Origin: Planctomycetales bacterium
Lineage (GTDB): Bacteria; Planctomycetota; Planctomycetia; Planctomycetales; Planctomycetaceae
Length of the DNA: 64,000 nucleotides
Direction: 5' to 3'
Assembly: GCA_026400835.1 (NCBI GenBank)
Contig: JAPLOA010000080.1
Coordinates: 62,001-126,000, forward strand
Below the pieces are notes generated by a model. The model made no database searches and had not been told where the DNA came from. It saw only the letters and a program-made list of their open reading frames with translations. A program made the translations under genes and the position numbers. Shown in pieces: positions 1 through 64,000 of the stretch; the first letter of the stretch is position 1; each line of letters opens with the position of its first letter.

Positions 1-180
1 TATCCAGTTGTTTTCCTTCGGTCTCCTGTGCCAACCGACAGTTGAATTCCGTAATTCGGTCGACATCAGAAATGTTGGCTCTGCGATACACAAACATCGT
101 CGTTCCTCTTCCCGAAAAGCCCCAGGCTTGTGAGAATGCCGGAGCTCTTCAAATTCTGTTTTTGAACGGAACGTCTGACC

Positions 181-1581
181 GTGAATGGATTCACTCAACG
201 TCATCGCCAGTCATCTATTGCGTCGGCCGCTCTGGCGGTGATTCTGCTGCTGACTGCCATATTTCGCAATGCACCGGCGTGTCCATTTTGCCTTTCACCA
301 CCTCAGACACTGGCCGAACAAATCTCCCGCGCGGATCTCGTATTGATTGCGGAGTTGGTGAGATTTGAAGTCTATGACCATGGGACTCGCCCGGAATCGA
401 CTCTGAGGATTCGCAAATACCTGCGAGGTCAGGAAACCGCCGCTGGGCAGGAACGCCTATCCATTGGCCAGCCGATTTTTATCCCGAGCGAAGCCGCTGG
501 TGCTCCTGGCGATCTCTTTCTGATGTACGGAACATTTCCGGAGTATTCTGTGCCCGGATCTGCAAGTACGTTCGCATCGACGTCTACGAACTCTGAGGAC
601 AGCGATGCGAACGCAACCGGAAAAGTCGTTCAGGCAGTTCTCAAGTCCGATACTCCAGTTGAAGCCTTCATACAAAAGGCGTCGTTCCTGGTCCCTGAAT
701 TGATTTCCTGGAACGAAACTCTGGCAATCACCACAGACATGGTGAACTATCTGGAACAGTTGCCTGCTCAAGCAGATCCACAGCCGACTCGCTTGCCCTA
801 CTTCCTGACAAACCTGGAGCACCGCGATCCATTGATTGCGATTGATGCCTGGGCGGAATTTGGCAATGCTTCCTATGACGATGTCGTCGCCGTCAAAGAA
901 TTGATGTCTCCCAAAGACCTGCGTCGCTGGATTGCAGACAAAGACATGAGCCCGGAACGACTGGGGCTATACGGAATGATGCTGGGGTTATCAGGCAGCC
1001 CCGAGGATGCCCAGTTCCTGCTCAGCCAGATGATGGAAAGCGAACCTGCGATCGAAGTTGGCAACGATCAGACGACGCAAACTCGCGCCTTCCGATTCGG
1101 GGCGGAAGGCTTAATGGGAGGCTACCTGCTGTTGACTGGCGAAGAGGGCCTCAAACAACTTGAAGAGACAATTGCTTTGCCCGTGGATGTTCCCGACACG
1201 GCTCGACATGCGTTTGTGCAGTCTCTGCAGTTCATCTGGAGTTACGAAAGTGATGTAATCAATAAAGATCGCATTCAATCCTCAATGCGACTTCTGCTTC
1301 AAAACATTTCCATGAGAGAAATCGCCATCACGAATCTCGCGCGGTGGGAAGACTGGGAATCTCTGCCGGTACTTCAGACTATGTTCGCGAAAGACTGCGA
1401 CGGTGACCGTGAGTCACAGCGAGCGATTCTCCAGTTTGCTCAAACCTGCCGTCGCAGTGTTTCAGCTCGATCCAATGCTCAGGACTATGCGTCTCTGGCT
1501 GAAGAATTTCTTTGCGAAGCTCATCTCACTCGCCCTGATCTGCTGAGCCAGAACATCCGAGAATTCAACGCGCCGCAGTAG
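181..1581 (+). CDS. Secreted CPFC-motif protein, planctomycete-type, function unknown
   Basis: A 466-residue protein starting at GTG 181. The first 33 residues read as a signal peptide (basic RHR, then a hydrophobic stretch around residues 13-28), followed at once by CPFC at 34-37, a possible thiol or metal motif exposed after export. A beta-rich region follows to about residue 150, then a helical, HEAT-like region to the end. I do not recognise a named family, but the protein is clearly paralogous to the one at 37393-38604: both have CPFC right after the signal peptide, a matching YF-L-x4-H-D block, GxYGxMxGLxG, GEEGL and LARWxDW. That gives confidence in the frame. No obvious Shine-Dalgarno site precedes the start. 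The gene stands alone, followed by a palindrome-rich repeat. Confidence 0.75.
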   Translation: MNGFTQRHRQSSIASAALAVILLLTAIFRNAPACPFCLSPPQTLAEQISRADLVLIAELVRFEVYDHGTRPESTLRIRKYLRGQETAAGQERLSIGQPIFIPSEAAGAPGDLFLMYGTFPEYSVPGSASTFASTSTNSEDSDANATGKVVQAVLKSDTPVEAFIQKASFLVPELISWNETLAITTDMVNYLEQLPAQADPQPTRLPYFLTNLEHRDPLIAIDAWAEFGNASYDDVVAVKELMSPKDLRRWIADKDMSPERLGLYGMMLGLSGSPEDAQFLLSQMMESEPAIEVGNDQTTQTRAFRFGAEGLMGGYLLLTGEEGLKQLEETIALPVDVPDTARHAFVQSLQFIWSYESDVINKDRIQSSMRLLLQNISMREIAITNLARWEDWESLPVLQTMFAKDCDGDRESQRAILQFAQTCRRSVSARSNAQDYASLAEEFLCEAHLTRPDLLSQNIREFNAPQ

Positions 1582-1600
1582 GGCAAAGAGATTCCTTCCT

Positions 1601-1712
1601 TTGGACTGCGGCAGCCTGCTGCCGCTTTACGATCCACAGCCTGCTGTGGATCGCCATCCTGAGTTCTGAGAAGCTTCCTGGCTTTGTTTGGCGGCAGGCT
1701 GCCGCAATCCAT
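1601..1712. repeat. Palindrome-rich intergenic repeat (REP/MITE-like)
   Basis: Three nested palindromes fill this gap. The first is GCGGCAG-cctg-CTGCCGC within 1609-1625. The second is GATCCACAG (1631-1639) and CTGTGGATC (1644-1652) around a cctg loop. The third is GCGGCAG-g-CTGCCGC at 1691-1705. The outer two elements are also near inverted copies of one another (GGACTGCGGCAGCCTG against the reverse complement of the later copy, GGATTGCGGCAGCCTG). No ORF fits. This is the shape of a mobile or processed intergenic repeat; the shared CAGCCTG core suggests a family dispersed in the genome, which cannot be tested here. Confidence 0.6.
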
Positions 1713-1800
1713 AAAAGTGATTCGATTGACGACTTTAGTCATGAGTACCATTCTACGTGCCGGTTCACCTTGATGATCTTCCCACGTAGATGAGTCTCTC

Positions 1801-3618
1801 ATGTCACACCTGCGCGCTTTGTGTTTCGTGTCGGCCTGCCTTGTCACAGCGGTCTCGTTTGGTCAGGAGCAGCCAACCACTCTCAAGCTGGTGACTCATA
1901 ATGTCTGGTACGGCTTCACGAAGAAGCCGGAGCCACGGCATGCAGACTGGCTCGAATGGATGGCCGCGCAGAAGCCAGATGTTGTGTCGTTGCAGGAACT
2001 GAACGAGTACACTCCGGAAAAGTTGGCGGCCGATGCACACTCATGGGGGCATGAGCATTCCGTTTTGCTGAAGGAAGATGGATTTCCCACAGGCATTACT
2101 TCGCGGTTCCCCATTGGAGATGTCAAACGAATTCGCGACGGCATGCATCATGGTTTGCTGCGATGCCGCATTCAGGGCATCTGGTTCTATGTGATCCATT
2201 TTCACCCATCAAACTTTGAGCGAAGGATCGAAGAGGCTCGTCTGCTTCAGGAAGATGTAAAGTCACTTCCTGAGTTGAATCCAGGGATTGTTCTGGCCGG
2301 AGACTTCAACGGCTTTTCTCCGGACGACAAAACTCAATATGACGCCGACACCAAACTGGTCCCGTTCTTTCAGATGCTCGATCAGCGCGACAAGGGTGCT
2401 CGGAACCTGAACAGTGGACGGATTGACTATGGCGGCATCTCGTCGATTCTCCGTCAAGGTTACGTGGACCTGATTCAGCAGCGTCGGTCCAACGGGACCC
2501 CATTTGTCGGCACGTTTCCGTCCTCCCTCGTCAGCGACGAAAACCATGGAACGGACAGACGACTTGATTACATCTTTGTTTCACGAAGCCTGCTGGCTTC
2601 CATCGAATCCACTGAAATCCTTCGAGATGAGGTCACGGAAGGTCTCTCTGATCATTTTCCAGTCACTGCCACATTCAGATTAGGCGATAGAACGGCAGCG
2701 AATATCTTCACATCACAGCCGGAACTGCTGCAGGAGCATGGAGCAGGGGAGGGGCCGGCATGGCATCCGGAGCTGGGCCTTTTGACAAGCGGTGAGGGGA
2801 ACATCAATCTCCGTGACAAGACCGGAAAGAGTTCCGTCTATCGTCAAAATGCGGGCTCGAATGGACTCATGTTTGATCGTGAAGGTCATCTGATTATCTG
2901 CGAACCTGTGCGTCGCCGTGTCACGCGCATTGAAGCCGATGGTTCAACCAAAGTGCTGGCAGAAACATTTGATGGCAGGAAGTTTAATCAGCCCAATGAC
3001 CTGACGATGGACTCGCAGAATCGCATTTACTTCACCGATCCGCAATATGGCGACCGAAGCACGATGGAAATGCTGGACGCGAACGGTCGCCCGATCGAAG
3101 GCGTGTATCGCATCGATCCCTCAGGAAACGTAACGAGAATCATCACGCATGAAGTCGATCGCCCAAACGGAATCGTCGTGACTCACGATGACAAGTATCT
3201 TTTCGTCGCTGACAATAATAACAATTCACCCAATGGCGCGCGAGCGCTCTGGCGATTCGAACTGCAGCAGGACGGAACTGTTGATTTTGAAACTCAGACG
3301 CTGATCTTCGACTGGAAGACAACTCGCGGTCCCGATGGAATGAAACTGGATACCGTCGGCCGGCTTTACGTGGCGGCTGGTATCAACAAACCAAATCCGC
3401 CGCACGAAACGGCCGATCAACCCACAGCCGGAATCTACGTTTTCTCTCCGGACGGTCAGTTGCTCACAATAGCTCCAATTCCTCGTGATGAAACCACCAA
3501 CTGCGCATTTGGCGGTGACGACCTTCGCACGCTGTTCGTTACTTCCGGAGGCAGCCTTTGGAAACTGGAAACCGCGGTGCCAGGAAAACCTGTCTGGCCG
3601 AGAACCGCAGTCGAATAG
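1801..3618 (+). CDS. Secreted endonuclease/exonuclease/phosphatase (EEP) fused to SMP-30/gluconolactonase
   Basis: A 605-residue two-domain protein with a signal peptide (residues 1-21, ending SFG-QEQ). Residues about 28-290 form an EEP hydrolase with the family's metal and catalytic residues in place: N34 (THNVWYG), E66 (LQELN), D168/N170 (GDFNGF) and the D284-H285 pair (LSDHFP). EEP enzymes cleave phosphodiesters in nucleic acids, lipids or small substrates. Residues about 310-600 are an SMP-30/gluconolactonase six-bladed propeller with the metal ligands of that family: E317 (EGPAWHP), an Asn in QPNDLTMD, and an Asp in GPDGMKLD. SMP-30 proteins hydrolyse lactones. Both halves look active, so this is an exported bifunctional enzyme. 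The substrate is not evident, and no operon partner is adjacent. Confidence 0.88.
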   Translation: MSHLRALCFVSACLVTAVSFGQEQPTTLKLVTHNVWYGFTKKPEPRHADWLEWMAAQKPDVVSLQELNEYTPEKLAADAHSWGHEHSVLLKEDGFPTGITSRFPIGDVKRIRDGMHHGLLRCRIQGIWFYVIHFHPSNFERRIEEARLLQEDVKSLPELNPGIVLAGDFNGFSPDDKTQYDADTKLVPFFQMLDQRDKGARNLNSGRIDYGGISSILRQGYVDLIQQRRSNGTPFVGTFPSSLVSDENHGTDRRLDYIFVSRSLLASIESTEILRDEVTEGLSDHFPVTATFRLGDRTAANIFTSQPELLQEHGAGEGPAWHPELGLLTSGEGNINLRDKTGKSSVYRQNAGSNGLMFDREGHLIICEPVRRRVTRIEADGSTKVLAETFDGRKFNQPNDLTMDSQNRIYFTDPQYGDRSTMEMLDANGRPIEGVYRIDPSGNVTRIITHEVDRPNGIVVTHDDKYLFVADNNNNSPNGARALWRFELQQDGTVDFETQTLIFDWKTTRGPDGMKLDTVGRLYVAAGINKPNPPHETADQPTAGIYVFSPDGQLLTIAPIPRDETTNCAFGGDDLRTLFVTSGGSLWKLETAVPGKPVWPRTAVE

Positions 3619-3875
3619 AGGCCGCAGTGAAATACACATGACCCAATCCCTCTGCGACGTTTTTGGACTGCGAAAACGAAAAAGTGCAGCTCCGAATCTC
3701 GCCCGCGGGGTTTGATGAAACGAGACGTGCTGGCCAGTGGTGGCTCATGACGATTTTGCATGAAAATCTGGCGCGATGCGGTTGCGCGAATGTGGCTTTT
3801 CGTCAACGTTTACAAGCCAAAACCATACTCTGCTTCAGCTGCCATCCTATCTGAACTTCTCTGGAAAAGATCTGT

Positions 3876-4640
3876 ATGGACCTGCGTCAACACATCGTCC
3901 TGCTTGTTGCTGTTTTGCTGGCTTTGCCTCTCACCGCTGACATCGGCTGCGGCGCGGAATCTGTGAAAGTTGATGGCGTACGAATCGCCTTCTCCAGCGA
4001 GGGCTCCGGCGATCCCGTTGTACTGATCCACGGTTTACACTCAAGCACTGAACTGAACTGGAGAAATCCCGGCATCATCAAGAAGCTGGCCCAGAACTAC
4101 CGAGTAATCTGCCTCGATCTGCCCGGCCATGGAGACAGTGACAAGCCGGAATCAAAGGATGCCTATGGCCTGCAAATGGTGCACCATGTCGCAAAAATTA
4201 TGGAGCATCTGAAGGTCCGGAAAGCTCATATCGTCGGCTATTCATTGGGTGGCCTCGTGGCATTGAAATTTGATGCCGTGCATTCTGACATGACGCTGTC
4301 GGTAACTCTTTGCGGAATGGGCTGGATGAAATCGGGTGGTCTGCTGCAGCGATTCTGGAACAACATGGCAGGGCGCGAGAGTTCTCGAATACCCGAAGCA
4401 TGCGTCAATGGAATCTCCGAGCTTGCTCTGAGTGAAACCGAACTAAACGCCATCTCGCAGCCGGTCACTGTCATCGTTGGTTCAGATGATCCGGTAAACA
4501 GGCTTTACTTAAAGCCGCTGCAAGCGGCCCGACCTGACTGGCCTGTTGTTGAGATCTCCGGCGGCAGACACCTGACAACGATCAGGATGTCGGAATTTCA
4601 CACCGCGCTGTTCAATAGCCTGAACGAGAAAAAGAAGTAA
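3876..4640 (+). CDS. Exported alpha/beta-fold hydrolase
   Basis: A 254-residue protein with an N-terminal hydrophobic leader (about residues 7-21), so probably exported. The body is a compact alpha/beta hydrolase: oxyanion region VVLIHGLHSS, a DLPGHGDSD strand-turn, nucleophile S123 in GYSLGG, acidic residue D204 or D205 in VGSDDP, and H232 in GGRHLTT. The catalytic triad is therefore complete. The family covers esterases, lipases and C-C hydrolases; sequence alone does not give the substrate. The start at ATG 3876 follows a purine-rich GGAAAAG. The leader ends in GC, but a canonical lipobox is not present, so I do not call it a lipoprotein. Confidence 0.82.
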   Translation: MDLRQHIVLLVAVLLALPLTADIGCGAESVKVDGVRIAFSSEGSGDPVVLIHGLHSSTELNWRNPGIIKKLAQNYRVICLDLPGHGDSDKPESKDAYGLQMVHHVAKIMEHLKVRKAHIVGYSLGGLVALKFDAVHSDMTLSVTLCGMGWMKSGGLLQRFWNNMAGRESSRIPEACVNGISELALSETELNAISQPVTVIVGSDDPVNRLYLKPLQAARPDWPVVEISGGRHLTTIRMSEFHTALFNSLNEKKK

Positions 4641-4740
4641 GTACTGCGAGCGACGCGGCAACGAGATCCGAACAAGCATGACTGCCTTTAGCTGCTGATG
4701 CCGCGAATCATTGCTGGAGTGGTTCGGTTACTCTCTTTGA

Positions 4741-5295
4741 TCATTTCTTCGATCGCCGAGAGACTCCCCAGAGCCCGCGTTTTTTGATACGAGCTTCACT
4801 TTCTGCGGCTCGCAAACGAGGTTCAAGATCGAGCGGCAGTCCGTAGTCGGCTAACAGCTTCGCGTGACCTTCGGACAGGAGCCTTTCATTGATGAATTCA
4901 CCGTCGCGGGTATAAACCCAGGCGAGTGTTCGCTGGTAGCGATCTTTTTCTTCGCTGTCGATGCGCAAACGAATCTGCTTCCCATCAATCTGCGAACGCA
5001 GCCACTGTGTTGATTCTTTGGACCACGCCTCAGCAATTTTACCGAAGAAACCGGCTTCCGGCGCGTCTATCCCCAGAAGCCGAACGGTACGACCATCGGT
5101 CAGTTCGATCGTGTCACCGTCAATCACTTTTATCACGGTGACCGGTTGCTTTGATTCAGGATCTAACTCGGACTCCGGCCTGAACACCAACATCCGCAGC
5201 ATCGCCAGCACAATGAAAACGATAAAAGCCAGCGTGCCGGGAGTTGGCGAGCGACGCTGGGGGCGTTTAGGCGGCGGTGGTGCGTAATCTGACAT
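4741..5295 (-). CDS. Thermonuclease (SNase-like) family protein, membrane-anchored
   Basis: A 184-residue protein read leftwards. A Pro/Arg-rich N-terminus (PPPPKRPQRR) precedes one transmembrane segment at about residues 20-38. The rest is a staphylococcal-nuclease-like OB domain: VIKVIDGDTIEL, TVRLLGIDAPE and an Arg in EKDRYQRTLAWVY. These correspond to the calcium-binding acids and catalytic Arg/Glu of the family, so it is probably an active nuclease facing outside the membrane. Its ATG overlaps the stop of the upstream ychF by one base (TAATG), so the two are translationally coupled. Confidence 0.88.
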   Translation of the reverse strand: MSDYAPPPPKRPQRRSPTPGTLAFIVFIVLAMLRMLVFRPESELDPESKQPVTVIKVIDGDTIELTDGRTVRLLGIDAPEAGFFGKIAEAWSKESTQWLRSQIDGKQIRLRIDSEEKDRYQRTLAWVYTRDGEFINERLLSEGHAKLLADYGLPLDLEPRLRAAESEARIKKRGLWGVSRRSKK

Positions 5296-6386
5296 TACAC
5301 GTTAAACAGGAAGTGACAAATATCTCCGTCCTGCATAACGTATGTTTTCCCTTCAACTCGCAGCTTTCCTGCGGCTCGAATATCCTTTTCGGTCTTGTAG
5401 GTTTCAAGATCCGGCAGAGTATAAATTTCACAGCGAATGAAGCCGCGTTCAAAATCGGTGTGAATCACACCAGCAGCCTGAGGCGCGGTGGCTCCGATGG
5501 GAATTGTCCACGCACGGACTTCTTTTTCGCCAGCGGTGAAGTAGCTTTGCAAGCCCAGAGTTTTGTAGGTCGCACGAGCGAGTGGTCCCAGAGCCGGCTC
5601 TTTCAACCCGACCGACTCCAACATCTCCTGACGATCAGCTTCATCAAGTTCCGCTAACTCAGCTTCCAGTTTCGCGCAAACCGGCACAACCGAAGCGCCG
5701 TGTTCAGCGGCGTATTTTCGTACCTGTTCGACCAACGGACCTTTACCTTCCAAATCATCTTCCGCCACATTCGCCACGAACAGAATCGGCTTGGCCGTCA
5801 TTAGTCCGATCGCGCTGATAACCTTAGCTTCTTCTTCGGTAAACTCCGCTGTCCGCAGTGGCTTGCCTTCGTTGACGATGAGCTGACATTTCTCCATGAC
5901 TGTTGCACGCAGCTTCGCATCCTTGTCGCCGCTTTTGGCGGATCGCTGCGCTTTGGGCAGACTGTTCTCCAGCGTCTGCATGTCGGCCAGCAGCAGTTCA
6001 GTTTCGATCACTTCAATGTCTGATAAAGGGTTGACGCCGCCGCCCACATGCGTGATGTCATCATCAACGAAGCATCGAACGACCTGCAGAATCGCATCCA
6101 CTTCGCGGATGTGGCTCAGGAACTTGTTGCCGAGACCTTCACCAACGCTCGCGCCCTTGACGATGCCGGCGATATCCACCAGCTTCAGAATCGCCGGGAT
6201 AACTTTCTGGGGAGGAATGTACGTAGTGATTCGCTTAAGTCGTTCATCCGGAACGCTGACGATGCCTTCGTTTGGTTCAATCGTACAGAACGGATAGTTC
6301 GCACTTTGAGCGGCAGTTGAACAAGTCAGAGCATTAAACAGAGTGCTCTTGCCGACATTCGGCAGGCCGACAATTCCGGCTTCCAT
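5295..6386 (-). CDS. ychF: Redox-regulated ATPase/GTPase YchF (Obg family)
   Basis: A 363-residue P-loop protein, the usual YchF length. It begins [14 protein letters not shown] with the Walker A motif at residues 7-14, then has the Obg-like [10 protein letters not shown] switch, the nucleotide specificity strand [10 protein letters not shown], a coiled-coil insertion and a C-terminal TGS domain ([10 protein letters not shown] to the end). YchF binds ATP in preference to GTP and associates with ribosomes. An upstream in-frame TTG would add five residues, but ATG at 6386 is preceded by GGAAG about seven bases away and matches the conserved start. It is the first gene of a pair with the downstream thermonuclease. 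Confidence 0.96.
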
Positions 6387-6673
6387 TGAAGACTTCCACA
6401 ATTAAAAAAGGACACAGTCGCCGCAGACTTTCTCGCCCGCCACTTCGAAGTCCGGGATTGTACAGGTCCCGAATCCTTCGGCAAATGGGCCTTTGTCTGC
6501 AGCGAGAATCGAGAGAAACACCTGAATTTTGGCGGGTGCAGCAACCTCCGGCGACTAACATTCCGCGGGCTAAGCAAAGAATCGCGGCCCGCATACCGCT
6601 GCAAGAGGGTGAACTGCCGAGTTATTCAGCGATTCAGGATGCGGCTTCTTCCATAACGACAAGGTATATGAAT

Positions 6674-6985
6674 ATGGCGTCTCGACGAGAAAAACTTGAA
6701 GTCATGCTCCAGTCGAGCCCCGAAGATCAAATGCTCAGATACATGCTGGCGATGGAATTCGACAAGGAGGGCAGTTCCGAGCGATCCCTTGAATTGTTTG
6801 AAACCCTGATGTCGGCAGCAACCCCTTATGTGCCAGCTTTTTTGATGGCAGGCCAATTGCTATCAAAAATTGGTCGTGTAGAAGACGCAAAGAAAACGTT
6901 TTCCTCAGGAATTCAGCAGGCTCAACAACAAAACAATAGCCATGCTGCGGGCGAGATGGCAGGATTTCTGGCCGCGCTTAACTAA
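6674..6985 (+). CDS. Small TPR-like protein
   Basis: A 103-residue soluble protein built from helical pairs with the spacing of tetratricopeptide repeats: DQMLRYMLAMEFDKEGSSERSLELFETLM, then VPAFLMAGQLLSKIGRVEDAKKTFSSGI. Such proteins act as small scaffolds; no partner is evident. The reading frame stays open upstream to 6386 without looking like protein. I chose ATG 6674 because AAGG lies nine bases upstream; ATG 6668, two codons earlier, is possible but too close to that site. It is divergent from ychF. Confidence 0.7.
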   Translation: MASRREKLEVMLQSSPEDQMLRYMLAMEFDKEGSSERSLELFETLMSAATPYVPAFLMAGQLLSKIGRVEDAKKTFSSGIQQAQQQNNSHAAGEMAGFLAALN

Positions 6986-7390
6986 GGCACAGGGCGGTGT
7001 GTTAATCGAATTGTTTGCCGGTGAGCCAAAAGCCCCCAAACGCAAGACCGGCACCTGCGCTGGGCGGTCGACGCAATTGATTGAGATTCTTAAAGCAGAG
7101 TCCAATCTCTCTTCCTTCCCGATTCCTTCCCGATTCCTTCATCTCTGCAAAAACTCATCGCCAGTCAAAACAGGCGATTTGAGCAGACTTTTCTCACGAT
7201 GCGGGTCCTTGAATTCACGCAGATGTATTCGGTTATACCGATCGTGCTGGAGATTGCTGTTTTTCCGGTCGATACCGATGAGGGAATCTTCGAATAGCCA
7301 CCGAGAATTCAGGCTCGACCGGCCCAGCGAAGACGCATTTCCGAGGGGGGATCGCGGTATCATCGGACACTGCGAAAAAGGCGTAGATGC
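6986..7390. other. Gene-free stretch before the secretin gene
   Basis: No convincing gene in 405 bases. It contains an 11-bp perfect tandem repeat (TTCCCGATTCC at 7116-7126 and 7127-7137), probably slippage. The longer ORFs here overlap the neighbouring gene and show no family features. Confidence 0.4.
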
Positions 7391-9241
7391 ATGTTTGGGC
7401 GGCGACTACAACCAGCCGAAGTACGTCCTCTGGAGCGCAGATGCGACCAGAGTCTCGTGTTTTTCCGCCCAGTTCCCCCGGTCGCACTCTGCATGTCAGT
7501 CTGGATGCTCCTGTCAGCGCCGTCGTTGAAGTCGGATGAGCCTGAAGACGAGAGATCGAGTCGCTCAGCGAAGGATCGCCTTACACGACCAGCATCGCCT
7601 TCAACTTCCGTACCGCGTTCTTCCGCAGCCCGACGATCGAACGTCTGGAGGGCTCGTCCATCAATACCGGAACGATCACTCCTTAAATTTTCACCGCCGG
7701 TACGTCAAGTTCGACGAACCTCGCAAGCCGCTTTGGAACCAAATGGAACGACTAAATCGGCCGGTGTTCAAACCGCTGCATGGAAGGGGAGGAGGACATC
7801 ATCAGACAGCCTCGACGTCAAGGGAGCAGATTCTGATTCGAAGGGAACTCAGGTTGTTTATCGACAGAGCCAGCCGCCAAATCAGTTGAACCTCGATCAG
7901 CCTCAGTTACCGGCAGAAGAACGTGAACAACCCGAACCACCTGAACCGCAGACGTTGCCGCCCGCGGAGAACGAACGTCCGCTTCCCCTTGTTGAACAGG
8001 ATGTTGTCGCGCAAGAAGCTGCTGACGAACGAATTCCAGAACAGGAGTTTCCTCGAAAAACTCCCAACCTCGTTCCAGAACGCCCCGTCGATGTCGAATC
8101 ACCACCGTTCGCGAAACAAAGCGAGCCTCGCCAACAACTGCGTGCAGAGGACCTCCAGCAGAACAGTACAGGCCTGCTGGATGCGTTAAAGAACACAGTT
8201 GATGCCAGAACTCTGGCATCTCCTCAGGTCCTCGTAACCCATGGCCAGGAGGCCCGGATCCAGATCGGTGGAAAGATCAAATATCGTCAAAGCACCACGA
8301 CAGAAACAAGCACAGTGCAGGGTGTGGAATTCCTTGATGTCGGTGTTGTGCTGACGGTGACGCCTTACATCGGAATGAAGGGTCAGGTGCTTATGAAGGT
8401 TAATCCTGAAGTCTCTGATGGATTAATCAATTTCGAAACCGAACTTCCGGATGAGCAGATCACAACGGTCGACTCGTCGGTCCTGCTGAACGACGGGCAG
8501 GGCATGGTCATTGGTGGACTGATTCGTGAGATCGACGATGACCAGCGAATCAAGACCGCCGGACTCGGTGAAGTCTGGATGGTTGGCCGTTTGTTTCAAC
8601 AATCACGAACGAAACGGTCCAGAAAAGAAGCCATCGTCGTGCTGGTCCCTCGAATCGTTGACTGCCCGTGTCCTTTGGATGCAGAGCAGCAGACTCAGCT
8701 TGATCGCACAGAGCCCCCGCTGTTTCACGGTGCGCTCGAACGAAAGTTCCGTCCATGGGAGCCCGTTCTTCCCGAAGTACGCTATCGTCCCCGGGATACT
8801 CGCCGAAACCTTCAGGAGTTCCGCAGAAGTGAGGGATCTCGCTGGATTCCTGAGCCGCCTCGTTCTACCGATTTCTACCTGAATGCACCAACGGCCGAAG
8901 TACCTGTCATCATGGAGCCCGTGGCTCCATACGAAGAATTAATCATGGAGCCACCGGCAGAGACGCCGGCGGCAGGGCGAGGACGTTCGAGAGCTGAACG
9001 CATACCGGTCGAAGCAGACCAACAGCCGAATTCAGTGCAACCTGTCAGCGGTACACGGCCGGGATTTTCCTCGACTGAGGATGACAACAATTCTCATAAG
9101 TCTCGGCAGAACCTGCCGGTTCCGGAAAATCAGGCTTTTCACGGACAAGTGAAGAAGTCAGAATTAACAAAGTCGGGGCAGCAGATCAGACAGAAGATAT
9201 CTGCCCGGAATGGAAGTTTTTCCAAGGGTTATGTCCGCTGA
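7391..9241 (+). CDS. Secretin-domain (type II/III secretion, PF00263-like) protein with long disordered arms
   Basis: A 616-residue protein. A hydrophobic stretch at about residues 23-45 looks like an export signal. Residues about 55-260 are Pro/Glu/Arg-rich and probably disordered. Residues about 262-425 are a secretin core: DARTLASPQVLVTHGQEA, IGGKIKYRQ, FLDVGVVLTVTPYI, VNPEVSDG, VDSSVLLNDGQGMVIGG and the closing EAIVVLVPRIV. Secretins form outer-membrane export rings. The family's usual N0/N1 domains are not seen, and the C-terminal 190 residues are again charged and Pro-rich. The ATG at 7391 has AAGG about nine bases upstream. No other secretion gene is next to it; a GspE-type ATPase lies 46 kb away. 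Confidence 0.82.
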   Translation: MFGRRLQPAEVRPLERRCDQSLVFFRPVPPVALCMSVWMLLSAPSLKSDEPEDERSSRSAKDRLTRPASPSTSVPRSSAARRSNVWRARPSIPERSLLKFSPPVRQVRRTSQAALEPNGTTKSAGVQTAAWKGRRTSSDSLDVKGADSDSKGTQVVYRQSQPPNQLNLDQPQLPAEEREQPEPPEPQTLPPAENERPLPLVEQDVVAQEAADERIPEQEFPRKTPNLVPERPVDVESPPFAKQSEPRQQLRAEDLQQNSTGLLDALKNTVDARTLASPQVLVTHGQEARIQIGGKIKYRQSTTTETSTVQGVEFLDVGVVLTVTPYIGMKGQVLMKVNPEVSDGLINFETELPDEQITTVDSSVLLNDGQGMVIGGLIREIDDDQRIKTAGLGEVWMVGRLFQQSRTKRSRKEAIVVLVPRIVDCPCPLDAEQQTQLDRTEPPLFHGALERKFRPWEPVLPEVRYRPRDTRRNLQEFRRSEGSRWIPEPPRSTDFYLNAPTAEVPVIMEPVAPYEELIMEPPAETPAAGRGRSRAERIPVEADQQPNSVQPVSGTRPGFSSTEDDNNSHKSRQNLPVPENQAFHGQVKKSELTKSGQQIRQKISARNGSFSKGYVR

Positions 9242-9276
9242 ATCCAGGACAGTGATTGAACCGAGTTAAAAATTAC

Positions 9277-9301
9277 ACGGACGCCGTGTCCGTCATTTTT
9301 T
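9277..9301 (+). terminator. Probable intrinsic terminator after the secretin gene
   Basis: ACGGAC (9277-9282) pairs with GTCCGT (9288-9293) around a five-base loop, followed two bases later by six T residues. The stem is short but GC-rich. Confidence 0.6.
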
Positions 9302-9338
9302 GGGTGTTGTGAAAGGCTTCAGTACTTCGAGTGCTCTC

Positions 9339-9542
9339 ATGCCAAACGAACTGCCTCTGCCGGATGATTTGAAGCATCTTATTGAGAAGCGTGGCGGCAA
9401 AGACCGCCGCAACAAAAAGAATAACCGTTTGTCTGACGACGAAGACGGCGGTGGTGGTGTTGGCGAAGTCCGCCGCGCCGGACAGCGAGATCGTCGTGGA
9501 TCAAAAAATTATCGAGATCTGTTGAATGACGACGACGAATAG
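9339..9542 (+). CDS. Small highly charged protein, unknown function
   Basis: A 67-residue protein if begun at ATG 9339 (MPNELPLPDDLKHLIEKR). An in-frame TTG at 9300 lies inside the preceding terminator and is unlikely. After the structured first 18 residues comes a disordered, alternating basic and acidic segment rich in KDRRNKK, DDEDGGGG and RRAGQRDRR, ending DDDE. Nothing catalytic is visible. The LPDDLKHLIEKR start looks like a real folded motif, and no other frame competes, so I judge it coding. Function unknown. Confidence 0.55.
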   Translation: MPNELPLPDDLKHLIEKRGGKDRRNKKNNRLSDDEDGGGGVGEVRRAGQRDRRGSKNYRDLLNDDDE

Positions 9543-9749
9543 TCGCTCTGCAGTTAAAGTCCGCTTGAGTCTTGCTGGCCGATAGAAATCTCAGACAAGC
9601 CGGATGTTATTCTGTGCGCGACCATGGTTGTGGCTGACTTCTAAAGGTGTCCCGCGAACACTCGGCCTCAATTCGTACCGTGTGGAGAATATCTTTTTGA
9701 ACTCTGCTGTTCGACCACAGAAGCGGACTGGAACCATCGCAGGTTACTG

Positions 9750-10202
9750 ATGACCAACGATCGTGCCGACACGACGGGCATAAACAACGACGTGTCGCGA
9801 CCGAATCAATCGACTCGCTTTACGGGACTTAAGCAGGCTGCCGCTATTGTCGGCGCTGTGGCCTGCCTGATCCTTGCGGGTATTGGATTCTTTCTTCCCG
9901 TCCTTCCGAGTACTCCGTTCGTTCTGCTGGCAAGTTACCTGCTGATCCAGTGTTCGCCGAAAATGCATCGCCGACTCAAAGGATCTCGCTTCTTTGGAAG
10001 AATTCTGAGAGACTGGGAGGACAACAAAGGTATTCGACCGGCCGATAAAGTCCGCGCGATTGTGATTGTGATTGCCGGACTTATTCTGACCTTAAGTATG
10101 GGAAATCTCCCAACCACGTTGCGATTCCTCACTCTGATCCTCGTGCTGATTGGACTATACGTCATCATCCGGCTACCAGTCGCGAAGGATGAGGAACTCT
10201 GA
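9750..10202 (+). CDS. DUF454 (YbaN-like) inner-membrane protein
   Basis: A 150-residue membrane protein. The central pattern AGIGFFLPVLPSTPFVLLASYLLIQCSP followed by KGSRFFGRILRDWEDNKGI is the signature of the DUF454/YbaN family. There are about four transmembrane segments: residues 28-48, 52-70, 98-115 and 118-138. The N-terminal 25 residues are polar. The biochemical role of the family is not known. It stands alone, with the BatA-type gene about 100 bases downstream in the same direction. Confidence 0.88.
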   Translation: MTNDRADTTGINNDVSRPNQSTRFTGLKQAAAIVGAVACLILAGIGFFLPVLPSTPFVLLASYLLIQCSPKMHRRLKGSRFFGRILRDWEDNKGIRPADKVRAIVIVIAGLILTLSMGNLPTTLRFLTLILVLIGLYVIIRLPVAKDEEL

Positions 10203-10306
10203 AACGCAGTCAACAACTGCAGACAGATATTAACCTGCTTTGCCCCTGAAGCCTGACCGTCTAAGATCCACAGCGGATTGATTGCCTCCGGCTGCGGACA
10301 TTGCGC

Positions 10307-12751
10307 ATGACACTCATCAACTCGACACTGATCTTTGGACTGGTGCTGGCAACCGTGCCGGTCATCCTGCACATGGTCATGCGTGCCAGGCCCAAACGCA
10401 TTGAATTCCCCGCGCTGCGTTTGCTGAAAGCACGTCAACCGTCCAACTCGCGCCGAATGCAGCTAAGGCATTTGCTGTTGCTGATTCTTCGTTCTCTGGT
10501 CATCGCCATTCTGGTGATCGCGATCGCTCGCCCATCGTTGCCCGCTGCAAGGTACGGACTCCGCTGGTGGGAATGGGCTATACTCGCCACCGCAATTGCC
10601 GGTAGCACTGCGGCATATTTCCTGTTTGCAGCGCGTGGAGCCAATCGTGACACTGCGTTGGTTGACCATCGTGAACGTAAGGGGCGTCTGAGACTCTGGT
10701 GCCTTCTGGCTGGTATCGCATCCACTTTGATCGGAGTCGGCATTCCATGGGGTCTGCGAGTTCGTGCGGAGTTGTCATCTCCTCGAGCAGAGACATCTGA
10801 GAACATCCCGGTGGCGGCTGTTTTTCTGCTTGATACCAGCTTCAGCATGAAGTACCGGCATGAGAATCGAACTCGTCTGGAACATTGTCGAGATATCGTG
10901 AAGGAGCATATTGGCCGACTTCCCTCAGGCAGTCGAGCTGCCATCTCCGGAGCAGCTCCCAATGAAGACATCATCTTTCAGGCAGACCTGATCGGAGCAG
11001 GCTCAAGACTCGAAACGCTGGAACCGACTGCGGTCCCGGAATCCCTGAATCGCCGAATCAAGGCTGCGATTCAGACTCAGGTCGACGACCGAAAACGCGT
11101 CCAGGAAGACGCGGGCCGTGGAGGATCTGCAGATCTGTTTGCACGCGAGATTTATGTGCTCACAGATTTATCAAGGACAGCATGGCAGGATCCGGATGAA
11201 AGTGGGCTTTCTGATTTTCTGAAGCAACACGACTGGCTGCAGATCTATATTGTCGATGTTTCGGTTCCTGACGCCGTTAATGCCGCCATCATGGATCTGA
11301 GACTTTCCAGCGACACCACGATTTCTGGACGTGACCTGCTGCTGACGATGAACATCTCAACGATCGGTATTCCCCCGGGGAAGAAGACAATTGAAACGCT
11401 GTTGATTGATTCCGGTGGAGCGGAAACTCGCTTCGGGGCTCCTCAGATCGTAGATCCTGGCAATGGATCGGCGGAGGTTCAAACCGCAGTGCGAATCACG
11501 GGCAATCAGACCTATGTGCAGGGCGTGGTGAGATTAAACTCCGAAGATCCATTGCCAGATGACAACTTGAAGTATTTCTCGTGTGGTGTTCGTCCGCGTC
11601 CCAGACTGTTACTGATCTCCGATCGATTGGAAGAAGGGCAGTTCATTCGGAATGCTCTACTGCCCGAAGAACTGGAACGTTTGGGGACTCCAGAGTGTGA
11701 AATCACCAGTGTCGTGACTGCTCAGGTCAGTCAGCAGAATCTGGCTCAGTATGATGCCGTATTTCTGGTCAACTGCGCCCGCCCGGATGAATCCCTTTGG
11801 AGTGGAATAAAGGGGTTTGCGGAATCCGGTGGAGGAGTATTCGTAGTGGCCGGCTCGAACCGAATTCAAGCAGCCGCATGGTCTGTTACCGTTGCAAAAG
11901 ATCTGCTTCCCGCAACACCTATTCGCAGTGTTCCGTTCCGCAGCCAGCCCGGCAGTCTCCGTCTGACGAAAGTCCAGCATCCATTACTTCAGCCGTTTTC
12001 CGAACACGACGGTCTGAGAACCGAGTTATCGATCGTGGCCTTTGATCGACGCTGGGCTGTGGAGCAGTCTAACGACGTAACGGTGCTGCTGAGTTATGAC
12101 AATCAGGAGGCTCAGCCAGCTCTGCTTGAGCGACGAATCGGATCAGGACGATGCTTGCTGTTCACATCGGCGATGGACAACCTTAACGACGGAGGGAGAC
12201 TATGGAACAATCTGACCTCGAACATCTCCTTCGTTGTGCTCAACGACAGAATCCTGCAACATCTTGCCGGCGTGAACGACCAGCGACGAAACTTCACCGC
12301 AGGAGCTGCGATCGACTTGCCAGTCCCGGTGAGCCAGCGATTTGAACAATATCGGCTTCGCCGCCCCGGGCTGCGGCAGACGTCGGGAACTCTGCCTGCA
12401 GAGGAATCATCTTTGCTACTTACAGATGCCGTGGATCCCGGCCACTATCGCGTCACGCCATTTGAATCTCCCAGCACCTACGAAGCTGCATTCTCAGTCA
12501 ACTTCCGAGATCAGGAGTCGGACCTGATTCGCATTCCTGACAATACTCTGCTGCAGATGTTTGGCACTGATCGAATAATGATTGTGCATGACGTCAATGA
12601 GTTGCAGCGAGCTGTTCGGGTAGCGAGGCTGGGAGTCGAAGTGTTTCCGGTTCTGGCAGGCCTGCTTATTGTGCTGTTCTGTGCAGAACACCTGATGGCG
12701 AACTTCTTTTACGATGAGCCCATCGCCGTGATTCAGGAACTCGGGACATAA
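10307..12751 (+). CDS. BatA/VWA-type membrane protein (aerotolerance-regulator family)
   Basis: An 814-residue membrane protein. The N-terminus (NSTLIFGLVLATVPVILHMVMRARPKRIEFPALRLL) is the BatA N-terminal module, with two membrane helices to about residue 75 and two more near 85-155. A von Willebrand A domain follows from about residue 165 with the MIDAS start DTSFSM. The middle (about 420-560) resembles a class I glutamine-amidotransferase-like fold without a clear active site, and the C-terminus has one helix (VFPVLAGLLIVLFCAEHL). Such proteins usually sit beside a MoxR ATPase and a DUF58 protein; neither is here. ATG 10307 was chosen over TTG 10301. Confidence 0.85.
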   Translation: MTLINSTLIFGLVLATVPVILHMVMRARPKRIEFPALRLLKARQPSNSRRMQLRHLLLLILRSLVIAILVIAIARPSLPAARYGLRWWEWAILATAIAGSTAAYFLFAARGANRDTALVDHRERKGRLRLWCLLAGIASTLIGVGIPWGLRVRAELSSPRAETSENIPVAAVFLLDTSFSMKYRHENRTRLEHCRDIVKEHIGRLPSGSRAAISGAAPNEDIIFQADLIGAGSRLETLEPTAVPESLNRRIKAAIQTQVDDRKRVQEDAGRGGSADLFAREIYVLTDLSRTAWQDPDESGLSDFLKQHDWLQIYIVDVSVPDAVNAAIMDLRLSSDTTISGRDLLLTMNISTIGIPPGKKTIETLLIDSGGAETRFGAPQIVDPGNGSAEVQTAVRITGNQTYVQGVVRLNSEDPLPDDNLKYFSCGVRPRPRLLLISDRLEEGQFIRNALLPEELERLGTPECEITSVVTAQVSQQNLAQYDAVFLVNCARPDESLWSGIKGFAESGGGVFVVAGSNRIQAAAWSVTVAKDLLPATPIRSVPFRSQPGSLRLTKVQHPLLQPFSEHDGLRTELSIVAFDRRWAVEQSNDVTVLLSYDNQEAQPALLERRIGSGRCLLFTSAMDNLNDGGRLWNNLTSNISFVVLNDRILQHLAGVNDQRRNFTAGAAIDLPVPVSQRFEQYRLRRPGLRQTSGTLPAEESSLLLTDAVDPGHYRVTPFESPSTYEAAFSVNFRDQESDLIRIPDNTLLQMFGTDRIMIVHDVNELQRAVRVARLGVEVFPVLAGLLIVLFCAEHLMANFFYDEPIAVIQELGT

Positions 12752-13608
12752 ACTTCGTCGATCATTTTCCGACGGCTTTTGCCCTCTTCAGCCGACGGCG
12801 AATGAAGTCTGCTCCGCCGACACCGCCAGCGATGCCAGGCAGGATGATGCTGCCAGTGCCATCGCCGATTGCAGGTCCGCCTCCCGCTGGACCCGGAGTT
12901 GAAAGAACGCTCCATGAGCGAGCACTGGATTTGGTTGATGTCTTAAGGAAAGGCTCAGAACCAACGATTGTTTCTTTCGAAGCCCGCAAAGAGATTCCGA
13001 TCTTTGGTTTCTGACTGATTACGATCAACATTGGAGGACGTTTCAGTGAAAGGCCGACGCTGGACCTTCTTTTCTGGTCTCCGGCAGTGGGGACACCAAC
13101 TCCAGCCCTCGTCTCTTCCCCTTGAGCCCATCGTCCACGATAGCGAGCCCTCCCCATCGATCAGGCCAGCCTGCAGGAAGCTGACGGCCGGGCTTGTAAG
13201 TCAGACCCACCTGCAGATCAACTCTGCAGCCGCGACGGACTTCCCCGCCCACATCAGACTACCCCTTGACGAGTTGCTCCTTAGCGGAGCTCGTTTCCGT
13301 TTCGTCTGACACATGATGATGGATCACATTTGGACAACGCGCCGTGCCGAGTCCAAAACATCCAATCCAGAGCGCCTACCATCTCCGGGGAACTTCAGAC
13401 CAATTATGATGTGCTTCAGGCTGTAATGTTGAAACCGATTGTACGGACTGTTCGTTGCAGGTCATCGCCGTCACATCCGTCAAACCACCCATACTCCACG
13501 CCGACGGGCCGTGTGACGGGGGTTTAACGAAAAGAATGGCCGCGAGGTTCATTTCGTGTCGTAGCGTTTGGGGAACCTTTGAATGAAAGCTACGAAGGAA
13601 ATTTGCTA
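12752..13608. other. 857-bp gap with competing weak ORFs before the exosortase operon
   Basis: Several overlapping ORFs occur and none is decisive. A leftward frame (12762-13157, or 12762-13031 from an inner ATG) ends in a Gly/Pro-rich stretch, a weakly hydrophobic segment and an RRRLKR tail. A rightward frame, 12802-13014, covers the same bases. On the plus strand a good GGAGG at 13033 stands eight bases before GTG 13046, which would open an 87-residue frame to 13309 without recognisable features. I do not call a gene. The region may hold a decayed gene or a small lineage-specific one. Confidence 0.4.
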
Positions 13609-14538
13609 ATGTCTCTTCCCTCTCGACTCCAACACTGGCGATGTCTGGATTGGCCAGCGCGAGCACTTGTGGCGGCGGGGCTTGTGGGAATCATGGCCTG
13701 GGTCTTTCAAGATCTCCTGAGTAACTGTGTGAGTCGCTGGACCACCGAGCCGCAATACTTCCACGGTTTTATCGTACCCATTACGGCCGTGGGGCTTGGC
13801 TGGATGCGCCGTTCTCATATTCCTCCGGGAGATGCTCGAAGTCATATCAGCGGACTGCTTCTGACGATCACGGGATCATCACTCCACCTGCTGGCCACCT
13901 ACTTCTATCTGGAAGCGTTTGATGCCGCGGGATTTCTGTTTTGTCTGACGGGCATTGTATTGCTTGTCTGGGGCAAACGATTTTTTCGAGGTGTTTGGCC
14001 AGCCGTGCTGTTTACAGGGTTCATGTTGCCACTGCCATTTCAGCTTGAACGCATGTTGTCAGACCCTCTGCAGGTAATGGGAGCGACGGAAGCCACTTAT
14101 TTTATTCAAACATTTGGTATTCCAGCGATCGCTCAGGGCAACACAATTCTGATGGGCGACATTCGCCTCGGCGTTGAGGAAGCCTGCAGCGGCCTCAGAA
14201 TGCTGATGGTCTTCATCGCGATCTCAGCGGCCGCAGTCATCGTCAGTGATCGCTCACGCTGGGAAAAGATTCTGATCCTCATCAGCGCGATTCCGATTGC
14301 TCTGATCAGTAACATCGTCCGAATTGTGGCCACGGCTCTGGCCTATGAATACGCCGACAGAGAAACAGCGGATCTTATTTTCCATGATCTGAGCGGCTGG
14401 CTGATGATGCCACTGGCGATGCTATTGCTGTTTCTGGAACTGAAGATTATCGACCTGCTGTATGTGGAAGTCCCCGACGCTCATCCGGGCCTTTCGTTCC
14501 ATCGGACACAGAGTGGCATAACTGTCAGCAGAACATAA
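13609..14538 (+). CDS. Exosortase (planctomycete type)
   Basis: A 309-residue polytopic membrane protein with about eight hydrophobic segments and the exosortase/archaeosortase catalytic triad: C193 in EEACSGLRML, R238 in SNIVRIVATA and H259 in FHDLSGW. Exosortases cleave proteins carrying a PEP-CTERM-like tail and hand them to the cell surface, usually with an exopolysaccharide system. The start at ATG 13609 has AAGGA about nine bases upstream; the frame opens earlier at a TTG without support. It is the first gene of a four-gene operon: the EpsI gene begins 10 bases after its stop. No PEP-CTERM substrate with a clear signal is encoded in this window. Confidence 0.95.
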   Translation: MSLPSRLQHWRCLDWPARALVAAGLVGIMAWVFQDLLSNCVSRWTTEPQYFHGFIVPITAVGLGWMRRSHIPPGDARSHISGLLLTITGSSLHLLATYFYLEAFDAAGFLFCLTGIVLLVWGKRFFRGVWPAVLFTGFMLPLPFQLERMLSDPLQVMGATEATYFIQTFGIPAIAQGNTILMGDIRLGVEEACSGLRMLMVFIAISAAAVIVSDRSRWEKILILISAIPIALISNIVRIVATALAYEYADRETADLIFHDLSGWLMMPLAMLLLFLELKIIDLLYVEVPDAHPGLSFHRTQSGITVSRT

Positions 14539-14548
14539 GGAATCCGGG

Positions 14549-15226
14549 ATGACTTCTTCCAAAACCTCAATGAGCCGACGTGACTTCGGTCTTTGCCTCG
14601 GTGGTCTCGCTGCACTCAGCGTTTCAGCCGCGGCAGATTCACTGCTAAACGAAGGCCTGAGTGATCCGTTGGTTCTGAACGCAGCGAAGGAATCATTGGA
14701 GAGAATTCCCGCGACGATCGGCGCATGGACATCGACGCCAATGACGATTGATGAACGCGAGATTCGTCTGAGAGAAATCTCAGGCTACTTTCGCCGGGAT
14801 TTTCGACATGCCGAAACCGGGCTCACGGTTGTCCTGACAATTCTTTGCGGCGGCGTTGGTCCGATGAGTGTGCATTCATCGACAGCCTGCTTCGAAGGAG
14901 TTGGCTATTCGCTTGTCTCCGGACCGACCGTTATCGGAATCACAGATAATGAAGATATCACAAACAGGCTGCACAAAGCCGCTTTCAGACCGCAGGGAGC
15001 AAGGACTTCCGACATGACACGAGTATTCTGGGGCTGGAGTGCGGACGGAACATGGAACGCTCCCGCAAATCCACGCATTGCCTATCGGGGACAACCGGTT
15101 CTCTTCAAGTTGTACACCGTAGATCGAGCCGGGGATTCCGGAGACGGACTGGCTCAGTCAGAAACATTTCTCACCGATGCACTTCCTGTGATTCGGCGAG
15201 AGTTGGCAGTGTCCCAAAACTCCTGA
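14549..15226 (+). CDS. Exosortase-associated EpsI/DUF3485-like protein with a Tat-like leader
   Basis: A 225-residue protein. The C-terminal 170 residues fit the EpsI (DUF3485) family that accompanies exosortases: RIPATIGAWTS near the start, a conserved Cys in VHSSTACFEGVGY, and a closing Trp/Tyr-rich strand region. The leader carries MSRRDFGLCLGGLAALS, that is, S-R-R-D-F-G before a hydrophobic core, which fits a twin-arginine signal. A Shine-Dalgarno AAGGA lies about 12 bases before ATG 14549. It is the second gene of the exosortase operon. Its exact biochemical role is not established; the conserved Cys and operon position suggest it assists processing or surface attachment. Confidence 0.88.
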   Translation: MTSSKTSMSRRDFGLCLGGLAALSVSAAADSLLNEGLSDPLVLNAAKESLERIPATIGAWTSTPMTIDEREIRLREISGYFRRDFRHAETGLTVVLTILCGGVGPMSVHSSTACFEGVGYSLVSGPTVIGITDNEDITNRLHKAAFRPQGARTSDMTRVFWGWSADGTWNAPANPRIAYRGQPVLFKLYTVDRAGDSGDGLAQSETFLTDALPVIRRELAVSQNS

Positions 15227-15245
15227 TCTGCGACTAACGACTTCC

Positions 15246-17933
15246 ATGAAGACTTCCACTTCAAAAAGCGGCTCTCGACCACGCGTGCTTAATCCGCGTG
15301 CGGCCCTGATTCTGGCGGTTATCGTGGGTGTATCTGTTGTTGGAGTTCGCAGGATCCATGATCGACAAATGTCACGGACGGTGCAATTCCTGCGTGACAC
15401 GGCCTTTAAGTCACTCGCCAGTGCAGACTATCGCAGTGCTCAGTTGCAATTGAGCCAGTATCTGGCCCTGAAATCAAAAGACCCGGAAGCCCGCGAGCGA
15501 CTTTCATGGCTGCTGTCTGAACGTATCCGAACTCCACAGTCTTTCGAACAGGCGATTCGACTTAACGAAGATCTGTTGAGAACGGACCTGACAAACCACG
15601 AACTGCGTCTGCGCCACACGCGGCTGCTGATCAAGCAGAACCGCATGGCGGATGCCAAAGCTCATCTGGACCTGCTGCAGTCAGCCATGCCCGATGAAGC
15701 CGAGGTATGGTACCTGAGCGCAGTGGTTGCTGGTGCGGGGCGCGATCCTGCGGGTGCGATGAAGTGCCTTAAACGCTCCCTGCGATGTGCGAAGAAGATT
15801 CCCGAGACTTACGCGTTCCTCGCGAAGCTGGCGGATGATACCACGCCATCAGAGTTGCAGCCGGAAGCTCTGATGCAACAGATGATTACCCAGTGCCCCA
15901 ATGGCAAGGCGTATCAGATTCGAGCAGACTATCGCATCGAAAAACAGCTATGGTTCGACGCCATCAGCGACCTCTGGAAGTCATTGGAGGAAACGCCTGA
16001 TGACATGATACTGAATGCTAAGCTCGTGCGTTGTCTTCAGGCACTCGAATCGAATGATGAATCTGATGCGGCTCAGGACCGTGCGATCGCGCAAGCTGTT
16101 CAACGAGGCTGCGAGCACTTTCGTAAGCGAATTACTGCGTCAGGACAGATCCCGGCCCTGCGGCTGTATCTTGCGGCTCTGCAGTGGAAGAATAAAGACA
16201 GAGCCGACGCCATCAACGGACTTGAGCAGGCAATTCAGATTATGCCACGTTCATTCTCTCTGCATGAAACGCTGATTGAGTACCTTGTGGCAGAAAGTCA
16301 GCATCAGAAAGCTCGCCGTCTGCTCGAGAGTATTCCCGCTGGTGCACTCGCGCGGGAAGTTTATCACTATAGCCTCGGACGAATTCTGATGGCTGAAAAA
16401 CGCTGGAAAGAGGCCGCCGATGCTCTTGAGCAGGCAATAGCGTTCGGCAGGAAAAACTCAGCTCTATTTGATCGAGCCCAGATGAGCTATGCAATCTGTC
16501 GTAGCCAGACGGGAGAGTCTCGCGTGGCTCTGGAAGCATTTCGCTCTGTCGTTTCGACTCGACCAGATTCAACAGCCGCTCGACTGGGCATTGCCGCTGC
16601 CTGGGTTCAATCCGGACAACTGGATCTGGCCATTGCAGAATATCGTCAGTTGAAGAATATCACGGGAATCACAGCCAGCCTCGCTGACCTGATGATACAA
16701 AGAAATCTGCAGCAGCCCGAGTCACTCCGGAATTGGGACGAGGTTGATGAGCTGACTCGCGAAGTCAATCCACAGATCGCCGACCCTGTTCAGCGAGCCT
16801 TACTTCGCGCTGATCGATTGTTTGCGACAGGCCAGATCGTAACGGCACTTCAGACGCTGGAACATGCGACAGTAATGTACCCGGATCGCAAGGAGATCGT
16901 CTCCGCTCAGCGTCGCCTGAATGGCGAATTCTCAGTGGGGATTAGCGAACGACTCGCAAAGCTGGCTGCTGAAGAACCATCGAATGCGGAAGTTCAGGCA
17001 ACTTTAATCCGACAAAAACTAAACTCAGAAGGATCTGACGCGGCAATCGCAATGCTCGAGACGACCGCCAGACCGAAGAACTCTGCGGCAGAATCCGAGG
17101 AGACAACGCTGCTCCTCGCGATCCGGATCTCTAACCTTATCGTTTCACTGGAGAGGAAGGGCGGTGACTCGGAGGTGACGAAAACATTTGAACAGGCCGC
17201 TATCCGATACGCAGAGCAATTGGTGTCGCTGAGCCCGAAATATGAAGCAAATCTTGTCAAAACTCTGATGCATGTCGGTCGAACATCTGAGGCCATGAAA
17301 GCCGTTACAGTTCTGCCAGTAAAAGATCGTCCGGAAATGCGAGCGGCCTGCCTGCTGGAAGTTGTACGACCCGAATCCACGCGGGCGACAACGTTGCCAA
17401 CGATCACAAACGTGATGTACGCTCTCATTGGTCAGTACCCAAACAATATGGAACTGAGAGTTCGTTACGCGGAACTTATGATTTATGCCCGGCAGTATTC
17501 ATTCGCTGAACAAACCCTGGCCACGTTGAGCCCCGAAACCGTCAACGCACCACAAGTCCTGGCGCTGCGAGCCTGGCTGCGATCAGCGGAAGAAAAGAAC
17601 GTCCCGGAAGCGATAGAACTGATCAATCAGGCTCTGCGATCCTCCTCGCAGTCATCAGCGTTTCTTGAAATCAAAGCACGAATTCTTCTGACTCAGAACG
17701 AGGCGGACGAAGCATTGCGAATGCTGGAAGCGATCCCGGAGCAGGAGTTGTCGCTGTCTGGACAAGTTTATCTTCTTGCATCACTCCTGAAGCTGGAACG
17801 CGATGCGGAAGCTCACACGATTTTCGAGCAGATCCATCCTCTTCACGATGCGGATTCGTTGTATCCGGCTGACGAGGATCTGCTCAAAGCGATCAGCAAA
17901 CAAATCCTGACACCCTCTACTGCCCAGCGATAA
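15246..17933 (+). CDS. Large TPR-repeat protein of the exosortase operon
   Basis: An 895-residue protein with one N-terminal membrane segment (residues about 15-33, RAALILAVIVGVSVVGV), then tandem tetratricopeptide-type helical repeats over almost the whole length (for example LQLSQYLALKSKDPEARERLSWLLSE and YSLGRILMAEKRWKEAADALEQAI). It would be anchored in the inner membrane with the repeats outside. Large TPR proteins are frequent partners of exosortase/exopolysaccharide loci, where they are thought to scaffold the export machinery. It begins 19 bases after the EpsI gene and is followed four bases after its stop by the glycosyltransferase gene. Confidence 0.88.
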   Translation: MKTSTSKSGSRPRVLNPRAALILAVIVGVSVVGVRRIHDRQMSRTVQFLRDTAFKSLASADYRSAQLQLSQYLALKSKDPEARERLSWLLSERIRTPQSFEQAIRLNEDLLRTDLTNHELRLRHTRLLIKQNRMADAKAHLDLLQSAMPDEAEVWYLSAVVAGAGRDPAGAMKCLKRSLRCAKKIPETYAFLAKLADDTTPSELQPEALMQQMITQCPNGKAYQIRADYRIEKQLWFDAISDLWKSLEETPDDMILNAKLVRCLQALESNDESDAAQDRAIAQAVQRGCEHFRKRITASGQIPALRLYLAALQWKNKDRADAINGLEQAIQIMPRSFSLHETLIEYLVAESQHQKARRLLESIPAGALAREVYHYSLGRILMAEKRWKEAADALEQAIAFGRKNSALFDRAQMSYAICRSQTGESRVALEAFRSVVSTRPDSTAARLGIAAAWVQSGQLDLAIAEYRQLKNITGITASLADLMIQRNLQQPESLRNWDEVDELTREVNPQIADPVQRALLRADRLFATGQIVTALQTLEHATVMYPDRKEIVSAQRRLNGEFSVGISERLAKLAAEEPSNAEVQATLIRQKLNSEGSDAAIAMLETTARPKNSAAESEETTLLLAIRISNLIVSLERKGGDSEVTKTFEQAAIRYAEQLVSLSPKYEANLVKTLMHVGRTSEAMKAVTVLPVKDRPEMRAACLLEVVRPESTRATTLPTITNVMYALIGQYPNNMELRVRYAELMIYARQYSFAEQTLATLSPETVNAPQVLALRAWLRSAEEKNVPEAIELINQALRSSSQSSAFLEIKARILLTQNEADEALRMLEAIPEQELSLSGQVYLLASLLKLERDAEAHTIFEQIHPLHDADSLYPADEDLLKAISKQILTPSTAQR

Positions 17934-17937
17934 TTCT

Positions 17938-18723
17938 ATGCCTCGACTCTCTGTTATCGTTCCCACCTTCTGTGAAGCCGACAATCTGCCGGAACTGGCG
18001 GAACGACTTTTCAGCAGCGTCTCGCAGGAACCCTATGACACCGAACTGATCATCGTCGATGACAACAGTCCGGATGAAACGCGGACGATTTGCGAGGCGT
18101 TAAGTCGGCGGTTTCCTGTTCGTCTGCTCGTCAGAACGAACGAACGCGGACTCTCCAGCGCGGTGATTGAGGGAATCAGAAACGCATCGGGAGAGATCCT
18201 GGTTGTCATGGATGCAGATCTCTCACATCCACCTGAAGCAGTGCCGGAACTAGTTGCAGCCCTTGAAAATCCGATCACTGACTTCGTCATCGGAAGCCGC
18301 TATGTTCGAGGCGGTTCGACGGACGAAGATTGGGGTATTCTGCGTTATCTGAATTCCAGAATGGCGACTTGGCTGGCAACTCCTTTGACGCGAGCTGCTG
18401 ATCCCATGGCCGGATTCTTCGGATTGCGAAGAGAGACTTTTAAGGCCGCAGAACAGCTTAATCCGATTGGCTATAAAATCGGTCTCGAGCTGATGGTCAA
18501 ATGCCGTTGTCAGCGGGTCGTCGAGGTTCCTATTCACTTTGCAAACCGCAAATGCGGCACGAGCAAGCTCAACTTCCGAGAGCAACTGAATTACATCCGA
18601 CACCTTGCACGTCTGTATGCATTTGATTCGACTGCTCAGCAACCACCGATAGCATCGAAGGATTATCTTCTGCAGGGCTCACAAGGCAAAAAGAAGCGGC
18701 AAACGTCCACAGTTACGTTCTGA
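17938..18723 (+). CDS. GT2 glycosyltransferase, polyprenol-phosphate mannosyltransferase-like
   Basis: A 261-residue GT-A fold enzyme: SVIVPTFCEADNLPEL at the start, DDNSPD at residues 41-46, the metal-binding D92-A-D94 in VVMDADLSHPPE, and the acceptor-side FFGLRRE and KCGTSKLNFREQLNY. The pattern is that of dolichol/polyprenol-phosphate mannose synthases, which load a sugar from a nucleotide donor onto a lipid carrier at the cytoplasmic face. There is no C-terminal membrane segment. As the last gene of the exosortase operon, starting four bases after the TPR stop, it probably supplies a lipid-linked sugar for surface glycan or glycoprotein assembly. Confidence 0.9.
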   Translation: MPRLSVIVPTFCEADNLPELAERLFSSVSQEPYDTELIIVDDNSPDETRTICEALSRRFPVRLLVRTNERGLSSAVIEGIRNASGEILVVMDADLSHPPEAVPELVAALENPITDFVIGSRYVRGGSTDEDWGILRYLNSRMATWLATPLTRAADPMAGFFGLRRETFKAAEQLNPIGYKIGLELMVKCRCQRVVEVPIHFANRKCGTSKLNFREQLNYIRHLARLYAFDSTAQQPPIASKDYLLQGSQGKKKRQTSTVTF

Positions 18724-18934
18724 GTGCGGAACTGCAGGCCCGCTCGGAATCCATGGGCAAGCTTTCTCTAATTCGCATTCAATCTCTAAAAAACAAAAAA
18801 CGTCGCAACCAAAGCAGAATCAGCTCAAAACAGTGGTCCGGGATCACTCATGGTATTCCCGATTGCCAACTTCTTGCGTTTGAAAATAGATCTCTGTTGT
18901 GAGCAAGGTCCCGGTCTCCTAAACTTCCGCCTGC

Positions 18935-18957
18935 TTTTTCGGGCTTTTACCGAAAAA
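18935..18957 (+). promoter_or_regulatory. Hairpin in the metK leader
   Basis: TTTTTCGG (18935-18942) and CCGAAAAA (18950-18957) form an eight-base stem with a seven-base loop, 55 bases before metK. It is A-rich on the far side rather than followed by T, so it is not a normal terminator. The 289-base leader between the glycosyltransferase gene and metK shows no SAM riboswitch class that I recognise. A role in metK control is a guess. Confidence 0.35.
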
Positions 18958-19012
18958 AAGTGCATTCAGACCCTTTGGAAGTGGTATCCACGAGACTCAG
19001 GTACAGGCAACA

Positions 19013-20152
19013 ATGGCGAACTTTTTCTTCACCAGCGAATCAGTCAGCATGGGACATCCGGACAAGGTGTCCGATCAGGTTTCCGACGGCATTCTGGATG
19101 CTCTGCTTGCGCAGGATCCTATGTCCCGCGTCGCCTGCGAAACTCTTTGCACCACAGATCTAGTTGTACTGGCCGGCGAAATCACAACCTCAGCGAAAGT
19201 CGACTACGTCGCTGTAGCTCGAAAAGTCATTCGTGACATTGGTTACACGTCAGACGACATCGGCTTCAATGCCGACAGCTGCCGGATTTTCCTGGCTCTT
19301 CACAGTCAGAGTGGCGACATCGCTCAGGGCGTTGACCGCGACGGTGCGGGCGACCAGGGTTTGATGTTTGGTTATGCGTGCAATCAGACAGAAGAACTGA
19401 TGCCGGTACCAATCGCTTACGCTCACCGCCTGATCAATCGCCTGACGGAAGTTCGCCAGAAGGGCGTTGTGAACTGGTTGCGACCAGACAGCAAGAGCCA
19501 GGTTACTGTGGAATACGACGGACAGAAACCAGTTCGCGTTGAAGCCATCGTGATCTCTACTCAGCACGCCGAAAATGTCACACAGGAAGAGATCTCAGCC
19601 TTCATCAAGAAGGAAGTGATCGGTCATGTAATCCCGGCAAACATGCTGGACAGCAACACGAAGTATCATATCAATCCAACCGGACGATTCGTGATTGGCG
19701 GACCTCACGGTGACACCGGTCTGACCGGTCGTAAGATTATCGTCGACACGTACGGTGGCTGGGGTCGCCACGGCGGCGGTGCTTTCTCCGGTAAGGATGC
19801 CACAAAGGTCGACCGTTCTGCCGCTTACATGGGACGCTATGTCGCCAAGAACATCGTGGCAGCTGGGCTCGCCGATCAATGTGAAGTCCAGTTGGCTTAT
19901 GCCATCGGCGTCGCTGATCCAGTGAGCATTCGCGTCGACACTTTTGGTTCCGCCAAGATTGCGGAATCCAAGATCGAGAAGCTTGTTCGAGATCATTTCC
20001 CGTTGACTCCAAAGGGAATCATCGAACACCTGAAACTTCGCCGCCCCGTATTCCTGAAGACCGCTGAAGGCGGCCACTTCGGACGCTCCGGTGACGGTTT
20101 CACATGGGAAGCCACCGACAAAGCCGACGCACTCCGTAAGGCTGCGAACTGA
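19013..20152 (+). CDS. metK: S-adenosylmethionine synthetase
   Basis: A 379-residue protein making S-adenosylmethionine from ATP and methionine. The N-terminal [17 protein letters not shown] (ATP-binding His and Asp), [24 protein letters not shown], the loop [34 protein letters not shown] and the C-terminal GGHFGRSG are all diagnostic. The length is normal. It is monocistronic: a long leader precedes it and a near-ideal terminator hairpin follows. metF, from the same one-carbon cycle, lies 37 kb further on. Confidence 0.98.
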
Positions 20153-20249
20153 GTGTGCGAATCCCCAATCTGATGATTTAGTCGATCAGGAACAGGGTAT
20201 AAGCATCATCGAGGCCGTCGGGAAACCTTCCGACTGCTGCATGCAACCC

Positions 20250-20286
20250 AGAAGCCCGGCTTTCCATAAAGCCGGGCTTCTCTTAT
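20250..20286 (+). terminator. Intrinsic terminator of metK
   Basis: A perfect 14-bp stem, AGAAGCCCGGCTTT (20250-20263) with AAAGCCGGGCTTCT (20268-20281), loop CCAT, followed by T-rich TTATTC. It closes the metK transcript before lnt. Confidence 0.88.
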
Positions 20287-20411
20287 TCTCCGTACAGTGT
20301 GAATTGAGGCCCGGTGTTCGCGGAATACCTTTAAAAGTCGCCTCGATCGTGGCCGTGCACAGAATATGTTGCGGACACAGCCCGGGATTTCTCCGGCATG
20401 GATGCACGGTG

Positions 20412-22250
20412 ATGACCAGAGAACAACAGCCTGATCAACGAACGAACGAACTTCGACCTGAAGTCCGCAAAATCATTTCGTCCGGAAAGCGGCCGACGGT
20501 CGTGCGATCTGGCTCCCGTCTTTCGGTGAGTGTCCTCACTTCGCTGAGTCTGATCTTTCTGTGGCTGTCTTTTACTCCGGCGGAGCTGTCGCCTCTTGCC
20601 TGGATTGCACTGATTCCCATTAGTCAATTGCTCCGGCTGAGAACTCTCCCGCGTTTCAGCGGTTTGCTGATCTGGGGACTTTCCTTTCTATGGGCCACGG
20701 CAACTCTTCAATGGATGCGTCTTGGTCATCCCGCGATGTTTCTGGCTCTGGTTGCTCTGGCCGCTTATGTCGGACTCTACATCCCGATGTTCGTCTGGCT
20801 GGGACGACGGAGTCTCATGGCCGGTCTGCCATTGTGGATTTCTGTGCCTGTCGTCTGGACCGGCCTGGAGTATTCTCGAGCGTATTTGCTGACTGGATTT
20901 TCCTGGTACTACCTGGGTCATAGTCAATATCGCTGGCTGTCACTGATTCAGATCTCTGACATCGTCGGAGCTTATGGAGTTTCCTTCCTGATCGCGCTGG
21001 TATCCGGCGCACTCGCTCAGCAGATCCCACTGGCATGGCTGCGGCGGTGGAAGCTTGATGTCGACGAATCCGCGACGGACACATTTTCTTTTCGGCCAAT
21101 TGTCATTTCAGCAGTTCTGCTGATCGGAGTTCTGACCTATGGAACTTTTCGAAGAACGCCACCAGAGCAGTTTCCACCAGGTCCGGCGATGGCCCTGATT
21201 CAGGGCAACTTTACACCCGAGTTAAAGCATGACCGCAACGAATTCCTGACTCGGTTTCGAGTACACGACGCGTTGACCGCCCACTCTGTTTCTCTGCAAC
21301 CGGACGTCATCATCTGGCCGGAAACGATGTTTTCGTGGGCAGAAAAAAGTGCGGCCGAAGGAGTAACCGATGAAGACATTCTTTCGCAGATTCCGGTTGA
21401 AGAATTAAGCTACTACGGCAATCAGGCGGGTGTGCTTGCCGAGCCGTTCCGGACTCGCGAAGTGCAACAACGACTGGAAGAGTTTTCTCAGTCCTACGGG
21501 GCGGCCATTATCATGGGCCTCGAAGCGAACGTTGCCGAAAAGCATGATCTAAAGACATTCAACGCGGCCGCATTTGTCAGGCCGGATCTTGGATACAGCG
21601 GACGCTATGACAAGATTCATCGAGTGATCTTCGGAGAATACATTCCCCTGCGAAGTGTCCTTCCATGGCTTTCCGATCTGACTCCATTTGGGGCCAATTT
21701 CGGAATCGATGCCGGAACGGAAATGAAGATGTTTGAGTACGCCGGATTTCGTATCGTCCCGATGATTTGTTTTGAAGACACCGTTCCTCATCTGACACGC
21801 AGAATGGCGGCCCAGAAGGATTCTGAGGGGCGTGAATGCGATGTTCTGGTCAACCTGACCAACGACGCGTGGTTTAGAGGTTCAAGCGAACTGGATCAGC
21901 ATTTGATCACCGGAGTTTTCCGCAGCGTTGAAACTCGTGTGCCTCTGGTTCGATGCGTCAACGGAGGCATCTCCGCATTCATCGATGGTAACGGACTCGT
22001 TCGCGAACCGGGCAAGATCCTTGTCATGAAAGAACCTCTGGAGGGACTGCATGCCGAGGTCTCAGAAGTCAAAGGCATGCGTGATCCATCAACAGGGAGT
22101 TGGCGACGTCAGTTCAACGGAATCATCTTCGGCCAGGTTCCGCTGGATCCTCGCAGTTCACTCTACGTCCAATACGGCGACTGGTTTGCTGGACTCTGTC
22201 TGTTCGCAATGCTGGCCGTTTGTGTGACTTCGTACGTATTGAAGAAATGA
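20412..22250 (+). CDS. lnt: Apolipoprotein N-acyltransferase
   Basis: A 612-residue inner-membrane enzyme that adds the third acyl chain to lipoproteins. The N-terminal 220 residues contain about six membrane helices; the periplasmic nitrilase domain has the catalytic triad E304 (IIWPETMF), K401 (YDKIHRVIFGEYIPLR) and C453 (VPMICFEDT), then a last helix at the C-terminus. The frame is open from 20091, inside metK, but the added sequence includes the metK terminator and is not protein-like; ATG 20412 begins MTREQQPDQ. There is no strong ribosome site. Lipoproteins elsewhere in the window (36.3 and 40.2 kb) are plausible substrates. Confidence 0.93.
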   Translation: MTREQQPDQRTNELRPEVRKIISSGKRPTVVRSGSRLSVSVLTSLSLIFLWLSFTPAELSPLAWIALIPISQLLRLRTLPRFSGLLIWGLSFLWATATLQWMRLGHPAMFLALVALAAYVGLYIPMFVWLGRRSLMAGLPLWISVPVVWTGLEYSRAYLLTGFSWYYLGHSQYRWLSLIQISDIVGAYGVSFLIALVSGALAQQIPLAWLRRWKLDVDESATDTFSFRPIVISAVLLIGVLTYGTFRRTPPEQFPPGPAMALIQGNFTPELKHDRNEFLTRFRVHDALTAHSVSLQPDVIIWPETMFSWAEKSAAEGVTDEDILSQIPVEELSYYGNQAGVLAEPFRTREVQQRLEEFSQSYGAAIIMGLEANVAEKHDLKTFNAAAFVRPDLGYSGRYDKIHRVIFGEYIPLRSVLPWLSDLTPFGANFGIDAGTEMKMFEYAGFRIVPMICFEDTVPHLTRRMAAQKDSEGRECDVLVNLTNDAWFRGSSELDQHLITGVFRSVETRVPLVRCVNGGISAFIDGNGLVREPGKILVMKEPLEGLHAEVSEVKGMRDPSTGSWRRQFNGIIFGQVPLDPRSSLYVQYGDWFAGLCLFAMLAVCVTSYVLKK

Positions 22251-22447
22251 TTGGCCTTTACGCCAACTGGTCGGTCCTTTCTGCCGGAAAGGATTTTCGT
22301 ATTGCCGCAAGGCGAACCCAAGTGCAAGTGGTGATGCAGAATTAGGGACCGACAACGGCGGTTTGCGTGCAAGAAAATGTCGCGACTAGCCGCGAAGCCT
22401 GCTCGGCAAGCAGGACCTACAATTCGCTTGCTTCGCGTCTGTCGAAT

Positions 22448-22663
22448 GCAACGAAACTCAGAGTCACCGCCAATCACCCGCTCTACTCCGAAACCCGCCA
22501 CACCTGGATCCCCGCCGGAGACCTGCAGCTTGTTGAGGTCGTCAGAACGCTCAACGGGCATTCCACGCTCACGGCAAGAACTCAGCGTCCGAATCGCGAA
22601 AACGTCTTTAACCTCGAAGCCCACCAACGCCATGCGTATCATGTGTCGGGACTGGAGGCGTGA
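22448..22663 (+). pseudogene. Remnant of a pretoxin-HINT domain (C-terminal half)
   Basis: About 71 residues match the C-terminal half of intein-like HINT domains that precede toxin tips in polymorphic toxin proteins: LRVTANHPLYSE, a Trp and PAGDLQ, then ENVFNLEAHQRHAYHV. The family continues with a ValHisAsn cleavage site, which is lost here; the frame ends in GLEA and a stop. The N-terminal half with the nucleophilic Cys is absent. No start codon with a ribosome site is present, and the flanks are short repeat-like sequence (CCTGCT-cggca-AGCAGG near 22400). I read it as a decayed toxin cassette, next to a live-looking toxin-antitoxin pair. Confidence 0.65.
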
Positions 22664-22815
22664 GCGTATCGAGAGTTCATGGAACACTGTGGCAGAAAGC
22701 TGTGAATAGACTTTCGTTCGAGGCATTCAATGTGAGATCCACTCGCCATTCGAATCTGGCATTTGTTGCTGCGGTTCGGATATAATCGTTGTTCTTCGCC
22801 AAAGAGAGCCGCACT

Positions 22816-23055
22816 ATGAATCGAATCATTATGAATTCCAAAGTCAGCAGCGACGGAACGCTGCGACTCCTGTTGCCACTTGGGCCGGCAGAAGCTGACC
22901 ACGAGGTTCGCATTATCGTCGAATCTGTGGCCGGTGAAGAGGTCTCTTCAAAGGAGGAATGGGAGGCATGGGTAGATGCAATTTCTGGTTCATGGCAAGG
23001 CGATTTTGAGCGACCGCCACAGGCAGACTATGAACAAAGGGCGGCATTGTCGTGA
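22816..23055 (+). CDS. Antitoxin of a VapBC-like pair
   Basis: A 79-residue protein from ATG 22816 (an upstream in-frame TTG at 22789 is less likely; AAGAGAG precedes the chosen start). The N-terminus reads as a short DNA-binding beta strand region (SKVSSDGTLRLLLPL), the C-terminus as a charged toxin-binding tail (EEWEAWVDAISGSWQGDFERPP). Its stop overlaps the toxin start by four bases (GTGA), typical of type II toxin-antitoxin operons. The assignment rests mainly on size, order and overlap with the PIN toxin; the antitoxin class is not certain. Confidence 0.78.
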   Translation: MNRIIMNSKVSSDGTLRLLLPLGPAEADHEVRIIVESVAGEEVSSKEEWEAWVDAISGSWQGDFERPPQADYEQRAALS

Positions 23056-23456
23056 AGTATCTGCTTGATACCAACACCTGTATAGAGTGGCTTTGTTTGA
23101 GTCATCCCCAATTGGTGATGCGAATCAAGCAGGAGACGCCTGCAGACTTAGCCATCTGTTCAATCGTTGTCTCTGAATTGATGTACGGTGTTGAACGCGC
23201 GTTGCCGGTTCATAAAGCCAACAATCGCAACAAAGTCGACCAGCTTCGACAGAAGTTCGTCTCCCTTCCATTTGATGATGCAGCGGCAGAAGTTTCCGGA
23301 GCTGTTCGAGCTCATTTGGCGAGCCAGGGAACTCCGATTGGCCCAAATGACCTACAGATCGCCTCGATTGCATTGGCGAACAAAATGATTTTGGTTTCCC
23401 ATAACACCTCAGAATTCGCAAGAGTCCCGGGCCTGTCGATCGAAGACTGGCAGTGA
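23052..23456 (+). CDS. vapC: PIN-domain toxin, VapC-like ribonuclease
   Basis: A 134-residue PIN domain starting at GTG 23052. The acidic metal-binding residues are present: Asp in the N-terminal YLLDTN, Glu in VVSELMYG, Asp in GPNDLQIASIA, and the following SHNTSEFARVPGL. VapC toxins cleave structured RNA, often initiator tRNA or 23S rRNA. Translation is coupled to the antitoxin by overlap. The pair is isolated between lnt and a YdcF-like gene, and next to a toxin remnant, consistent with horizontal acquisition. Confidence 0.92.
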   Translation: MKYLLDTNTCIEWLCLSHPQLVMRIKQETPADLAICSIVVSELMYGVERALPVHKANNRNKVDQLRQKFVSLPFDDAAAEVSGAVRAHLASQGTPIGPNDLQIASIALANKMILVSHNTSEFARVPGLSIEDWQ

Positions 23457-23571
23457 CCTTGGCTTGAGTCACAAGCAGCAAGCGAAGTTCTGAGACCCTG
23501 AGTAGCTTTGGGGGTTACAGCGCCACAAGTCGTAGAAGTCGAAAAACCGCGTCTCCGATTATCGCACTACA

Positions 23572-24435
23572 TCACCGACCAATTAACATGCCGACGTATT
23601 CCTTTGCAAACGACCACGTACTGCCAAAGGCTGCGCCGTTGGGAATCAGGGCTTCAATACGCTGACCGATTGTCGGAGCTTGCCCGGGGGGCGATGATCG
23701 AAAATCGGCGGGAAGCGGAACGGTCTTCAGTCCGTTGCGAGCCGCCAAACGGCTCGCTCGTGGCAGATGCCAGGCAGAGGTCAGCAGACCGATTCGTAAC
23801 GAGGAATCCTTAAATCTCGCTCCCAGATTCTGCATTTCCTCGGATGTATTCTTGCCGCCGATACGTTCGATTGATGACTCCGGAACTCCAAGCCGAGTCA
23901 GGATGTCCAGTGATGTATCAGCCGGATCAACGCCGGAGGAATTCATGGACTCAATTCTTTGCCCTGTCACCAGAAACTTCGTAGCAGGATCTTTGTGATA
24001 AAGCTGTGCAGCCAAAATCATTCGATCACCGGAGCCATTGCCCTGCAACCGACCATTGGCTCCCTGACTTCCGCCTCCTCCGAGAACCACAACAATATCA
24101 ACAGGAGGCTCGGTCAGAGGATTGATCTGAACGTAGGGAGCCTCAAGCGATGAGGCCATGAACTCGGAGATGTAACCACTGCCTCCCAGTGAGTAAGCAA
24201 CCAGGCAAAGCAACGCCGTCCATCCACCAGCCGGCCGATCCGCTCTTCGCAGCGGCCAAAGTTGAAGACAGAGAGCGATCTGCATCAACCAGACAAGTCC
24301 GCTGGGCATAAACAGAGCCGTACCGATTTTCTCGGCGGCATCACGGCCCAGTGAGAAATACACAACAACCAGCAGCACAACGGTGCCAACAAGGACAACC
24401 GCGATTGATCGAAGCCATGAGTAAGATCCGTTCAC
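23572..24435 (-). CDS. YdcF/SanA-like DUF218 membrane protein
   Basis: A 287-residue protein starting at GTG 24435 with GGAGAG upstream. Three hydrophobic segments lie in the first 85 residues (about 9-28, 42-60, 68-82). Residues about 105-265 form the DUF218 domain: DIVVVLGGG, RMILAAQLYHKDPATKFLVTGQ, EERIGGKNTSEEM-like IGGKNTSEEM and LLTSAWHLPRA. Members (SanA, YdcF, ElyC) affect envelope barrier function and peptidoglycan or lipid carrier metabolism, with an unknown reaction. It starts six bases after the truD stop, so it is the second gene of that operon. Confidence 0.87.
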   Translation of the reverse strand: MNGSYSWLRSIAVVLVGTVVLLVVVYFSLGRDAAEKIGTALFMPSGLVWLMQIALCLQLWPLRRADRPAGGWTALLCLVAYSLGGSGYISEFMASSLEAPYVQINPLTEPPVDIVVVLGGGGSQGANGRLQGNGSGDRMILAAQLYHKDPATKFLVTGQRIESMNSSGVDPADTSLDILTRLGVPESSIERIGGKNTSEEMQNLGARFKDSSLRIGLLTSAWHLPRASRLAARNGLKTVPLPADFRSSPPGQAPTIGQRIEALIPNGAAFGSTWSFAKEYVGMLIGR

Positions 24436-24441
24436 TCGAGA

Positions 24442-25566
24442 CTACTCTCCGGTTTCTGAACTGAAGTCTGACTCGGCCGACGTTGCAGCAATCTGGCTTC
24501 CACAATCAACAACTTCAGATGCCACTTCCTGCAATAGTGTCGTTGCGTATGTTCCGGCCGAGAGATCAAAACAAACTTCCAGAGCTCCGTCATCAGTAAG
24601 ACTCACGGAGACGTTTGATGGGAACTCCAGCATCTTTCGGCGAACGCCCGAAGTGAGTTTTGCATATCGTTCAAAATCCTGCGGTCGCAAGCCCAGCTTC
24701 TCCATCGCAGCCAGCTCCATCTGTTCGATGTCGCCGCCAGCCGCCAACATCTCAGGTCCGGGCATCGGTCCAGCAGGAACAATGTCTGTCGTGACAGCGC
24801 CGTCCGGGTAGCGATATGGCTTCGTGCCACCTTTTCGAATCACGACATCGCCGGATTGCGGCAGGCCAGCATTCCCGGCCGCCACTCGCTGTGACAAAAC
24901 CAGATTGAAGATCGACGACTGAACAGCACTCAACGCGAGACGTCGAAGAGTTCGTGATTGATTTTCCGGCCAGTGATCTTTCGGCAGTTTGCCCTTGAGA
25001 AATCGCAGACCATCAACAACCGTATTTCCGCCATGTCCAAATCTCTGCGGACCAAAATAATTCGGCAGACCGCTCTCCACCAATTGATTCAGTCTCGCCT
25101 CAACTGACTGCTGTTCCACAGTCGTAAACGAACCCGTCGCAGATCGAAGTACGAGTCGAAATCGATTTCCCTTGAGATGTCCAGTTTTCAATTTGTTCTG
25201 ATGAAACGTCGAACTGATGACTGTGACTTCATCGGAATTCAGTCGCTCGACATTAATCGCCAGACGCTTCGGGATCGAACAATACTGCCGAGTGATCGCA
25301 TATCGATCCTTCTGCCCGGCCAGGCTCACATCCTTCGAAGGGATTCCGAGCGTCCTGATGATTCGACTCACCAACTCCGGCGATGAGACACCGCGCTTTT
25401 CGATCCAAAGATAAGCATGCTCACCCGCACCTGACAGTTGATAAGCGGGAATCTCTTCAACCTGAAAGTCTTCGATCGTTGTTCGAATTCGACATGGCCC
25501 GATCACAGGTTGATGAAGTGAGGGAGGCTGAATAATCCGGGACAACGTCTCCGCGGGGAGTGCCAT
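24442..25566 (-). CDS. truD: tRNA pseudouridine(13) synthase TruD
   Basis: A 374-residue enzyme that isomerises uridine 13 of tRNA-Glu. The diagnostic AGQKDRYA holds the catalytic Asp, followed by NYFGPQRFGHGGNTV and LSAVQSSIFNLVLSQRV; the TRUD insertion domain lies between. ATG 25566 begins MALPAETLSRIIQPP, matching the natural start; the frame is open 72 codons further upstream, but that stretch covers a large inverted repeat and is not protein-like. A convincing ribosome site is not seen. It is operonic with the YdcF-like gene. Confidence 0.92.
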   Translation of the reverse strand: MALPAETLSRIIQPPSLHQPVIGPCRIRTTIEDFQVEEIPAYQLSGAGEHAYLWIEKRGVSSPELVSRIIRTLGIPSKDVSLAGQKDRYAITRQYCSIPKRLAINVERLNSDEVTVISSTFHQNKLKTGHLKGNRFRLVLRSATGSFTTVEQQSVEARLNQLVESGLPNYFGPQRFGHGGNTVVDGLRFLKGKLPKDHWPENQSRTLRRLALSAVQSSIFNLVLSQRVAAGNAGLPQSGDVVIRKGGTKPYRYPDGAVTTDIVPAGPMPGPEMLAAGGDIEQMELAAMEKLGLRPQDFERYAKLTSGVRRKMLEFPSNVSVSLTDDGALEVCFDLSAGTYATTLLQEVASEVVDCGSQIAATSAESDFSSETGE

Positions 25567-25732
25567 TGAATGCCAACTTTGATTTTGAGTAACGTGGTGG
25601 GAAAACAGTTCGACAAATACTGTAACCGATTCGCTACCCCGGAGCGCTGAGGAAAAAGCGGAGCAGGGCAGGGGACCGGCTTTTTTCAGGTTTGAGCGAG
25701 CCAATCCTCGAATAGCTCGACTTCGGAGTGGT

Positions 25733-25789
25733 CGGATCCGTGAGAATTCGGAGGCATTCCTGTCGGCGCTGCGAATTCTCACGAATCCG
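25733..25789. repeat. Large inverted repeat upstream of truD
   Basis: CGGATCCGTGAGAATTCG (25733-25750) and CGAATTCTCACGAATCCG (25772-25789) pair over 18 positions with one mismatch around a 21-base loop, and CCTCG/CGAGG (25706-25710 and 25793-25797) can extend it outside. No T-run follows on either strand. It may be a remnant of a small mobile repeat or a control site about 170-220 bases upstream of truD. Confidence 0.6.
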
Positions 25790-26095
25790 GCTACGAGGAA
25801 AGATGGCGACTCCGTCCGAGAAAGTATTGGTCAGGGACTTTCGCTGAGTTTGAAGATTGGAATGCTATTTGACGTCCGCTGTACCGGAAATCGTCCAGGA
25901 AAATCGATACGGTCAAATGCAGTGTTCAAATGCCGACTAAATGCACAACTCATAGGCAACACTGCGAAGAAAGTGTTGAACGAGCGATCAAGCAGGTCGG
26001 CATCGCAGAAACGCGGACATCATCCGAACGAAAAACCACGCCATGAAACACGGCAATTCTGTGACAGCAGTGTTTTGAATTCTTCTTGGTTTCGT

Positions 26096-26112
26096 TTGGC
26101 ACGCCTCTTGCT
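26096..26112 (+). promoter_or_regulatory. Sigma-54 (RpoN) promoter
   Basis: TTGGCACG-CCTC-TTGCT is a near-perfect match to the sigma-54 consensus (YTGGCACG-N4-TTGCW). The GG at 26098-26099 and GC at 26110-26111 are 12 bases apart, as needed for -24/-12. Transcription would begin near 26123. This is the only match of this quality I found by eye in the window. Confidence 0.78.
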
Positions 26113-26122
26113 TTGGAGTGAT

Positions 26123-26322
26123 TCAGGAGGCAGTCAACGGTGTGGTGGGACTCGTTGGTTGCATAAACTCCGCAGGGGTTTGAAGGAGGGGAAGGTCAGG
26201 AAACTCGCCTGTTCCCGCTCACATGGGTGCGTGGCCCGAGCGGGAAGCTCCTGCCGAGAGAATTGCTTCGGTGGTTCTCGCGGTGGAAAAGGGGATGGAT
26301 TCGTCCATCCCCTTTTCTGTTG
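26123..26322 (+). ncRNA. Candidate structured RNA transcribed from a sigma-54 promoter
   Basis: From the predicted start the sequence folds into a closed structure. CAGGAG (26124-26129) can pair with CTCCTG (26248-26253) as an outer stem. Inside it are CAACG/CGTTG, AAACTCC-gca-GGGGTTT (with a G-U pair), and the nine-base TTCCCGCTC (26212-26220) with GAGCGGGAA (26238-26246). After it come CCGAGAGAA/TTCTCGCGG with one mismatch, then a perfect terminator. The length is about 195 bases and there is no protein-like frame. I recognise no known class (not 6S, tmRNA, SRP or RNase P by their signature motifs). An alternative is a leader with a short peptide, see findings. Confidence 0.6.
26287..26320 (+). 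terminator. Intrinsic terminator closing the structured RNA unit
   Basis: A perfect 13-bp stem, AAAAGGGGATGGA (26287-26299) with TCCATCCCCTTTT (26304-26316), on a TTCG tetraloop, then CTGTT. The U-run is partly within the stem. Confidence 0.85.
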
Positions 26323-26742
26323 CGCTATGCTTTTTTTGCGAGCTATCAAACAACATGAAGATGTTGTGTCTATCGAGCCGTTGCATTCTCAAATGCACGC
26401 GAGTTTCGGAGATCGCATCATCAGTGACGATCACCTCAGCATGACGCTTTGAAGGTGCCATTTGCCAGTTATTTCAATATGAATCTGGCTCCTGCCGGAC
26501 CGCCGCCATTGCCGCGTCTTGCAGATAGAACTCGCTGCGGCTTCACTGCATGACGCCCGGAAATTGCTCGAATGCGATTCGATGAAAACAGGCTTCCTCG
26601 ATCTGAAACCTCTGCGAACTCAATTCCTCGGCGGAAAAACGGCCGGATATTCGCCGAAAACAAGGGATAGCCCTGAAATCTCACCTGTGCCATGATACGG
26701 TAGATTTCGTTGATCAGCATGGATGTTGAGGATTCTCGGAAC
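26323..26742. other. Gap between the RNA candidate and the L,D-transpeptidase gene
   Basis: No gene, repeat or clear promoter was recognised in these 420 bases. ORFs on both strands lack family features. Confidence 0.4.
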
Positions 26743-27909
26743 ATGAAACCGTTCGCCATGAAGTCGGGTGGTCGAGTGCAATTGCACTGGTGGGTTGTCG
26801 CAGGTGTCGCGGCGGCGTTCTTTGTATGGAGCTTCGACCTCATTCCGCGAGTTCACACGGCCTCCAGCGGATCGCTGGCCACATCGGACACAGAGAGTGG
26901 CACTGCTCCATCACAGGACGAAGCCTTCGACGATGACTGGTCTCCTCAAGTTAAGGGCACCGGCGTTTCGGAGCCAGCAGAATCAGAACTGGAACTGCAG
27001 GACCCTTTCCGCCAAACCAGTAGCTCATCAGTACGACCAGCACATCACGAGCTGACGGAACCTGAAGAGGTCGCTGCAGAAACAAGACTCGCGGACAGCG
27101 TGCAGTCGAACAAACAGACTCAACGTGATCCCAATGTCACGGGTGCTGCCTATGAAGGCGATGAACCATCGTCTCCGAGCCTCTCCTCGGCAGACCAGAC
27201 GCCCAAAGTTTTGCCTGCTGACGTTGCAAGTAAGTTGAGGACAATCGATGACTGCCTGAAAGATGATCTCATTCTCGATGCACATGCGGAACTCTCAGAG
27301 ATCTACTGGAAGCACCCCGAACTCCGCAGCACCATTGATGATCGCATTCGTGAGACAGCCACATTGATCTTCACCAGTAATGAGCGTCAGTTTGGAACGC
27401 CTCATCTCGTGGAATATGGAGAGACTCTGCAGGCGATTGCCAAACAGTACGATGTCCCATGGCAGTATCTGGCACTCCTGAATCGAGTGACACCGGAGAA
27501 ACTGCAGGCTGGGCAGGAACTGAAAGTCATCCGCGGCCCGTTCGGTGCCGTTGTCGATCTCAGTGCCTTCACATTAACTGTCCATGCGCATGGCTGGTAT
27601 GTGAATAAGTACCGCATCGGCACAGGTCGAGATCACAAGACGCCTCTGGGTGAGTTCGTCGTTGAGGACAAACTGGAGAACCCGACCTGGTACAATCCCG
27701 ATGGAGGAATTGTGGAACCCGATGATCCGGAGAACCCGCTTGGAGAATACTGGCTGGGACTCGGAGACCACATCGGCATTCACGGCACAAATGACCCATC
27801 AACGATCGGTCGCGCCGCATCAAGGGGCTGCATTCATCTCGGCGATTCGGAGATTGAAGAAGTTTTCAGCCTGCTGAGTACAGGGTCGAAAGTTCTCATC
27901 CGCAAATAG
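26743..27909 (+). CDS. LysM plus L,D-transpeptidase (YkuD) protein, membrane-anchored
   Basis: A 388-residue envelope protein. One membrane segment near residues 18-36 is followed by an acidic, disordered linker to about 155, a helical region, a LysM domain at about 222-268 (LVEYGETLQAIAKQYDVPWQYLALLN) and a YkuD domain to the end with H347 (IGIHGTNDP) and catalytic C363 (SRGCIHL). LysM binds peptidoglycan and YkuD makes L,D cross-links or attaches proteins to the wall, which fits a planctomycete with peptidoglycan. ATG 26743 has GAGGA about ten bases upstream; ATG 26719 is an alternative. It converges on the AAA gene with an eight-base gap. Confidence 0.93.
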   Translation: MKPFAMKSGGRVQLHWWVVAGVAAAFFVWSFDLIPRVHTASSGSLATSDTESGTAPSQDEAFDDDWSPQVKGTGVSEPAESELELQDPFRQTSSSSVRPAHHELTEPEEVAAETRLADSVQSNKQTQRDPNVTGAAYEGDEPSSPSLSSADQTPKVLPADVASKLRTIDDCLKDDLILDAHAELSEIYWKHPELRSTIDDRIRETATLIFTSNERQFGTPHLVEYGETLQAIAKQYDVPWQYLALLNRVTPEKLQAGQELKVIRGPFGAVVDLSAFTLTVHAHGWYVNKYRIGTGRDHKTPLGEFVVEDKLENPTWYNPDGGIVEPDDPENPLGEYWLGLGDHIGIHGTNDPSTIGRAASRGCIHLGDSEIEEVFSLLSTGSKVLIRK

Positions 27910-27917
27910 CTCAGTGA

Positions 27918-29309
27918 TCACTCCATCACGGAGAAGTAGTTCAGGACAGCCGCGTCAAATGCTTCCGGACTGAGCCGAAGAGGAACGGAATGATACTGGC
28001 AGTAGTTGCGAACCTGCAGCAACAAGTCACGCGGCTGACATAGTCGAAACGGCCGCCCAATGCTCTTGTAATGAGTATCAACCAGGTAGCTGATGGTTGC
28101 CGGATCGTGTGCAAAGTTCATCTTCTCACACATGATGCGAAACAGATCTCGAAACTCGGTTTCCGATGGATCCGGAACTTCAATCTTGTACGGAATTCGT
28201 CGCAGGAACGCCCCGTCAACCAGATCTTTCGGCTCAAGGTTTGTTGAGAACACGATCAACTGGTCGAATGGAATCTGAATCTTCTTGCCATTCGGCATGT
28301 TCAGAAAGTCATAGCGTTTTTCGAGTGGCACGATCCAGCGATTCAACAACATATCGACCGGCATTTTCTGACGGCCAAAGTCGTCAATCACCAGTGTGCC
28401 GCAGTTGCTTTTTACTTGCAGAGGGGATTCGCAGATTCTTGATGTTGGGTTGAGCGATATCTCCAATTCGTTCATCGTCAATTCGCCGCCAGCAATGACG
28501 GTTGGGCGTTTGACCTGAACCCAGCGTCGATCAATATCCTGCGAATCCATCAGCCCTGAATTGGCATTTGGATCTTCGACGGCCTCGTGTACTGCCGGGT
28601 CAAAGATTCGCATGATCTCGCCCTCGATGGCAATCGCGCGAGGAATCCAGACTGTGGTCCCGAAGGCTTCGGTGACTCGCTCTGCAATACTCGTCTTGCC
28701 GTTACCCGGCTCGCCGAACAAAAACATCCCGCGACCGGAATTGATCGCAGGCCCGAGACGATTCATCATCGCTTCATTGATGATAAGCCCTTTGAACGCG
28801 CGACGAAGATCATCTTTCGTCACGACTTGTCCGGCAATCGATTGAGCAGAAACCGACGCCACATAATCTTCCAGCGTGACCGGTGCGGCTCCGAAGTAAG
28901 TGCATTCTTCAACATAGCGGCGAGCACGCTCGCGGCCGGACTCTGTGATCACATACTCAGAATCGCCCGTTGATGTTGTTCCAGACAGATCAATGTGCTT
29001 GTCCTGCCGCAATTGCCTGAGCATCGGCTCGATGACTTTGTACGGCAGCTTGACCTGGTTCGCGATTTTTCGACTGGTCTCAATCCCTACTTGAAAAAGG
29101 AAACGCATGATGATCTTTTCGACCATCACAGGCGGAATCCCGGCCTCGCGCATCGTCCGTGGCTGACGCGGAACGAATCCACCGGACGACGACTTGCTTG
29201 CCTCGCGACGCTCCGCCGGCGGCTCGCCGAGCAGTATATTGACGCGGTTAAAGAGTTCGTCGAGGCCATCTGTGGCAGAGTCTTTTCGGGCGGACTGCAG
29301 ATTAGACAC
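27918..29309 (-). CDS. AAA-type ATPase, MoxR/ClpX-like core, unknown partner
   Basis: A 463-residue protein. I start it at GTG 29309 because AAGGAG stands eight bases upstream; the frame is open from TTG 29342. Residues about 70-150 form a winged-helix-like region ([24 protein letters not shown]), then an AAA core: Walker A GEPGNGKT near residue 200, Walker B LVIDDFG near 308, sensor [11 protein letters not shown] and the arginine-finger region [12 protein letters not shown]. It looks like a complete ATPase that remodels a protein or complex; no substrate is adjacent. This arrangement of a helix-turn-helix before the ATPase is one I associate with planctomycetes, from memory only. Confidence 0.85.
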
Positions 29310-29608
29310 GCGACAGGCTCCTTCAATAGTGAGCAGATCCAATGGGTAGTATTCTGGATGTAGGTCACCGTTGATGAATCGTCAAACCTTGTTGCAAGTC
29401 ATCCACATTTGAACAGAATGCGGGGATGCGAGCGGTTCGGTTGTGAGACTTCTGAGTCACCCGGTCAGGAATTCGATACGATCTGATTCTTCCGGACTAC
29501 CGGAATACCTGACATCTTCCCACCCGATAGCCACTCGTCAGTTCGAAGAACACTGACTCTTTTCACAACTCATAGTCATCAACACTGCACCTTATCGAGG
29601 ACGCCAGA

Positions 29609-30451
29609 ATGAAATTTGCAATCTGCCACGAGCTTTATGAAAACGTCGACTGGGCCACACAATGCCGGCTCATGGCTGAGGCCGGATACAAGGGGATCGA
29701 AGTTGCGCCGTTCACGATCTCTCTCGATCTGCCCTCCGTCCCGATGTCAGTTTATGAAGGCATGCGAGAGGAGGCTGCAAGACATGGATTGGAAGTCATC
29801 GGCCTCCACTGGATGCTGGCCAAAACCACAGGTCTCTATCTGACCAGCCCTGACAGTGAAGTCCGCAAAAAGACGGCGGAATACCTGCGATTGCTGGCCA
29901 GAGTTTGTCGGGCACTGGGAGGTACCGTGATGGTCTTCGGGTCACCGTTTCAGCGAAACCTTTTGCCCGGGGTTACAGCACAACAAGCGGCAGATTTTGC
30001 CGTTGAGGTCTTCGAATCCGTGACTGACACCTTCGCAGAACAGCAGGTCGTGCTTTGCCTGGAACCACTCACCAGGAAAGAGACCGACTTCATCAACACA
30101 TGTGATGACGCCATGGAGATCATTCAACGGGTTGATGATCCGACTGTAATGTTGCACCAGGATGTCAAAGCGATGTTGGGAGCAGAGACTGAATCGATCC
30201 CGTCATTGATCCATCGTCACAAAAATTTTTGTAAACATTTTCATGTCAACGACACCAATCTTCTCGGTCCGGGCATGGGTGAAACGGACTATCATCCGAT
30301 CCTGAAGGCCCTTCTTGAGTCACGTTATGAGGGCTGGGTTTCGGTTGAAGTGTTCGACTACAAACCCGGCGCGCAGCACATCGCAGTGCAAAGTATCGAG
30401 TACATGAAACGCGTTCTGAATGACCTGCAGCAAGATGGAATTTCTGGCTGA
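29609..30451 (+). CDS. Sugar phosphate isomerase/epimerase-like TIM-barrel protein
   Basis: A 280-residue xylose-isomerase-like TIM barrel. Metal-binding acids occur in the expected places: LCLEPLTRKETDFINT (Glu), HQDVKAML (Asp), KHFHVNDTNLLGPGMGETDY (His and Asp) and VSVEVFDY (Glu). Members isomerise or epimerise sugars, hydroxypyruvate or inositol derivatives; the exact substrate is not clear. Planctomycetes carry many copies. GAGGA lies eight bases before ATG 29609. A hairpin follows the gene. Confidence 0.87.
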   Translation: MKFAICHELYENVDWATQCRLMAEAGYKGIEVAPFTISLDLPSVPMSVYEGMREEAARHGLEVIGLHWMLAKTTGLYLTSPDSEVRKKTAEYLRLLARVCRALGGTVMVFGSPFQRNLLPGVTAQQAADFAVEVFESVTDTFAEQQVVLCLEPLTRKETDFINTCDDAMEIIQRVDDPTVMLHQDVKAMLGAETESIPSLIHRHKNFCKHFHVNDTNLLGPGMGETDYHPILKALLESRYEGWVSVEVFDYKPGAQHIAVQSIEYMKRVLNDLQQDGISG

Positions 30452-31037
30452 TCGACAAGTCTCACATCGCCTCAACACGTTACAAAAACACGATAAAAAA
30501 CAGGTTTTTTGTAACAACAGCAGCGACGAAGTGGTTCATGACTCAACCGTTACTCAACGACCGGAGCAACTTGTTTTCATGTCCTGTCATGCCGACTCAT
30601 CAGCGATGCAGGAGTCAGATTCATGAGGTCACACGGTAACCTTCAATGATCGAAAATGGTGCTCGTTATAGAGCCCATCATGATGCTCATCATCACTCTG
30701 CGCGAGCCTCGCAAAGTGTGATGATGAGTGCTCAAAAAAATGTTCTCACGAGCACGGGAAACCCGCGCATCAGTCTTGCGTTATTCAAACGATCACCTAC
30801 GATTCCGATCACCAACAGCAGATTCGGTTGTTTGTTAATCGGATGCACGTAGCGAAGGAATCGCCTTACAGCGGACTTCAAGACGGTCATCAGCAAAGAA
30901 GGGAATCTGCATCATCTTTGTCATGGGGACATAGATGATCTGATGTTTTGGTCTGTGGTTGTTCCTGCTTGTTTTTAAGCCCGGTAAGCTTCGGCAGGAC
31001 GGCCGCTCAAGTTCAATTTTTTTTGGAGGAACGTACA
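30452..31037. other. Gene-free region with two hairpins before the Lys/Ala peptide gene
   Basis: 586 bases without a convincing gene. Besides the hairpin at 30479, CTCATCATCAC (30686-30696) and GTGATGATGAG (30718-30728) form a perfect 11-bp stem with a 21-base loop that can close further (TGCG/CGCA). A further GTGCTC/GAGCAC pair lies just beyond. No promoter was clear. Confidence 0.5.
30479..30515 (+). terminator. Hairpin after the isomerase gene, possible terminator
   Basis: GTTACAAAAA (30479-30488) and TTTTTGTAAC (30506-30515) form a ten-base, AT-rich stem with a 17-base loop. No T-run follows the stem, so termination strength is uncertain. Confidence 0.45.
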
Positions 31038-31133
31038 GTGGCAAAGAAAGCTGCAAAGAAGGCCGCAAAGAAGGCTGCAACCGCTAAACCAGCTGCTAAG
31101 AAGGCTGCAAAGAAGGCTGCAAAGAAGAAGTAG
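31038..31133 (+). CDS. Minimal histone H1-tail-like Lys/Ala peptide, 31 residues
   Basis: A 31-residue peptide made of Lys and Ala with one Thr and one Pro, in AAKK repeats (starting VAKKAAKKAAKK, ending AAKKAAKKK), net charge about +14. This is the sequence of the DNA-binding tail of bacterial H1-like proteins (Hc1, AlgP, HU extensions) but with no globular part. The start GTG 31038 has GGAGGA seven bases upstream, and a perfect GNRA-type terminator follows 30 bases after the stop, so it is a complete single-gene unit. It could bind DNA or RNA by charge. The frame continues upstream without protein character. It is an unusually small member. Confidence 0.72.
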   Translation: MAKKAAKKAAKKAATAKPAAKKAAKKAAKKK

Positions 31134-31797
31134 TCTTTATGACTCCTTCTGAGATCTTGCGACGGCTGGTAGTGCAAACTACCAGCCGTTTTTTGTTGCG
31201 CTGTTCAGCAATCACGGGCCGTCAATCCATCCGCTTCGCATGACATGGTTGTGCAATCCACTTCCCGATGTCTGCGCTGGCCTGAGCCATCATTGCCTTG
31301 AGCCATCATTGCCTTCCGCACGAGGATGCATGACGAGTGATGCCGCAACAAACTCGATGCCTTCTGAGATCACACACAGATAAACTTGCTCAGCGCGTTC
31401 GAAGCGACTCTTACCACAAGACTCAGTCTTCGATCCGCCTTCATCTGAAGATTGCTGATCTCACAAACGGACTCAGCGTGTATCGCGCAACATACTCACC
31501 AACTCTCTGTTTGCTTGATGAGTTCCTGAGTGACCGTCAACAGGATCAGCATGGGTTACTGCATGGTGTTTCACTGAAGACCTGATTTCTGTGCATCTCA
31601 ACATCACGTTTCGCCTCGCGAGAGTGTTCCGCGAACGCTCGACAGAACGCCACGGAGGTGGCGTGGGTGAAAGCGAAAGAGGAATCCGGGGAAGTCATGC
31701 CCTGTTTGACTTTGGTTTCTGCAAACAATGTTTAGCATGCGTTTTTCCCGCCTTGTTTGCTGAATGACATTCATCCCGCCCCCATGAGTTTTCGTCA
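31134..31797. other. Gene-free region with a 16-bp tandem repeat
   Basis: Apart from the terminator, this holds a perfect tandem repeat (TGAGCCATCATTGCCT at 31283-31298 and 31299-31314) and a small palindrome ACGCCAC/GTGGCGT near 31647. Nothing looks coding. Confidence 0.4.
31163..31194 (+). terminator. Intrinsic terminator of the Lys/Ala peptide gene
   Basis: A perfect 11-bp stem, CGGCTGGTAGT (31163-31173) with ACTACCAGCCG (31178-31188), on a GCAA tetraloop, followed by six T residues. A textbook terminator. Confidence 0.93.
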
Positions 31798-32094
31798 ATG
31801 ACTCGAAAAATCGATCCGCTCGTGTATTCCTCAATTCGCGAAGCCATTCTGGTGACCGGCATCTGGCTGGCCGCTGCGATATGGTCAATCTCCGTCTGCT
31901 ACACCATGGGATATCACCGCGCGACAGATGACCTGAAACTAGTCCTGGGCTTTCCGGACTGGGTCTTCTGGGGAATCGTTATCCCATGGTCGACATGCAC
32001 TGTCGTGTCCATCGTCTTTGGTCTGATCTTCGTCCGCGACGGAGATCTTGGCAAAGATATTGAAGACGCCGATGATCTTGGACTGGGAGGCTGA
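31798..32094 (+). CDS. Small membrane subunit of a sodium symporter (DUF997/YhdT-like)
   Basis: A 98-residue protein with two membrane helices (residues about 16-35 and 52-74), separated by a YTMGYHR and FPDWVFWGIVIPW motif, and an acidic C-terminal tail (GDLGKDIEDADD). Two-helix proteins of this type precede pantothenate-type SSS transporters and are thought to be an accessory subunit. Its stop is five bases before the symporter start. There is no obvious ribosome site at ATG 31798. Confidence 0.75.
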   Translation: MTRKIDPLVYSSIREAILVTGIWLAAAIWSISVCYTMGYHRATDDLKLVLGFPDWVFWGIVIPWSTCTVVSIVFGLIFVRDGDLGKDIEDADDLGLGG

Positions 32095-32099
32095 TCTCG

Positions 32100-33770
32100 A
32101 TGAATGCTCTGACTCAATTTGTAACCGCATCAAACATACTCGCTGCCGATGCCGCTGCTCCGCCAAGTGCAGGCTGGGGCGCGATGACGATGCTGATCCT
32201 CTTCATTGCGGGCTCAATGTGCATCGGCGTCTTCGCAAATATGACCACACAGAAGGGTGGCTTCATGAAAGGCTTCTTCCTCGGTAACCGAGGACTGGGA
32301 GCCTGGGCTTTGGCACTCACCGCAACCATTCAGAGCGGCGGAACCTTTATGGGATTTCCGTCACTCGTCTATTCCCACGGCTGGATTGTCGCGTTGTGGA
32401 TTGGCAGTTACATGGTGGTGCCAATTACCGGGTTTGGCATTCTCGGAAAGCGATTGGCTCAACTCAGCCGACGAACGGGAGCGATCACTGTCCCTGATCT
32501 GTTTCGAACCCGCTTCAACAGCCCAGCCCTCGGTTTCACTTGTACTCTCTTCATCCTGCTCTATCTGTCATTCATGATGTTCGCGCAGTTTAAAGCCGGG
32601 GCGATCGTGATTCAGCTTGCATGGCCGAACGGCGGAGAGCTGTCGTTGTCAGAAGACGCGGTCTCTGTTTCGGAAACTCGCTATCACATCGGCCTGATAG
32701 TTTTTGCTGTCACGGTGGTGGGCTATACGCTGATGGGGGGATTCCTCGCAGCGGTCTGGACAGATCTGTTTCAAAGCCTGCTCATGTTTGTCGGAGTTGT
32801 CATTCTGCTGGTCGCATCCCTGAACGCTGCAGGAGGACTGGAGAATGCAACAAGGGTATCGGTGGCAAACACCGGGCCGGGGTTTGCCACAGGGCCAGGG
32901 TTCATTGCCGATGGATCGAGTCATGAGTTTCTGCCTTTATCTCTCGCTATCTCCTTCTTCGTCGTCTGGATCTGGGGAGGTGTCGGAGCGCCGGCCGGAC
33001 TTGTCCGTCTGATGGCCAGCCAGAATACGAGCGTGATTCGTCGTTCGATCTATCTGCTCAGCATTTACAACATGGGTATTTATCTGCCGCTGATTGTCAT
33101 CTGCGTTTGCGGACGCGCGTTGATCCCTTCACTGGATGGCAAGACGGACCAGATCATTCCCCGGATGGCGATTATGACCACAAGCCATTGGCCGGGAGGA
33201 TCATTTGTCGCTGGATTGATTCTTGCCGCTCCCTTTGGCGCCGTTATGGCAACAGTCAGTTCTTATCTTGTGGTCCTGTCCTCAGGTGTTGTACGAGATA
33301 TCTATCAGCGATTCATTGCACCGAACGCAGATCGCAATCAACTGCGTCGTGCCGCGTGGGGAACCATGATTGTTGCGGGGCTCATTTCGGTTGCCGTCAG
33401 TTGGTATCCAGTCACCTATCTTCAGGCATTCATCGTCTTCAGTACATCCGGAGCCGCAGCCACTTTTCTGGTCCCGGCCCTGATGGCCTGTTATTGGCGT
33501 CGTGCGACAACAGCCGGAATTTTTGCGAGCATGATCAGCGGGGCGATGACTGTTCTCGTGCTTTACCTGATTGGGATTCTGAATTTACTTCCTCACCAGG
33601 CGATCGGCGCGGCAACCGGCTTTCGGCCCTGGTATCTTTGGGGCTTCGACCCGCTGATCTGGGGCATATTGGTTTCCGGAACATCCGGAATCCTGATAAG
33701 TCTCATGACAATGCCGATGGATGAAGAACTTCTCTCAAGAATGTTTGATGAGCAACCCGAAGCTCCATGA
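32100..33770 (+). CDS. Sodium:solute symporter (SSS family)
   Basis: A 556-residue transporter with about 13 helices. Family marks include FFLGNRGLGAWALALTATIQSGGTFMGFPSLVY near the start, the long unwound helix, and VVLSSGVVRDIYQRFIAP. It imports a solute, perhaps pantothenate-like or another carboxylate, with sodium; the substrate cannot be fixed from sequence. GGGAGG lies nine bases before ATG 32100, within the upstream gene's end, so the two are cotranscribed. Confidence 0.93.
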   Translation: MNALTQFVTASNILAADAAAPPSAGWGAMTMLILFIAGSMCIGVFANMTTQKGGFMKGFFLGNRGLGAWALALTATIQSGGTFMGFPSLVYSHGWIVALWIGSYMVVPITGFGILGKRLAQLSRRTGAITVPDLFRTRFNSPALGFTCTLFILLYLSFMMFAQFKAGAIVIQLAWPNGGELSLSEDAVSVSETRYHIGLIVFAVTVVGYTLMGGFLAAVWTDLFQSLLMFVGVVILLVASLNAAGGLENATRVSVANTGPGFATGPGFIADGSSHEFLPLSLAISFFVVWIWGGVGAPAGLVRLMASQNTSVIRRSIYLLSIYNMGIYLPLIVICVCGRALIPSLDGKTDQIIPRMAIMTTSHWPGGSFVAGLILAAPFGAVMATVSSYLVVLSSGVVRDIYQRFIAPNADRNQLRRAAWGTMIVAGLISVAVSWYPVTYLQAFIVFSTSGAAATFLVPALMACYWRRATTAGIFASMISGAMTVLVLYLIGILNLLPHQAIGAATGFRPWYLWGFDPLIWGILVSGTSGILISLMTMPMDEELLSRMFDEQPEAP

Positions 33771-33938
33771 CCGCTGACCGAAGCTCTTCGTGCGAGACAA
33801 GTGTCGAGCTGCTGGTTTGACGTTCACGAACAGGCATCGCATCTCACGACTGGGTGCTGATTCATGGCATACCGCCAAGCCGCAGGAGACGGCACTCGTG
33901 GAGTTCATTCCCAGCGGCTCGGAGGTATGCAACAAATA

Positions 33939-34958
33939 TCACCCAACGCGAGAGCATCTCACTGCATCTGCGATGATTCGCTCTACAGCATCCGTAAATG
34001 AAAGGCCGGCCTGTTGCAGAGCGGCCGCGAAACCGGCGTCGGGAGACAGGCAGGGGTTAGCGTTGACTTCAAGAATCCAGGGCTGCCCGTCGTTGTCGAC
34101 TCTAAAATCAACACGAGCATAACCCTGCAGATCAAAGGCGCTCCAACAGCGACGTGCCAGGGCTTCAAGTTCATCTAACAGCGCACGGTCGGATAACGGA
34201 AACTCGAATCGACGCGGCGTATTAATGTACTCCATTGTCGACTCATCCCACTTGGCATCGTGCCCGACAATTCGAGGCTTCCCGGCGGCAAAATCAATGA
34301 ACTCAATCTCCGCTGGTGGCAAAACATCCGGACCATCTCTCCCGGCAAGAAGACTAAGATTGAATTCCCGCCCGTCAATAAACTGCTCCGCAAAATGTGG
34401 AGTGCCAAACTGTTCAGCACGAGCAGCAATCAAGGATCGCAGTTTCTCCGTTGAGTGACGACCACACTCGACAACGCTGTCATCTCCCAGACCCAACGAC
34501 GCGTGTTCGGCAATCGCTTTGACGATCGCTCTGTCAGGATTCCAACGTCGTTCATGAGCACCTCGCCAACAGTCGTCGCCACGCAGAGTGAGCCAGGCCG
34601 GTGTCGAGATCTCCTGATCCAGCAGGCGTTGCTTCGCCACAAGCTTGCTGGTCGTTGTCAACATTGCAAGACTTGAGGCGCCGGTGAAAGGAAGCCCCAG
34701 TGCTTCCAGAAAAACAGCAACAACCGGCATGAGGCGATCCGTACCGCCCAGAGATTCAGCCAGATTGAAAACAACATCGGGCTTAAACCGGATCAGAGCA
34801 TCCCGGACAGGACCAAGATTTAACGAACAACTAAGCCGAAGCGACTCATGACCAAGTTGACGCAAAGATTCCTCAACGGCAACGCACTGCTTCAGCACGT
34901 CAAGCTCACCACTTGAGTCAGTCGCTGCAACCTGATTGTAAAGAACGACGATGCGCAT
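33939..34958 (-). CDS. ATP-grasp ligase, D-alanine--D-alanine ligase-like
   Basis: A 339-residue ATP-grasp enzyme starting MRIVVLYNQ at 34958 (the frame is open from ATG 35033, which adds 25 residues without support). Marks include DVVFNLAESLGG, PFTGASSLAMLTTTSKLVAKQRLL, EQFIDGREFNLSLL and the metal-binding WILEVNANPCLSPDAGF. These match the D-Ala-D-Ala ligase superfamily: an ATP-dependent carboxylate-amine ligase. Without mur genes nearby, the true substrate (D-Ala or another amino acid) is open. It converges on the symporter gene. Confidence 0.85.
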   Translation of the reverse strand: MRIVVLYNQVAATDSSGELDVLKQCVAVEESLRQLGHESLRLSCSLNLGPVRDALIRFKPDVVFNLAESLGGTDRLMPVVAVFLEALGLPFTGASSLAMLTTTSKLVAKQRLLDQEISTPAWLTLRGDDCWRGAHERRWNPDRAIVKAIAEHASLGLGDDSVVECGRHSTEKLRSLIAARAEQFGTPHFAEQFIDGREFNLSLLAGRDGPDVLPPAEIEFIDFAAGKPRIVGHDAKWDESTMEYINTPRRFEFPLSDRALLDELEALARRCWSAFDLQGYARVDFRVDNDGQPWILEVNANPCLSPDAGFAAALQQAGLSFTDAVERIIADAVRCSRVG

Positions 34959-35327
34959 AGGGACAAACTTCTCTGATTTCCGCAGAACGATTGCGTCCTG
35001 ATTCAGATCAACGAAGAAACAGGATTCACTCATCCTGATTTATTGTCTCAAGAATGAAGCAGGACGATCATCGGGATTTATTCGGAGAGTTCAAATGACT
35101 TCGGTTTCGACTCGAATCCTGAATGCAGGCAATTCGTTAAAACACGGCCAATTTTGTACGCTGGGCCTGAAACCGGACCATAAGTCGTCAGGGAAGCCGG
35201 CTAAACCGTTCAAATCAGAGAGCCGATTCACCCCGTGTCGACAGTTTTAGGGCGGATTCGTTTCACGAAGCCCGGGAGTCGGACGTAAAATCGCAGGGAG
35301 ACGACATTGCGCCTGGAGTATGGACCG
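34959..35327. other. Divergent promoter region
   Basis: 369 bases between divergent genes: the ATP-grasp ligase to the left and the CC-motif protein to the right. No palindrome, riboswitch or clear promoter was recognised. It contains the 25-codon upstream extension of the ligase frame. Confidence 0.4.
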
Positions 35328-36284
35328 ATGACTGAACAAACACTTGATTGCCCTGCCTTGCACATCACCGAGACCACGGAAAACGTCTCTCTGGCTGAGA
35401 CGTCACATTCGACGAACTCTCCTCGCTCATCAGATGGTGATGAGTTGGGTTCAGCCTCGCCCGAGAAACCCTCCATTGGTGCTTGGGGAGAATCTTCGGA
35501 AGGTGAAGATTTTGACTACATCCCCATCTCTCCATGGGCTCCGATTGCATTGTCGTTGGGACTGCTTGGGCTGACGGGATTCATTGGCATCTTTGGATTG
35601 TACGTTGCCTTCTTCGGGATTTTTATCGGGATTGCCGCGATCACCAGAATCCGTGCCTCCGCCGGCTCTGTCAAAGGGACGGGGATGGCTGCGTTAGGAC
35701 TGGTGATGTCTCTTGCCAGTTTTACACTTGGTTCAGCAAAAATGGCTCATGCCTATACCACGGAAGTTCCTGAAGGCTTTGCTCGCGTAACTTTTCCCAA
35801 GGATATCTCTGATAAGCAGTTTGTTTTTGTCAACGGACATCGCAAACTACACCCGGATGTTGCAACTCTTGTGGGTCAAAAGGTTTACCTGAAGGGATTC
35901 ATGTGGGCGACTCAGGAAACTGAAGGACTTACTCGATTCATTCTCCTGAAAGATAACGGGGAATGTTGCATGGGAGGAAAGCCAAAATCTCATGACTTCA
36001 TTTTCGTGACACTGAAATCCTTTAATGATGGTGAACGTCCTCGGTTGTCTTATCGAGGTCCGGATCTTGAGGCCATCGAATTGTCTCCAGAGGCAAAAGA
36101 GAAACTTGGCGTTAACAACAAGTGGCAGCTTACAACGCCAGCGTATATTGGTATGGTAGCTGTAGCCGGAGTTCTGAAGGCCGATGTGAAGGCGGGCGAA
36201 GGCTCGCCATCGGAAGACTATGACTTTGCGCCCGTGTATTCCATGGAAGCGGAACTGGTAGAAGAAGCGTGGACACGATTTTAG
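35328..36284 (+). CDS. Membrane protein with CC-x3-KP domain (DUF3299-like), first of a tandem pair
   Basis: A 318-residue protein from ATG 35328 (GGAG ten bases upstream; TTG 35307 is an alternative). An acidic, Ser-rich N-terminus of about 70 residues precedes two or three membrane helices (about 76-118 and 130-150). The C-terminal part has VYLKGFMWATQETEGLTRFILLKDNGECCMGGKPK, closely matching the next gene and more distantly DUF3299, where the same place has a single Cys/His motif. The CC pair may bind metal. It is followed 28 bases later by its paralogue. Confidence 0.72.
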   Translation: MTEQTLDCPALHITETTENVSLAETSHSTNSPRSSDGDELGSASPEKPSIGAWGESSEGEDFDYIPISPWAPIALSLGLLGLTGFIGIFGLYVAFFGIFIGIAAITRIRASAGSVKGTGMAALGLVMSLASFTLGSAKMAHAYTTEVPEGFARVTFPKDISDKQFVFVNGHRKLHPDVATLVGQKVYLKGFMWATQETEGLTRFILLKDNGECCMGGKPKSHDFIFVTLKSFNDGERPRLSYRGPDLEAIELSPEAKEKLGVNNKWQLTTPAYIGMVAVAGVLKADVKAGEGSPSEDYDFAPVYSMEAELVEEAWTRF

Positions 36285-36312
36285 GCCACGCATTGACAGG
36301 ATGCAGATAGCC

Positions 36313-37113
36313 ATGATCAATCGACGTACCACATCAGCACTGTTCCTCAGCCTTGCTGCAGCATCTTCAGGATGTGGAGAATCGCAAGACGGTTACGTCG
36401 ATTTCGAAAGCACGAAGTCAGCGCCAACACAGCAGCCCGCTGCGCCGGCAGAGGATGTCCAGCCCAACAAGCCTGAAACGAAGGAAGTGCAATCCGTTAC
36501 TCCCGTCAGTGCGGCATCAGAGGCAGAGAGCTCCCTTGTCCAACAGGCAGGGTCCGAGTCTGCAGCGCAGTCGGCAGCACCTGCGACGCCACCCGTCCTG
36601 ACCTCAGAGCACTCCGGGCTCCAGGGACCTGCCGATGTACCTGTTGTTGAGAACATCGTGTCCGGCGAAACACGAAAGATAGAGCTGCTGATTCCGGAGA
36701 AACGTCTGCGGAAAGAACGAGGAACCTCAGCCGTCAGAGTTTCGTTTGATGACATTGATCTGCTCAAAGTCCTCAATATGGAACCCGTCCCGGTGAATGC
36801 CGTGGAGTATTTCCCGGAATGGCTAAAGGCTCTGGACGGTAAACCGGTTCGGATCCGCGGCTATATGTATCCGACCTTTGAGTCGACCGGACTAAAATCA
36901 TTTGCATTCGTCCGAGACACAGGGATTTGCTGTTTTCAGCGTAAGCCCAAGATATACGACATCATTGGGATTACAATGGCCGAGGGCGTCACGGCGGACT
37001 ACATGGAACTGCGACCGTTTGACGTGGAAGGAATTTTCCACATCGACCCGCAGGTCGACGCCAACGACCTGTCTCGGCTGTACCACATCGACAATGCTCG
37101 AGTGCTGGAATAA
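36313..37113 (+). CDS. Lipoprotein with CC-x3-KP domain (DUF3299-like), second of a tandem pair
   Basis: A 266-residue protein; I prefer ATG 36313, which gives a short signal ending SSGC (likely lipidated Cys), over ATG 36301. A Pro/Gln/Glu/Ser-rich, probably disordered linker covers residues about 25-110. The C-terminal domain has VRIRGYMYPTFESTGLKSFAF and TGICCFQRKPKIYDIIGIT, paralogous to the previous gene. Lipidation would place the CC domain outside. The two proteins probably act together; the linked envelope context and the Cys pair suggest a metal or redox role, but this is inference. Confidence 0.75.
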   Translation: MINRRTTSALFLSLAAASSGCGESQDGYVDFESTKSAPTQQPAAPAEDVQPNKPETKEVQSVTPVSAASEAESSLVQQAGSESAAQSAAPATPPVLTSEHSGLQGPADVPVVENIVSGETRKIELLIPEKRLRKERGTSAVRVSFDDIDLLKVLNMEPVPVNAVEYFPEWLKALDGKPVRIRGYMYPTFESTGLKSFAFVRDTGICCFQRKPKIYDIIGITMAEGVTADYMELRPFDVEGIFHIDPQVDANDLSRLYHIDNARVLE

Positions 37114-37392
37114 CGAACGACCTCCCATGCCAGATGATCACTTCCGGTCGGAGATCATCGTTGAGACCAGGAAGACAATTGTGATTCAACTCCGTGCTCA
37201 CATAGTCGTGCATTCGTAGTCTCGCGAGGTATCATCTCGGAGTTTTGAGACTTGCTCTCAAGATCGGTTCCTGATATCTCCGGACGCTTGCAACTGTTGA
37301 TTTCCGGACGTGGTCGGTATGATGGGATAACGTCTGACCGCTGCTAAACATGTTGTCGCAGTGCTTCGAGATCCCGCCGGAAAGTCCCTCCC

Positions 37393-38604
37393 ATGCGAAT
37401 GCTACCTCTGCTGGCTATGTTGTTGATGGCTCTCGTTTCTGCATCTGCAGAAGCTGCTTTCTGTCCGTTCTGCGATGCCCCGACCCTGGTCATGGCTGAA
37501 CAAATTCAGCAGTGCGATCACCTCGTTCTGGGGAAATGGATCGGAGGAGAAAAAGCAACGGCAGTTAAGGGCGGGACCTCGAAGTTTGAAATTGTCGAGA
37601 TTGGCTTCTCAACCGGTGATAAGTTTAAGGTCGGTCAGATTCTCGATATGCCGCTTTATGTGGCCGGCACCGAGACAGCTCGATACACGTTGATGGGACC
37701 TGAAGAGCGTCTTGAAGATTGGCATGCCCCGGCAGAAGTTTCGACGGACGCGTGGCAGTATCTTTCGAAGATGCCATCACCGGTAACGGATCCCAAAGCC
37801 CAGACCGAACGTCTGATGTACTTTCTGCCGTACTTCGAACATTCCGACTTGCTGGTGTCGAACGATGCGTTTGCCGAATTTGCAGCAGCTCCTTACGACG
37901 TGATCGTGCCGCTGAAGGACAAGCTGCCTCGCGAGCAAATTCTGCAATGGCTGGTCGATTCAAAAACTCCGGTGACACGAATTGGCTTTTACGGATTGAT
38001 GGCCGGGCTGTGTGGTCAGACTGACGATGCAGCGTTATTGGAAAAGAAAATCCTGATTCTTGATGCCGACTTCCGTCTGGGGATTGAGGGCGTGATGGCG
38101 GGATACCTGCTGATCCGTGGTGAAGAAGGCCTGAAGGTTCTGGAAGATGCCAAGATGCGAACCAAAGTCGCAACTGACGCCAAAGGAAAAGAGATTCCGC
38201 TTCCGTTCAGCGAAACCTACGCCGTCATGCAGACCCTGCGATTTATGTGGACTTATGAGCCAGATCGGATTCCGAAAGACCGACTAAAGCAGTCGATGCA
38301 TATTCTTCTTGATCGTCCTGAACTGGCCGACCTTGTGATTACGGACCTCGCGCGATGGAAAGACTGGAGTATTCAGGATCGCCTGATTGCTCTGTACGAC
38401 GACAGGAATTTTGAGATTCCTGCAATCCGCCGAGCCATCGTGCGTTACGTCATTCAGTGTAGTCGTGATGTCGGTGAGCCAGCGGCTGACGGTACGACTG
38501 CGGCTATTCCCGAACACGCGGTCAAAGCTCTGGCCAATCTGAAGGTGCTGGAAGAGAAGGACCCCAAAACCGTTGGGGATGCAAAACGCTATTTGATCAA
38601 GTAG
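37393..38604 (+). CDS. Secreted CPFC-motif protein, paralogue of the gene at 181
   Basis: A 403-residue protein. The signal peptide (residues 1-21, MRMLPLLAMLLMALVSASAEA) is followed by CPFC at 24-27. The sequence matches the 181-1581 protein along its length, including RLMYFLPYFEHSDLLVSNDAFAEF, FYGLMAGLCG, GYLLIRGEEGLKVL and DLARWKDW. This copy is shorter in the beta-rich region after the Cys motif. The family is unnamed to me. It lies 279 bases after the CC-motif pair, all in the same direction, so a shared thiol or metal theme is possible but not shown. Confidence 0.78.
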   Translation: MRMLPLLAMLLMALVSASAEAAFCPFCDAPTLVMAEQIQQCDHLVLGKWIGGEKATAVKGGTSKFEIVEIGFSTGDKFKVGQILDMPLYVAGTETARYTLMGPEERLEDWHAPAEVSTDAWQYLSKMPSPVTDPKAQTERLMYFLPYFEHSDLLVSNDAFAEFAAAPYDVIVPLKDKLPREQILQWLVDSKTPVTRIGFYGLMAGLCGQTDDAALLEKKILILDADFRLGIEGVMAGYLLIRGEEGLKVLEDAKMRTKVATDAKGKEIPLPFSETYAVMQTLRFMWTYEPDRIPKDRLKQSMHILLDRPELADLVITDLARWKDWSIQDRLIALYDDRNFEIPAIRRAIVRYVIQCSRDVGEPAADGTTAAIPEHAVKALANLKVLEEKDPKTVGDAKRYLIK

Positions 38605-38824
38605 CGATGTAAGCCTGATCAACGGGACGTCCAGGGCCGAGTTTCAGAATTTTGCGGTCAGATCAGAATTCCTGAATAAATCCTGCCGCATGGTGCGTGT
38701 AATCCGAGTCGAGCGCTAAATCAAACGTCGGGAACCCATTGTTGAATAGTCGAAAGACTGTTTCGCATTGAACTTCTGGAGACAGTTTGGTGACTGGCGA
38801 AGCAGTGACCGTGAAAACTCAGGC

Positions 38825-39334
38825 ATGGAAAGCGTCTTGCGCACTGAACTTGAGCAGCTTTACCGAAAGCATCGTCAGTCACTGTTTTCAGTGGCGTTGA
38901 CCGTGACGGGCTGCTCCAGCATGGCGGAAGACGCAGTGCAGGAGGCATTTGCGCGACTATTTCAGAAGGCAGAACCTCCTGAGGGCAGCCTTGCGTCATA
39001 CGTTTTTGCGGCTGTGCGAAATGCGGCGATTGACTGTCGGCGTCGACAACAGCATCAGCGATCCATCACTGAATCGATTTTTGCTTCGGGCGGTTCTGAT
39101 TTACATTTGTCCGATATTTCAACGACTGCGAATCAAAACGATGAAACGGAGTCACTGAAAAGTGCGATTGACCAACTGGACGAGTTGAGTCGTCAGATTG
39201 TGGTCATGAAGATTTTCTCTGAGCTGACGTTTGAGGAAATCGCCGGAGTGCTGGAATTACCATCGGCAACAGCGGCCACTCGATACCGTCGAGCCATCAT
39301 GAAGCTGGAAGAAGAATTAAGGAGAAGCTCATGA
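38825..39334 (+). CDS. ECF-type RNA polymerase sigma factor
   Basis: A 169-residue sigma factor with the two ECF regions: sigma2 (YRKHRQSLFSVALTVTGCSSMAEDAVQEAFARLF) and sigma4 (LDELSRQIVVMKIFSELTFEEIAGVLELPSATAATRYRRAIMKLEEEL). ATG 38825 gives MESVLRTELEQLYRKH; the frame opens 19 codons earlier at TTG 38768 without support. Such factors direct transcription in response to outside signals and are held by the cotranscribed anti-sigma factor. The stop overlaps the next start by four bases (ATGA). Confidence 0.92.
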   Translation: MESVLRTELEQLYRKHRQSLFSVALTVTGCSSMAEDAVQEAFARLFQKAEPPEGSLASYVFAAVRNAAIDCRRRQQHQRSITESIFASGGSDLHLSDISTTANQNDETESLKSAIDQLDELSRQIVVMKIFSELTFEEIAGVLELPSATAATRYRRAIMKLEEELRRSS

Positions 39335-39915
39335 GTGAACTGGAACTGAGAATTCGGGCTTTGTCTTTGCGTACACCCGATCATTCTTTGGATGATCGAA
39401 TCCTTGCAGCCCTCCGGCAGTCCGATGTGACTCAATCCACGGAATTATCCACTGTGGAGAAGGCGATCACTCCTGACAACGTTGGGGTTTCTCCGGCGCT
39501 GAACACGAATCGTCGCGGTACGGTCGTCACCTCCGGCTGGATCGTGGCGTCGGTTTCCATGCTGATTGGAACCGTAGTGGGAAACTCCCTGCCGTCGATC
39601 AGTTCACTACAAGCACAGCGAGACGCGTCCATGAATGCGGACAAAATGGCGAGGATCGTTGGGTATGGACGCAGGGAATCGGCCAATGGATCTGCGGAAC
39701 CGCGATTATCCGAAACGGGTGATTCGACCGTGACAGGGAACGTGCGAGTCGGTTCCGGCCCAGGCCCTTCTCAGATCGTGGAATCGATCTGGATCTCCCC
39801 CACCGCCGCTGCTGTGGCGTGGGAACAACAAACCGGCCAAATCTTCAATGTCGTTAATCATGTCAGCGAACGCCGTTTTGATATGTGCCGTGAGTGCCAT
39901 CGCGTTGGCGGTTGA
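39331..39915 (+). CDS. Candidate membrane anti-sigma factor with a C-terminal CxxCH
   Basis: A 194-residue protein coupled to the sigma gene by a four-base overlap. The N-terminal 60 residues are polar and would face the cytoplasm, one helix lies at about 66-88, and the rest would be outside. It ends C186-R-E-C189-H190-RVGG, a CxxCH motif, the attachment site of c-type heme. The zinc anti-sigma HxxxCxxC signature is not present. Position and topology suggest an anti-sigma factor; the CxxCH suggests a redox or heme-linked sensor, or simply a chance motif. The cytochrome c assembly gene 900 bases downstream makes the first reading attractive. Confidence 0.6.
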   Translation: MSELELRIRALSLRTPDHSLDDRILAALRQSDVTQSTELSTVEKAITPDNVGVSPALNTNRRGTVVTSGWIVASVSMLIGTVVGNSLPSISSLQAQRDASMNADKMARIVGYGRRESANGSAEPRLSETGDSTVTGNVRVGSGPGPSQIVESIWISPTAAAVAWEQQTGQIFNVVNHVSERRFDMCRECHRVGG

Positions 39916-40162
39916 TTTTGGAAGAACCGCTGAACTCCGTGAAATTCGTGTCTCACTCGCCTAGAATGGGGAGTTCAATGATTCTGGCAGTTTGCCGTTG
40001 CCGGCCACGGACAGGCAACTGTTGATATGGGTTTCGCTCCGGGCGGTGCGGATGCCCTTCACGGAACATCTGGACATTTTGTTTCTCCGACCGGACCTGA
40101 ACAACGCCCGTCACTGACTGCCCCATTTTAACTCCTGCCTCGTCCCACCTTCGATTTGATCC

Positions 40163-40708
40163 ATGAAAAAGCTGCCCCTGTACATCACACTTTTCCTCTT
40201 CACTCTTTCCGGTTGCGGCAGCAGTTCGGACATCCGTGAATATGAGGTCGCACGGGAAGACGAAAAGGTTCTCACATCGGATCTTCTTCGTGATCAGTTT
40301 GAAGCGGTTCCATTTCGCTGGGAAGTCCCGAAGGACTGGGTTGCGGCTCAGAACGATCAGTTCAGTGCGTTTGCCTGGACTGCGGGGCCGTCGGATGCGT
40401 CTGCTCGAGTTACGGTCAGCGATCTGCCCGGAACTGCTGGAGTCGAGCCGCAGTTTGTGCGATGGCGAGGACAGTTGCAGCTTCCGGAAATTGATCCGGC
40501 CGAGATGATGAACGATGTCGAGACGCTGACGCTGAAGGGACTAACCGGCCAATGGATATCGATCAAGGGTGATACGGAAACGATCCTTGGCATGATTGCC
40601 AGTTACAAAGACAAGTTATGGGTCTTCAAGTATCGGAGCTCGAATTCTACGGCAGAAGTTCAACGAGCCGCCTTTCGAAGTTTTTGTGAATCACTCAACG
40701 TTGAATAA
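40163..40708 (+). CDS. Lipoprotein of unknown function
   Basis: A 181-residue protein with a clear lipoprotein signal: KK, hydrophobic core, then FTLSGC at about residues 14-19. The mature part is beta-rich with the pattern FRWEVPKDWVAAQNDQFSAFAW, LTGQWISIKGD and KDKLWVFKYR. I recognise no named family. It sits just before the cytochrome c assembly fusion in the same direction (about 100 bases), so a shared transcript and a role in the envelope are likely. Confidence 0.72.
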   Translation: MKKLPLYITLFLFTLSGCGSSSDIREYEVAREDEKVLTSDLLRDQFEAVPFRWEVPKDWVAAQNDQFSAFAWTAGPSDASARVTVSDLPGTAGVEPQFVRWRGQLQLPEIDPAEMMNDVETLTLKGLTGQWISIKGDTETILGMIASYKDKLWVFKYRSSNSTAEVQRAAFRSFCESLNVE

Positions 40709-40810
40709 ACTGCTCGGACCAAAGATGGAAGAGAGTATCAACTCCAGCCATTAACGAAACATACGAGTCACTCGTGCCCCAAACACGATAATAAATCAGA
40801 GGAAACCGTC

Positions 40811-43800
40811 ATGTCTTCAACTACATTGCCTGGTGATCTTTCGTCCGGTCGAAAAGACGGCGAAGCATTTCCGCAAGAACTTGAAAACTCCTTGATGACC
40901 GCGATACGAGCGTTGGCTTCTTTGAAGCTGACGTGCGTGCTGTTCATCCTGGCAATGTTCATTGTATTCGTCGGCAGCCTGGCACAGGCTCGTCGAGACG
41001 TCTGGCAAGTCATGGCAGAGTACTTTCGGACGTACATCGCATGGATTCAGGTTCGAGATCTTTTCCCTCCGTCGATGTTTGGTGACCAGGGAGACAAGAT
41101 TGCGGACAGCCTCGGTATCTTCGGAAAGATTCCTTTCCCCGGAGGCTGGACGATCGGCTGGATCATGCTTGCGAATCTCACGACAGCTCATGCACTAAAG
41201 TTTCGCGTTCGCGCGGAAGGTCTGAGATTGGCAGCCGGGATCGGCCTTGTAGTTGTCGGCCTGATCCTGACGGCTGGTGTCGTCATTACGGGCAACATGC
41301 AGACAGGGGTGGAGTACGGTGACACGGTGTTAGGCCCCGGACAAATTTGGTATCTCCTCCTGAGCGTTCTTGGTATCTCGGGACTGGCAGCTCTGGCCAC
41401 AGCGATCCTTGCCAAAGCCAGTTCAAAGCTGACTCGAGGCGTCATGCTGTTGATCGCGGTGTCATTGATCGGAGTCCTGCTTTACTTCGTGCTCGGCGGT
41501 GAAAAAGCACGTCTTAACCTTTCTTCCATGAGAATTCTGTGGCAGCTTCTCAAGGGCGCTGCGTGTTCCCTGGTTCTGCTGTTGGGGTCTAACCTGCTGT
41601 TCGACAAACGCGGAGGCATCGCGTTACTGCATTTTGGTGTCGCGATGCTCATGATCAGTGAACTTCAGGTCGGTCTGCTGGCCAAGGAGAACATGCTGTC
41701 GTTGGTGGAAGGAGAAACATCGGGGTTCATCCGAGATATCCGCGAACGTGAACTGGCTATCATCACGCAGAAAACGGATGGCAAAGATCAGGTCCTTGTG
41801 ATTCCCGAAGAGCGATTGCTGAAGGCAGCGACAGCAGCTCCGGAGAAATCAGACGAAGCGGCGATTTCACCGCCAGCCCCCGGTCAGGTTATCAGCCTTC
41901 CCTCCTTGCCATTTGATGTAGTTGTCCGTGAGTTTCAGCGCAACAGTCGATTGCGAGGCTTGATTCCTGGTGACAAATTGCGAACTGATGCCGGCTTGGG
42001 ATCGTTTGCTGCTCCCGAACGACTTGAGCCCGTCACAGGGATGGATGACTCACACGATCAAAGCGCCATTTATATCGACGTGGTGAGCCGCGATGGCGGA
42101 AAAGTCCTGCAAACGATGCTGGTGGCTCAGAACGTCAGCGAACTGCGCGGCGCGCCGCTCGCGGAGAAAGCCACGGTTGATGGCAAGGACTACTTCTTCT
42201 ATCTGCGATTTCAGCGCAACTATAAACCTTACGAGGTCAAGCTGGTTGATGTCAGCCGCACGAATTACGTCGGGACTGCGACCCCGCGTGACTATCGGTC
42301 AGAGATTGAAATCACCAATCCGAATGATGGATCTACAGACAAGTTTACATTGTGGATGAACAATCCTCTGCGGTACAAGGGTGAGACATTTTATCAGTCG
42401 GGCTTCCAGGCACTCGAAGACGGAAAGGAAGCGTCGACAATATCGGTCGTGAACAACACTGGCTGGATGTTGCCCTACATCGCCTGCATGATTGTGTCCT
42501 TTGGCATGTTTGCTCAGTTCGGACAGACTCTATTCAGGTTCCTTGATAAAACAGAACGGACAGCAAAGAAAGTTTCTCCAGAAACAAAGACGTCAGGCGT
42601 TGGCTCCCCAAGTCTCCTCGATCGTCCGGGATTTGCACCAGCAAAGGTCGCAGATGCTGCATTGGTGACGAATCCGGAGAAGCCTTCCCTGATTGAATCT
42701 CTCTGGATTCCTCTGGTTATCGCGTTGATTTTTGCGGCGTGGCTGGGAAGTAAGGCTCGCCCTCCAAAAGAAGATCCGAACACCATGAATCTGTATGGCT
42801 TCGCACAATTGCCGATCGCATGGAGCGGCCGTGCTCAGCCGATCGATTCGGTTGCTCGAACACAATTGCTTGTGAATTCCCACAAGTCTGGATTTGAAGG
42901 GGAGCTTGAGTCGGCGGAGCTGGGTGAGCCGAAGCAACGGAAGAAAATCCTGACTGAGTTCAGTAAAGCATGGCCCAATGCACCGGTGGCAGAACTGGAG
43001 AAGTTCGAGGGTTCATATACCGAGTGGATCGAAAAGATGGCCATGGTCAGTTCCTCTGGAAAAGACGCAGTGGAATCAAGAATGCGTTCCCTGATGGTAC
43101 GTCGTCGGCCCGCTGTACAATGGTTGCTGGATGTCGTCAGCCGACCGGAAGTGGCCGCTCGTCATCGAATCATCAAGATTGATGATGATCAGGTTTTGTC
43201 ATTGCTGGGTCTGGAAAAACGCGGTGGGCTCACCTATTCGATGGTTGAGATCCAGAAGAACATCAAAGAGCTGGATTCAATTCTGCAGAAGGCTCGCCAG
43301 AAGCAGCGTGACAAGCAGGAAAACTCACTGACGACACTGGAGCGTCGAGTCTCGGGATTGTTCGAAACAGTGAGTCGGATTGATCAGCTTTCGCAGATGT
43401 TCCTGATGCGGAACTCAGACAGTCTACTGGGCTCTTACATCGACTGCTGGCGAATTCTGCGGCTGTTGGGGAACGAGCCCGCAGTGATGGCCGTTCCAAC
43501 CGGATCGAGTGACGAACAGCGATCGTGGGAAACTCTGGTCGGCGCAAATGCTGTGCGTCAACTGAACGAGCAGATGAAGCAAAATCAGCTCTCAACGTGG
43601 GACGAGTTTAACGCCTATATGCAGGACAAGTTGCCTCAGGAGCTGGTCACTAAGTCAGTGATTGGCAGCTACAAAATCCTGGGTGGCGGCAGCGGAGAAA
43701 CTCAGCAGGAAACAACGGATGGAAAGGTCATACAACAACGAGCTGCAGAAGCTATTGCACGCGTCGATGACACATTTCTGAGACAAATTCTCGGGCTGAT

Positions 43801-45208
43801 CTCTGCTGCCGAATCGGGCAGCACGGCAGAACAAATTGCCGCCGCCGTTCCTCCGGAAAAGGCTCGCGAAATCGCATCAGAACGTATTTCTTCAGAGTTA
43901 TTTGAAGTCTTTTCTGTCATCTCAGAAACAGATCCGCAGGACAAACGTCTGCTGGAGATTCGCACAAAGTTGCAGAAGCTGGGTTCGGATGATGCCCCGG
44001 CTCTGGCAAATGCGATGAATGTCGAGTTGGCAAAACTTGTGTGGGACGATCTTCACAAGAGAGCAGCCCACCTGCTGCCCGGCGGAGAGTGTTCAGACAC
44101 CTTCGATAAGACGTCAGGCTACGTCGCGACGCTGCTGAAAACATGGCAGAATGGCGACGTTGAGGGATTCAATACCGCAGTCAGCAGCTACCGCGAAATG
44201 CTCGACTCCGGAACTGTTCCTCATGTGAACATGGCAACCGTTCGAAAAGAAGCCTGGTTCAACTTCTTTGAACCCTTTATGCAGGCCACATATCCATATG
44301 TCATGGTGATCGTGTTCTCGTTTATGGGCTGGTTGTTTCTTGGCACAACACTTCGTCGCACGAGTCTGTTCCTGCTGGTTCTGGCCTTCGCTCTGCATTC
44401 CCTGGCGCTGATCATGCGTATGCAGATTTCCGGACGCCCGCCGGTCACCAATCTGTATTCGTCTGCCATCTTTATTGGATGGGCAGTTGTGATTGCCTCG
44501 TTCGTCGTAGAGCTGGTCATGAAGAACGGTATTGGCAATATTCTGGGAGCGTCTGTTGGTGCAGGCTCACTGGTCATCGCCCATTATCTGGCGCGAGATG
44601 AAGGAGACACTCTGGGCGTGATGCAGGCGGTTCTGGATACGACGTTCTGGTTGGCAACTCATGTGGTCTGTATCACACTGGGATATGCGGCTACGTTCCT
44701 CGCGGGATTCATAGGGCTCTTCTACTGTGTTCAGGCGATTCTCGGGCGATCACTCGCTCCCGGCGGGAATGCATCAACATTTTCGGCGGAACTCAAGGAC
44801 TGCGGAAAGCTGGTCTATGGGACTCTGTGCTTTGCGTTGTTCTTCAGTCTGGTTGGCACCGTTCTTGGCGGACTTTGGGCTGACGATTCGTGGGGACGAT
44901 TCTGGGGCTGGGATCCCAAGGAAAACGGAGCCATGCTGATAGTCCTCTGGAATGCCCTGATCCTGCATGCTCGGTGGGACAAAATGGTCAACGATTATGG
45001 TACGGCCGTGTTAGCTATGATCGGCAATATTGTGACAGCATGGTCATGGTTTGGTGTTAACGAACTGAAGGCCGGACTTCATACCTATGGATTTACCGAA
45101 GGCCGGTTGCTCGCACTTGGGATCTTTGCTGGCGTGCAGTTAGCGTTGATCATCGGGTTTGCCATGTCGTCCAAACTGGCCCAGCGTCGGATGTTAACCA
45201 CTAAGTAA
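40811..45208 (+). CDS. Giant cytochrome c assembly fusion (ResB plus CcsA, CcsBA-type)
   Basis: A 1465-residue inner-membrane protein. ResB/Ccs1 features fill residues about 30-590: early helices (KLTCVLFILAMFIVFVGSLAQ), then a long periplasmic part with YDPPVEI-like strands and FYQSGFQ. A soluble segment of about 500 residues follows (about 640-1140). The C-terminus (about 1150-1460) is CcsA with the heme-handling WGWDPKENG near residue 1365 and flanking histidines. ResB and CcsA export heme and attach it to cytochromes. The long central segment exceeds what is usual for known fusions. AGAGGAAA precedes ATG 40811. Confidence 0.92.
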   Translation: MSSTTLPGDLSSGRKDGEAFPQELENSLMTAIRALASLKLTCVLFILAMFIVFVGSLAQARRDVWQVMAEYFRTYIAWIQVRDLFPPSMFGDQGDKIADSLGIFGKIPFPGGWTIGWIMLANLTTAHALKFRVRAEGLRLAAGIGLVVVGLILTAGVVITGNMQTGVEYGDTVLGPGQIWYLLLSVLGISGLAALATAILAKASSKLTRGVMLLIAVSLIGVLLYFVLGGEKARLNLSSMRILWQLLKGAACSLVLLLGSNLLFDKRGGIALLHFGVAMLMISELQVGLLAKENMLSLVEGETSGFIRDIRERELAIITQKTDGKDQVLVIPEERLLKAATAAPEKSDEAAISPPAPGQVISLPSLPFDVVVREFQRNSRLRGLIPGDKLRTDAGLGSFAAPERLEPVTGMDDSHDQSAIYIDVVSRDGGKVLQTMLVAQNVSELRGAPLAEKATVDGKDYFFYLRFQRNYKPYEVKLVDVSRTNYVGTATPRDYRSEIEITNPNDGSTDKFTLWMNNPLRYKGETFYQSGFQALEDGKEASTISVVNNTGWMLPYIACMIVSFGMFAQFGQTLFRFLDKTERTAKKVSPETKTSGVGSPSLLDRPGFAPAKVADAALVTNPEKPSLIESLWIPLVIALIFAAWLGSKARPPKEDPNTMNLYGFAQLPIAWSGRAQPIDSVARTQLLVNSHKSGFEGELESAELGEPKQRKKILTEFSKAWPNAPVAELEKFEGSYTEWIEKMAMVSSSGKDAVESRMRSLMVRRRPAVQWLLDVVSRPEVAARHRIIKIDDDQVLSLLGLEKRGGLTYSMVEIQKNIKELDSILQKARQKQRDKQENSLTTLERRVSGLFETVSRIDQLSQMFLMRNSDSLLGSYIDCWRILRLLGNEPAVMAVPTGSSDEQRSWETLVGANAVRQLNEQMKQNQLSTWDEFNAYMQDKLPQELVTKSVIGSYKILGGGSGETQQETTDGKVIQQRAAEAIARVDDTFLRQILGLISAAESGSTAEQIAAAVPPEKAREIASERISSELFEVFSVISETDPQDKRLLEIRTKLQKLGSDDAPALANAMNVELAKLVWDDLHKRAAHLLPGGECSDTFDKTSGYVATLLKTWQNGDVEGFNTAVSSYREMLDSGTVPHVNMATVRKEAWFNFFEPFMQATYPYVMVIVFSFMGWLFLGTTLRRTSLFLLVLAFALHSLALIMRMQISGRPPVTNLYSSAIFIGWAVVIASFVVELVMKNGIGNILGASVGAGSLVIAHYLARDEGDTLGVMQAVLDTTFWLATHVVCITLGYAATFLAGFIGLFYCVQAILGRSLAPGGNASTFSAELKDCGKLVYGTLCFALFFSLVGTVLGGLWADDSWGRFWGWDPKENGAMLIVLWNALILHARWDKMVNDYGTAVLAMIGNIVTAWSWFGVNELKAGLHTYGFTEGRLLALGIFAGVQLALIIGFAMSSKLAQRRMLTTK

Positions 45209-45328
45209 CTGGCACTTTCAATGGGGAACCACTGAAAAGTGTCCTGGCCTCCATCGTGGCGAGGGCTGTTTCTCCTGTTCATCCTCGCAGAAACATTGGA
45301 GATCTATTGAAGGATCTGTTGAGCTTTC

Positions 45329-46234
45329 ATGTCTGAACCGCTTGCCTGGATCAACGGACTTCTGCAGCCATTTTCTCAGACAGGTCTTCCTGTCTGGGAT
45401 CTTGGCGTTGTGGCCGGCGCGGCGGTAACGGAGATGGCTCGTACCTATCATCATCGACCGTTTCGACTGGATCAGCATATTAGCCGGCTGACAAATTCGC
45501 TCAGCGCGTTGGGGTTTCCTCGGCGTTGGAGCAGTGAGGAACTAGCCACGGCGGCGCAAGAGATAATTCGACACAATGCCGCACTGATTTCGAAGAACCA
45601 GGACCTTGGTATCGTGCTGTTTTCGACAGCCGGTTCGAACCCCACTTATCTGGCTGGTCTTGCTGATCAGTCGACAACGGTGATCCACACATTTGTGCTG
45701 CCATTCCAATTGTGGTACCCCGGTCTTCAGCATGGCGTGCGGCTGCGAATTCCCGATGTTCGACAGATTCCTGATGACTGCTTTCCAGTAGAACATAAGG
45801 TTCGGAACCGACTGCATTGGTGGCTGGCCGATCAGCAGGCTGCCAGGCTTGAACCGGGAAGTAAAGCATTGCTGCTTGATCATGCCGGATTCATCACCGA
45901 GACCAGCACATCGTGTTTCTTCTTCGTTCGTGACGGAAAGATCTCTACGCCCGATCGAGGAATCCTGAAGAGTCTCAGCTCTGAGATAGTTGAGGAACTG
46001 GCGTCGGTTCTACAAATCCCATTTTGTCGGCGGCAGATTTCTGCTGATGAGTTATTGTCGGCCGACGAAGCATTTCTATCATCAACTCCGGTCGGCCTGC
46101 TGCCCGTGAGCCATATCGACGGCCGACGATTCGAGATCTCTCAGCCAGCGTCAGTTTTTTCGAGATTAATGGCGAAGTGGGAAACGCTGACCGGGCTGAA
46201 TCCGGCTCAGCAGATATTGGATGCAGGGACCTGA
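45329..46234 (+). CDS. PLP-dependent aminotransferase class IV
   Basis: A 301-residue fold-type IV enzyme. Catalytic Lys in PVEHKVRNRLHWW, Glu in GFITETSTSCFFFV (PLP ring), and GRPF-like RPFRLDQHISRL near the start mark the branched-chain aminotransferase/D-amino-acid transaminase/aminodeoxychorismate lyase group. Which of the three is not clear from sequence; LSSTPVGLLPV in the last third differs from typical IlvE. It is preceded by 120 bases and is convergent to dnaE2 with a 74-base gap. Confidence 0.9.
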   Translation: MSEPLAWINGLLQPFSQTGLPVWDLGVVAGAAVTEMARTYHHRPFRLDQHISRLTNSLSALGFPRRWSSEELATAAQEIIRHNAALISKNQDLGIVLFSTAGSNPTYLAGLADQSTTVIHTFVLPFQLWYPGLQHGVRLRIPDVRQIPDDCFPVEHKVRNRLHWWLADQQAARLEPGSKALLLDHAGFITETSTSCFFFVRDGKISTPDRGILKSLSSEIVEELASVLQIPFCRRQISADELLSADEAFLSSTPVGLLPVSHIDGRRFEISQPASVFSRLMAKWETLTGLNPAQQILDAGT

Positions 46235-46308
46235 TACGGAAAGCAGAATTCTACAAACCAGACATTAACGCGCTCCGGCTGATGGCAGCCCCGGGATTGC
46301 TCGTTGCA

Positions 46309-49300
46309 TCAGCGGAAATTCCGGGACTTCGAATCGATCTGCGCCAGCATCTTGCTGACATCATCCAGTCGCTCACAAACCACATGGATGACATCGCCTT
46401 CTCGTTGCAAACGGCCTGTCGCGAGAATAACTGATGCAAAACGCGCGGTCTGACGGAAGTGCTGCCAAACGGATGGGTACACAACCAGATTGGCAATTCC
46501 TGTCTCATCTTCCAGCGTTACAAATGTGATGCCGCTGGCAGTAGACGGACGTTGACGCATCAATACCAAACCGGCCACTTTGACTCGACGATCCGGCTCC
46601 AGTTCACTCAGCTGCTCTGACGTGACGGCCTTCAGCAGGATAAGCTGCTCACGAAGAAAACTCACGGGATGTTTTCGCAGCGTCAGGCCAGCCGACGAAT
46701 AATCTTCTACCACTTCTTCCTGAGCCGACATCTCTGGCAGCTCCGGAGATGGCTCGTCAACGGCAGGAATTCGTTCGTCGTCAAACAAGGGAAGACGATC
46801 GCGTGACGGTAAGGATTTCCAGTAGGCACTCCTGCGATCAATCTCAAGTGAAGCAAACGCATCGGCACGAGCCAGTAATTGCAGGACAGACCGACTGAGT
46901 TGTGTGCGACGCGCAAATTCCTCCAGTGAGCGAAACTGACCACCGAGTCGCCGCGCGTCTTCGATCGTCCTTGCATACTCTTCCGAGAAACCTCGCAGCA
47001 GACGAAACCCAAGCCGCAGGGCATGAGACTGATCACGATGCGAAAATGGGGATTTACCAGGATCTACAGGTTGCTTCTGAGCTTCCAAAGTGCAGTCCCA
47101 GTCACTGGCATTTACGTCAGTCGGAAGGAGCATGACTCCATGCTCGCGAGCATCGCGAACAAGTTGTGCGGGAGCATAAAACCCCATTGGCTGACTATTG
47201 ATCAACGCAGCGGCAAAGACAGCCGGGTAATAGCGCTTTATCCACGATGACACATAAACCAGCAGCGCGAAGCTGGCGGCATGAGATTCCGGAAACCCAT
47301 ACTCTCCGAAACCGCTGATTTGCCTGAAGACACGTTCGGCGAATTCACCATCGTATCCTCGTTCGATCATTCCCTTCACCAGCTTTTCATGAAATTTCGC
47401 AATAATACCCGTCTTCCGCCACGCCCCCATCGCGCGGCGAAGCTGATCGGCTTCTCCCGGAGTAAACCCGGCTGCCACTATCGCCAGACGCATCGCCTGT
47501 TCCTGAAAGATCGGGACTCCCAAAGTCTTGTGGAGCACTGACCGTACGGCCGCGTTGGGATACTCAACCGGCTCTTCTCCAGCACGACGCCGCAGATAAG
47601 GATGAACCATGTCCCCTTGAATCGGTCCCGGACGCACGATCGCGACTTCGATCACCAGGTCGTAGAAGCAATGAGGCTTCAATCGTGGCAACATGCTCAT
47701 CTGCGCGCGACTTTCGATCTGAAACACGCCAACCGTATCGGCCGCGCTGACCATATCGTAAACCTGAGGATCCTCTGACGGCACATTCGCCAAAGTTAAC
47801 TTGCGACCGTGATGTTTCTGAATCAGATCGAACGCTCGTCGTATACAGCTCAGCATTCCCAGCGACAGACAATCAACTTTCAGCAATCCCAGTGCATCGA
47901 GATCGTCCTTGTCCCATTGAATAACCGTTCGCCCCGGCATGGACGCATTCTCAATGGGGACTAGCTCGCTCAGAAGTCCGCGTGACATCACCATGCCACC
48001 GGAATGTTGCGAAAGATGTCGGGGGAATGTCAGCAAAGAATTCAGCAGTTCCAGCAGCCGACGTCCCAGTTTTGATTCGGGATCCATTCCTCCTTCGCGC
48101 ATTCGCTCCGGGAACAATTCCGCGCGATCAACATGTTCCATCTGTCCGGCCAATTTGTCGATTCGATCGTTCGACAGAGCAAGCGCTCTGCCGATATCAC
48201 GAATTGCCGAGCGTGGGCGATACGTGATCACAGCTCCAGTCATTCCCGCCCGATCACGACCATAGCGATCGAAAAGATACTGAAGCACTTCCTCTCGACG
48301 CTCGTGCTCAAAATCCACGTCGATATCCGGCGCTTCATTGCGTTCTCGACTGACGAATCGCTCGAATAAAACATCAATGCGGCTGGGATCGACTGAGGTA
48401 ACTCCGAGGCAAAAACAGACCACAGAATTTGCCGCCGAGCCGCGTCCCTGACACAAAATCCCGCGTTCACGAGCAAAGCGGACCAGATCATAGACCGTCA
48501 AAAAATAGGCTTCGTAATGGAGTTCTTCGATCAAAGTCAGTTCATGCTGGATCAGATCGCGAATCTTCGGCGGGACACCTTCGGAATATCTCTTCGCCGC
48601 GCCGGCCCATGTGAGTCCGGCCAGATGTTCGATCGGAGAGACACCTGTTGGAATCAATTCTTCAGGGTACTCATAACGAAGTTCATCGAGGGAGAAGCGG
48701 CAACGGTCGGCGACTTCAAGAGTTCGCTCAATCAGATCCGTCCGGCCACCGAACAATTCGCTGAGTTCGCTGCCGGACTTCAAATGGCGCTCGCCGTTTT
48801 GAAATAATTCATGCCCCAGCGACTGAAGCGACTGTGAGCAGCGAATGGCGGTAACAACGTCATGTAGTGCGCGACGCCGGGCGACATGATAATGCACATC
48901 ATTCGCAGCCAAGATCGGGATACGACATGTCACTCCTTGCTGCAACCAACGCTGCAACAGGATTTCATCCGCCGGACCGTTATGAAGTTCCGCCAGACCG
49001 TAACAGCGATCAGAAAAAATTTCTCGAAGCTTGAGGAGATCATCGTCTGCAACGGTGCAGGACACCTCCGGCTGAAAGCGGCGTTCGAATCGCAGACGCG
49101 TTTCCGTACTCAGAGGAACACAACAGATGAGTCCGTCGGCATGTTCGGCAACGTCGCTCACAGTCAGCCGACATTCTCCTTTGGGTGCGCGACGACGGCC
49201 AACGGTGATCAATCTCGAAAGCCGACCATAGGCCGCTCGATCTGAAGCCAGTAGAACCAGAGCAGGGCCATCCGACGGAACGATTTCCGCACCGATCAGG

Positions 49301-49602
49301 AGCCGCAACCCCGCTTCTTTTGCCGCCACATGAGCCCGGACTACTCCCGCGAGGGAATTTCGATCCGTGACCGCCAATGAGTGAAGTCTCAGTTCCTTCG
49401 CTCGCGCAGCAAGTTCGTCAGCGTGGGAAGCCCCCTCAAGAAAGGAGTAATTTGTACGACAATGCAGTTCGGCATAGGGCAGGGAAGGTTCCAGTTCCGC
49501 TTGCAAAACACTGTCGTCGGAATGCGTCACAGCAGAGAAAACGTCTGCAGGATGACTGGACGTCAGGCGTTGTCGGCGTTTTGACGGTGGAGGATCTGGC
49601 AT
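46309..49602 (-). CDS. dnaE2: Error-prone DNA polymerase DnaE2
   Basis: A 1097-residue C-family polymerase. It has an N-terminal PHP domain (YAELHCRTNYSFLEGASHADELA), palm with catalytic PDIDVDFEHERREEV, fingers/thumb with GRGSAANSVVCFCLGVT, and a C-terminal OB fold (AGLVLMRQRPSTASGITFVTLED). It matches DnaE2 rather than replicative DnaE1: shorter, and lacking the extra C-terminal region. DnaE2 does damage-induced, mutagenic translesion synthesis with ImuA and ImuB; neither is adjacent. No LexA box was recognised. It is divergent from the GarR-like gene. Confidence 0.94.
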   Translation of the reverse strand: MPDPPPSKRRQRLTSSHPADVFSAVTHSDDSVLQAELEPSLPYAELHCRTNYSFLEGASHADELAARAKELRLHSLAVTDRNSLAGVVRAHVAAKEAGLRLLIGAEIVPSDGPALVLLASDRAAYGRLSRLITVGRRRAPKGECRLTVSDVAEHADGLICCVPLSTETRLRFERRFQPEVSCTVADDDLLKLREIFSDRCYGLAELHNGPADEILLQRWLQQGVTCRIPILAANDVHYHVARRRALHDVVTAIRCSQSLQSLGHELFQNGERHLKSGSELSELFGGRTDLIERTLEVADRCRFSLDELRYEYPEELIPTGVSPIEHLAGLTWAGAAKRYSEGVPPKIRDLIQHELTLIEELHYEAYFLTVYDLVRFARERGILCQGRGSAANSVVCFCLGVTSVDPSRIDVLFERFVSRERNEAPDIDVDFEHERREEVLQYLFDRYGRDRAGMTGAVITYRPRSAIRDIGRALALSNDRIDKLAGQMEHVDRAELFPERMREGGMDPESKLGRRLLELLNSLLTFPRHLSQHSGGMVMSRGLLSELVPIENASMPGRTVIQWDKDDLDALGLLKVDCLSLGMLSCIRRAFDLIQKHHGRKLTLANVPSEDPQVYDMVSAADTVGVFQIESRAQMSMLPRLKPHCFYDLVIEVAIVRPGPIQGDMVHPYLRRRAGEEPVEYPNAAVRSVLHKTLGVPIFQEQAMRLAIVAAGFTPGEADQLRRAMGAWRKTGIIAKFHEKLVKGMIERGYDGEFAERVFRQISGFGEYGFPESHAASFALLVYVSSWIKRYYPAVFAAALINSQPMGFYAPAQLVRDAREHGVMLLPTDVNASDWDCTLEAQKQPVDPGKSPFSHRDQSHALRLGFRLLRGFSEEYARTIEDARRLGGQFRSLEEFARRTQLSRSVLQLLARADAFASLEIDRRSAYWKSLPSRDRLPLFDDERIPAVDEPSPELPEMSAQEEVVEDYSSAGLTLRKHPVSFLREQLILLKAVTSEQLSELEPDRRVKVAGLVLMRQRPSTASGITFVTLEDETGIANLVVYPSVWQHFRQTARFASVILATGRLQREGDVIHVVCERLDDVSKMLAQIDSKSRNFR

Positions 49603-49745
49603 CTGCGAAGTGTAAGAGACATGGACGGCGTTGTGGAAGATCCCGCAATAACCGGTATACTTCTCGGTTCTGATGATGATTCGCCGGCTCTGAAAAGGGT
49701 ACGGTGAGAGAAATGTTTGATTAATGGTTCTTCAGGAACAAAGTC

Positions 49746-50666
49746 ATGGCGATCCCTCAAGTTGCACCCGGGAAAACTCGGATTGGCTGGATTGGAACCG
49801 GAGTTATGGGATCCAGCATGTGCGGGCATCTCATGAATGCGGGCTTTTCTGCGACCGTCTATTCTCGAACTAAGCAGAAGGCCGAAGCCCTGATTTCTCG
49901 GGGAGCGACATGGGCCGCGACTCCGAAAGAGGTCTCTCAGAATTCAGACGTGATCTTTTCCATCGTGGGATTTCCGGCTGACGTGCGAGAAGTCATGCTG
50001 GGAGACCAGGGGGCTCTGGCAGGGGCAAAGCCGGGAAATGTTTTGGTTGATATGACAACCAGTCAGCCATCGCTCGCCATCGAAATCCACGAAGCCGCAA
50101 AGCTTGCGGGTGTGCATAGCGTGGATGCTCCAGTTTCCGGTGGAGACATCGGTGCTCGCAATGCCGCTCTTTCGATTATGATTGGTGGAGACGCAGACGT
50201 CGTAAGTTCTTTGCAGCCGATGTGGGAAGCCATGGGCAAGACCATCGTGCATCAGGGACCAGCGGGTTCGGGACAACACACGAAGACAGTCAACCAGATC
50301 CTGATTGCAACAGGCATGATCGGTGTTTGTGAAGCGCTGCTTTACGGATACAAGTCCGGGCTGGATCTGCCAACCGTTTTAAAGTCGGTCTCCAGCGGTG
50401 CTGCGGGAAGCTGGTCGCTGTCAAATCTGGGACCTCGCATCATCGACAACAACTTCGATCCCGGTTTCTTCGTCGAGCATTTCATCAAGGATATGGGGAT
50501 TGCTCTTGAGGAATCACGACGCATGGGGCTTTCCCTGCCGGGTCTGGCCCTTGGTCAACAACTTTACCTGGCGGTGAAAGCGCAGGGATTTGGCCGGAAC
50601 GGGACTCATGCGTTAATGCTGGCACTGGCCAGTCTTTCCGGGATCGACTGGCGAAAACGGGGCTGA
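49746..50666 (+). CDS. NAD(P)-dependent beta-hydroxyacid dehydrogenase (GarR-like)
   Basis: A 306-residue oxidoreductase. The N-terminal Rossmann start [43 protein letters not shown], the catalytic Lys region [12 protein letters not shown] and the C-terminal [14 protein letters not shown] place it in the 3-hydroxyisobutyrate / 2-hydroxy-3-oxopropionate reductase family, which reduces or oxidises short beta-hydroxyacids. The exact substrate is not known. It precedes dapA by 180 bases but need not share its transcript. Confidence 0.92.
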
Positions 50667-50845
50667 TTCGTTTGCAGGTTGCAACTGAAGGCCGTAGAAA
50701 CATCGGCTGAATGTCTTTTCAGGTGGGTCCTCACCAGCACACGCGGTGTCAAAGCGATTGCTGGTATCAATGCGGTTCAGGTTGGAGCCGCAATTAGAAG
50801 TCAATTAGGTTTTCTCTCAGAGTTTTTCGCACAAAGAATTGAGTC

Positions 50846-51745
50846 ATGGCAAGACGTGGTGAATTGTTTTCGGGACTGACAGTGGCCCTTGTGACGCCGA
50901 TGAACAGCGACGGCTCGCTGAACGAGAGCATGCTGAAAGCTCTTGTGGACTTCCACGTTGAAGCCGGAACGGATGGTTTGGTTCCGGTCGGCACAACAGG
51001 CGAAAGTCCGACTCTGTCACATGACGAGCATGAGCGAGTAATTGCGATTACATGCGATCATGCGGCCGGACGAATCAAAGTCATGGCGGGCACAGGATCG
51101 AACAGCACAGCAGAAGCTATCCGCCTGACGGCTTCGGCAAAGCGTGCCGGTGCCACTGGCGCGTTGATGGTCGCACCTTATTACAACAAACCGACACAGG
51201 AAGGCTTCTTTCAGCACTATCGCGCGGTTGCCGAGCATGTTGATCTTCCGATTGTGCTGTATAACATTCCGGGGCGAACTGCCAAGAATATGGAGCCTGA
51301 AACAATCTGCCGGATTGCGGATACCTGCCCGAGTGTCGTGGCAATCAAGGAATCAACAGGATCGATGGACCAGGCGTCTCAGATTCTTGCCGCGTCCGAT
51401 CTGACGGTGCTTTCCGGCGACGACAGCCTTACGTTGCCATTGCTGGCGCTGGGCGGCAGCGGTGTTGTTTCTGTGGCAGGAAACATCGTTCCTCAGGACG
51501 TAAAGGCGATGGTAACCGCATTTCAGACCGGCAACATTGCTAAAGCACAGGAGTTGCACCACAAGCTATTCCCGCTTTGCCGCGACATGCTTGGGCTTTC
51601 AACGAACCCAATTCCTGTAAAGGCAGCCATGAAACTTTTGGGGCGTGATTGCGGTGAAGTTCGCCTGCCGCTGACTCCACTGACAGATTCTCAGCTTGCA
51701 GCACTTCGTACAACACTGCAACGCTACGGACTGCTCAACGTCTGA
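50846..51745 (+). CDS. dapA: 4-hydroxy-tetrahydrodipicolinate synthase family aldolase
   Basis: A 299-residue lyase joining pyruvate and aspartate semialdehyde in lysine/diaminopimelate synthesis. Family marks: [32 protein letters not shown], the Tyr of the proton relay Y139 (VLYNIPGR) and the Schiff-base K168 (VVAIKEST). The Arg of the NIPGR motif is kept, which favours true DapA over related aldolases. It supplies diaminopimelate for peptidoglycan and lysine. It ends at a good terminator. Confidence 0.94.
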
Positions 51746-51752
51746 CGAAGAC

Positions 51753-51788
51753 AAAAGCCGCTGGAACTTTGGTTTCGGGCGGCTTTTT
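51753..51788 (+). terminator. Intrinsic terminator of dapA
   Basis: AAAAGCCGC (51753-51761) and GCGGCTTTT (51779-51787) pair around a 17-base loop, ending in a T5 run. It starts eight bases after the dapA stop. Confidence 0.8.
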
Positions 51789-51977
51789 AAGTTTCCCGGG
51801 ATACGGAGGAGAGGACGTCGCGAGTTGTCCGCTCCGAATACGTGTGAGTACAATCAACAGAATGCGGAAGCAATTGAGCCAAGGTGTGTTGAGGCACTGC
51901 AGTTATCGCAAGGCCAGATCGCCAGTTTTATGCTCGAAGTCATTTCCCGATTTTCAGTTGTCGCCGAGGGATGAGGT

Positions 51978-53126
51978 ATGAGCGGTTTTTCGTTCGAGAA
52001 TCACTCTTCGTATTTCCACCTTGAGTTTACAAACGAACTCCTCAACATGCCGTGGGAGCAGATCGAAGGAGCGACTAATCGTGTTCTGGAACTCATCCAG
52101 AAATCAAACATCGGCAGTGTCGTCGTGATTGCCCCGACGCTAACTCGGCTGCCAGACGGGCTTCTTGCGAGTCTGCTTCGAATTTGGAAATCATTGGACT
52201 CGCGAACCCGGAATCTGATTTTCGTCACTGAGAGCGACGCGGTGAAGGAATCTTTGCAGATCAGTGGACTACTTGAACATTGGCGTATCATGCCGTCTCG
52301 CGCGGCAGCACTGGCATTTTTGAAATTGGAAGACACCGGCGAACTGGACTTGGTGAAGCCCGGGGAGAAGCCTTCAAAGAGCTTATCGACCGATATGAAG
52401 CAATCAGTATCGACGGAGCCGTTCCCTTTTGAAGCTCACAAGAGATACAACGCGATTCAATGCGACCCACTGCTTTCGAAACTGTCGTGGGCTGACCTTG
52501 AAGCTGCCGTGTCGGCCGCGATATCAAACTTTGAACTTGCTGCGGCCCCCAATCTGTTACTGGATCTTTCACGTCTGACGTACATCAACAGCGGTGTCGT
52601 GGCGGGACTTGTTCGGCTCTGGAAAGCGACTCAGAAACGGCAGGGGCAGTTCTCGGTCGTCAGCCCCCATGAGGACGTGACTTTGGTGCTGAAGACTTCC
52701 GGACTTGCTCGCGTCTGGACAATCACAGATACCAGAGAAGAAGCGGCTTATTCGTTGGGTGTGTCAGAGTCGGCTCTTGTGGAAAAGCGAGAGAGAACTT
52801 TACTCGTTTCCGTCTCAGTCCCATTCTCGATTGTCGCCGCGTTAGCACTGATTCCGATGTTCCTGAAGCGTGAGACGGTACTGGGGGTTAACTCACAGTT
52901 GGCCGCATTGCTGTTAGGATCTGCCGCATTGACGACTGGATTGATCGCCCTGATTAAAGAGGACGGTATACGTCGAAAGCTGGCAGCCGGAGCCGTGTTA
53001 CTGAGCATCATGGTTCTGTCAACGCTGGTGTTTCGAGGTAACCCGATCAGTGTTTTTCGATCACTTCGAGATTTTGCACCAAAGCAGGAAAAAGCGAGCA
53101 CCGTTAAGCCAGTCTCAGCAAAGTAG
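51978..53126 (+). CDS. Double-STAS-domain protein with C-terminal membrane helices
   Basis: A 382-residue protein. Two STAS-type (anti-sigma-antagonist) domains lie at about residues 8-115 and 155-260: NIGSVVVIAPTLTRLPDGLLASLLRIWKSL and LLLDLSRLTYINSGVVAGLVRLW each have the beta-strand then helix of the STAS phosphorylation loop, with the loop Ser in the second (INSGVV). Three helices follow (about 275-345) and then a basic C-terminus (FRSLRDFAPKQEK). STAS domains are usually soluble switch proteins or the tails of sulphate permeases, so two at the N-terminus of a membrane anchor is unusual. The secretion ATPase starts 29 bases after the stop. Confidence 0.7.
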   Translation: MSGFSFENHSSYFHLEFTNELLNMPWEQIEGATNRVLELIQKSNIGSVVVIAPTLTRLPDGLLASLLRIWKSLDSRTRNLIFVTESDAVKESLQISGLLEHWRIMPSRAAALAFLKLEDTGELDLVKPGEKPSKSLSTDMKQSVSTEPFPFEAHKRYNAIQCDPLLSKLSWADLEAAVSAAISNFELAAAPNLLLDLSRLTYINSGVVAGLVRLWKATQKRQGQFSVVSPHEDVTLVLKTSGLARVWTITDTREEAAYSLGVSESALVEKRERTLLVSVSVPFSIVAALALIPMFLKRETVLGVNSQLAALLLGSAALTTGLIALIKEDGIRRKLAAGAVLLSIMVLSTLVFRGNPISVFRSLRDFAPKQEKASTVKPVSAK

Positions 53127-53155
53127 TTCGAATCCTCTTATTGTGGCCGTTCCCC

Positions 53156-54484
53156 ATGAATACCGAAGATGCGTCACCAGGATCGTCCGGTTCTCAACTT
53201 GAGTCACGCACTCCTCTTCCTGCATCACGCAAAGAAACGCGTCTCGGGAATTCTGCTTTAGCTGCAGAACTCTCAGAACTACTCAGCGTTGTTGAGCCAT
53301 CGTCACTCGTTAACGTCATTCTGCAGCGAGGCTTTGCTCATCGAGCGACAGATATCCACCTGGATCCTGCCGAAGAGGGAACTCGAATTCGCTTTCGAAT
53401 TGATGGTGCACTTCAGGACATTGTTCAGGTTCCAGCGGCGAAGGCTCTTCACATCCTCAGTCGAATAAAAGTTCTCGCCGGAATGGATATTACCGACAGG
53501 CGACTTCCTCAGGATGGGCACATTTCAGCGGCTCAACTTGCTGGACTTCCAAGAGATGTGCGCGTGGGCAGCAGCCCGACAATTTATGGGGAACGACTTG
53601 TATTGCGCCTGATGCCCGATGCCACAGAGTTCATCGCGCCGGAGTCCCTGGGTTTTACGGGAGAGCAGATGAACGATGTGCACTCATTGCTTGGGGCTCC
53701 CTATGGCTTACTGCTGGTTGTTGGCCCTGTCGGAGCCGGAAAAACAACGACCGTGTATAGCTTGCTCTCGAGTCTGAACCAGCCGGACAAAAGTATCGTA
53801 ACTATTGAGGATCCCGTTGAGCGACGGATCCCGGGAGCAAATCAGATTCAGGTTGACCCTAAGACAGGACTTCTGTTTACGAATGCTTTGCGAGGCGTTT
53901 TGAGACAGGATCCGAATATCATTTCTATCGGTGAAATTCGCGACGCTGAGACGGCTCAGATCGCCTGCAGAGCTGCCACAACCGGCGTGCTGGTTCTTTC
54001 AACGCTGCATGCCAACAACACGGCTTCGGCGATCGATGTGCTCCGCAACTTTGGCATCTCATCAATGACCATTGCAGATTGTTTGCGTGGCGTAATTGCT
54101 CAACGACTTGTGAGAACGGTCTCTGTGGATTCGCGAGAGGAGTATGCGGCATCCCCGGAGGAATGCTGTTCACTTGGCGTGCCACCGGAAGCACCACCAC
54201 AGTTGGTCCGAGGTATCCCGACGGAACTGAATTTCTATACGGGATTTCGGGGACGTACGGCTGTGTTTGAGACAATGCTGATCACACCCAGTCTCAGAAA
54301 TGCGATCAGTGAAGGTCTGCCTGCCTACAGACTTCGGGAGCAAGCCATAACAGAAGGACTCGCCACGCTGGAAGCATCAGCGAGGACTCTGGTTCTGGAA
54401 AAACGCACGGCGGTCTCAGAACTTCGTCGTTTGATTCACGACATGTCAGTTCAGACACCTCAGCAAACAAATGCAAATGCCTGA
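53156..54484 (+). CDS. GspE/PilB-type secretion or pilus ATPase, short form
   Basis: A 442-residue ATPase. It has a two-lobe core without the usual N-terminal N1 domain: ATDIHLDPAEEGTRIRFRIDG, Walker A GPVGAGKTTT (normally GPTGSGKTT), Asp box TIEDPVE, Walker B SIGEIRDAETA and the His box VLSTLHANN. It would power type II secretion or type IV pilus assembly. The tetracysteine zinc motif of PilB/GspE is not preserved: one ECC remains, and the second pair is missing before GFRGRTAVFE. ATG 53156 begins MNTEDAS; a TTG at 53141 is possible. It is cotranscribed with the double-STAS gene. Confidence 0.9.
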   Translation: MNTEDASPGSSGSQLESRTPLPASRKETRLGNSALAAELSELLSVVEPSSLVNVILQRGFAHRATDIHLDPAEEGTRIRFRIDGALQDIVQVPAAKALHILSRIKVLAGMDITDRRLPQDGHISAAQLAGLPRDVRVGSSPTIYGERLVLRLMPDATEFIAPESLGFTGEQMNDVHSLLGAPYGLLLVVGPVGAGKTTTVYSLLSSLNQPDKSIVTIEDPVERRIPGANQIQVDPKTGLLFTNALRGVLRQDPNIISIGEIRDAETAQIACRAATTGVLVLSTLHANNTASAIDVLRNFGISSMTIADCLRGVIAQRLVRTVSVDSREEYAASPEECCSLGVPPEAPPQLVRGIPTELNFYTGFRGRTAVFETMLITPSLRNAISEGLPAYRLREQAITEGLATLEASARTLVLEKRTAVSELRRLIHDMSVQTPQQTNANA

Positions 54485-54980
54485 AAAGAGAATGATCGCA
54501 ACAGAGAACATCATTGCAGATCAATTTCTCAGGCTCGTGACGATGTCAACAAATCAAACATGGGCTCACGCAGGAACTCGTCCACATCACGGTCACCAGA
54601 GCCGGGCTTTGACTGGATTGTTCCGGAAACAGGAAATTGCAGACTTGCCAATGGACCGTTAACAGCTTTCAGGGACGATCCGAGCAAGATTTGCTCGGAT
54701 TATTGGCAGATTTGAAGCATGGTCAGCAATAATTTCCGGGGAAATTCTTAGACCTCGCGGGTGTTTTTGTGGTCTCCGCTATAATCAGAGGCACAACTCA
54801 CGGAATCAAACCCACGGTTTCTGAAAGAATGATCGAAACCGCGGTCTGAGATTTAAAGACGAATTTGATACAGAGCACGAAGCTGCATCATTCGAGGCTG
54901 GTAGCCGTCTTCTGTCTCGTAACGAATACCGATTGTCGTTTTCCCATAGAAGCTGAATTCAGTCAGTAACCGAGGATTTC
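54485..54980. other. Gap before trpB with a perfect short hairpin
   Basis: 496 bases with no gene. ATCCGAGCAA (54678-54687) and TTGCTCGGAT (54691-54700) form a perfect ten-base stem on a three-base loop, followed by TATTGG, a weak terminator candidate for the upstream gene. CGGTTTC/GAAACCG near 54813-54839 is a smaller palindrome. No riboswitch or trp leader peptide was recognised before trpB. Confidence 0.5.
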
Positions 54981-56213
54981 ATGTCGATTGCAACTACTGC
55001 TCCGGCTGCATCATCTCCCCTCAGCGCTGTGCCGGATGAGCGCGGCCGTTTTGGTGAGTATGGACGGCGATATGTCCCCGAAACACTCATGTATGCCCTT
55101 GATCAACTTTCTCAGGCGTATGAAGATGCGAAACTCGACCCGGAGTTTGATCGACAACTAAAAGACCTGCTGCGTCATTTTGTTGGCCGCCCGAATCCGC
55201 TCTATTTCGCCGAACGTCTGACGGAGAAGTGCGGTGGAGCAAGAATCTACTTCAAGCGAGAAGATCTGAACCACACCGGCGCCCACAAGATTAACAACAC
55301 TATGGGTCAGGTGTTGCTGACCAAAAGAATGGGAAAGACGCGTGTCATCGCAGAGACCGGAGCAGGACAACACGGTGTTGCAACGGCTACAGCGTGTGCT
55401 CGCTTCGGACTTCCCTGTGTCGTCTACATGGGTGAAGAAGATGTGCGACGACAGAAGCTCAATGTCTTCATTATGCGAACGATGGGCGCGGAAGTTCGCC
55501 CTGTGACGACAGGCTCAAGAACTCTGAGAGATGCCATCAACGAAGCGATGCGTGACTGGATGGCTTCGGTGCGAGACACACACTACATCATCGGTAGTGT
55601 TGTTGGCCCGCATCCGTTTCCAATGATGGTTCGCGACTTTCAGGCGATTATCGGCCGCGAGGCTCGGGAGCAATGTCTGAATCAGATCGGTCGACTTCCT
55701 GACGAGGTTGTGGCCTGTGTTGGAGGTGGCTCGAACTCCGCAGGCATGTTCTATCCGTTTGTCGATGACAAAGTCGTGGCGTTGACGGGAGTTGAGGCGG
55801 GTGGTCGAGGCGGAAAGCCTGGCGATCATGCCAGCACGCTGACTCATGGCAAACCGGGAATCCTGCACGGCAGCTACAGTTACGTACTGCAGAACGATGA
55901 CGGCCAGACTTCAGACGTGCATTCGATTTCTGCGGGCCTTGACTATCCAGGTGTTGGGCCGGAACACAGTTACTGGAAAGACTGTGGTCGAGTCAATTAC
56001 GTTAACATACTGGACGACGAAGCGCTCGCTGCTTTCAGTACGATGGCTAAAACGGAAGGCATTCTCCCTGCGATTGAAACCTCACACGCGATTGCCTATG
56101 TCATGAAAGCGGCTGTGCAGCGAAGCAAGGATGACGTAATCGTGGTTTGTTTGTCCGGCCGCGGTGATAAAGATGTGAACGAAGTCGCTCGTCTGACAGG
56201 GCAGGAAATGTAA
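54981..56213 (+). CDS. trpB: Tryptophan synthase beta chain
   Basis: A 410-residue PLP enzyme that condenses indole and serine into tryptophan. It has [15 protein letters not shown] near the start, the PLP Lys K103 in HTGAHKINN, the phosphate loop [13 protein letters not shown] and the C-terminal SGRGDKD. GAGGA precedes ATG 54981. trpA and other trp genes are not in the window, so the enzyme would act with a subunit encoded elsewhere. Confidence 0.97.
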
Positions 56214-56343
56214 GCCGCTTTGTTATCGAATCACTGTAGTCGCACAATCACTGGTAGTTCTCCTCGTTCTGTCATCTGTTGACTGCAACCTGTTACTCTA
56301 CGATCCGCAAACACTCCTTTTGACGCCTCAAGCCTTTAAACCG

Positions 56344-57225
56344 ATGCGACTTTCTCAACTGTTTCAAGACCAGAAATTTGTCATGTCGATTGAGATCTTC
56401 CCTCCGAAGACGGCGGAAGGTGATGCGGCACTGAAGAAAAATCTTCAGACACTGATCGAGTACGATCCGGCATTTGTGTCATGCACCTATGGAGCTGGCG
56501 GGTCCACTCAGGATCGAACTGAATTCTGGTGTCATGAGATTCAGCAGACATTTCACCGAACAGCAATGGCTCATTTCACATGTGTTGGAGCGACACGTGA
56601 GGAACTGAAAGATTGGTTGGATAAAGCAGCAGCCTCCGGCATTTGTAACATCATGGCTCTGCGAGGAGACCCGCCTGTCGGTCAGGAAGCGTTTAAGGCC
56701 GTTGAAGGTGGCCTTAAGAATGCGAATCAGCTTGTAGAATTGATCCGCGAGACTCACCCGGAAATGGGGATTGGTGTTGCCGGGTATCCCGAAAAGCACA
56801 TAGAAGCCTCTGATCTGGAAGCCGACCTGCTGAACCTGAAACGCAAGGTCGATGCTGGTGCTGACGCCGTCTTCACACAGCTATTCTTTGTCAACGATAA
56901 TTTCTTCACCTTCCGCGATCGATGTAACAAGCTTGGAATTCAGATCCCGATTGTGCCTGGTATCATGCCAATCACGGACTTCGCACGGATCAAGCGAATC
57001 ACATCTATGTGTGGAACTGTGTTCCCGGCAGATCTGGCGGCAAAGCTTGAAGCTGTCCAGGATGATGCCTCAGCTCAGTTCGAAATTGGCGTGGAACACG
57101 CAATTCAGCAATGCAGGCAACTCATTGCTGAAGGCATTCCCGGCATTCATTTTTACGCGTTGAATAAGTCTGATGCGTGCCAAAGAATTCTGGATGCTCT
57201 TCAGTTTCCAGTCTCGAGGCGATAG
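56344..57225 (+). CDS. metF: 5,10-methylenetetrahydrofolate reductase
   Basis: A 293-residue FAD-dependent TIM barrel making 5-methyltetrahydrofolate. [13 protein letters not shown] carries the catalytic Glu; [37 protein letters not shown] and [11 protein letters not shown] follow. I start it at ATG 56344 ([23 protein letters not shown]); TTG 56320 adds eight residues. Along with metK it serves the methionine cycle. No B12 or SAM riboswitch was recognised in the 130-base leader. Confidence 0.95.
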
Positions 57226-57394
57226 ACTTTCTCACAGTGTTGATTTATGCCTGGAAGGAAGTATTCTGAAGGTTTTCGCTTTCGGCGATAGTGAATGAGA
57301 AGTCTGGTAACCAATAGATGGTTCTCTGGCCATTTGCCAAACGGGTGCGAGAGTAATGATCGTTTGATTATCTTGATAAGGGCAGGAGGCTCAG

Positions 57395-58372
57395 ATGAAT
57401 TCGCTCGATCAACTCAAGCGGCATACCATCATTGTTGCGGACACGGGTGACATTGATTCCATTGCTCGCAACAAGCCGCAGGATGCAACGACAAATCCGT
57501 CACTAATCGCGAAAGCGGCTCAGATGCCGCAATACGCGGATCTGGTCAGGGAAGCAATTGCCACCGGCCGTCATGACATTGAGGGAAAATCAGGCCAAAC
57601 AGAACTCCATTTGCTGAATGCGATTCTTGACCGCCTGTCGGTAATTTTTGGCCTTCGAATCCTACGAATCGTTCCCGGGCGAGTCTCAGTCGAAGTCGAT
57701 GCGCGGCTGAGTTTCGATGAACATGCAACGGTTGAGAAAGGGCGACACCTTATCAGCCTCTTCGAAGAACAGGGCATTCCGAAAGAACGGATCCTGATCA
57801 AGATCGCCAGCACATGGGAAGGCATTCGCGCGGCCGAGCGACTTGAGCAAGAAGGCATTCATTGCAACCTGACTCTACTGTTTGGCTTTGGCCAGGCGAT
57901 TGCCTGCGCCGACGCAGGCGTTACGTTGATCAGCCCCTTTGTCGGCCGCATCCTCGACTGGTTCAAGAAAGCCAAAGGAGTCAGCAGTTACTCGACGGAA
58001 GACGATCCCGGTGTGCGTTCCGTTCATCGAATCTTCAACTACTACAAACGACACGGTTATAGAACTCAAGTCATGGGAGCCAGTTTTCGATCGGCTGAGC
58101 AGGTCACCGCACTTTGTGGCTGTGATCTGCTGACTGTGGCGCCAGCTTTGCTGACGGAACTTTCCAGTTCTGAAGCAGAGGTTCCAAAACAACTGGACGC
58201 GGACGAAGCCAGAGCCATGAATATCGAACGCCTCGAGATCGATGAGCGTTCTTTTCGCTGGATGCTGAATCAGGATGCAATGGCCACAGAAAAGCTTGCT
58301 GAAGGCGTGCGAGGATTTGCAGACGATCTGGAATCCCTGAGCCGTTATATGGCAAAGCTGTTGAACTCATAG
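57395..58372 (+). CDS. tal: Transaldolase
   Basis: A 325-residue transaldolase of the pentose phosphate pathway (moves a dihydroxyacetone unit between sugar phosphates). Marks are the Asp/Asn-rich start TIIVADTGDIDSIARNKPQDATTNPSL, the Schiff-base Lys in ERILIKIASTWEGIRAAE and the GASFR strand near residue 230. Length and order fit the classical TalB subclass. GGAGG lies seven bases before ATG 57395. It is monocistronic. Confidence 0.96.
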   Translation: MNSLDQLKRHTIIVADTGDIDSIARNKPQDATTNPSLIAKAAQMPQYADLVREAIATGRHDIEGKSGQTELHLLNAILDRLSVIFGLRILRIVPGRVSVEVDARLSFDEHATVEKGRHLISLFEEQGIPKERILIKIASTWEGIRAAERLEQEGIHCNLTLLFGFGQAIACADAGVTLISPFVGRILDWFKKAKGVSSYSTEDDPGVRSVHRIFNYYKRHGYRTQVMGASFRSAEQVTALCGCDLLTVAPALLTELSSSEAEVPKQLDADEARAMNIERLEIDERSFRWMLNQDAMATEKLAEGVRGFADDLESLSRYMAKLLNS

Positions 58373-58519
58373 CCCTGTTTTATGCCCGCAGCAAAAAAAT
58401 TTGTTCGGAACAACAGGCAGTCATGTAAACTGCGAACCCCATGACACGCTATCGCAAGAAGCCCCCACAAGACCACCAACTTCAATAGATTATTCATAGT
58501 TCCCCGGAGTGAACTGAAG

Positions 58520-59158
58520 ATGTCCATCGGACAGACAGTACTGCAGCAGCTTGCCTGGCGTTATGCCACAAAAGTTTTTGATGCAACAAGAAAGATTTCT
58601 GCCGACGATTGGAAAACGCTGGAGACGGCGATGATCCACGCTCCCAGCAGTTTTGGACTTCAGCCATGGAAATTCGTAGTCGTGACGACACAGTCGGTCA
58701 AGGATCGACTCCCCGAGGCAGCCTGGGGCCAGAGTCAGCCGCGAGACTGTTCGCACTTTGTGGTTATTGCCGCCCTGAAAACGACTGATCCTGACTACGT
58801 CCAAAAGTTTATTGACACCAGCGCCACCGTTCAGGGCGTGCCTGTCTCGGAGTTGGACGGATACAAACAGGCGATCCTCGGAAAGACAACCGGGATGAAG
58901 AACGGTCACCTCGAATGGAACTCCAGGCAGTGTTACATCGCTCTGGGATTTCTCCTCGAAACCGCCGCGATGATGGGCATAGATGCATGCCCGATGGAAG
59001 GAATCGTTCGAGATAAAGTCGATGAACTGCTCGGACTTAGCGGTGGGGAATACACATCAACTGTCGCGTGTGCACTTGGCTATCGCTCAAACCAGGACAA
59101 GTATGCAGCGGCTCGCAAAGTCCGCTATTCTTCATCGGACGTGGTTCAGTATATTTAG
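58520..59158 (+). CDS. NAD(P)H-dependent nitroreductase-family oxidoreductase
   Basis: A 212-residue FMN protein of the NfsB/NfnB-type nitroreductase family: WRYATKVFDATRKISADDWKTLETAMIHAPSSFGLQPWKFVVV holds the FMN-contacting Arg and Ser/Ser region, and ACPMEGI and VACALGYRS complete the pocket. It reduces nitroaromatics or quinones with NAD(P)H; the natural substrate is not known. GGAG lies 15 bases upstream of ATG 58520. Confidence 0.92.
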   Translation: MSIGQTVLQQLAWRYATKVFDATRKISADDWKTLETAMIHAPSSFGLQPWKFVVVTTQSVKDRLPEAAWGQSQPRDCSHFVVIAALKTTDPDYVQKFIDTSATVQGVPVSELDGYKQAILGKTTGMKNGHLEWNSRQCYIALGFLLETAAMMGIDACPMEGIVRDKVDELLGLSGGEYTSTVACALGYRSNQDKYAAARKVRYSSSDVVQYI

Positions 59159-59320
59159 AATCCAGCCCCTCTTCCGGAACACGTGGTTCCAGTGACGTCG
59201 GGGAATCAGGATTCGAAGTAAAAACAATTTCGAAATGATGGTCTTTCACATGGCGAATCCGAATGTCTGACAAATGGACATTTGAATCAGCCGTATCTTC
59301 TAGTTTAAGGAACTCGTTTT

Positions 59321-60682
59321 ATGGCAAATCGCTTTTGGATAAAGGCGGCCTTACTCTTCACATTTGCGGCAGCCATCAGTGGTTCGCCAATTCCGGCGTT
59401 GTTACTCGCAGCAGATGAAGAAAAGAAGGAATCTGAAGAAGAAACTGACGGACCAATGCTGACCATCGGGTCGAAGGCTCCTTCGATTGATGTTGAACAC
59501 TGGATCAGCGATGGCAATGGAAAGTTCAAGCCTGTAACAGAATTTGAAGACGACAAAGTCTATGTAGTCGAATTTTGGGCCACGTGGTGCGGTCCCTGTA
59601 TTGCCAGCATGCCGCATCTCGCAGAAACTCAAAATAAGTTCCTCGGCAAGGGCGTGCAGATCATCAGCATCAGCGACGAAGATCTGGAAACTGTCAACGA
59701 GTTTCTGGAGCGTCCTGTGCGAGGCGCGAAAAAGTCAGCCGTAGACGCAACAGAGGATGACAAGAAAGAAGAAGCACCGAAGAAGAAGTCCGAAGCCGTT
59801 ACGTATGGTGAACTCACGAGCGCCTACTGTCTGACGACTGACCCGGATGGATCTGTAAAGACAGACTATATGGAAGCTGCGGGGCAGAACGGCATTCCAA
59901 CCAGCTTCATTGTTGGCAGGACTGGACTGATTGAATGGATCGGCCATCCAATGTCCATGGACGAGCCTCTGGCAGAAGTTGTTGCGGGCAAGTGGGATCG
60001 AGAAGCCTTTCTGGAGGAGTTTCGCAAAGAACAGGAACGCGACCTGTTGATGGCAAAACTCAGCCAGAAAATGCGCAAAGGCGATACGGAAGGCGCTCTC
60101 ACTTTGCTTGATGATGCGATTGCAAATGCAGAAGGTGACGAGGAAACCGTCTCGGCTTATCAGCAGCTGAAGTTCCGCGTGAAGGTTTCTTCTGCAGCAA
60201 CAAAAATCCAGGGCGATGAAGTCGAAGAGGGGCTGGCAGAACTTGATGAAATCAGCAAAGACGCGACTGACGAGGAAAAGGCCCAGATCAGCATGCTGCG
60301 AGTCAGCTTGCTGCTCAATAAAGGTCTTCATGAAGATGTTGTTAAGACGGTCACGGCAATGATTGAAGCAGAGATGCCGGATTCTTCAATGCTGAATCAG
60401 CTGTCGTGGCAGATCTACGAAGCTGCGGTGGAGGATAAAGAATTTCCTAAGGAAGTCGTCGCAGCAGCCACAACGGCCGCTGAAAAAGCCGTTGAGAGCG
60501 ACCCGGAAAACGGAACGATTCTTGACACTCTGGCCCATCTGCTGCATCTACAGGGTGATCTGGATCGGGCCATTGAACTTCAGACAAAGGCTGTTGACAA
60601 TGCTGGCGATGCACCGGAAAGTGCGGTCGAGGAAATGTCAGCATTTCTGAAGAAGCTTAAGAAGGAGAAAGCAGCTCAGTAA
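59321..60682 (+). CDS. TlpA-like thioredoxin-fold protein with a C-terminal TPR region
   Basis: A 453-residue exported protein. A signal peptide (residues 1-30) and a short acidic stretch precede a thioredoxin-like domain with the redox motif WCGPC in VVEFWATWCGPCIASMPHLAE. The fold is interrupted after SISDEDLETVNEFL by a charged insert (DATEDDKKEEAPKKKSE), then resumes at GIPTSFIVGRTGLIEWIG. Residues about 235-453 form TPR-like helices. It probably acts in disulfide exchange or cytochrome maturation outside the inner membrane. AAGGA precedes ATG 59321. A terminator follows. Confidence 0.88.
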   Translation: MANRFWIKAALLFTFAAAISGSPIPALLLAADEEKKESEEETDGPMLTIGSKAPSIDVEHWISDGNGKFKPVTEFEDDKVYVVEFWATWCGPCIASMPHLAETQNKFLGKGVQIISISDEDLETVNEFLERPVRGAKKSAVDATEDDKKEEAPKKKSEAVTYGELTSAYCLTTDPDGSVKTDYMEAAGQNGIPTSFIVGRTGLIEWIGHPMSMDEPLAEVVAGKWDREAFLEEFRKEQERDLLMAKLSQKMRKGDTEGALTLLDDAIANAEGDEETVSAYQQLKFRVKVSSAATKIQGDEVEEGLAELDEISKDATDEEKAQISMLRVSLLLNKGLHEDVVKTVTAMIEAEMPDSSMLNQLSWQIYEAAVEDKEFPKEVVAAATTAAEKAVESDPENGTILDTLAHLLHLQGDLDRAIELQTKAVDNAGDAPESAVEEMSAFLKKLKKEKAAQ

Positions 60683-60714
60683 CTGACTGAGGTTGCTCAT
60701 TAGAACAGGCGACA

Positions 60715-60751
60715 AACAGCCCCCGAGACGTCAAACTCTGCGGGGGCTGTT
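60715..60751 (+). terminator. Terminator after the thioredoxin gene
   Basis: AACAGCCCCCG (60715-60725) and CGGGGGCTGTT (60741-60751) make a perfect 11-bp GC-rich stem. The following sequence is only moderately T-rich (GCCTTCAAT), so termination may be partial. Confidence 0.7.
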
Positions 60752-60809
60752 GCCTTCAATAAGTTCATTCTACCCAAAATCCGGTTGAGATTGTCGCGGA
60801 GGCCAATTC

Positions 60810-62306
60810 ATGTCCAGTCAGGACCTGCCGGATTCATCAGAACAGCCGGCCACAGACCTCAGCAATCTTCAGATTGGAGAGTTTCTTCTGCTGCGACGCC
60901 TGGGAAGTGGCGGCATGGCTGACGTGTATCTGGCCGAACAGAAATCTCTCGGTCGACAGGTTGCCGTCAAAGTCCTGAAGAATTCCGTCTCCGGCAGCAC
61001 CGAGGTCCTTCTGAAACGCTTTGAACAGGAAGCTCGAGCGGCAGGCGGCCTTAGTCATCCAAATCTCGTGCAGATTATTACGACCGGTCGCGAAGGTAAC
61101 ATCAGCTATATCGTACAGGAGTACGTCCCAGGCCTGAATCTGGCCCAGTGGATGAAAAAACACGGCTATCCGGATTATGGCACCGGGCTCAAATGGATGC
61201 AGCAGATCGCTTCCGCATTAAGAGCAGCTTCCGAGGCGGGCATCGTTCATCGAGACGTCAAACCCGAGAATATCATGGTCACAAGATCCGGAGTGGCAAA
61301 GGTCACGGACTTCGGACTTGCTCAACTGAATCAACCCTCAAGCCCGCGGATGAATCTGACACAGGTAGGCACGACCATGGGAACACCATGGTATATGAGC
61401 CCGGAACAAATCCAGGGCGAAAAACTGGACTACCGAAGTGATCAGTATTCACTCGGAGTCACTTGCTACCACATGTTCGCGGGGCAGCCACCGTTTCCAG
61501 GCAAGAATGCAGTGACGGTGGCGGTTCAACACCTGAAGGAAGAGCCAAAGTCACTGCGATCACTACGAGCCGATCTCCCGATCGAGATCTGCCAGGTGAT
61601 CCATCAGATGATGAAGAAAAAGCCTGTCGAAAGATTTCAGTCTCCCGACGAACTGGAAGCGGCCCTTCAGAAACTGGATTCCATCCCGGTCAATACTCGA
61701 CTCTTGAGCGAATCCAATTTTTTGACCCGGTTACTGCAATCAATTCCCGACCTGCGAAAGCTGGGATTGGCCACGTGTGCTCTCCTCGCCATTTCTTTTG
61801 TCGCGGGACGCCGCGTGGAACGGCCGATCACGATTCCAAAATCAGATAAGTCTTCAGAAGAAACTGTTCCCACAGAATCGTCGGCAATCCGCCAGTATGC
61901 CGTTGCCATGTTGCAGCCCCATCGGAGTGCAGCCTGGGAAGCGGTCATTGCAAATTTCCCGGATACCCCGGAAGCAGATCTTGCCGAGTTGCGGCTGGGT
62001 CTGACACTGATGTCCGGTCTCGTACCTGACAATGAAGCCGCATTGAAAGTGTTTACTGAAGTTCGGGACAAAAGTAGTCTGATTCCGGAGAAGCAATATC
62101 TCGTACTTCTGGGAATGCTGGGCCGCGCTTACGCATTAAAGGAACTGGAACGCAGTGAAGACTATGCCGCTGCGGTCACTGAGATTCGTGACACGCTTCC
62201 GCGTAATCAGCAGACGTTTGAACTCGATGAAAGCAAACTTGAGCTGGATCTCGATCGTGCGCCCGAAGAACTTCGACGGTTCTGCCATCGCATTCTGGAC
62301 GAATAG
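60810..62306 (+). CDS. Membrane-anchored Ser/Thr protein kinase
   Basis: A 498-residue eukaryotic-type kinase. The catalytic domain (about 25-295) has the Gly-rich loop LGSGGMADVYLAE, Lys in VAVKVL, Glu in EQEARAAGGL, HRDVKPEN, DFG and SPEQ (APE position). One helix (LGLATCALLAISFVAG, about 310-326) anchors it, and the outer part of about 170 residues has TPR-like helices. Such kinases are abundant in planctomycetes. GGAGG lies six bases before ATG 60810. It precedes the enolase-superfamily gene by five bases, so they are likely cotranscribed. Confidence 0.95.
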   Translation: MSSQDLPDSSEQPATDLSNLQIGEFLLLRRLGSGGMADVYLAEQKSLGRQVAVKVLKNSVSGSTEVLLKRFEQEARAAGGLSHPNLVQIITTGREGNISYIVQEYVPGLNLAQWMKKHGYPDYGTGLKWMQQIASALRAASEAGIVHRDVKPENIMVTRSGVAKVTDFGLAQLNQPSSPRMNLTQVGTTMGTPWYMSPEQIQGEKLDYRSDQYSLGVTCYHMFAGQPPFPGKNAVTVAVQHLKEEPKSLRSLRADLPIEICQVIHQMMKKKPVERFQSPDELEAALQKLDSIPVNTRLLSESNFLTRLLQSIPDLRKLGLATCALLAISFVAGRRVERPITIPKSDKSSEETVPTESSAIRQYAVAMLQPHRSAAWEAVIANFPDTPEADLAELRLGLTLMSGLVPDNEAALKVFTEVRDKSSLIPEKQYLVLLGMLGRAYALKELERSEDYAAAVTEIRDTLPRNQQTFELDESKLELDLDRAPEELRRFCHRILDE

Positions 62307-62311
62307 ACCTG

Positions 62312-63514
62312 ATGCATATTCATCGGATTACAGCTTTCCAGGTTCCCATTGCACTTCGGAAGCCAGTACGTCACGCGTCTCACGAACGCTTTGCCAACGA
62401 CACGCTGATTATTCGCTGCGTGATGAATGATGGCAGCGTCGGCTGGGGAGAAGGGCTGCCTCGTACTTATGTCACCGGCGAATCCATTGAATCCGCATGG
62501 CGGCATCTCGAAGCCACGGACTTCAGTCCATTCCGTGAACAGCAGTTTTCCGATACAGGACAACTAGCGGTAGCCATCGATCAGTTCAAACTCGCTGATG
62601 TAGAACCCGACCACGGAATTCGTATCCGCGAATGTTTCGGGAACTCAGTTCGCTGTGCTCTTGAGCTGGCAATTCTGGACGCAGCCTGTCGTGTCGAGAA
62701 CTGCTCAATCGGGCAATTGATCGCGAAGCTTCCCGGGACGGATGGAATTCTCACTGCTCGCGATGACGTGTTCTACAGCGGTGCAATCACCTCGATGTCG
62801 TCCGGCAAACAGATCGTTTCCGCACTGAAGATGCGGCTCTTTGCATTCCGCACGGTTAAAGTGAAAGTCGGCGCGGCCGGTATTGATGACGAAGCCTGCC
62901 TGCGACGAGTCCGACGGATCGTTGGGCCAAACGTTGACCTTCGACTGGATGCCAATGAATCCTGGCGGTGCGAAGATGTTTGTCTAAAAATGCAGCCTCT
63001 TCTGAAGTACAACGTGACCAGTCTTGAGCAACCGGTACCCCATTCTGATGTCGCCGGACTCCGACAAGTACGCTCGGAGCTGAACCTGCCCGTCATGCTC
63101 GATGAATCACTTTGTTGTCGCGAGGATGCAGAACGAGCGATCGCTGGCGGCTGGTGTGATCTGTTCAATATTCGCCTTTCCAAATGTGGCGGCCTTTTAA
63201 GATCAGTTCGATTAGCAGCAATCGCCCGGCAACAGGGTCTTGGCTTTCAACTGGGATGCCAGGTTGGAGAGACGGGCATTCTTTCTGCAGCTGGCCGGCA
63301 CTTCGCCTGCAACGTTGATAATCTTCGGTATCTGGAGGGCAGTTTCGATCGTTTTCTGGTACGCGATGCTCTGACTGAACAGGATCTGACATTTCAATAC
63401 GGCGGACGAGGCAAACGATTAGCGGGCCCTGGTTTGGGGGTTGATATCAACGAATGTCGAGTACGCCAATTGGCGGTACGAACCTCCGAACTGATTACTC
63501 CGCAGTCGCGTTAA
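62312..63514 (+). CDS. Mandelate racemase/muconate-lactonizing (enolase superfamily) enzyme
   Basis: A 400-residue TIM-barrel enzyme. The superfamily acid-base and metal residues are in place: K183-V-K185 (TVKVKVG), D213 (RLDANESW), E239 (SLEQPVPH), D264 (MLDESLC) and K291 (RLSKCGG). These suit muconate cycloisomerase, o-succinylbenzoate synthase or dipeptide epimerase activity; the family position does not decide between them. It overlaps by four bases with the convergent propeller gene (stops share TTAA at 63511-63514). It starts five bases after the kinase stop. Confidence 0.9.
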   Translation: MHIHRITAFQVPIALRKPVRHASHERFANDTLIIRCVMNDGSVGWGEGLPRTYVTGESIESAWRHLEATDFSPFREQQFSDTGQLAVAIDQFKLADVEPDHGIRIRECFGNSVRCALELAILDAACRVENCSIGQLIAKLPGTDGILTARDDVFYSGAITSMSSGKQIVSALKMRLFAFRTVKVKVGAAGIDDEACLRRVRRIVGPNVDLRLDANESWRCEDVCLKMQPLLKYNVTSLEQPVPHSDVAGLRQVRSELNLPVMLDESLCCREDAERAIAGGWCDLFNIRLSKCGGLLRSVRLAAIARQQGLGFQLGCQVGETGILSAAGRHFACNVDNLRYLEGSFDRFLVRDALTEQDLTFQYGGRGKRLAGPGLGVDINECRVRQLAVRTSELITPQSR

Positions 63515-64000
63515 TCGCCAATGCAATAGAGCCGAGTAAATGTCCGAAGAAACAAGTGCCCCTCTGCTGCAGACGGCGATGCTCTCATTCCCTCGCTCAG
63601 ATGATTCTTCGAAATCAGCTTGAAGGAATCAGTGGCTTCCACAACGTAGCAATCACCTTCCTCGTTGCAGAAGTAGATCCGACCATTACCGGCAATTGGT
63701 GATGCAGTAAATGTTCCTTCAATGCGGTCTTTCCAGATTTCTTCACCGGTCTTCACGTTCACGCAATTCACGACACCGTTATTCAGAACACTGAAGATGC
63801 GATCCCCGATCAGAATTGGAGCACTCAGGTCGGAGTTACCCTTATCGCGATTCCAAACGACGTGAGATACGGAAACATCGCCCCGCGTGGTATCGTCAAG
63901 TCGCACACTCAAAAGATTCGACCCTCGGGAACCCGTGTTGAGGATCGTGTGGCCCTCAAAGAACATCGGAGGAGATGACGCATTGAAGTCGTCATGACGG
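63511..64000 (-). CDS. PQQ-type beta-propeller protein, C-terminal part (runs off the window)
   Basis: The visible 163 residues are the C-terminal end of a beta-propeller. Repeats carry the pattern of BamB-like PQQ-binding propellers: NCVNVKTGEEIWKDRI, GRIYFCNEEGDCYVVEA and GHLFLRTFTRLYCIGD. The frame stays open through the window edge (RHDDFNASSPP before MFFEGH), so the start is outside. Such proteins are abundant in planctomycetes, and the function of this one cannot be told. Its stop overlaps the convergent enolase-superfamily gene. Confidence 0.85.
   Translation of the reverse strand, partial: RHDDFNASSPPMFFEGHTILNTGSRGSNLLSVRLDDTTRGDVSVSHVVWNRDKGNSDLSAPILIGDRIFSVLNNGVVNCVNVKTGEEIWKDRIEGTFTASPIAGNGRIYFCNEEGDCYVVEATDSFKLISKNHLSEGMRASPSAAEGHLFLRTFTRLYCIGD

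Follow-up and report, generated by a model that had tools for sequence, protein, structure and literature searches.

A conserved, putatively sigma-54-activated small RNA of Planctomycetaceae related to the 3' end of ammonium transporter genes

A small RNA that is related to the 3' untranslated region (3'UTR) of ammonium transporter (amt) genes, is activated by sigma-54 together with an NtrC-type regulator and represses amt translation is the probable, though by no means secure, product of a locus found in a planctomycete genome of 7.58 Mb. The locus sits between truD and a LysM/YkuD gene in the window, i.e. the whole stretch of 64,000 nucleotides that was analysed, bases 62001-126000 of contig 78. 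In this genome the RNA gene stands alone, away from any amt end, and is preceded by a sigma-54 promoter of its own; in relatives, the same 3' module and terminator are found at the 3' end of amt genes in four genera. As far as sequence comparison can establish them, the conservation of the RNA, its fold, the conservation of its promoter and enhancer-like dyad, the form at amt 3' ends and a decayed amt copy are demonstrated, as is the fact that complementarity to amt leaders tracks the presence of the RNA.

The RNA locus and its parts

The features of the locus, in window coordinates, are the following.
24442-25692, minus strand: flanking gene truD (Pfam PF01142), not part of the RNA, start unsettled.
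25942-25958, plus strand: TGC-N11-GCA dyad (TGCACAACTCATAGGCA), a candidate enhancer centred at about -173 relative to +1, kept in relatives.
26096-26112, plus strand: sigma-54 -24/-12 promoter element TTGGCACGCCTCTTGCT, exact match.
26123-26320, plus strand: small RNA of about 198 bases, predicted +1 near 26123, ending after the terminator.
26125-26172, plus strand: 5' domain, made of helix 26125-26129/26168-26172 and hairpin 26130-26143/26150-26162 with loop region GGUGGGA.
26173-26253, plus strand: helix CAGGGGU (26173-26179)/GCUCCUG (26247-26253), closing the 3' module in the free form.
26204-26215, plus strand: CUCGCCUGUUCC, predicted to pair with amt ribosome-binding sites, to which it is complementary.
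26212-26246, plus strand: core hairpin, stem 26212-26220/26238-26246 (9 bp), common to free and amt forms.
26225-26237, plus strand: core hairpin interior from the comparative alignment, inner stem 26225-26228/26234-26237 and loop GCGUG (26229-26233).
26254-26283, plus strand: third hairpin, both-side changes at 5 of 12 pairs.
26287-26316, plus strand: intrinsic terminator, 13-bp stem and TTCG loop, from the fold and the alignment of relatives.
26710-27909, plus strand: flanking LysM and L,D-transpeptidase (YkuD) gene (Pfam PF01476, PF03734), outside the RNA, start unsettled.

Elsewhere in the window (22789-23456), two short overlapping open reading frames, the second beginning with MKYLLDTNTCIEWL, resemble by eye an antitoxin/PIN-domain toxin pair.

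Fold and covariation

The first-pass annotation had described a highly structured RNA at this place, and the description holds. The folding energy of region 26123-26322 is -96.2 kcal/mol, where 200 dinucleotide shuffles average -72.8 (sd 4.4; z -5.3), and the nine-base stem, the third hairpin at 26254-26283 and the 13-bp TTCG terminator that had been pointed out are present here and have counterparts in relatives. The outer CAGGAG/CTCCTG stem that was thought to enclose them belongs to the minimum-energy fold of this sequence, yet relatives have lost its pairing and it is not conserved; in the comparative fold, 26125-26129 pairs with 26168-26172 and 26173-26179 with 26247-26253.

Among 13 free RNAs, including the distant copies L109 and L087, 96.4% of the cells were paired and 23 of 56 pairs were doubly changed. 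None of 500 shuffles scored as high on any of five measures, and slid controls were 38-46% paired; the alignment had been fitted to the covariance model. In these sequences the hairpin of the 5' domain showed both-side changes at 9 of 13 pairs, and the helix closing the 3' module was 100% paired, with one of its seven pairs doubly changed. A MAFFT alignment of 11 sequences gave 97.9% pairing and 11 doubly changed pairs; three measures were reached in none of 500 shuffles, one in 7 and one in 29, and the structure scored was derived from those same sequences. Helix 4, a small CAGG/CCUG hairpin that would hide the predicted seed, is invariant in the 11 sequences, and its variation in the larger set stems from the two distant members. 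The loop of the core hairpin reads GYGUN in all 23 sequences of an alignment of free and amt forms.

Two readings of the 5' and linker sequences were discarded. A short leader peptide after an early GGAGG, weighed by eye like coding potential as a whole, was dropped because changes between relatives track base pairing. An antiterminator formed by the G-rich linker with the terminator, also proposed by eye, is unsupported because the linker hardly varies while the terminator does.

Distribution in relatives and class membership

A DNA search of 40 genomes recovered the RNA in its own genome and in 14 of 17 members of the genus, and in none of 22 others. When the relatives are aligned, the -24/-12 element, the body and the terminator are conserved and there is little likeness outside them; promoter motif and stems, whose loss would have reduced the original proposal to chance, are kept, the outer stem excepted, with compensatory changes. 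A covariance model built from 11 sequences (R1) found the RNA in 20 of 150 family genomes, and only in its own genome when run with stricter filters over 294 genomes from across the phylum. A model of the 3' module (R2) gave 32 matches in 170 family genomes, of which 30 were retained; the weak matches in G109 and G120, which lack both promoter and amt, were discarded. The covariance search in relatives proposed in the first-pass annotation was hence productive, with RNA or 3' module in 30 of 170 family genomes: 16 of 18 in genus g1, eight in g56, three in g61 and three in g43. The RNA was not found in G015 and G017 of g1, whose assemblies are 89% and 61% complete. R2 was also run over 63 loci, 60 of them from amt searches, with strong matches only at L159-L161 and the free RNAs L109 and L087; four matches of E 0.24-0.95 were taken as chance.

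Within the genus, free copies occupy at least four genomic contexts with different neighbour genes. Occurrence in several contexts is what a selfish repeat would show, and a conserved terminator structure without regulatory role might be imagined as well. Such an explanation is very unlikely: the core is present once in this genome, allowing up to 3 mismatches (flanking repeats were not sought), and promoter and dyad accompany the RNA.

No recognized class had been assigned to the RNA, and none could be assigned here. Rfam (release 15) gave no match at or above the gathering cut-off in the window. Region 26000-26420 had eight sub-threshold matches up to E 10, the best of which (E 0.0011) lies on the opposite strand with 24 bits against a cut-off of 44. 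The 6S RNA family (RF00013) has no match here, its one match in the genome being at G000:C68 with 49.3 bits, and an RsmZ/Csr-type RNA has no Rfam support at the locus. The glnA and Downstream-peptide (glutamine) riboswitches were rejected, with no covariance match and with neighbour genes that vary. More generally, conserved internal loops followed by a terminator would suit a riboswitch or attenuator of a downstream gene, a proposal that retains hardly any credit given that neighbour genes differ between genomes and no Rfam riboswitch matches.

To our knowledge, little is in print on regulatory RNAs of Planctomycetes. The titles and abstract openings of open-access literature on planctomycete sRNAs, sigma-54 and amt mention no such RNA. 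A Rhodopirellula-1 motif is named in one article (PMC2864571).

Promoter and candidate enhancer dyad

The element TTGGCACGCCTCTTGCT is the sole match to TTGGCAC-N5-TTGCW in the window, with 0 mismatches. The motif by itself is weak proof, because 0.85 matches would be expected by chance per window once one mismatch is allowed; its significance comes, as far as alignments can tell, from its conservation in relatives. What had been called a near-consensus element is exact here and is conserved upstream of 19 of the 20 free or relic RNA copies examined, the exception being G011. These elements carry 0-1 mismatches, except for two mismatches in G122 and G102, and the element-to-core distance is 108-111 bases in the 12 genus genomes with the ordinary form. 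The RNA of G011 (L029/L078) has a differing 5' part and no visible sigma-54 element. The RNA locus meets what is expected of a gene transcribed with sigma-54, a -24/-12 element with GG-N10-GC, and rpoN is present in the genome. An upstream activator site, expected likewise, is provided by the TGC-N11-GCA dyad, whose binding protein has not been identified.

The first-pass annotation had suggested a search for an enhancer further upstream, which was rewarded by this dyad, located near -174 in most promoters. It occurs in 21 of 25 promoters against 2.7 expected, the best result among 99 dyad/spacing combinations tried, and its centre lies in a nearly fixed place (-172 to -178) in most of them. 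Weaker alternatives in the same promoters were GCA-N4-TGC (10 vs 2.5 expected), GCA-N5-TGC (8 vs 2.4), GGCA-N4-TGCC (3 vs 0.1) and TGT-N7-ACA (5 vs 0.9). Between -180 and -168 the dyad is found in 12 of 18 free or relic promoters (shuffle mean 0.16) and 7 of 10 module-bearing amt promoters (shuffle mean 0.095); this range was set after the positions were known, and related sequences are not independent. Four more free promoters have it at -162, -163, -184 and -186, and it was not found in the promoters of L093 and L248. The promoters of L090, L092 and L097 were chosen by place among several two-mismatch sites. The spacing of TGC-N11-GCA agrees with the NtrC consensus.

Among amt genes without the module, 15 of 26 have a sigma-54-like site. 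Ten of the 15 belong to g1, including amt1 of this genome, and all ten carry the dyad at -143/-145; it was not found at that place in the other five, which come from other genera. RNA and amt therefore look co-regulated in g1, both sharing a sigma-54-like promoter and the dyad. The combined pattern of promoter and dyad matches three places in this genome, the RNA among them, with none for the reversed control, and 42 places in 21 genomes against 7 for the control. It also matches places beyond the RNA and amt, and genomes without the RNA. Three of its matches are L109, the RNA of G002, and the amt genes L113 and L114.

Free form, amt 3'-end form and intermediates

A scan of GTDB genomes yielded 23 exact core matches; the titles of the records are Planctomycetaceae, Planctomycetota, Planctomyces, Fuerstiella or Candidatus Kuenenia, and those named Fuerstiella carry the amt form. 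Eleven are free RNAs whose core is preceded, at 106-116 bases, by a sigma-54 element; ten lie at amt, one of them (L067) at a decayed amt; and two have an unclear 5' side, L061 beginning at +1 and L078 differing there. Records titled Candidatus Kuenenia stuttgartiensis (L061, L073, L076) carry the RNA, and their names may be wrong.

The amt form lacks the 5' domain. At each of the 12 intact module-bearing loci examined, a sigma-54-like element is found upstream of amt and 1.5-1.7 kb ahead of the module (three exact, six with one mismatch, three with two). In ten such genes the amt stop codon lies inside the module in four cases and 4 to 91 bases before it in six. Module identity among the ten averages 91% vs 65% for coding DNA, the module being the more alike in 45 of 45 pairs. 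Such a module could be a cis-acting element of the amt 3'UTR, serving mRNA stability or contact between the 5' and 3' ends, and the free copies its leftovers. That it occurs at amt 3' ends in four genera, can enclose the stop codon, and is complementary to the leader of the same mRNA fits this idea. The free copies, however, keep promoter, fold, terminator and mostly the dyad in at least four contexts within the genus and show compensatory changes, whereas leftovers would decay; a purely cis-acting role is accordingly quite improbable.

Several loci stand between the two forms. In G079 (L089), one of the three g61 genomes, amt survives only as fragments in different frames between an exact sigma-54 element and an intact module; a large internal deletion has left Pfam positions 2-44 and 361-399 only. 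In G122 and G102 (L093, L248), two of the three g43 genomes, promoter and module are separated by 251 and 274 bases, in which traces of the amt C-terminus are seen by eye without a tblastn match. Elsewhere in these genera there are genomes whose amt is preserved whole and carries the module. The RNA of G111 is free, the amt genes of G130 and G061 are intact and end in the module, and G009 and G013 combine an amt module with a diverged free RNA elsewhere in the genome. Loss of amt in place at the intermediates is likely; it is unproven because intact and decayed loci of g43 and g61 show no synteny in the flanking stretches compared. There is about an even chance that the free sRNA genes of this family originated repeatedly, when the amt coding sequence that lay between sigma-54 promoter and module was lost.

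In g56, L066/L249 and L069 resemble L059 in neighbour gene and module, and their amt is about 47% like that of L030, against about 77% for other g56 amt genes; the transporter may have been replaced there while promoter and module stayed. Ammonium transporter domains of G018, G024, G028, G037 and G045 lie in open frames of about 1200-1600 residues, perhaps fusions with sensors.

Complementarity to amt leaders

The segment UCGCCUGUUCC (26205-26215) is complementary to the ribosome-binding sites of amt, many of whose leaders read ..AGGACAGGCGAA-AUG, ..GGAACAGGCGAA-AUG or ..CAGGCG-AUG. A Watson-Crick run of at least 7 with this seed was present in 13 of 15 amt leaders vs 2 of 151 other leaders, whose energies averaged -9.5 although two of them reached -25.8 and -19.6, and none of 1000 shuffled seeds did as well on the amt leaders. 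In this test the amt starts were set by hand, and the seed idea had come from two amt leaders. A sliding scan of the whole RNA placed the best amt-pairing segments within 26201-26221, not at CUCCUG (26248-26253), which had been considered as an anti-Shine-Dalgarno seed.

With one start rule for both groups, median pairing was -15.5 for 28 leaders of the RNA-bearing group (set A) vs -8.4 for 26 leaders from genomes without the RNA (set B), and runs of at least 7 occurred in 13 of 28 vs 1 of 26. The difference has p 2.5e-6, 5.9e-6 without G015 and G017, and 2.6e-4 for the 17 leaders left when near-identical and module-bearing ones are also removed. Set A comprises 27 of 30 loci plus two genes (L178, L179 and L184 were left out as partial or low-scoring) and set B 28 of 30 loci (L212 and L213 left out as partial); no scorable start was found for 1 of 29 and 2 of 28, respectively. 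Set A also includes three amt genes from G015 and G017, the two g1 genomes without a match to the RNA, and it lacks the seven module-bearing g56 amt genes of the 15-leader test.

Pairing is not uniformly good. In this genome the predicted duplexes reach -19.8 for amt1 (GGGGAUAAGGCGAUG) and -13.1 for amt2 (AACAGGCAAUG), with complementary runs of 6 and 7 bases only, and poor pairers occur in RNA-bearing genomes (G122 -8.0, G008 -10.2, one leader of G061 -6.0, one of G005 -6.3). Most of the seed is also tied up in base pairs when the ensemble of the complete RNA is predicted, and little energy is won if the RNA is co-folded with amt leaders of this genome (-1.5 and -3.0 kcal/mol for the two).

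Another proposal is that the sigma-54-driven RNA mainly binds a protein or other partner through its loops GGUGGGA and GCGUG, with the amt complementarity a side effect or a relic of its origin. Neither loop changes when the stems do, even in the seed-changed L109, L087 and L245, and the fold is strongly constrained. Against the proposal stand the amt form without the 5' domain, TCGCCTGTTC, which is identical in 23 of 23 sequences of free and amt forms, and amt leaders that match this sequence better where the RNA exists; it is rather unlikely, yet deserves to be kept in mind.

Further targets were sought by ACAGGCGA near ATG. The pattern ACAGGCGA-N0-8-ATG occurs 45 times in this genome vs 15 for the reversed control; about 2 of 30 matches inspected look like gene starts, L138 being clearly plausible and L147 possible. 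At L138 (G000:C35:3659), a gene of 468 aa (MQIPYSRREMLAASS..) follows AAGGACAGGCGAG, with a 9-base seed match; judged by this match, it is a possible second target. The diverged free RNAs L109, L087 and L245 (G002, G009, G013) have kept the fold, both loops and the sigma-54 promoter, and their seed is changed; a change of target after duplication is possible.

Proposed function and comparison with known systems

An sRNA that brakes amt translation is the simplest joint account of promoter, origin and complementarity. In this model, the product of 26123-26320 would be a small regulatory RNA acting in trans, which sigma-54 RNA polymerase would transcribe along with the amt genes. One activator, most likely a nitrogen regulator of the NtrC type, would bind the TGC-N11-GCA dyad about 143-177 bases upstream in both cases. 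The seed UCGCCUGUUCC would then pair with amt mRNAs around their ribosome-binding site and start codon and lower their translation, so that synthesis of the transporter would be braked by its own inducing signal. The module would come from, or be shared with, the amt mRNA 3' end, where it would act as a 3'UTR-derived autoregulatory RNA; here it is a separate gene. Transcription, the identity of the activator, processing and the direction of the effect, i.e. repression, are inferred. The model leaves the conserved 5' domain and the GCGUG loop without a role, and the changed seed in the free RNAs of G002, G009 and G013 counts against it. So do the mostly hidden seed with its small co-folding gain, the poorly pairing amt leaders, the two strongly pairing control leaders, the excess of ACAGGCGA near ATG, the G011 copy without a visible promoter, and the matches of the promoter-dyad pattern outside RNA and amt.

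The first-pass annotation's view of a free, sigma-54-driven, structured regulatory RNA is supported by comparison, its transcription and rpoN dependence being unobserved. Of the nitrogen, phosphate, stress or surface signals it had listed, nitrogen can be retained, because the RNA is linked to ammonium transporters, a link that had been missed.

NrsZ and CrcZ of Pseudomonas are sigma-54-driven sRNAs with a -24/-12 promoter and an activator, as is inferred for the RNA described here, and have targets other than amt (their sequences were compared with this RNA only through the Rfam scan). OppZ and CarZ of Vibrio cholerae have the same layout as the amt form of the planctomycete RNA; unlike them, the latter has as host mRNA an amt with a sigma-54-like promoter, and its module also exists as an independent gene (PMC7398697). 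As for the features that define RNAs of the OppZ/CarZ type, location at the 3' end of the regulated mRNA is seen at the 12 intact amt loci of relatives, where regulation is inferred, and not for the free gene in the window's genome. For pairing with the translation start of the own mRNA there is complementarity, without demonstration of pairing or repression. GlnZ of enterobacteria is likewise an sRNA derived from an mRNA for nitrogen assimilation, at its 3' end, and is tied to limitation by nitrogen; it differs in coming from glnA and repressing sucA, whereas the predicted target here is amt (PMC9731577). NfeR1 of Sinorhizobium resembles the RNA proposed here in being encoded freely, responding to nitrogen and pairing where translation starts on an mRNA of the nitrogen network, but it targets ntrB, is repressed by NtrC and is alpha-proteobacterial (PMC10746234).

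Implications

Promoter, candidate enhancer, seed and predicted target are all defined for this RNA, and the proposal is directly testable. Its relatives lead by steps from an mRNA 3' end, by way of a decayed gene, to an independent sRNA gene, and the birth of sRNA genes can therefore be tested within one bacterial family. Should the origin by amt loss be true, it would have left a stand-alone repressor of the remaining amt that retained the old promoter, enhancer spacing and terminator. If the proposed function is true, these planctomycetes would possess an ammonium transporter braked by an RNA made together with it.
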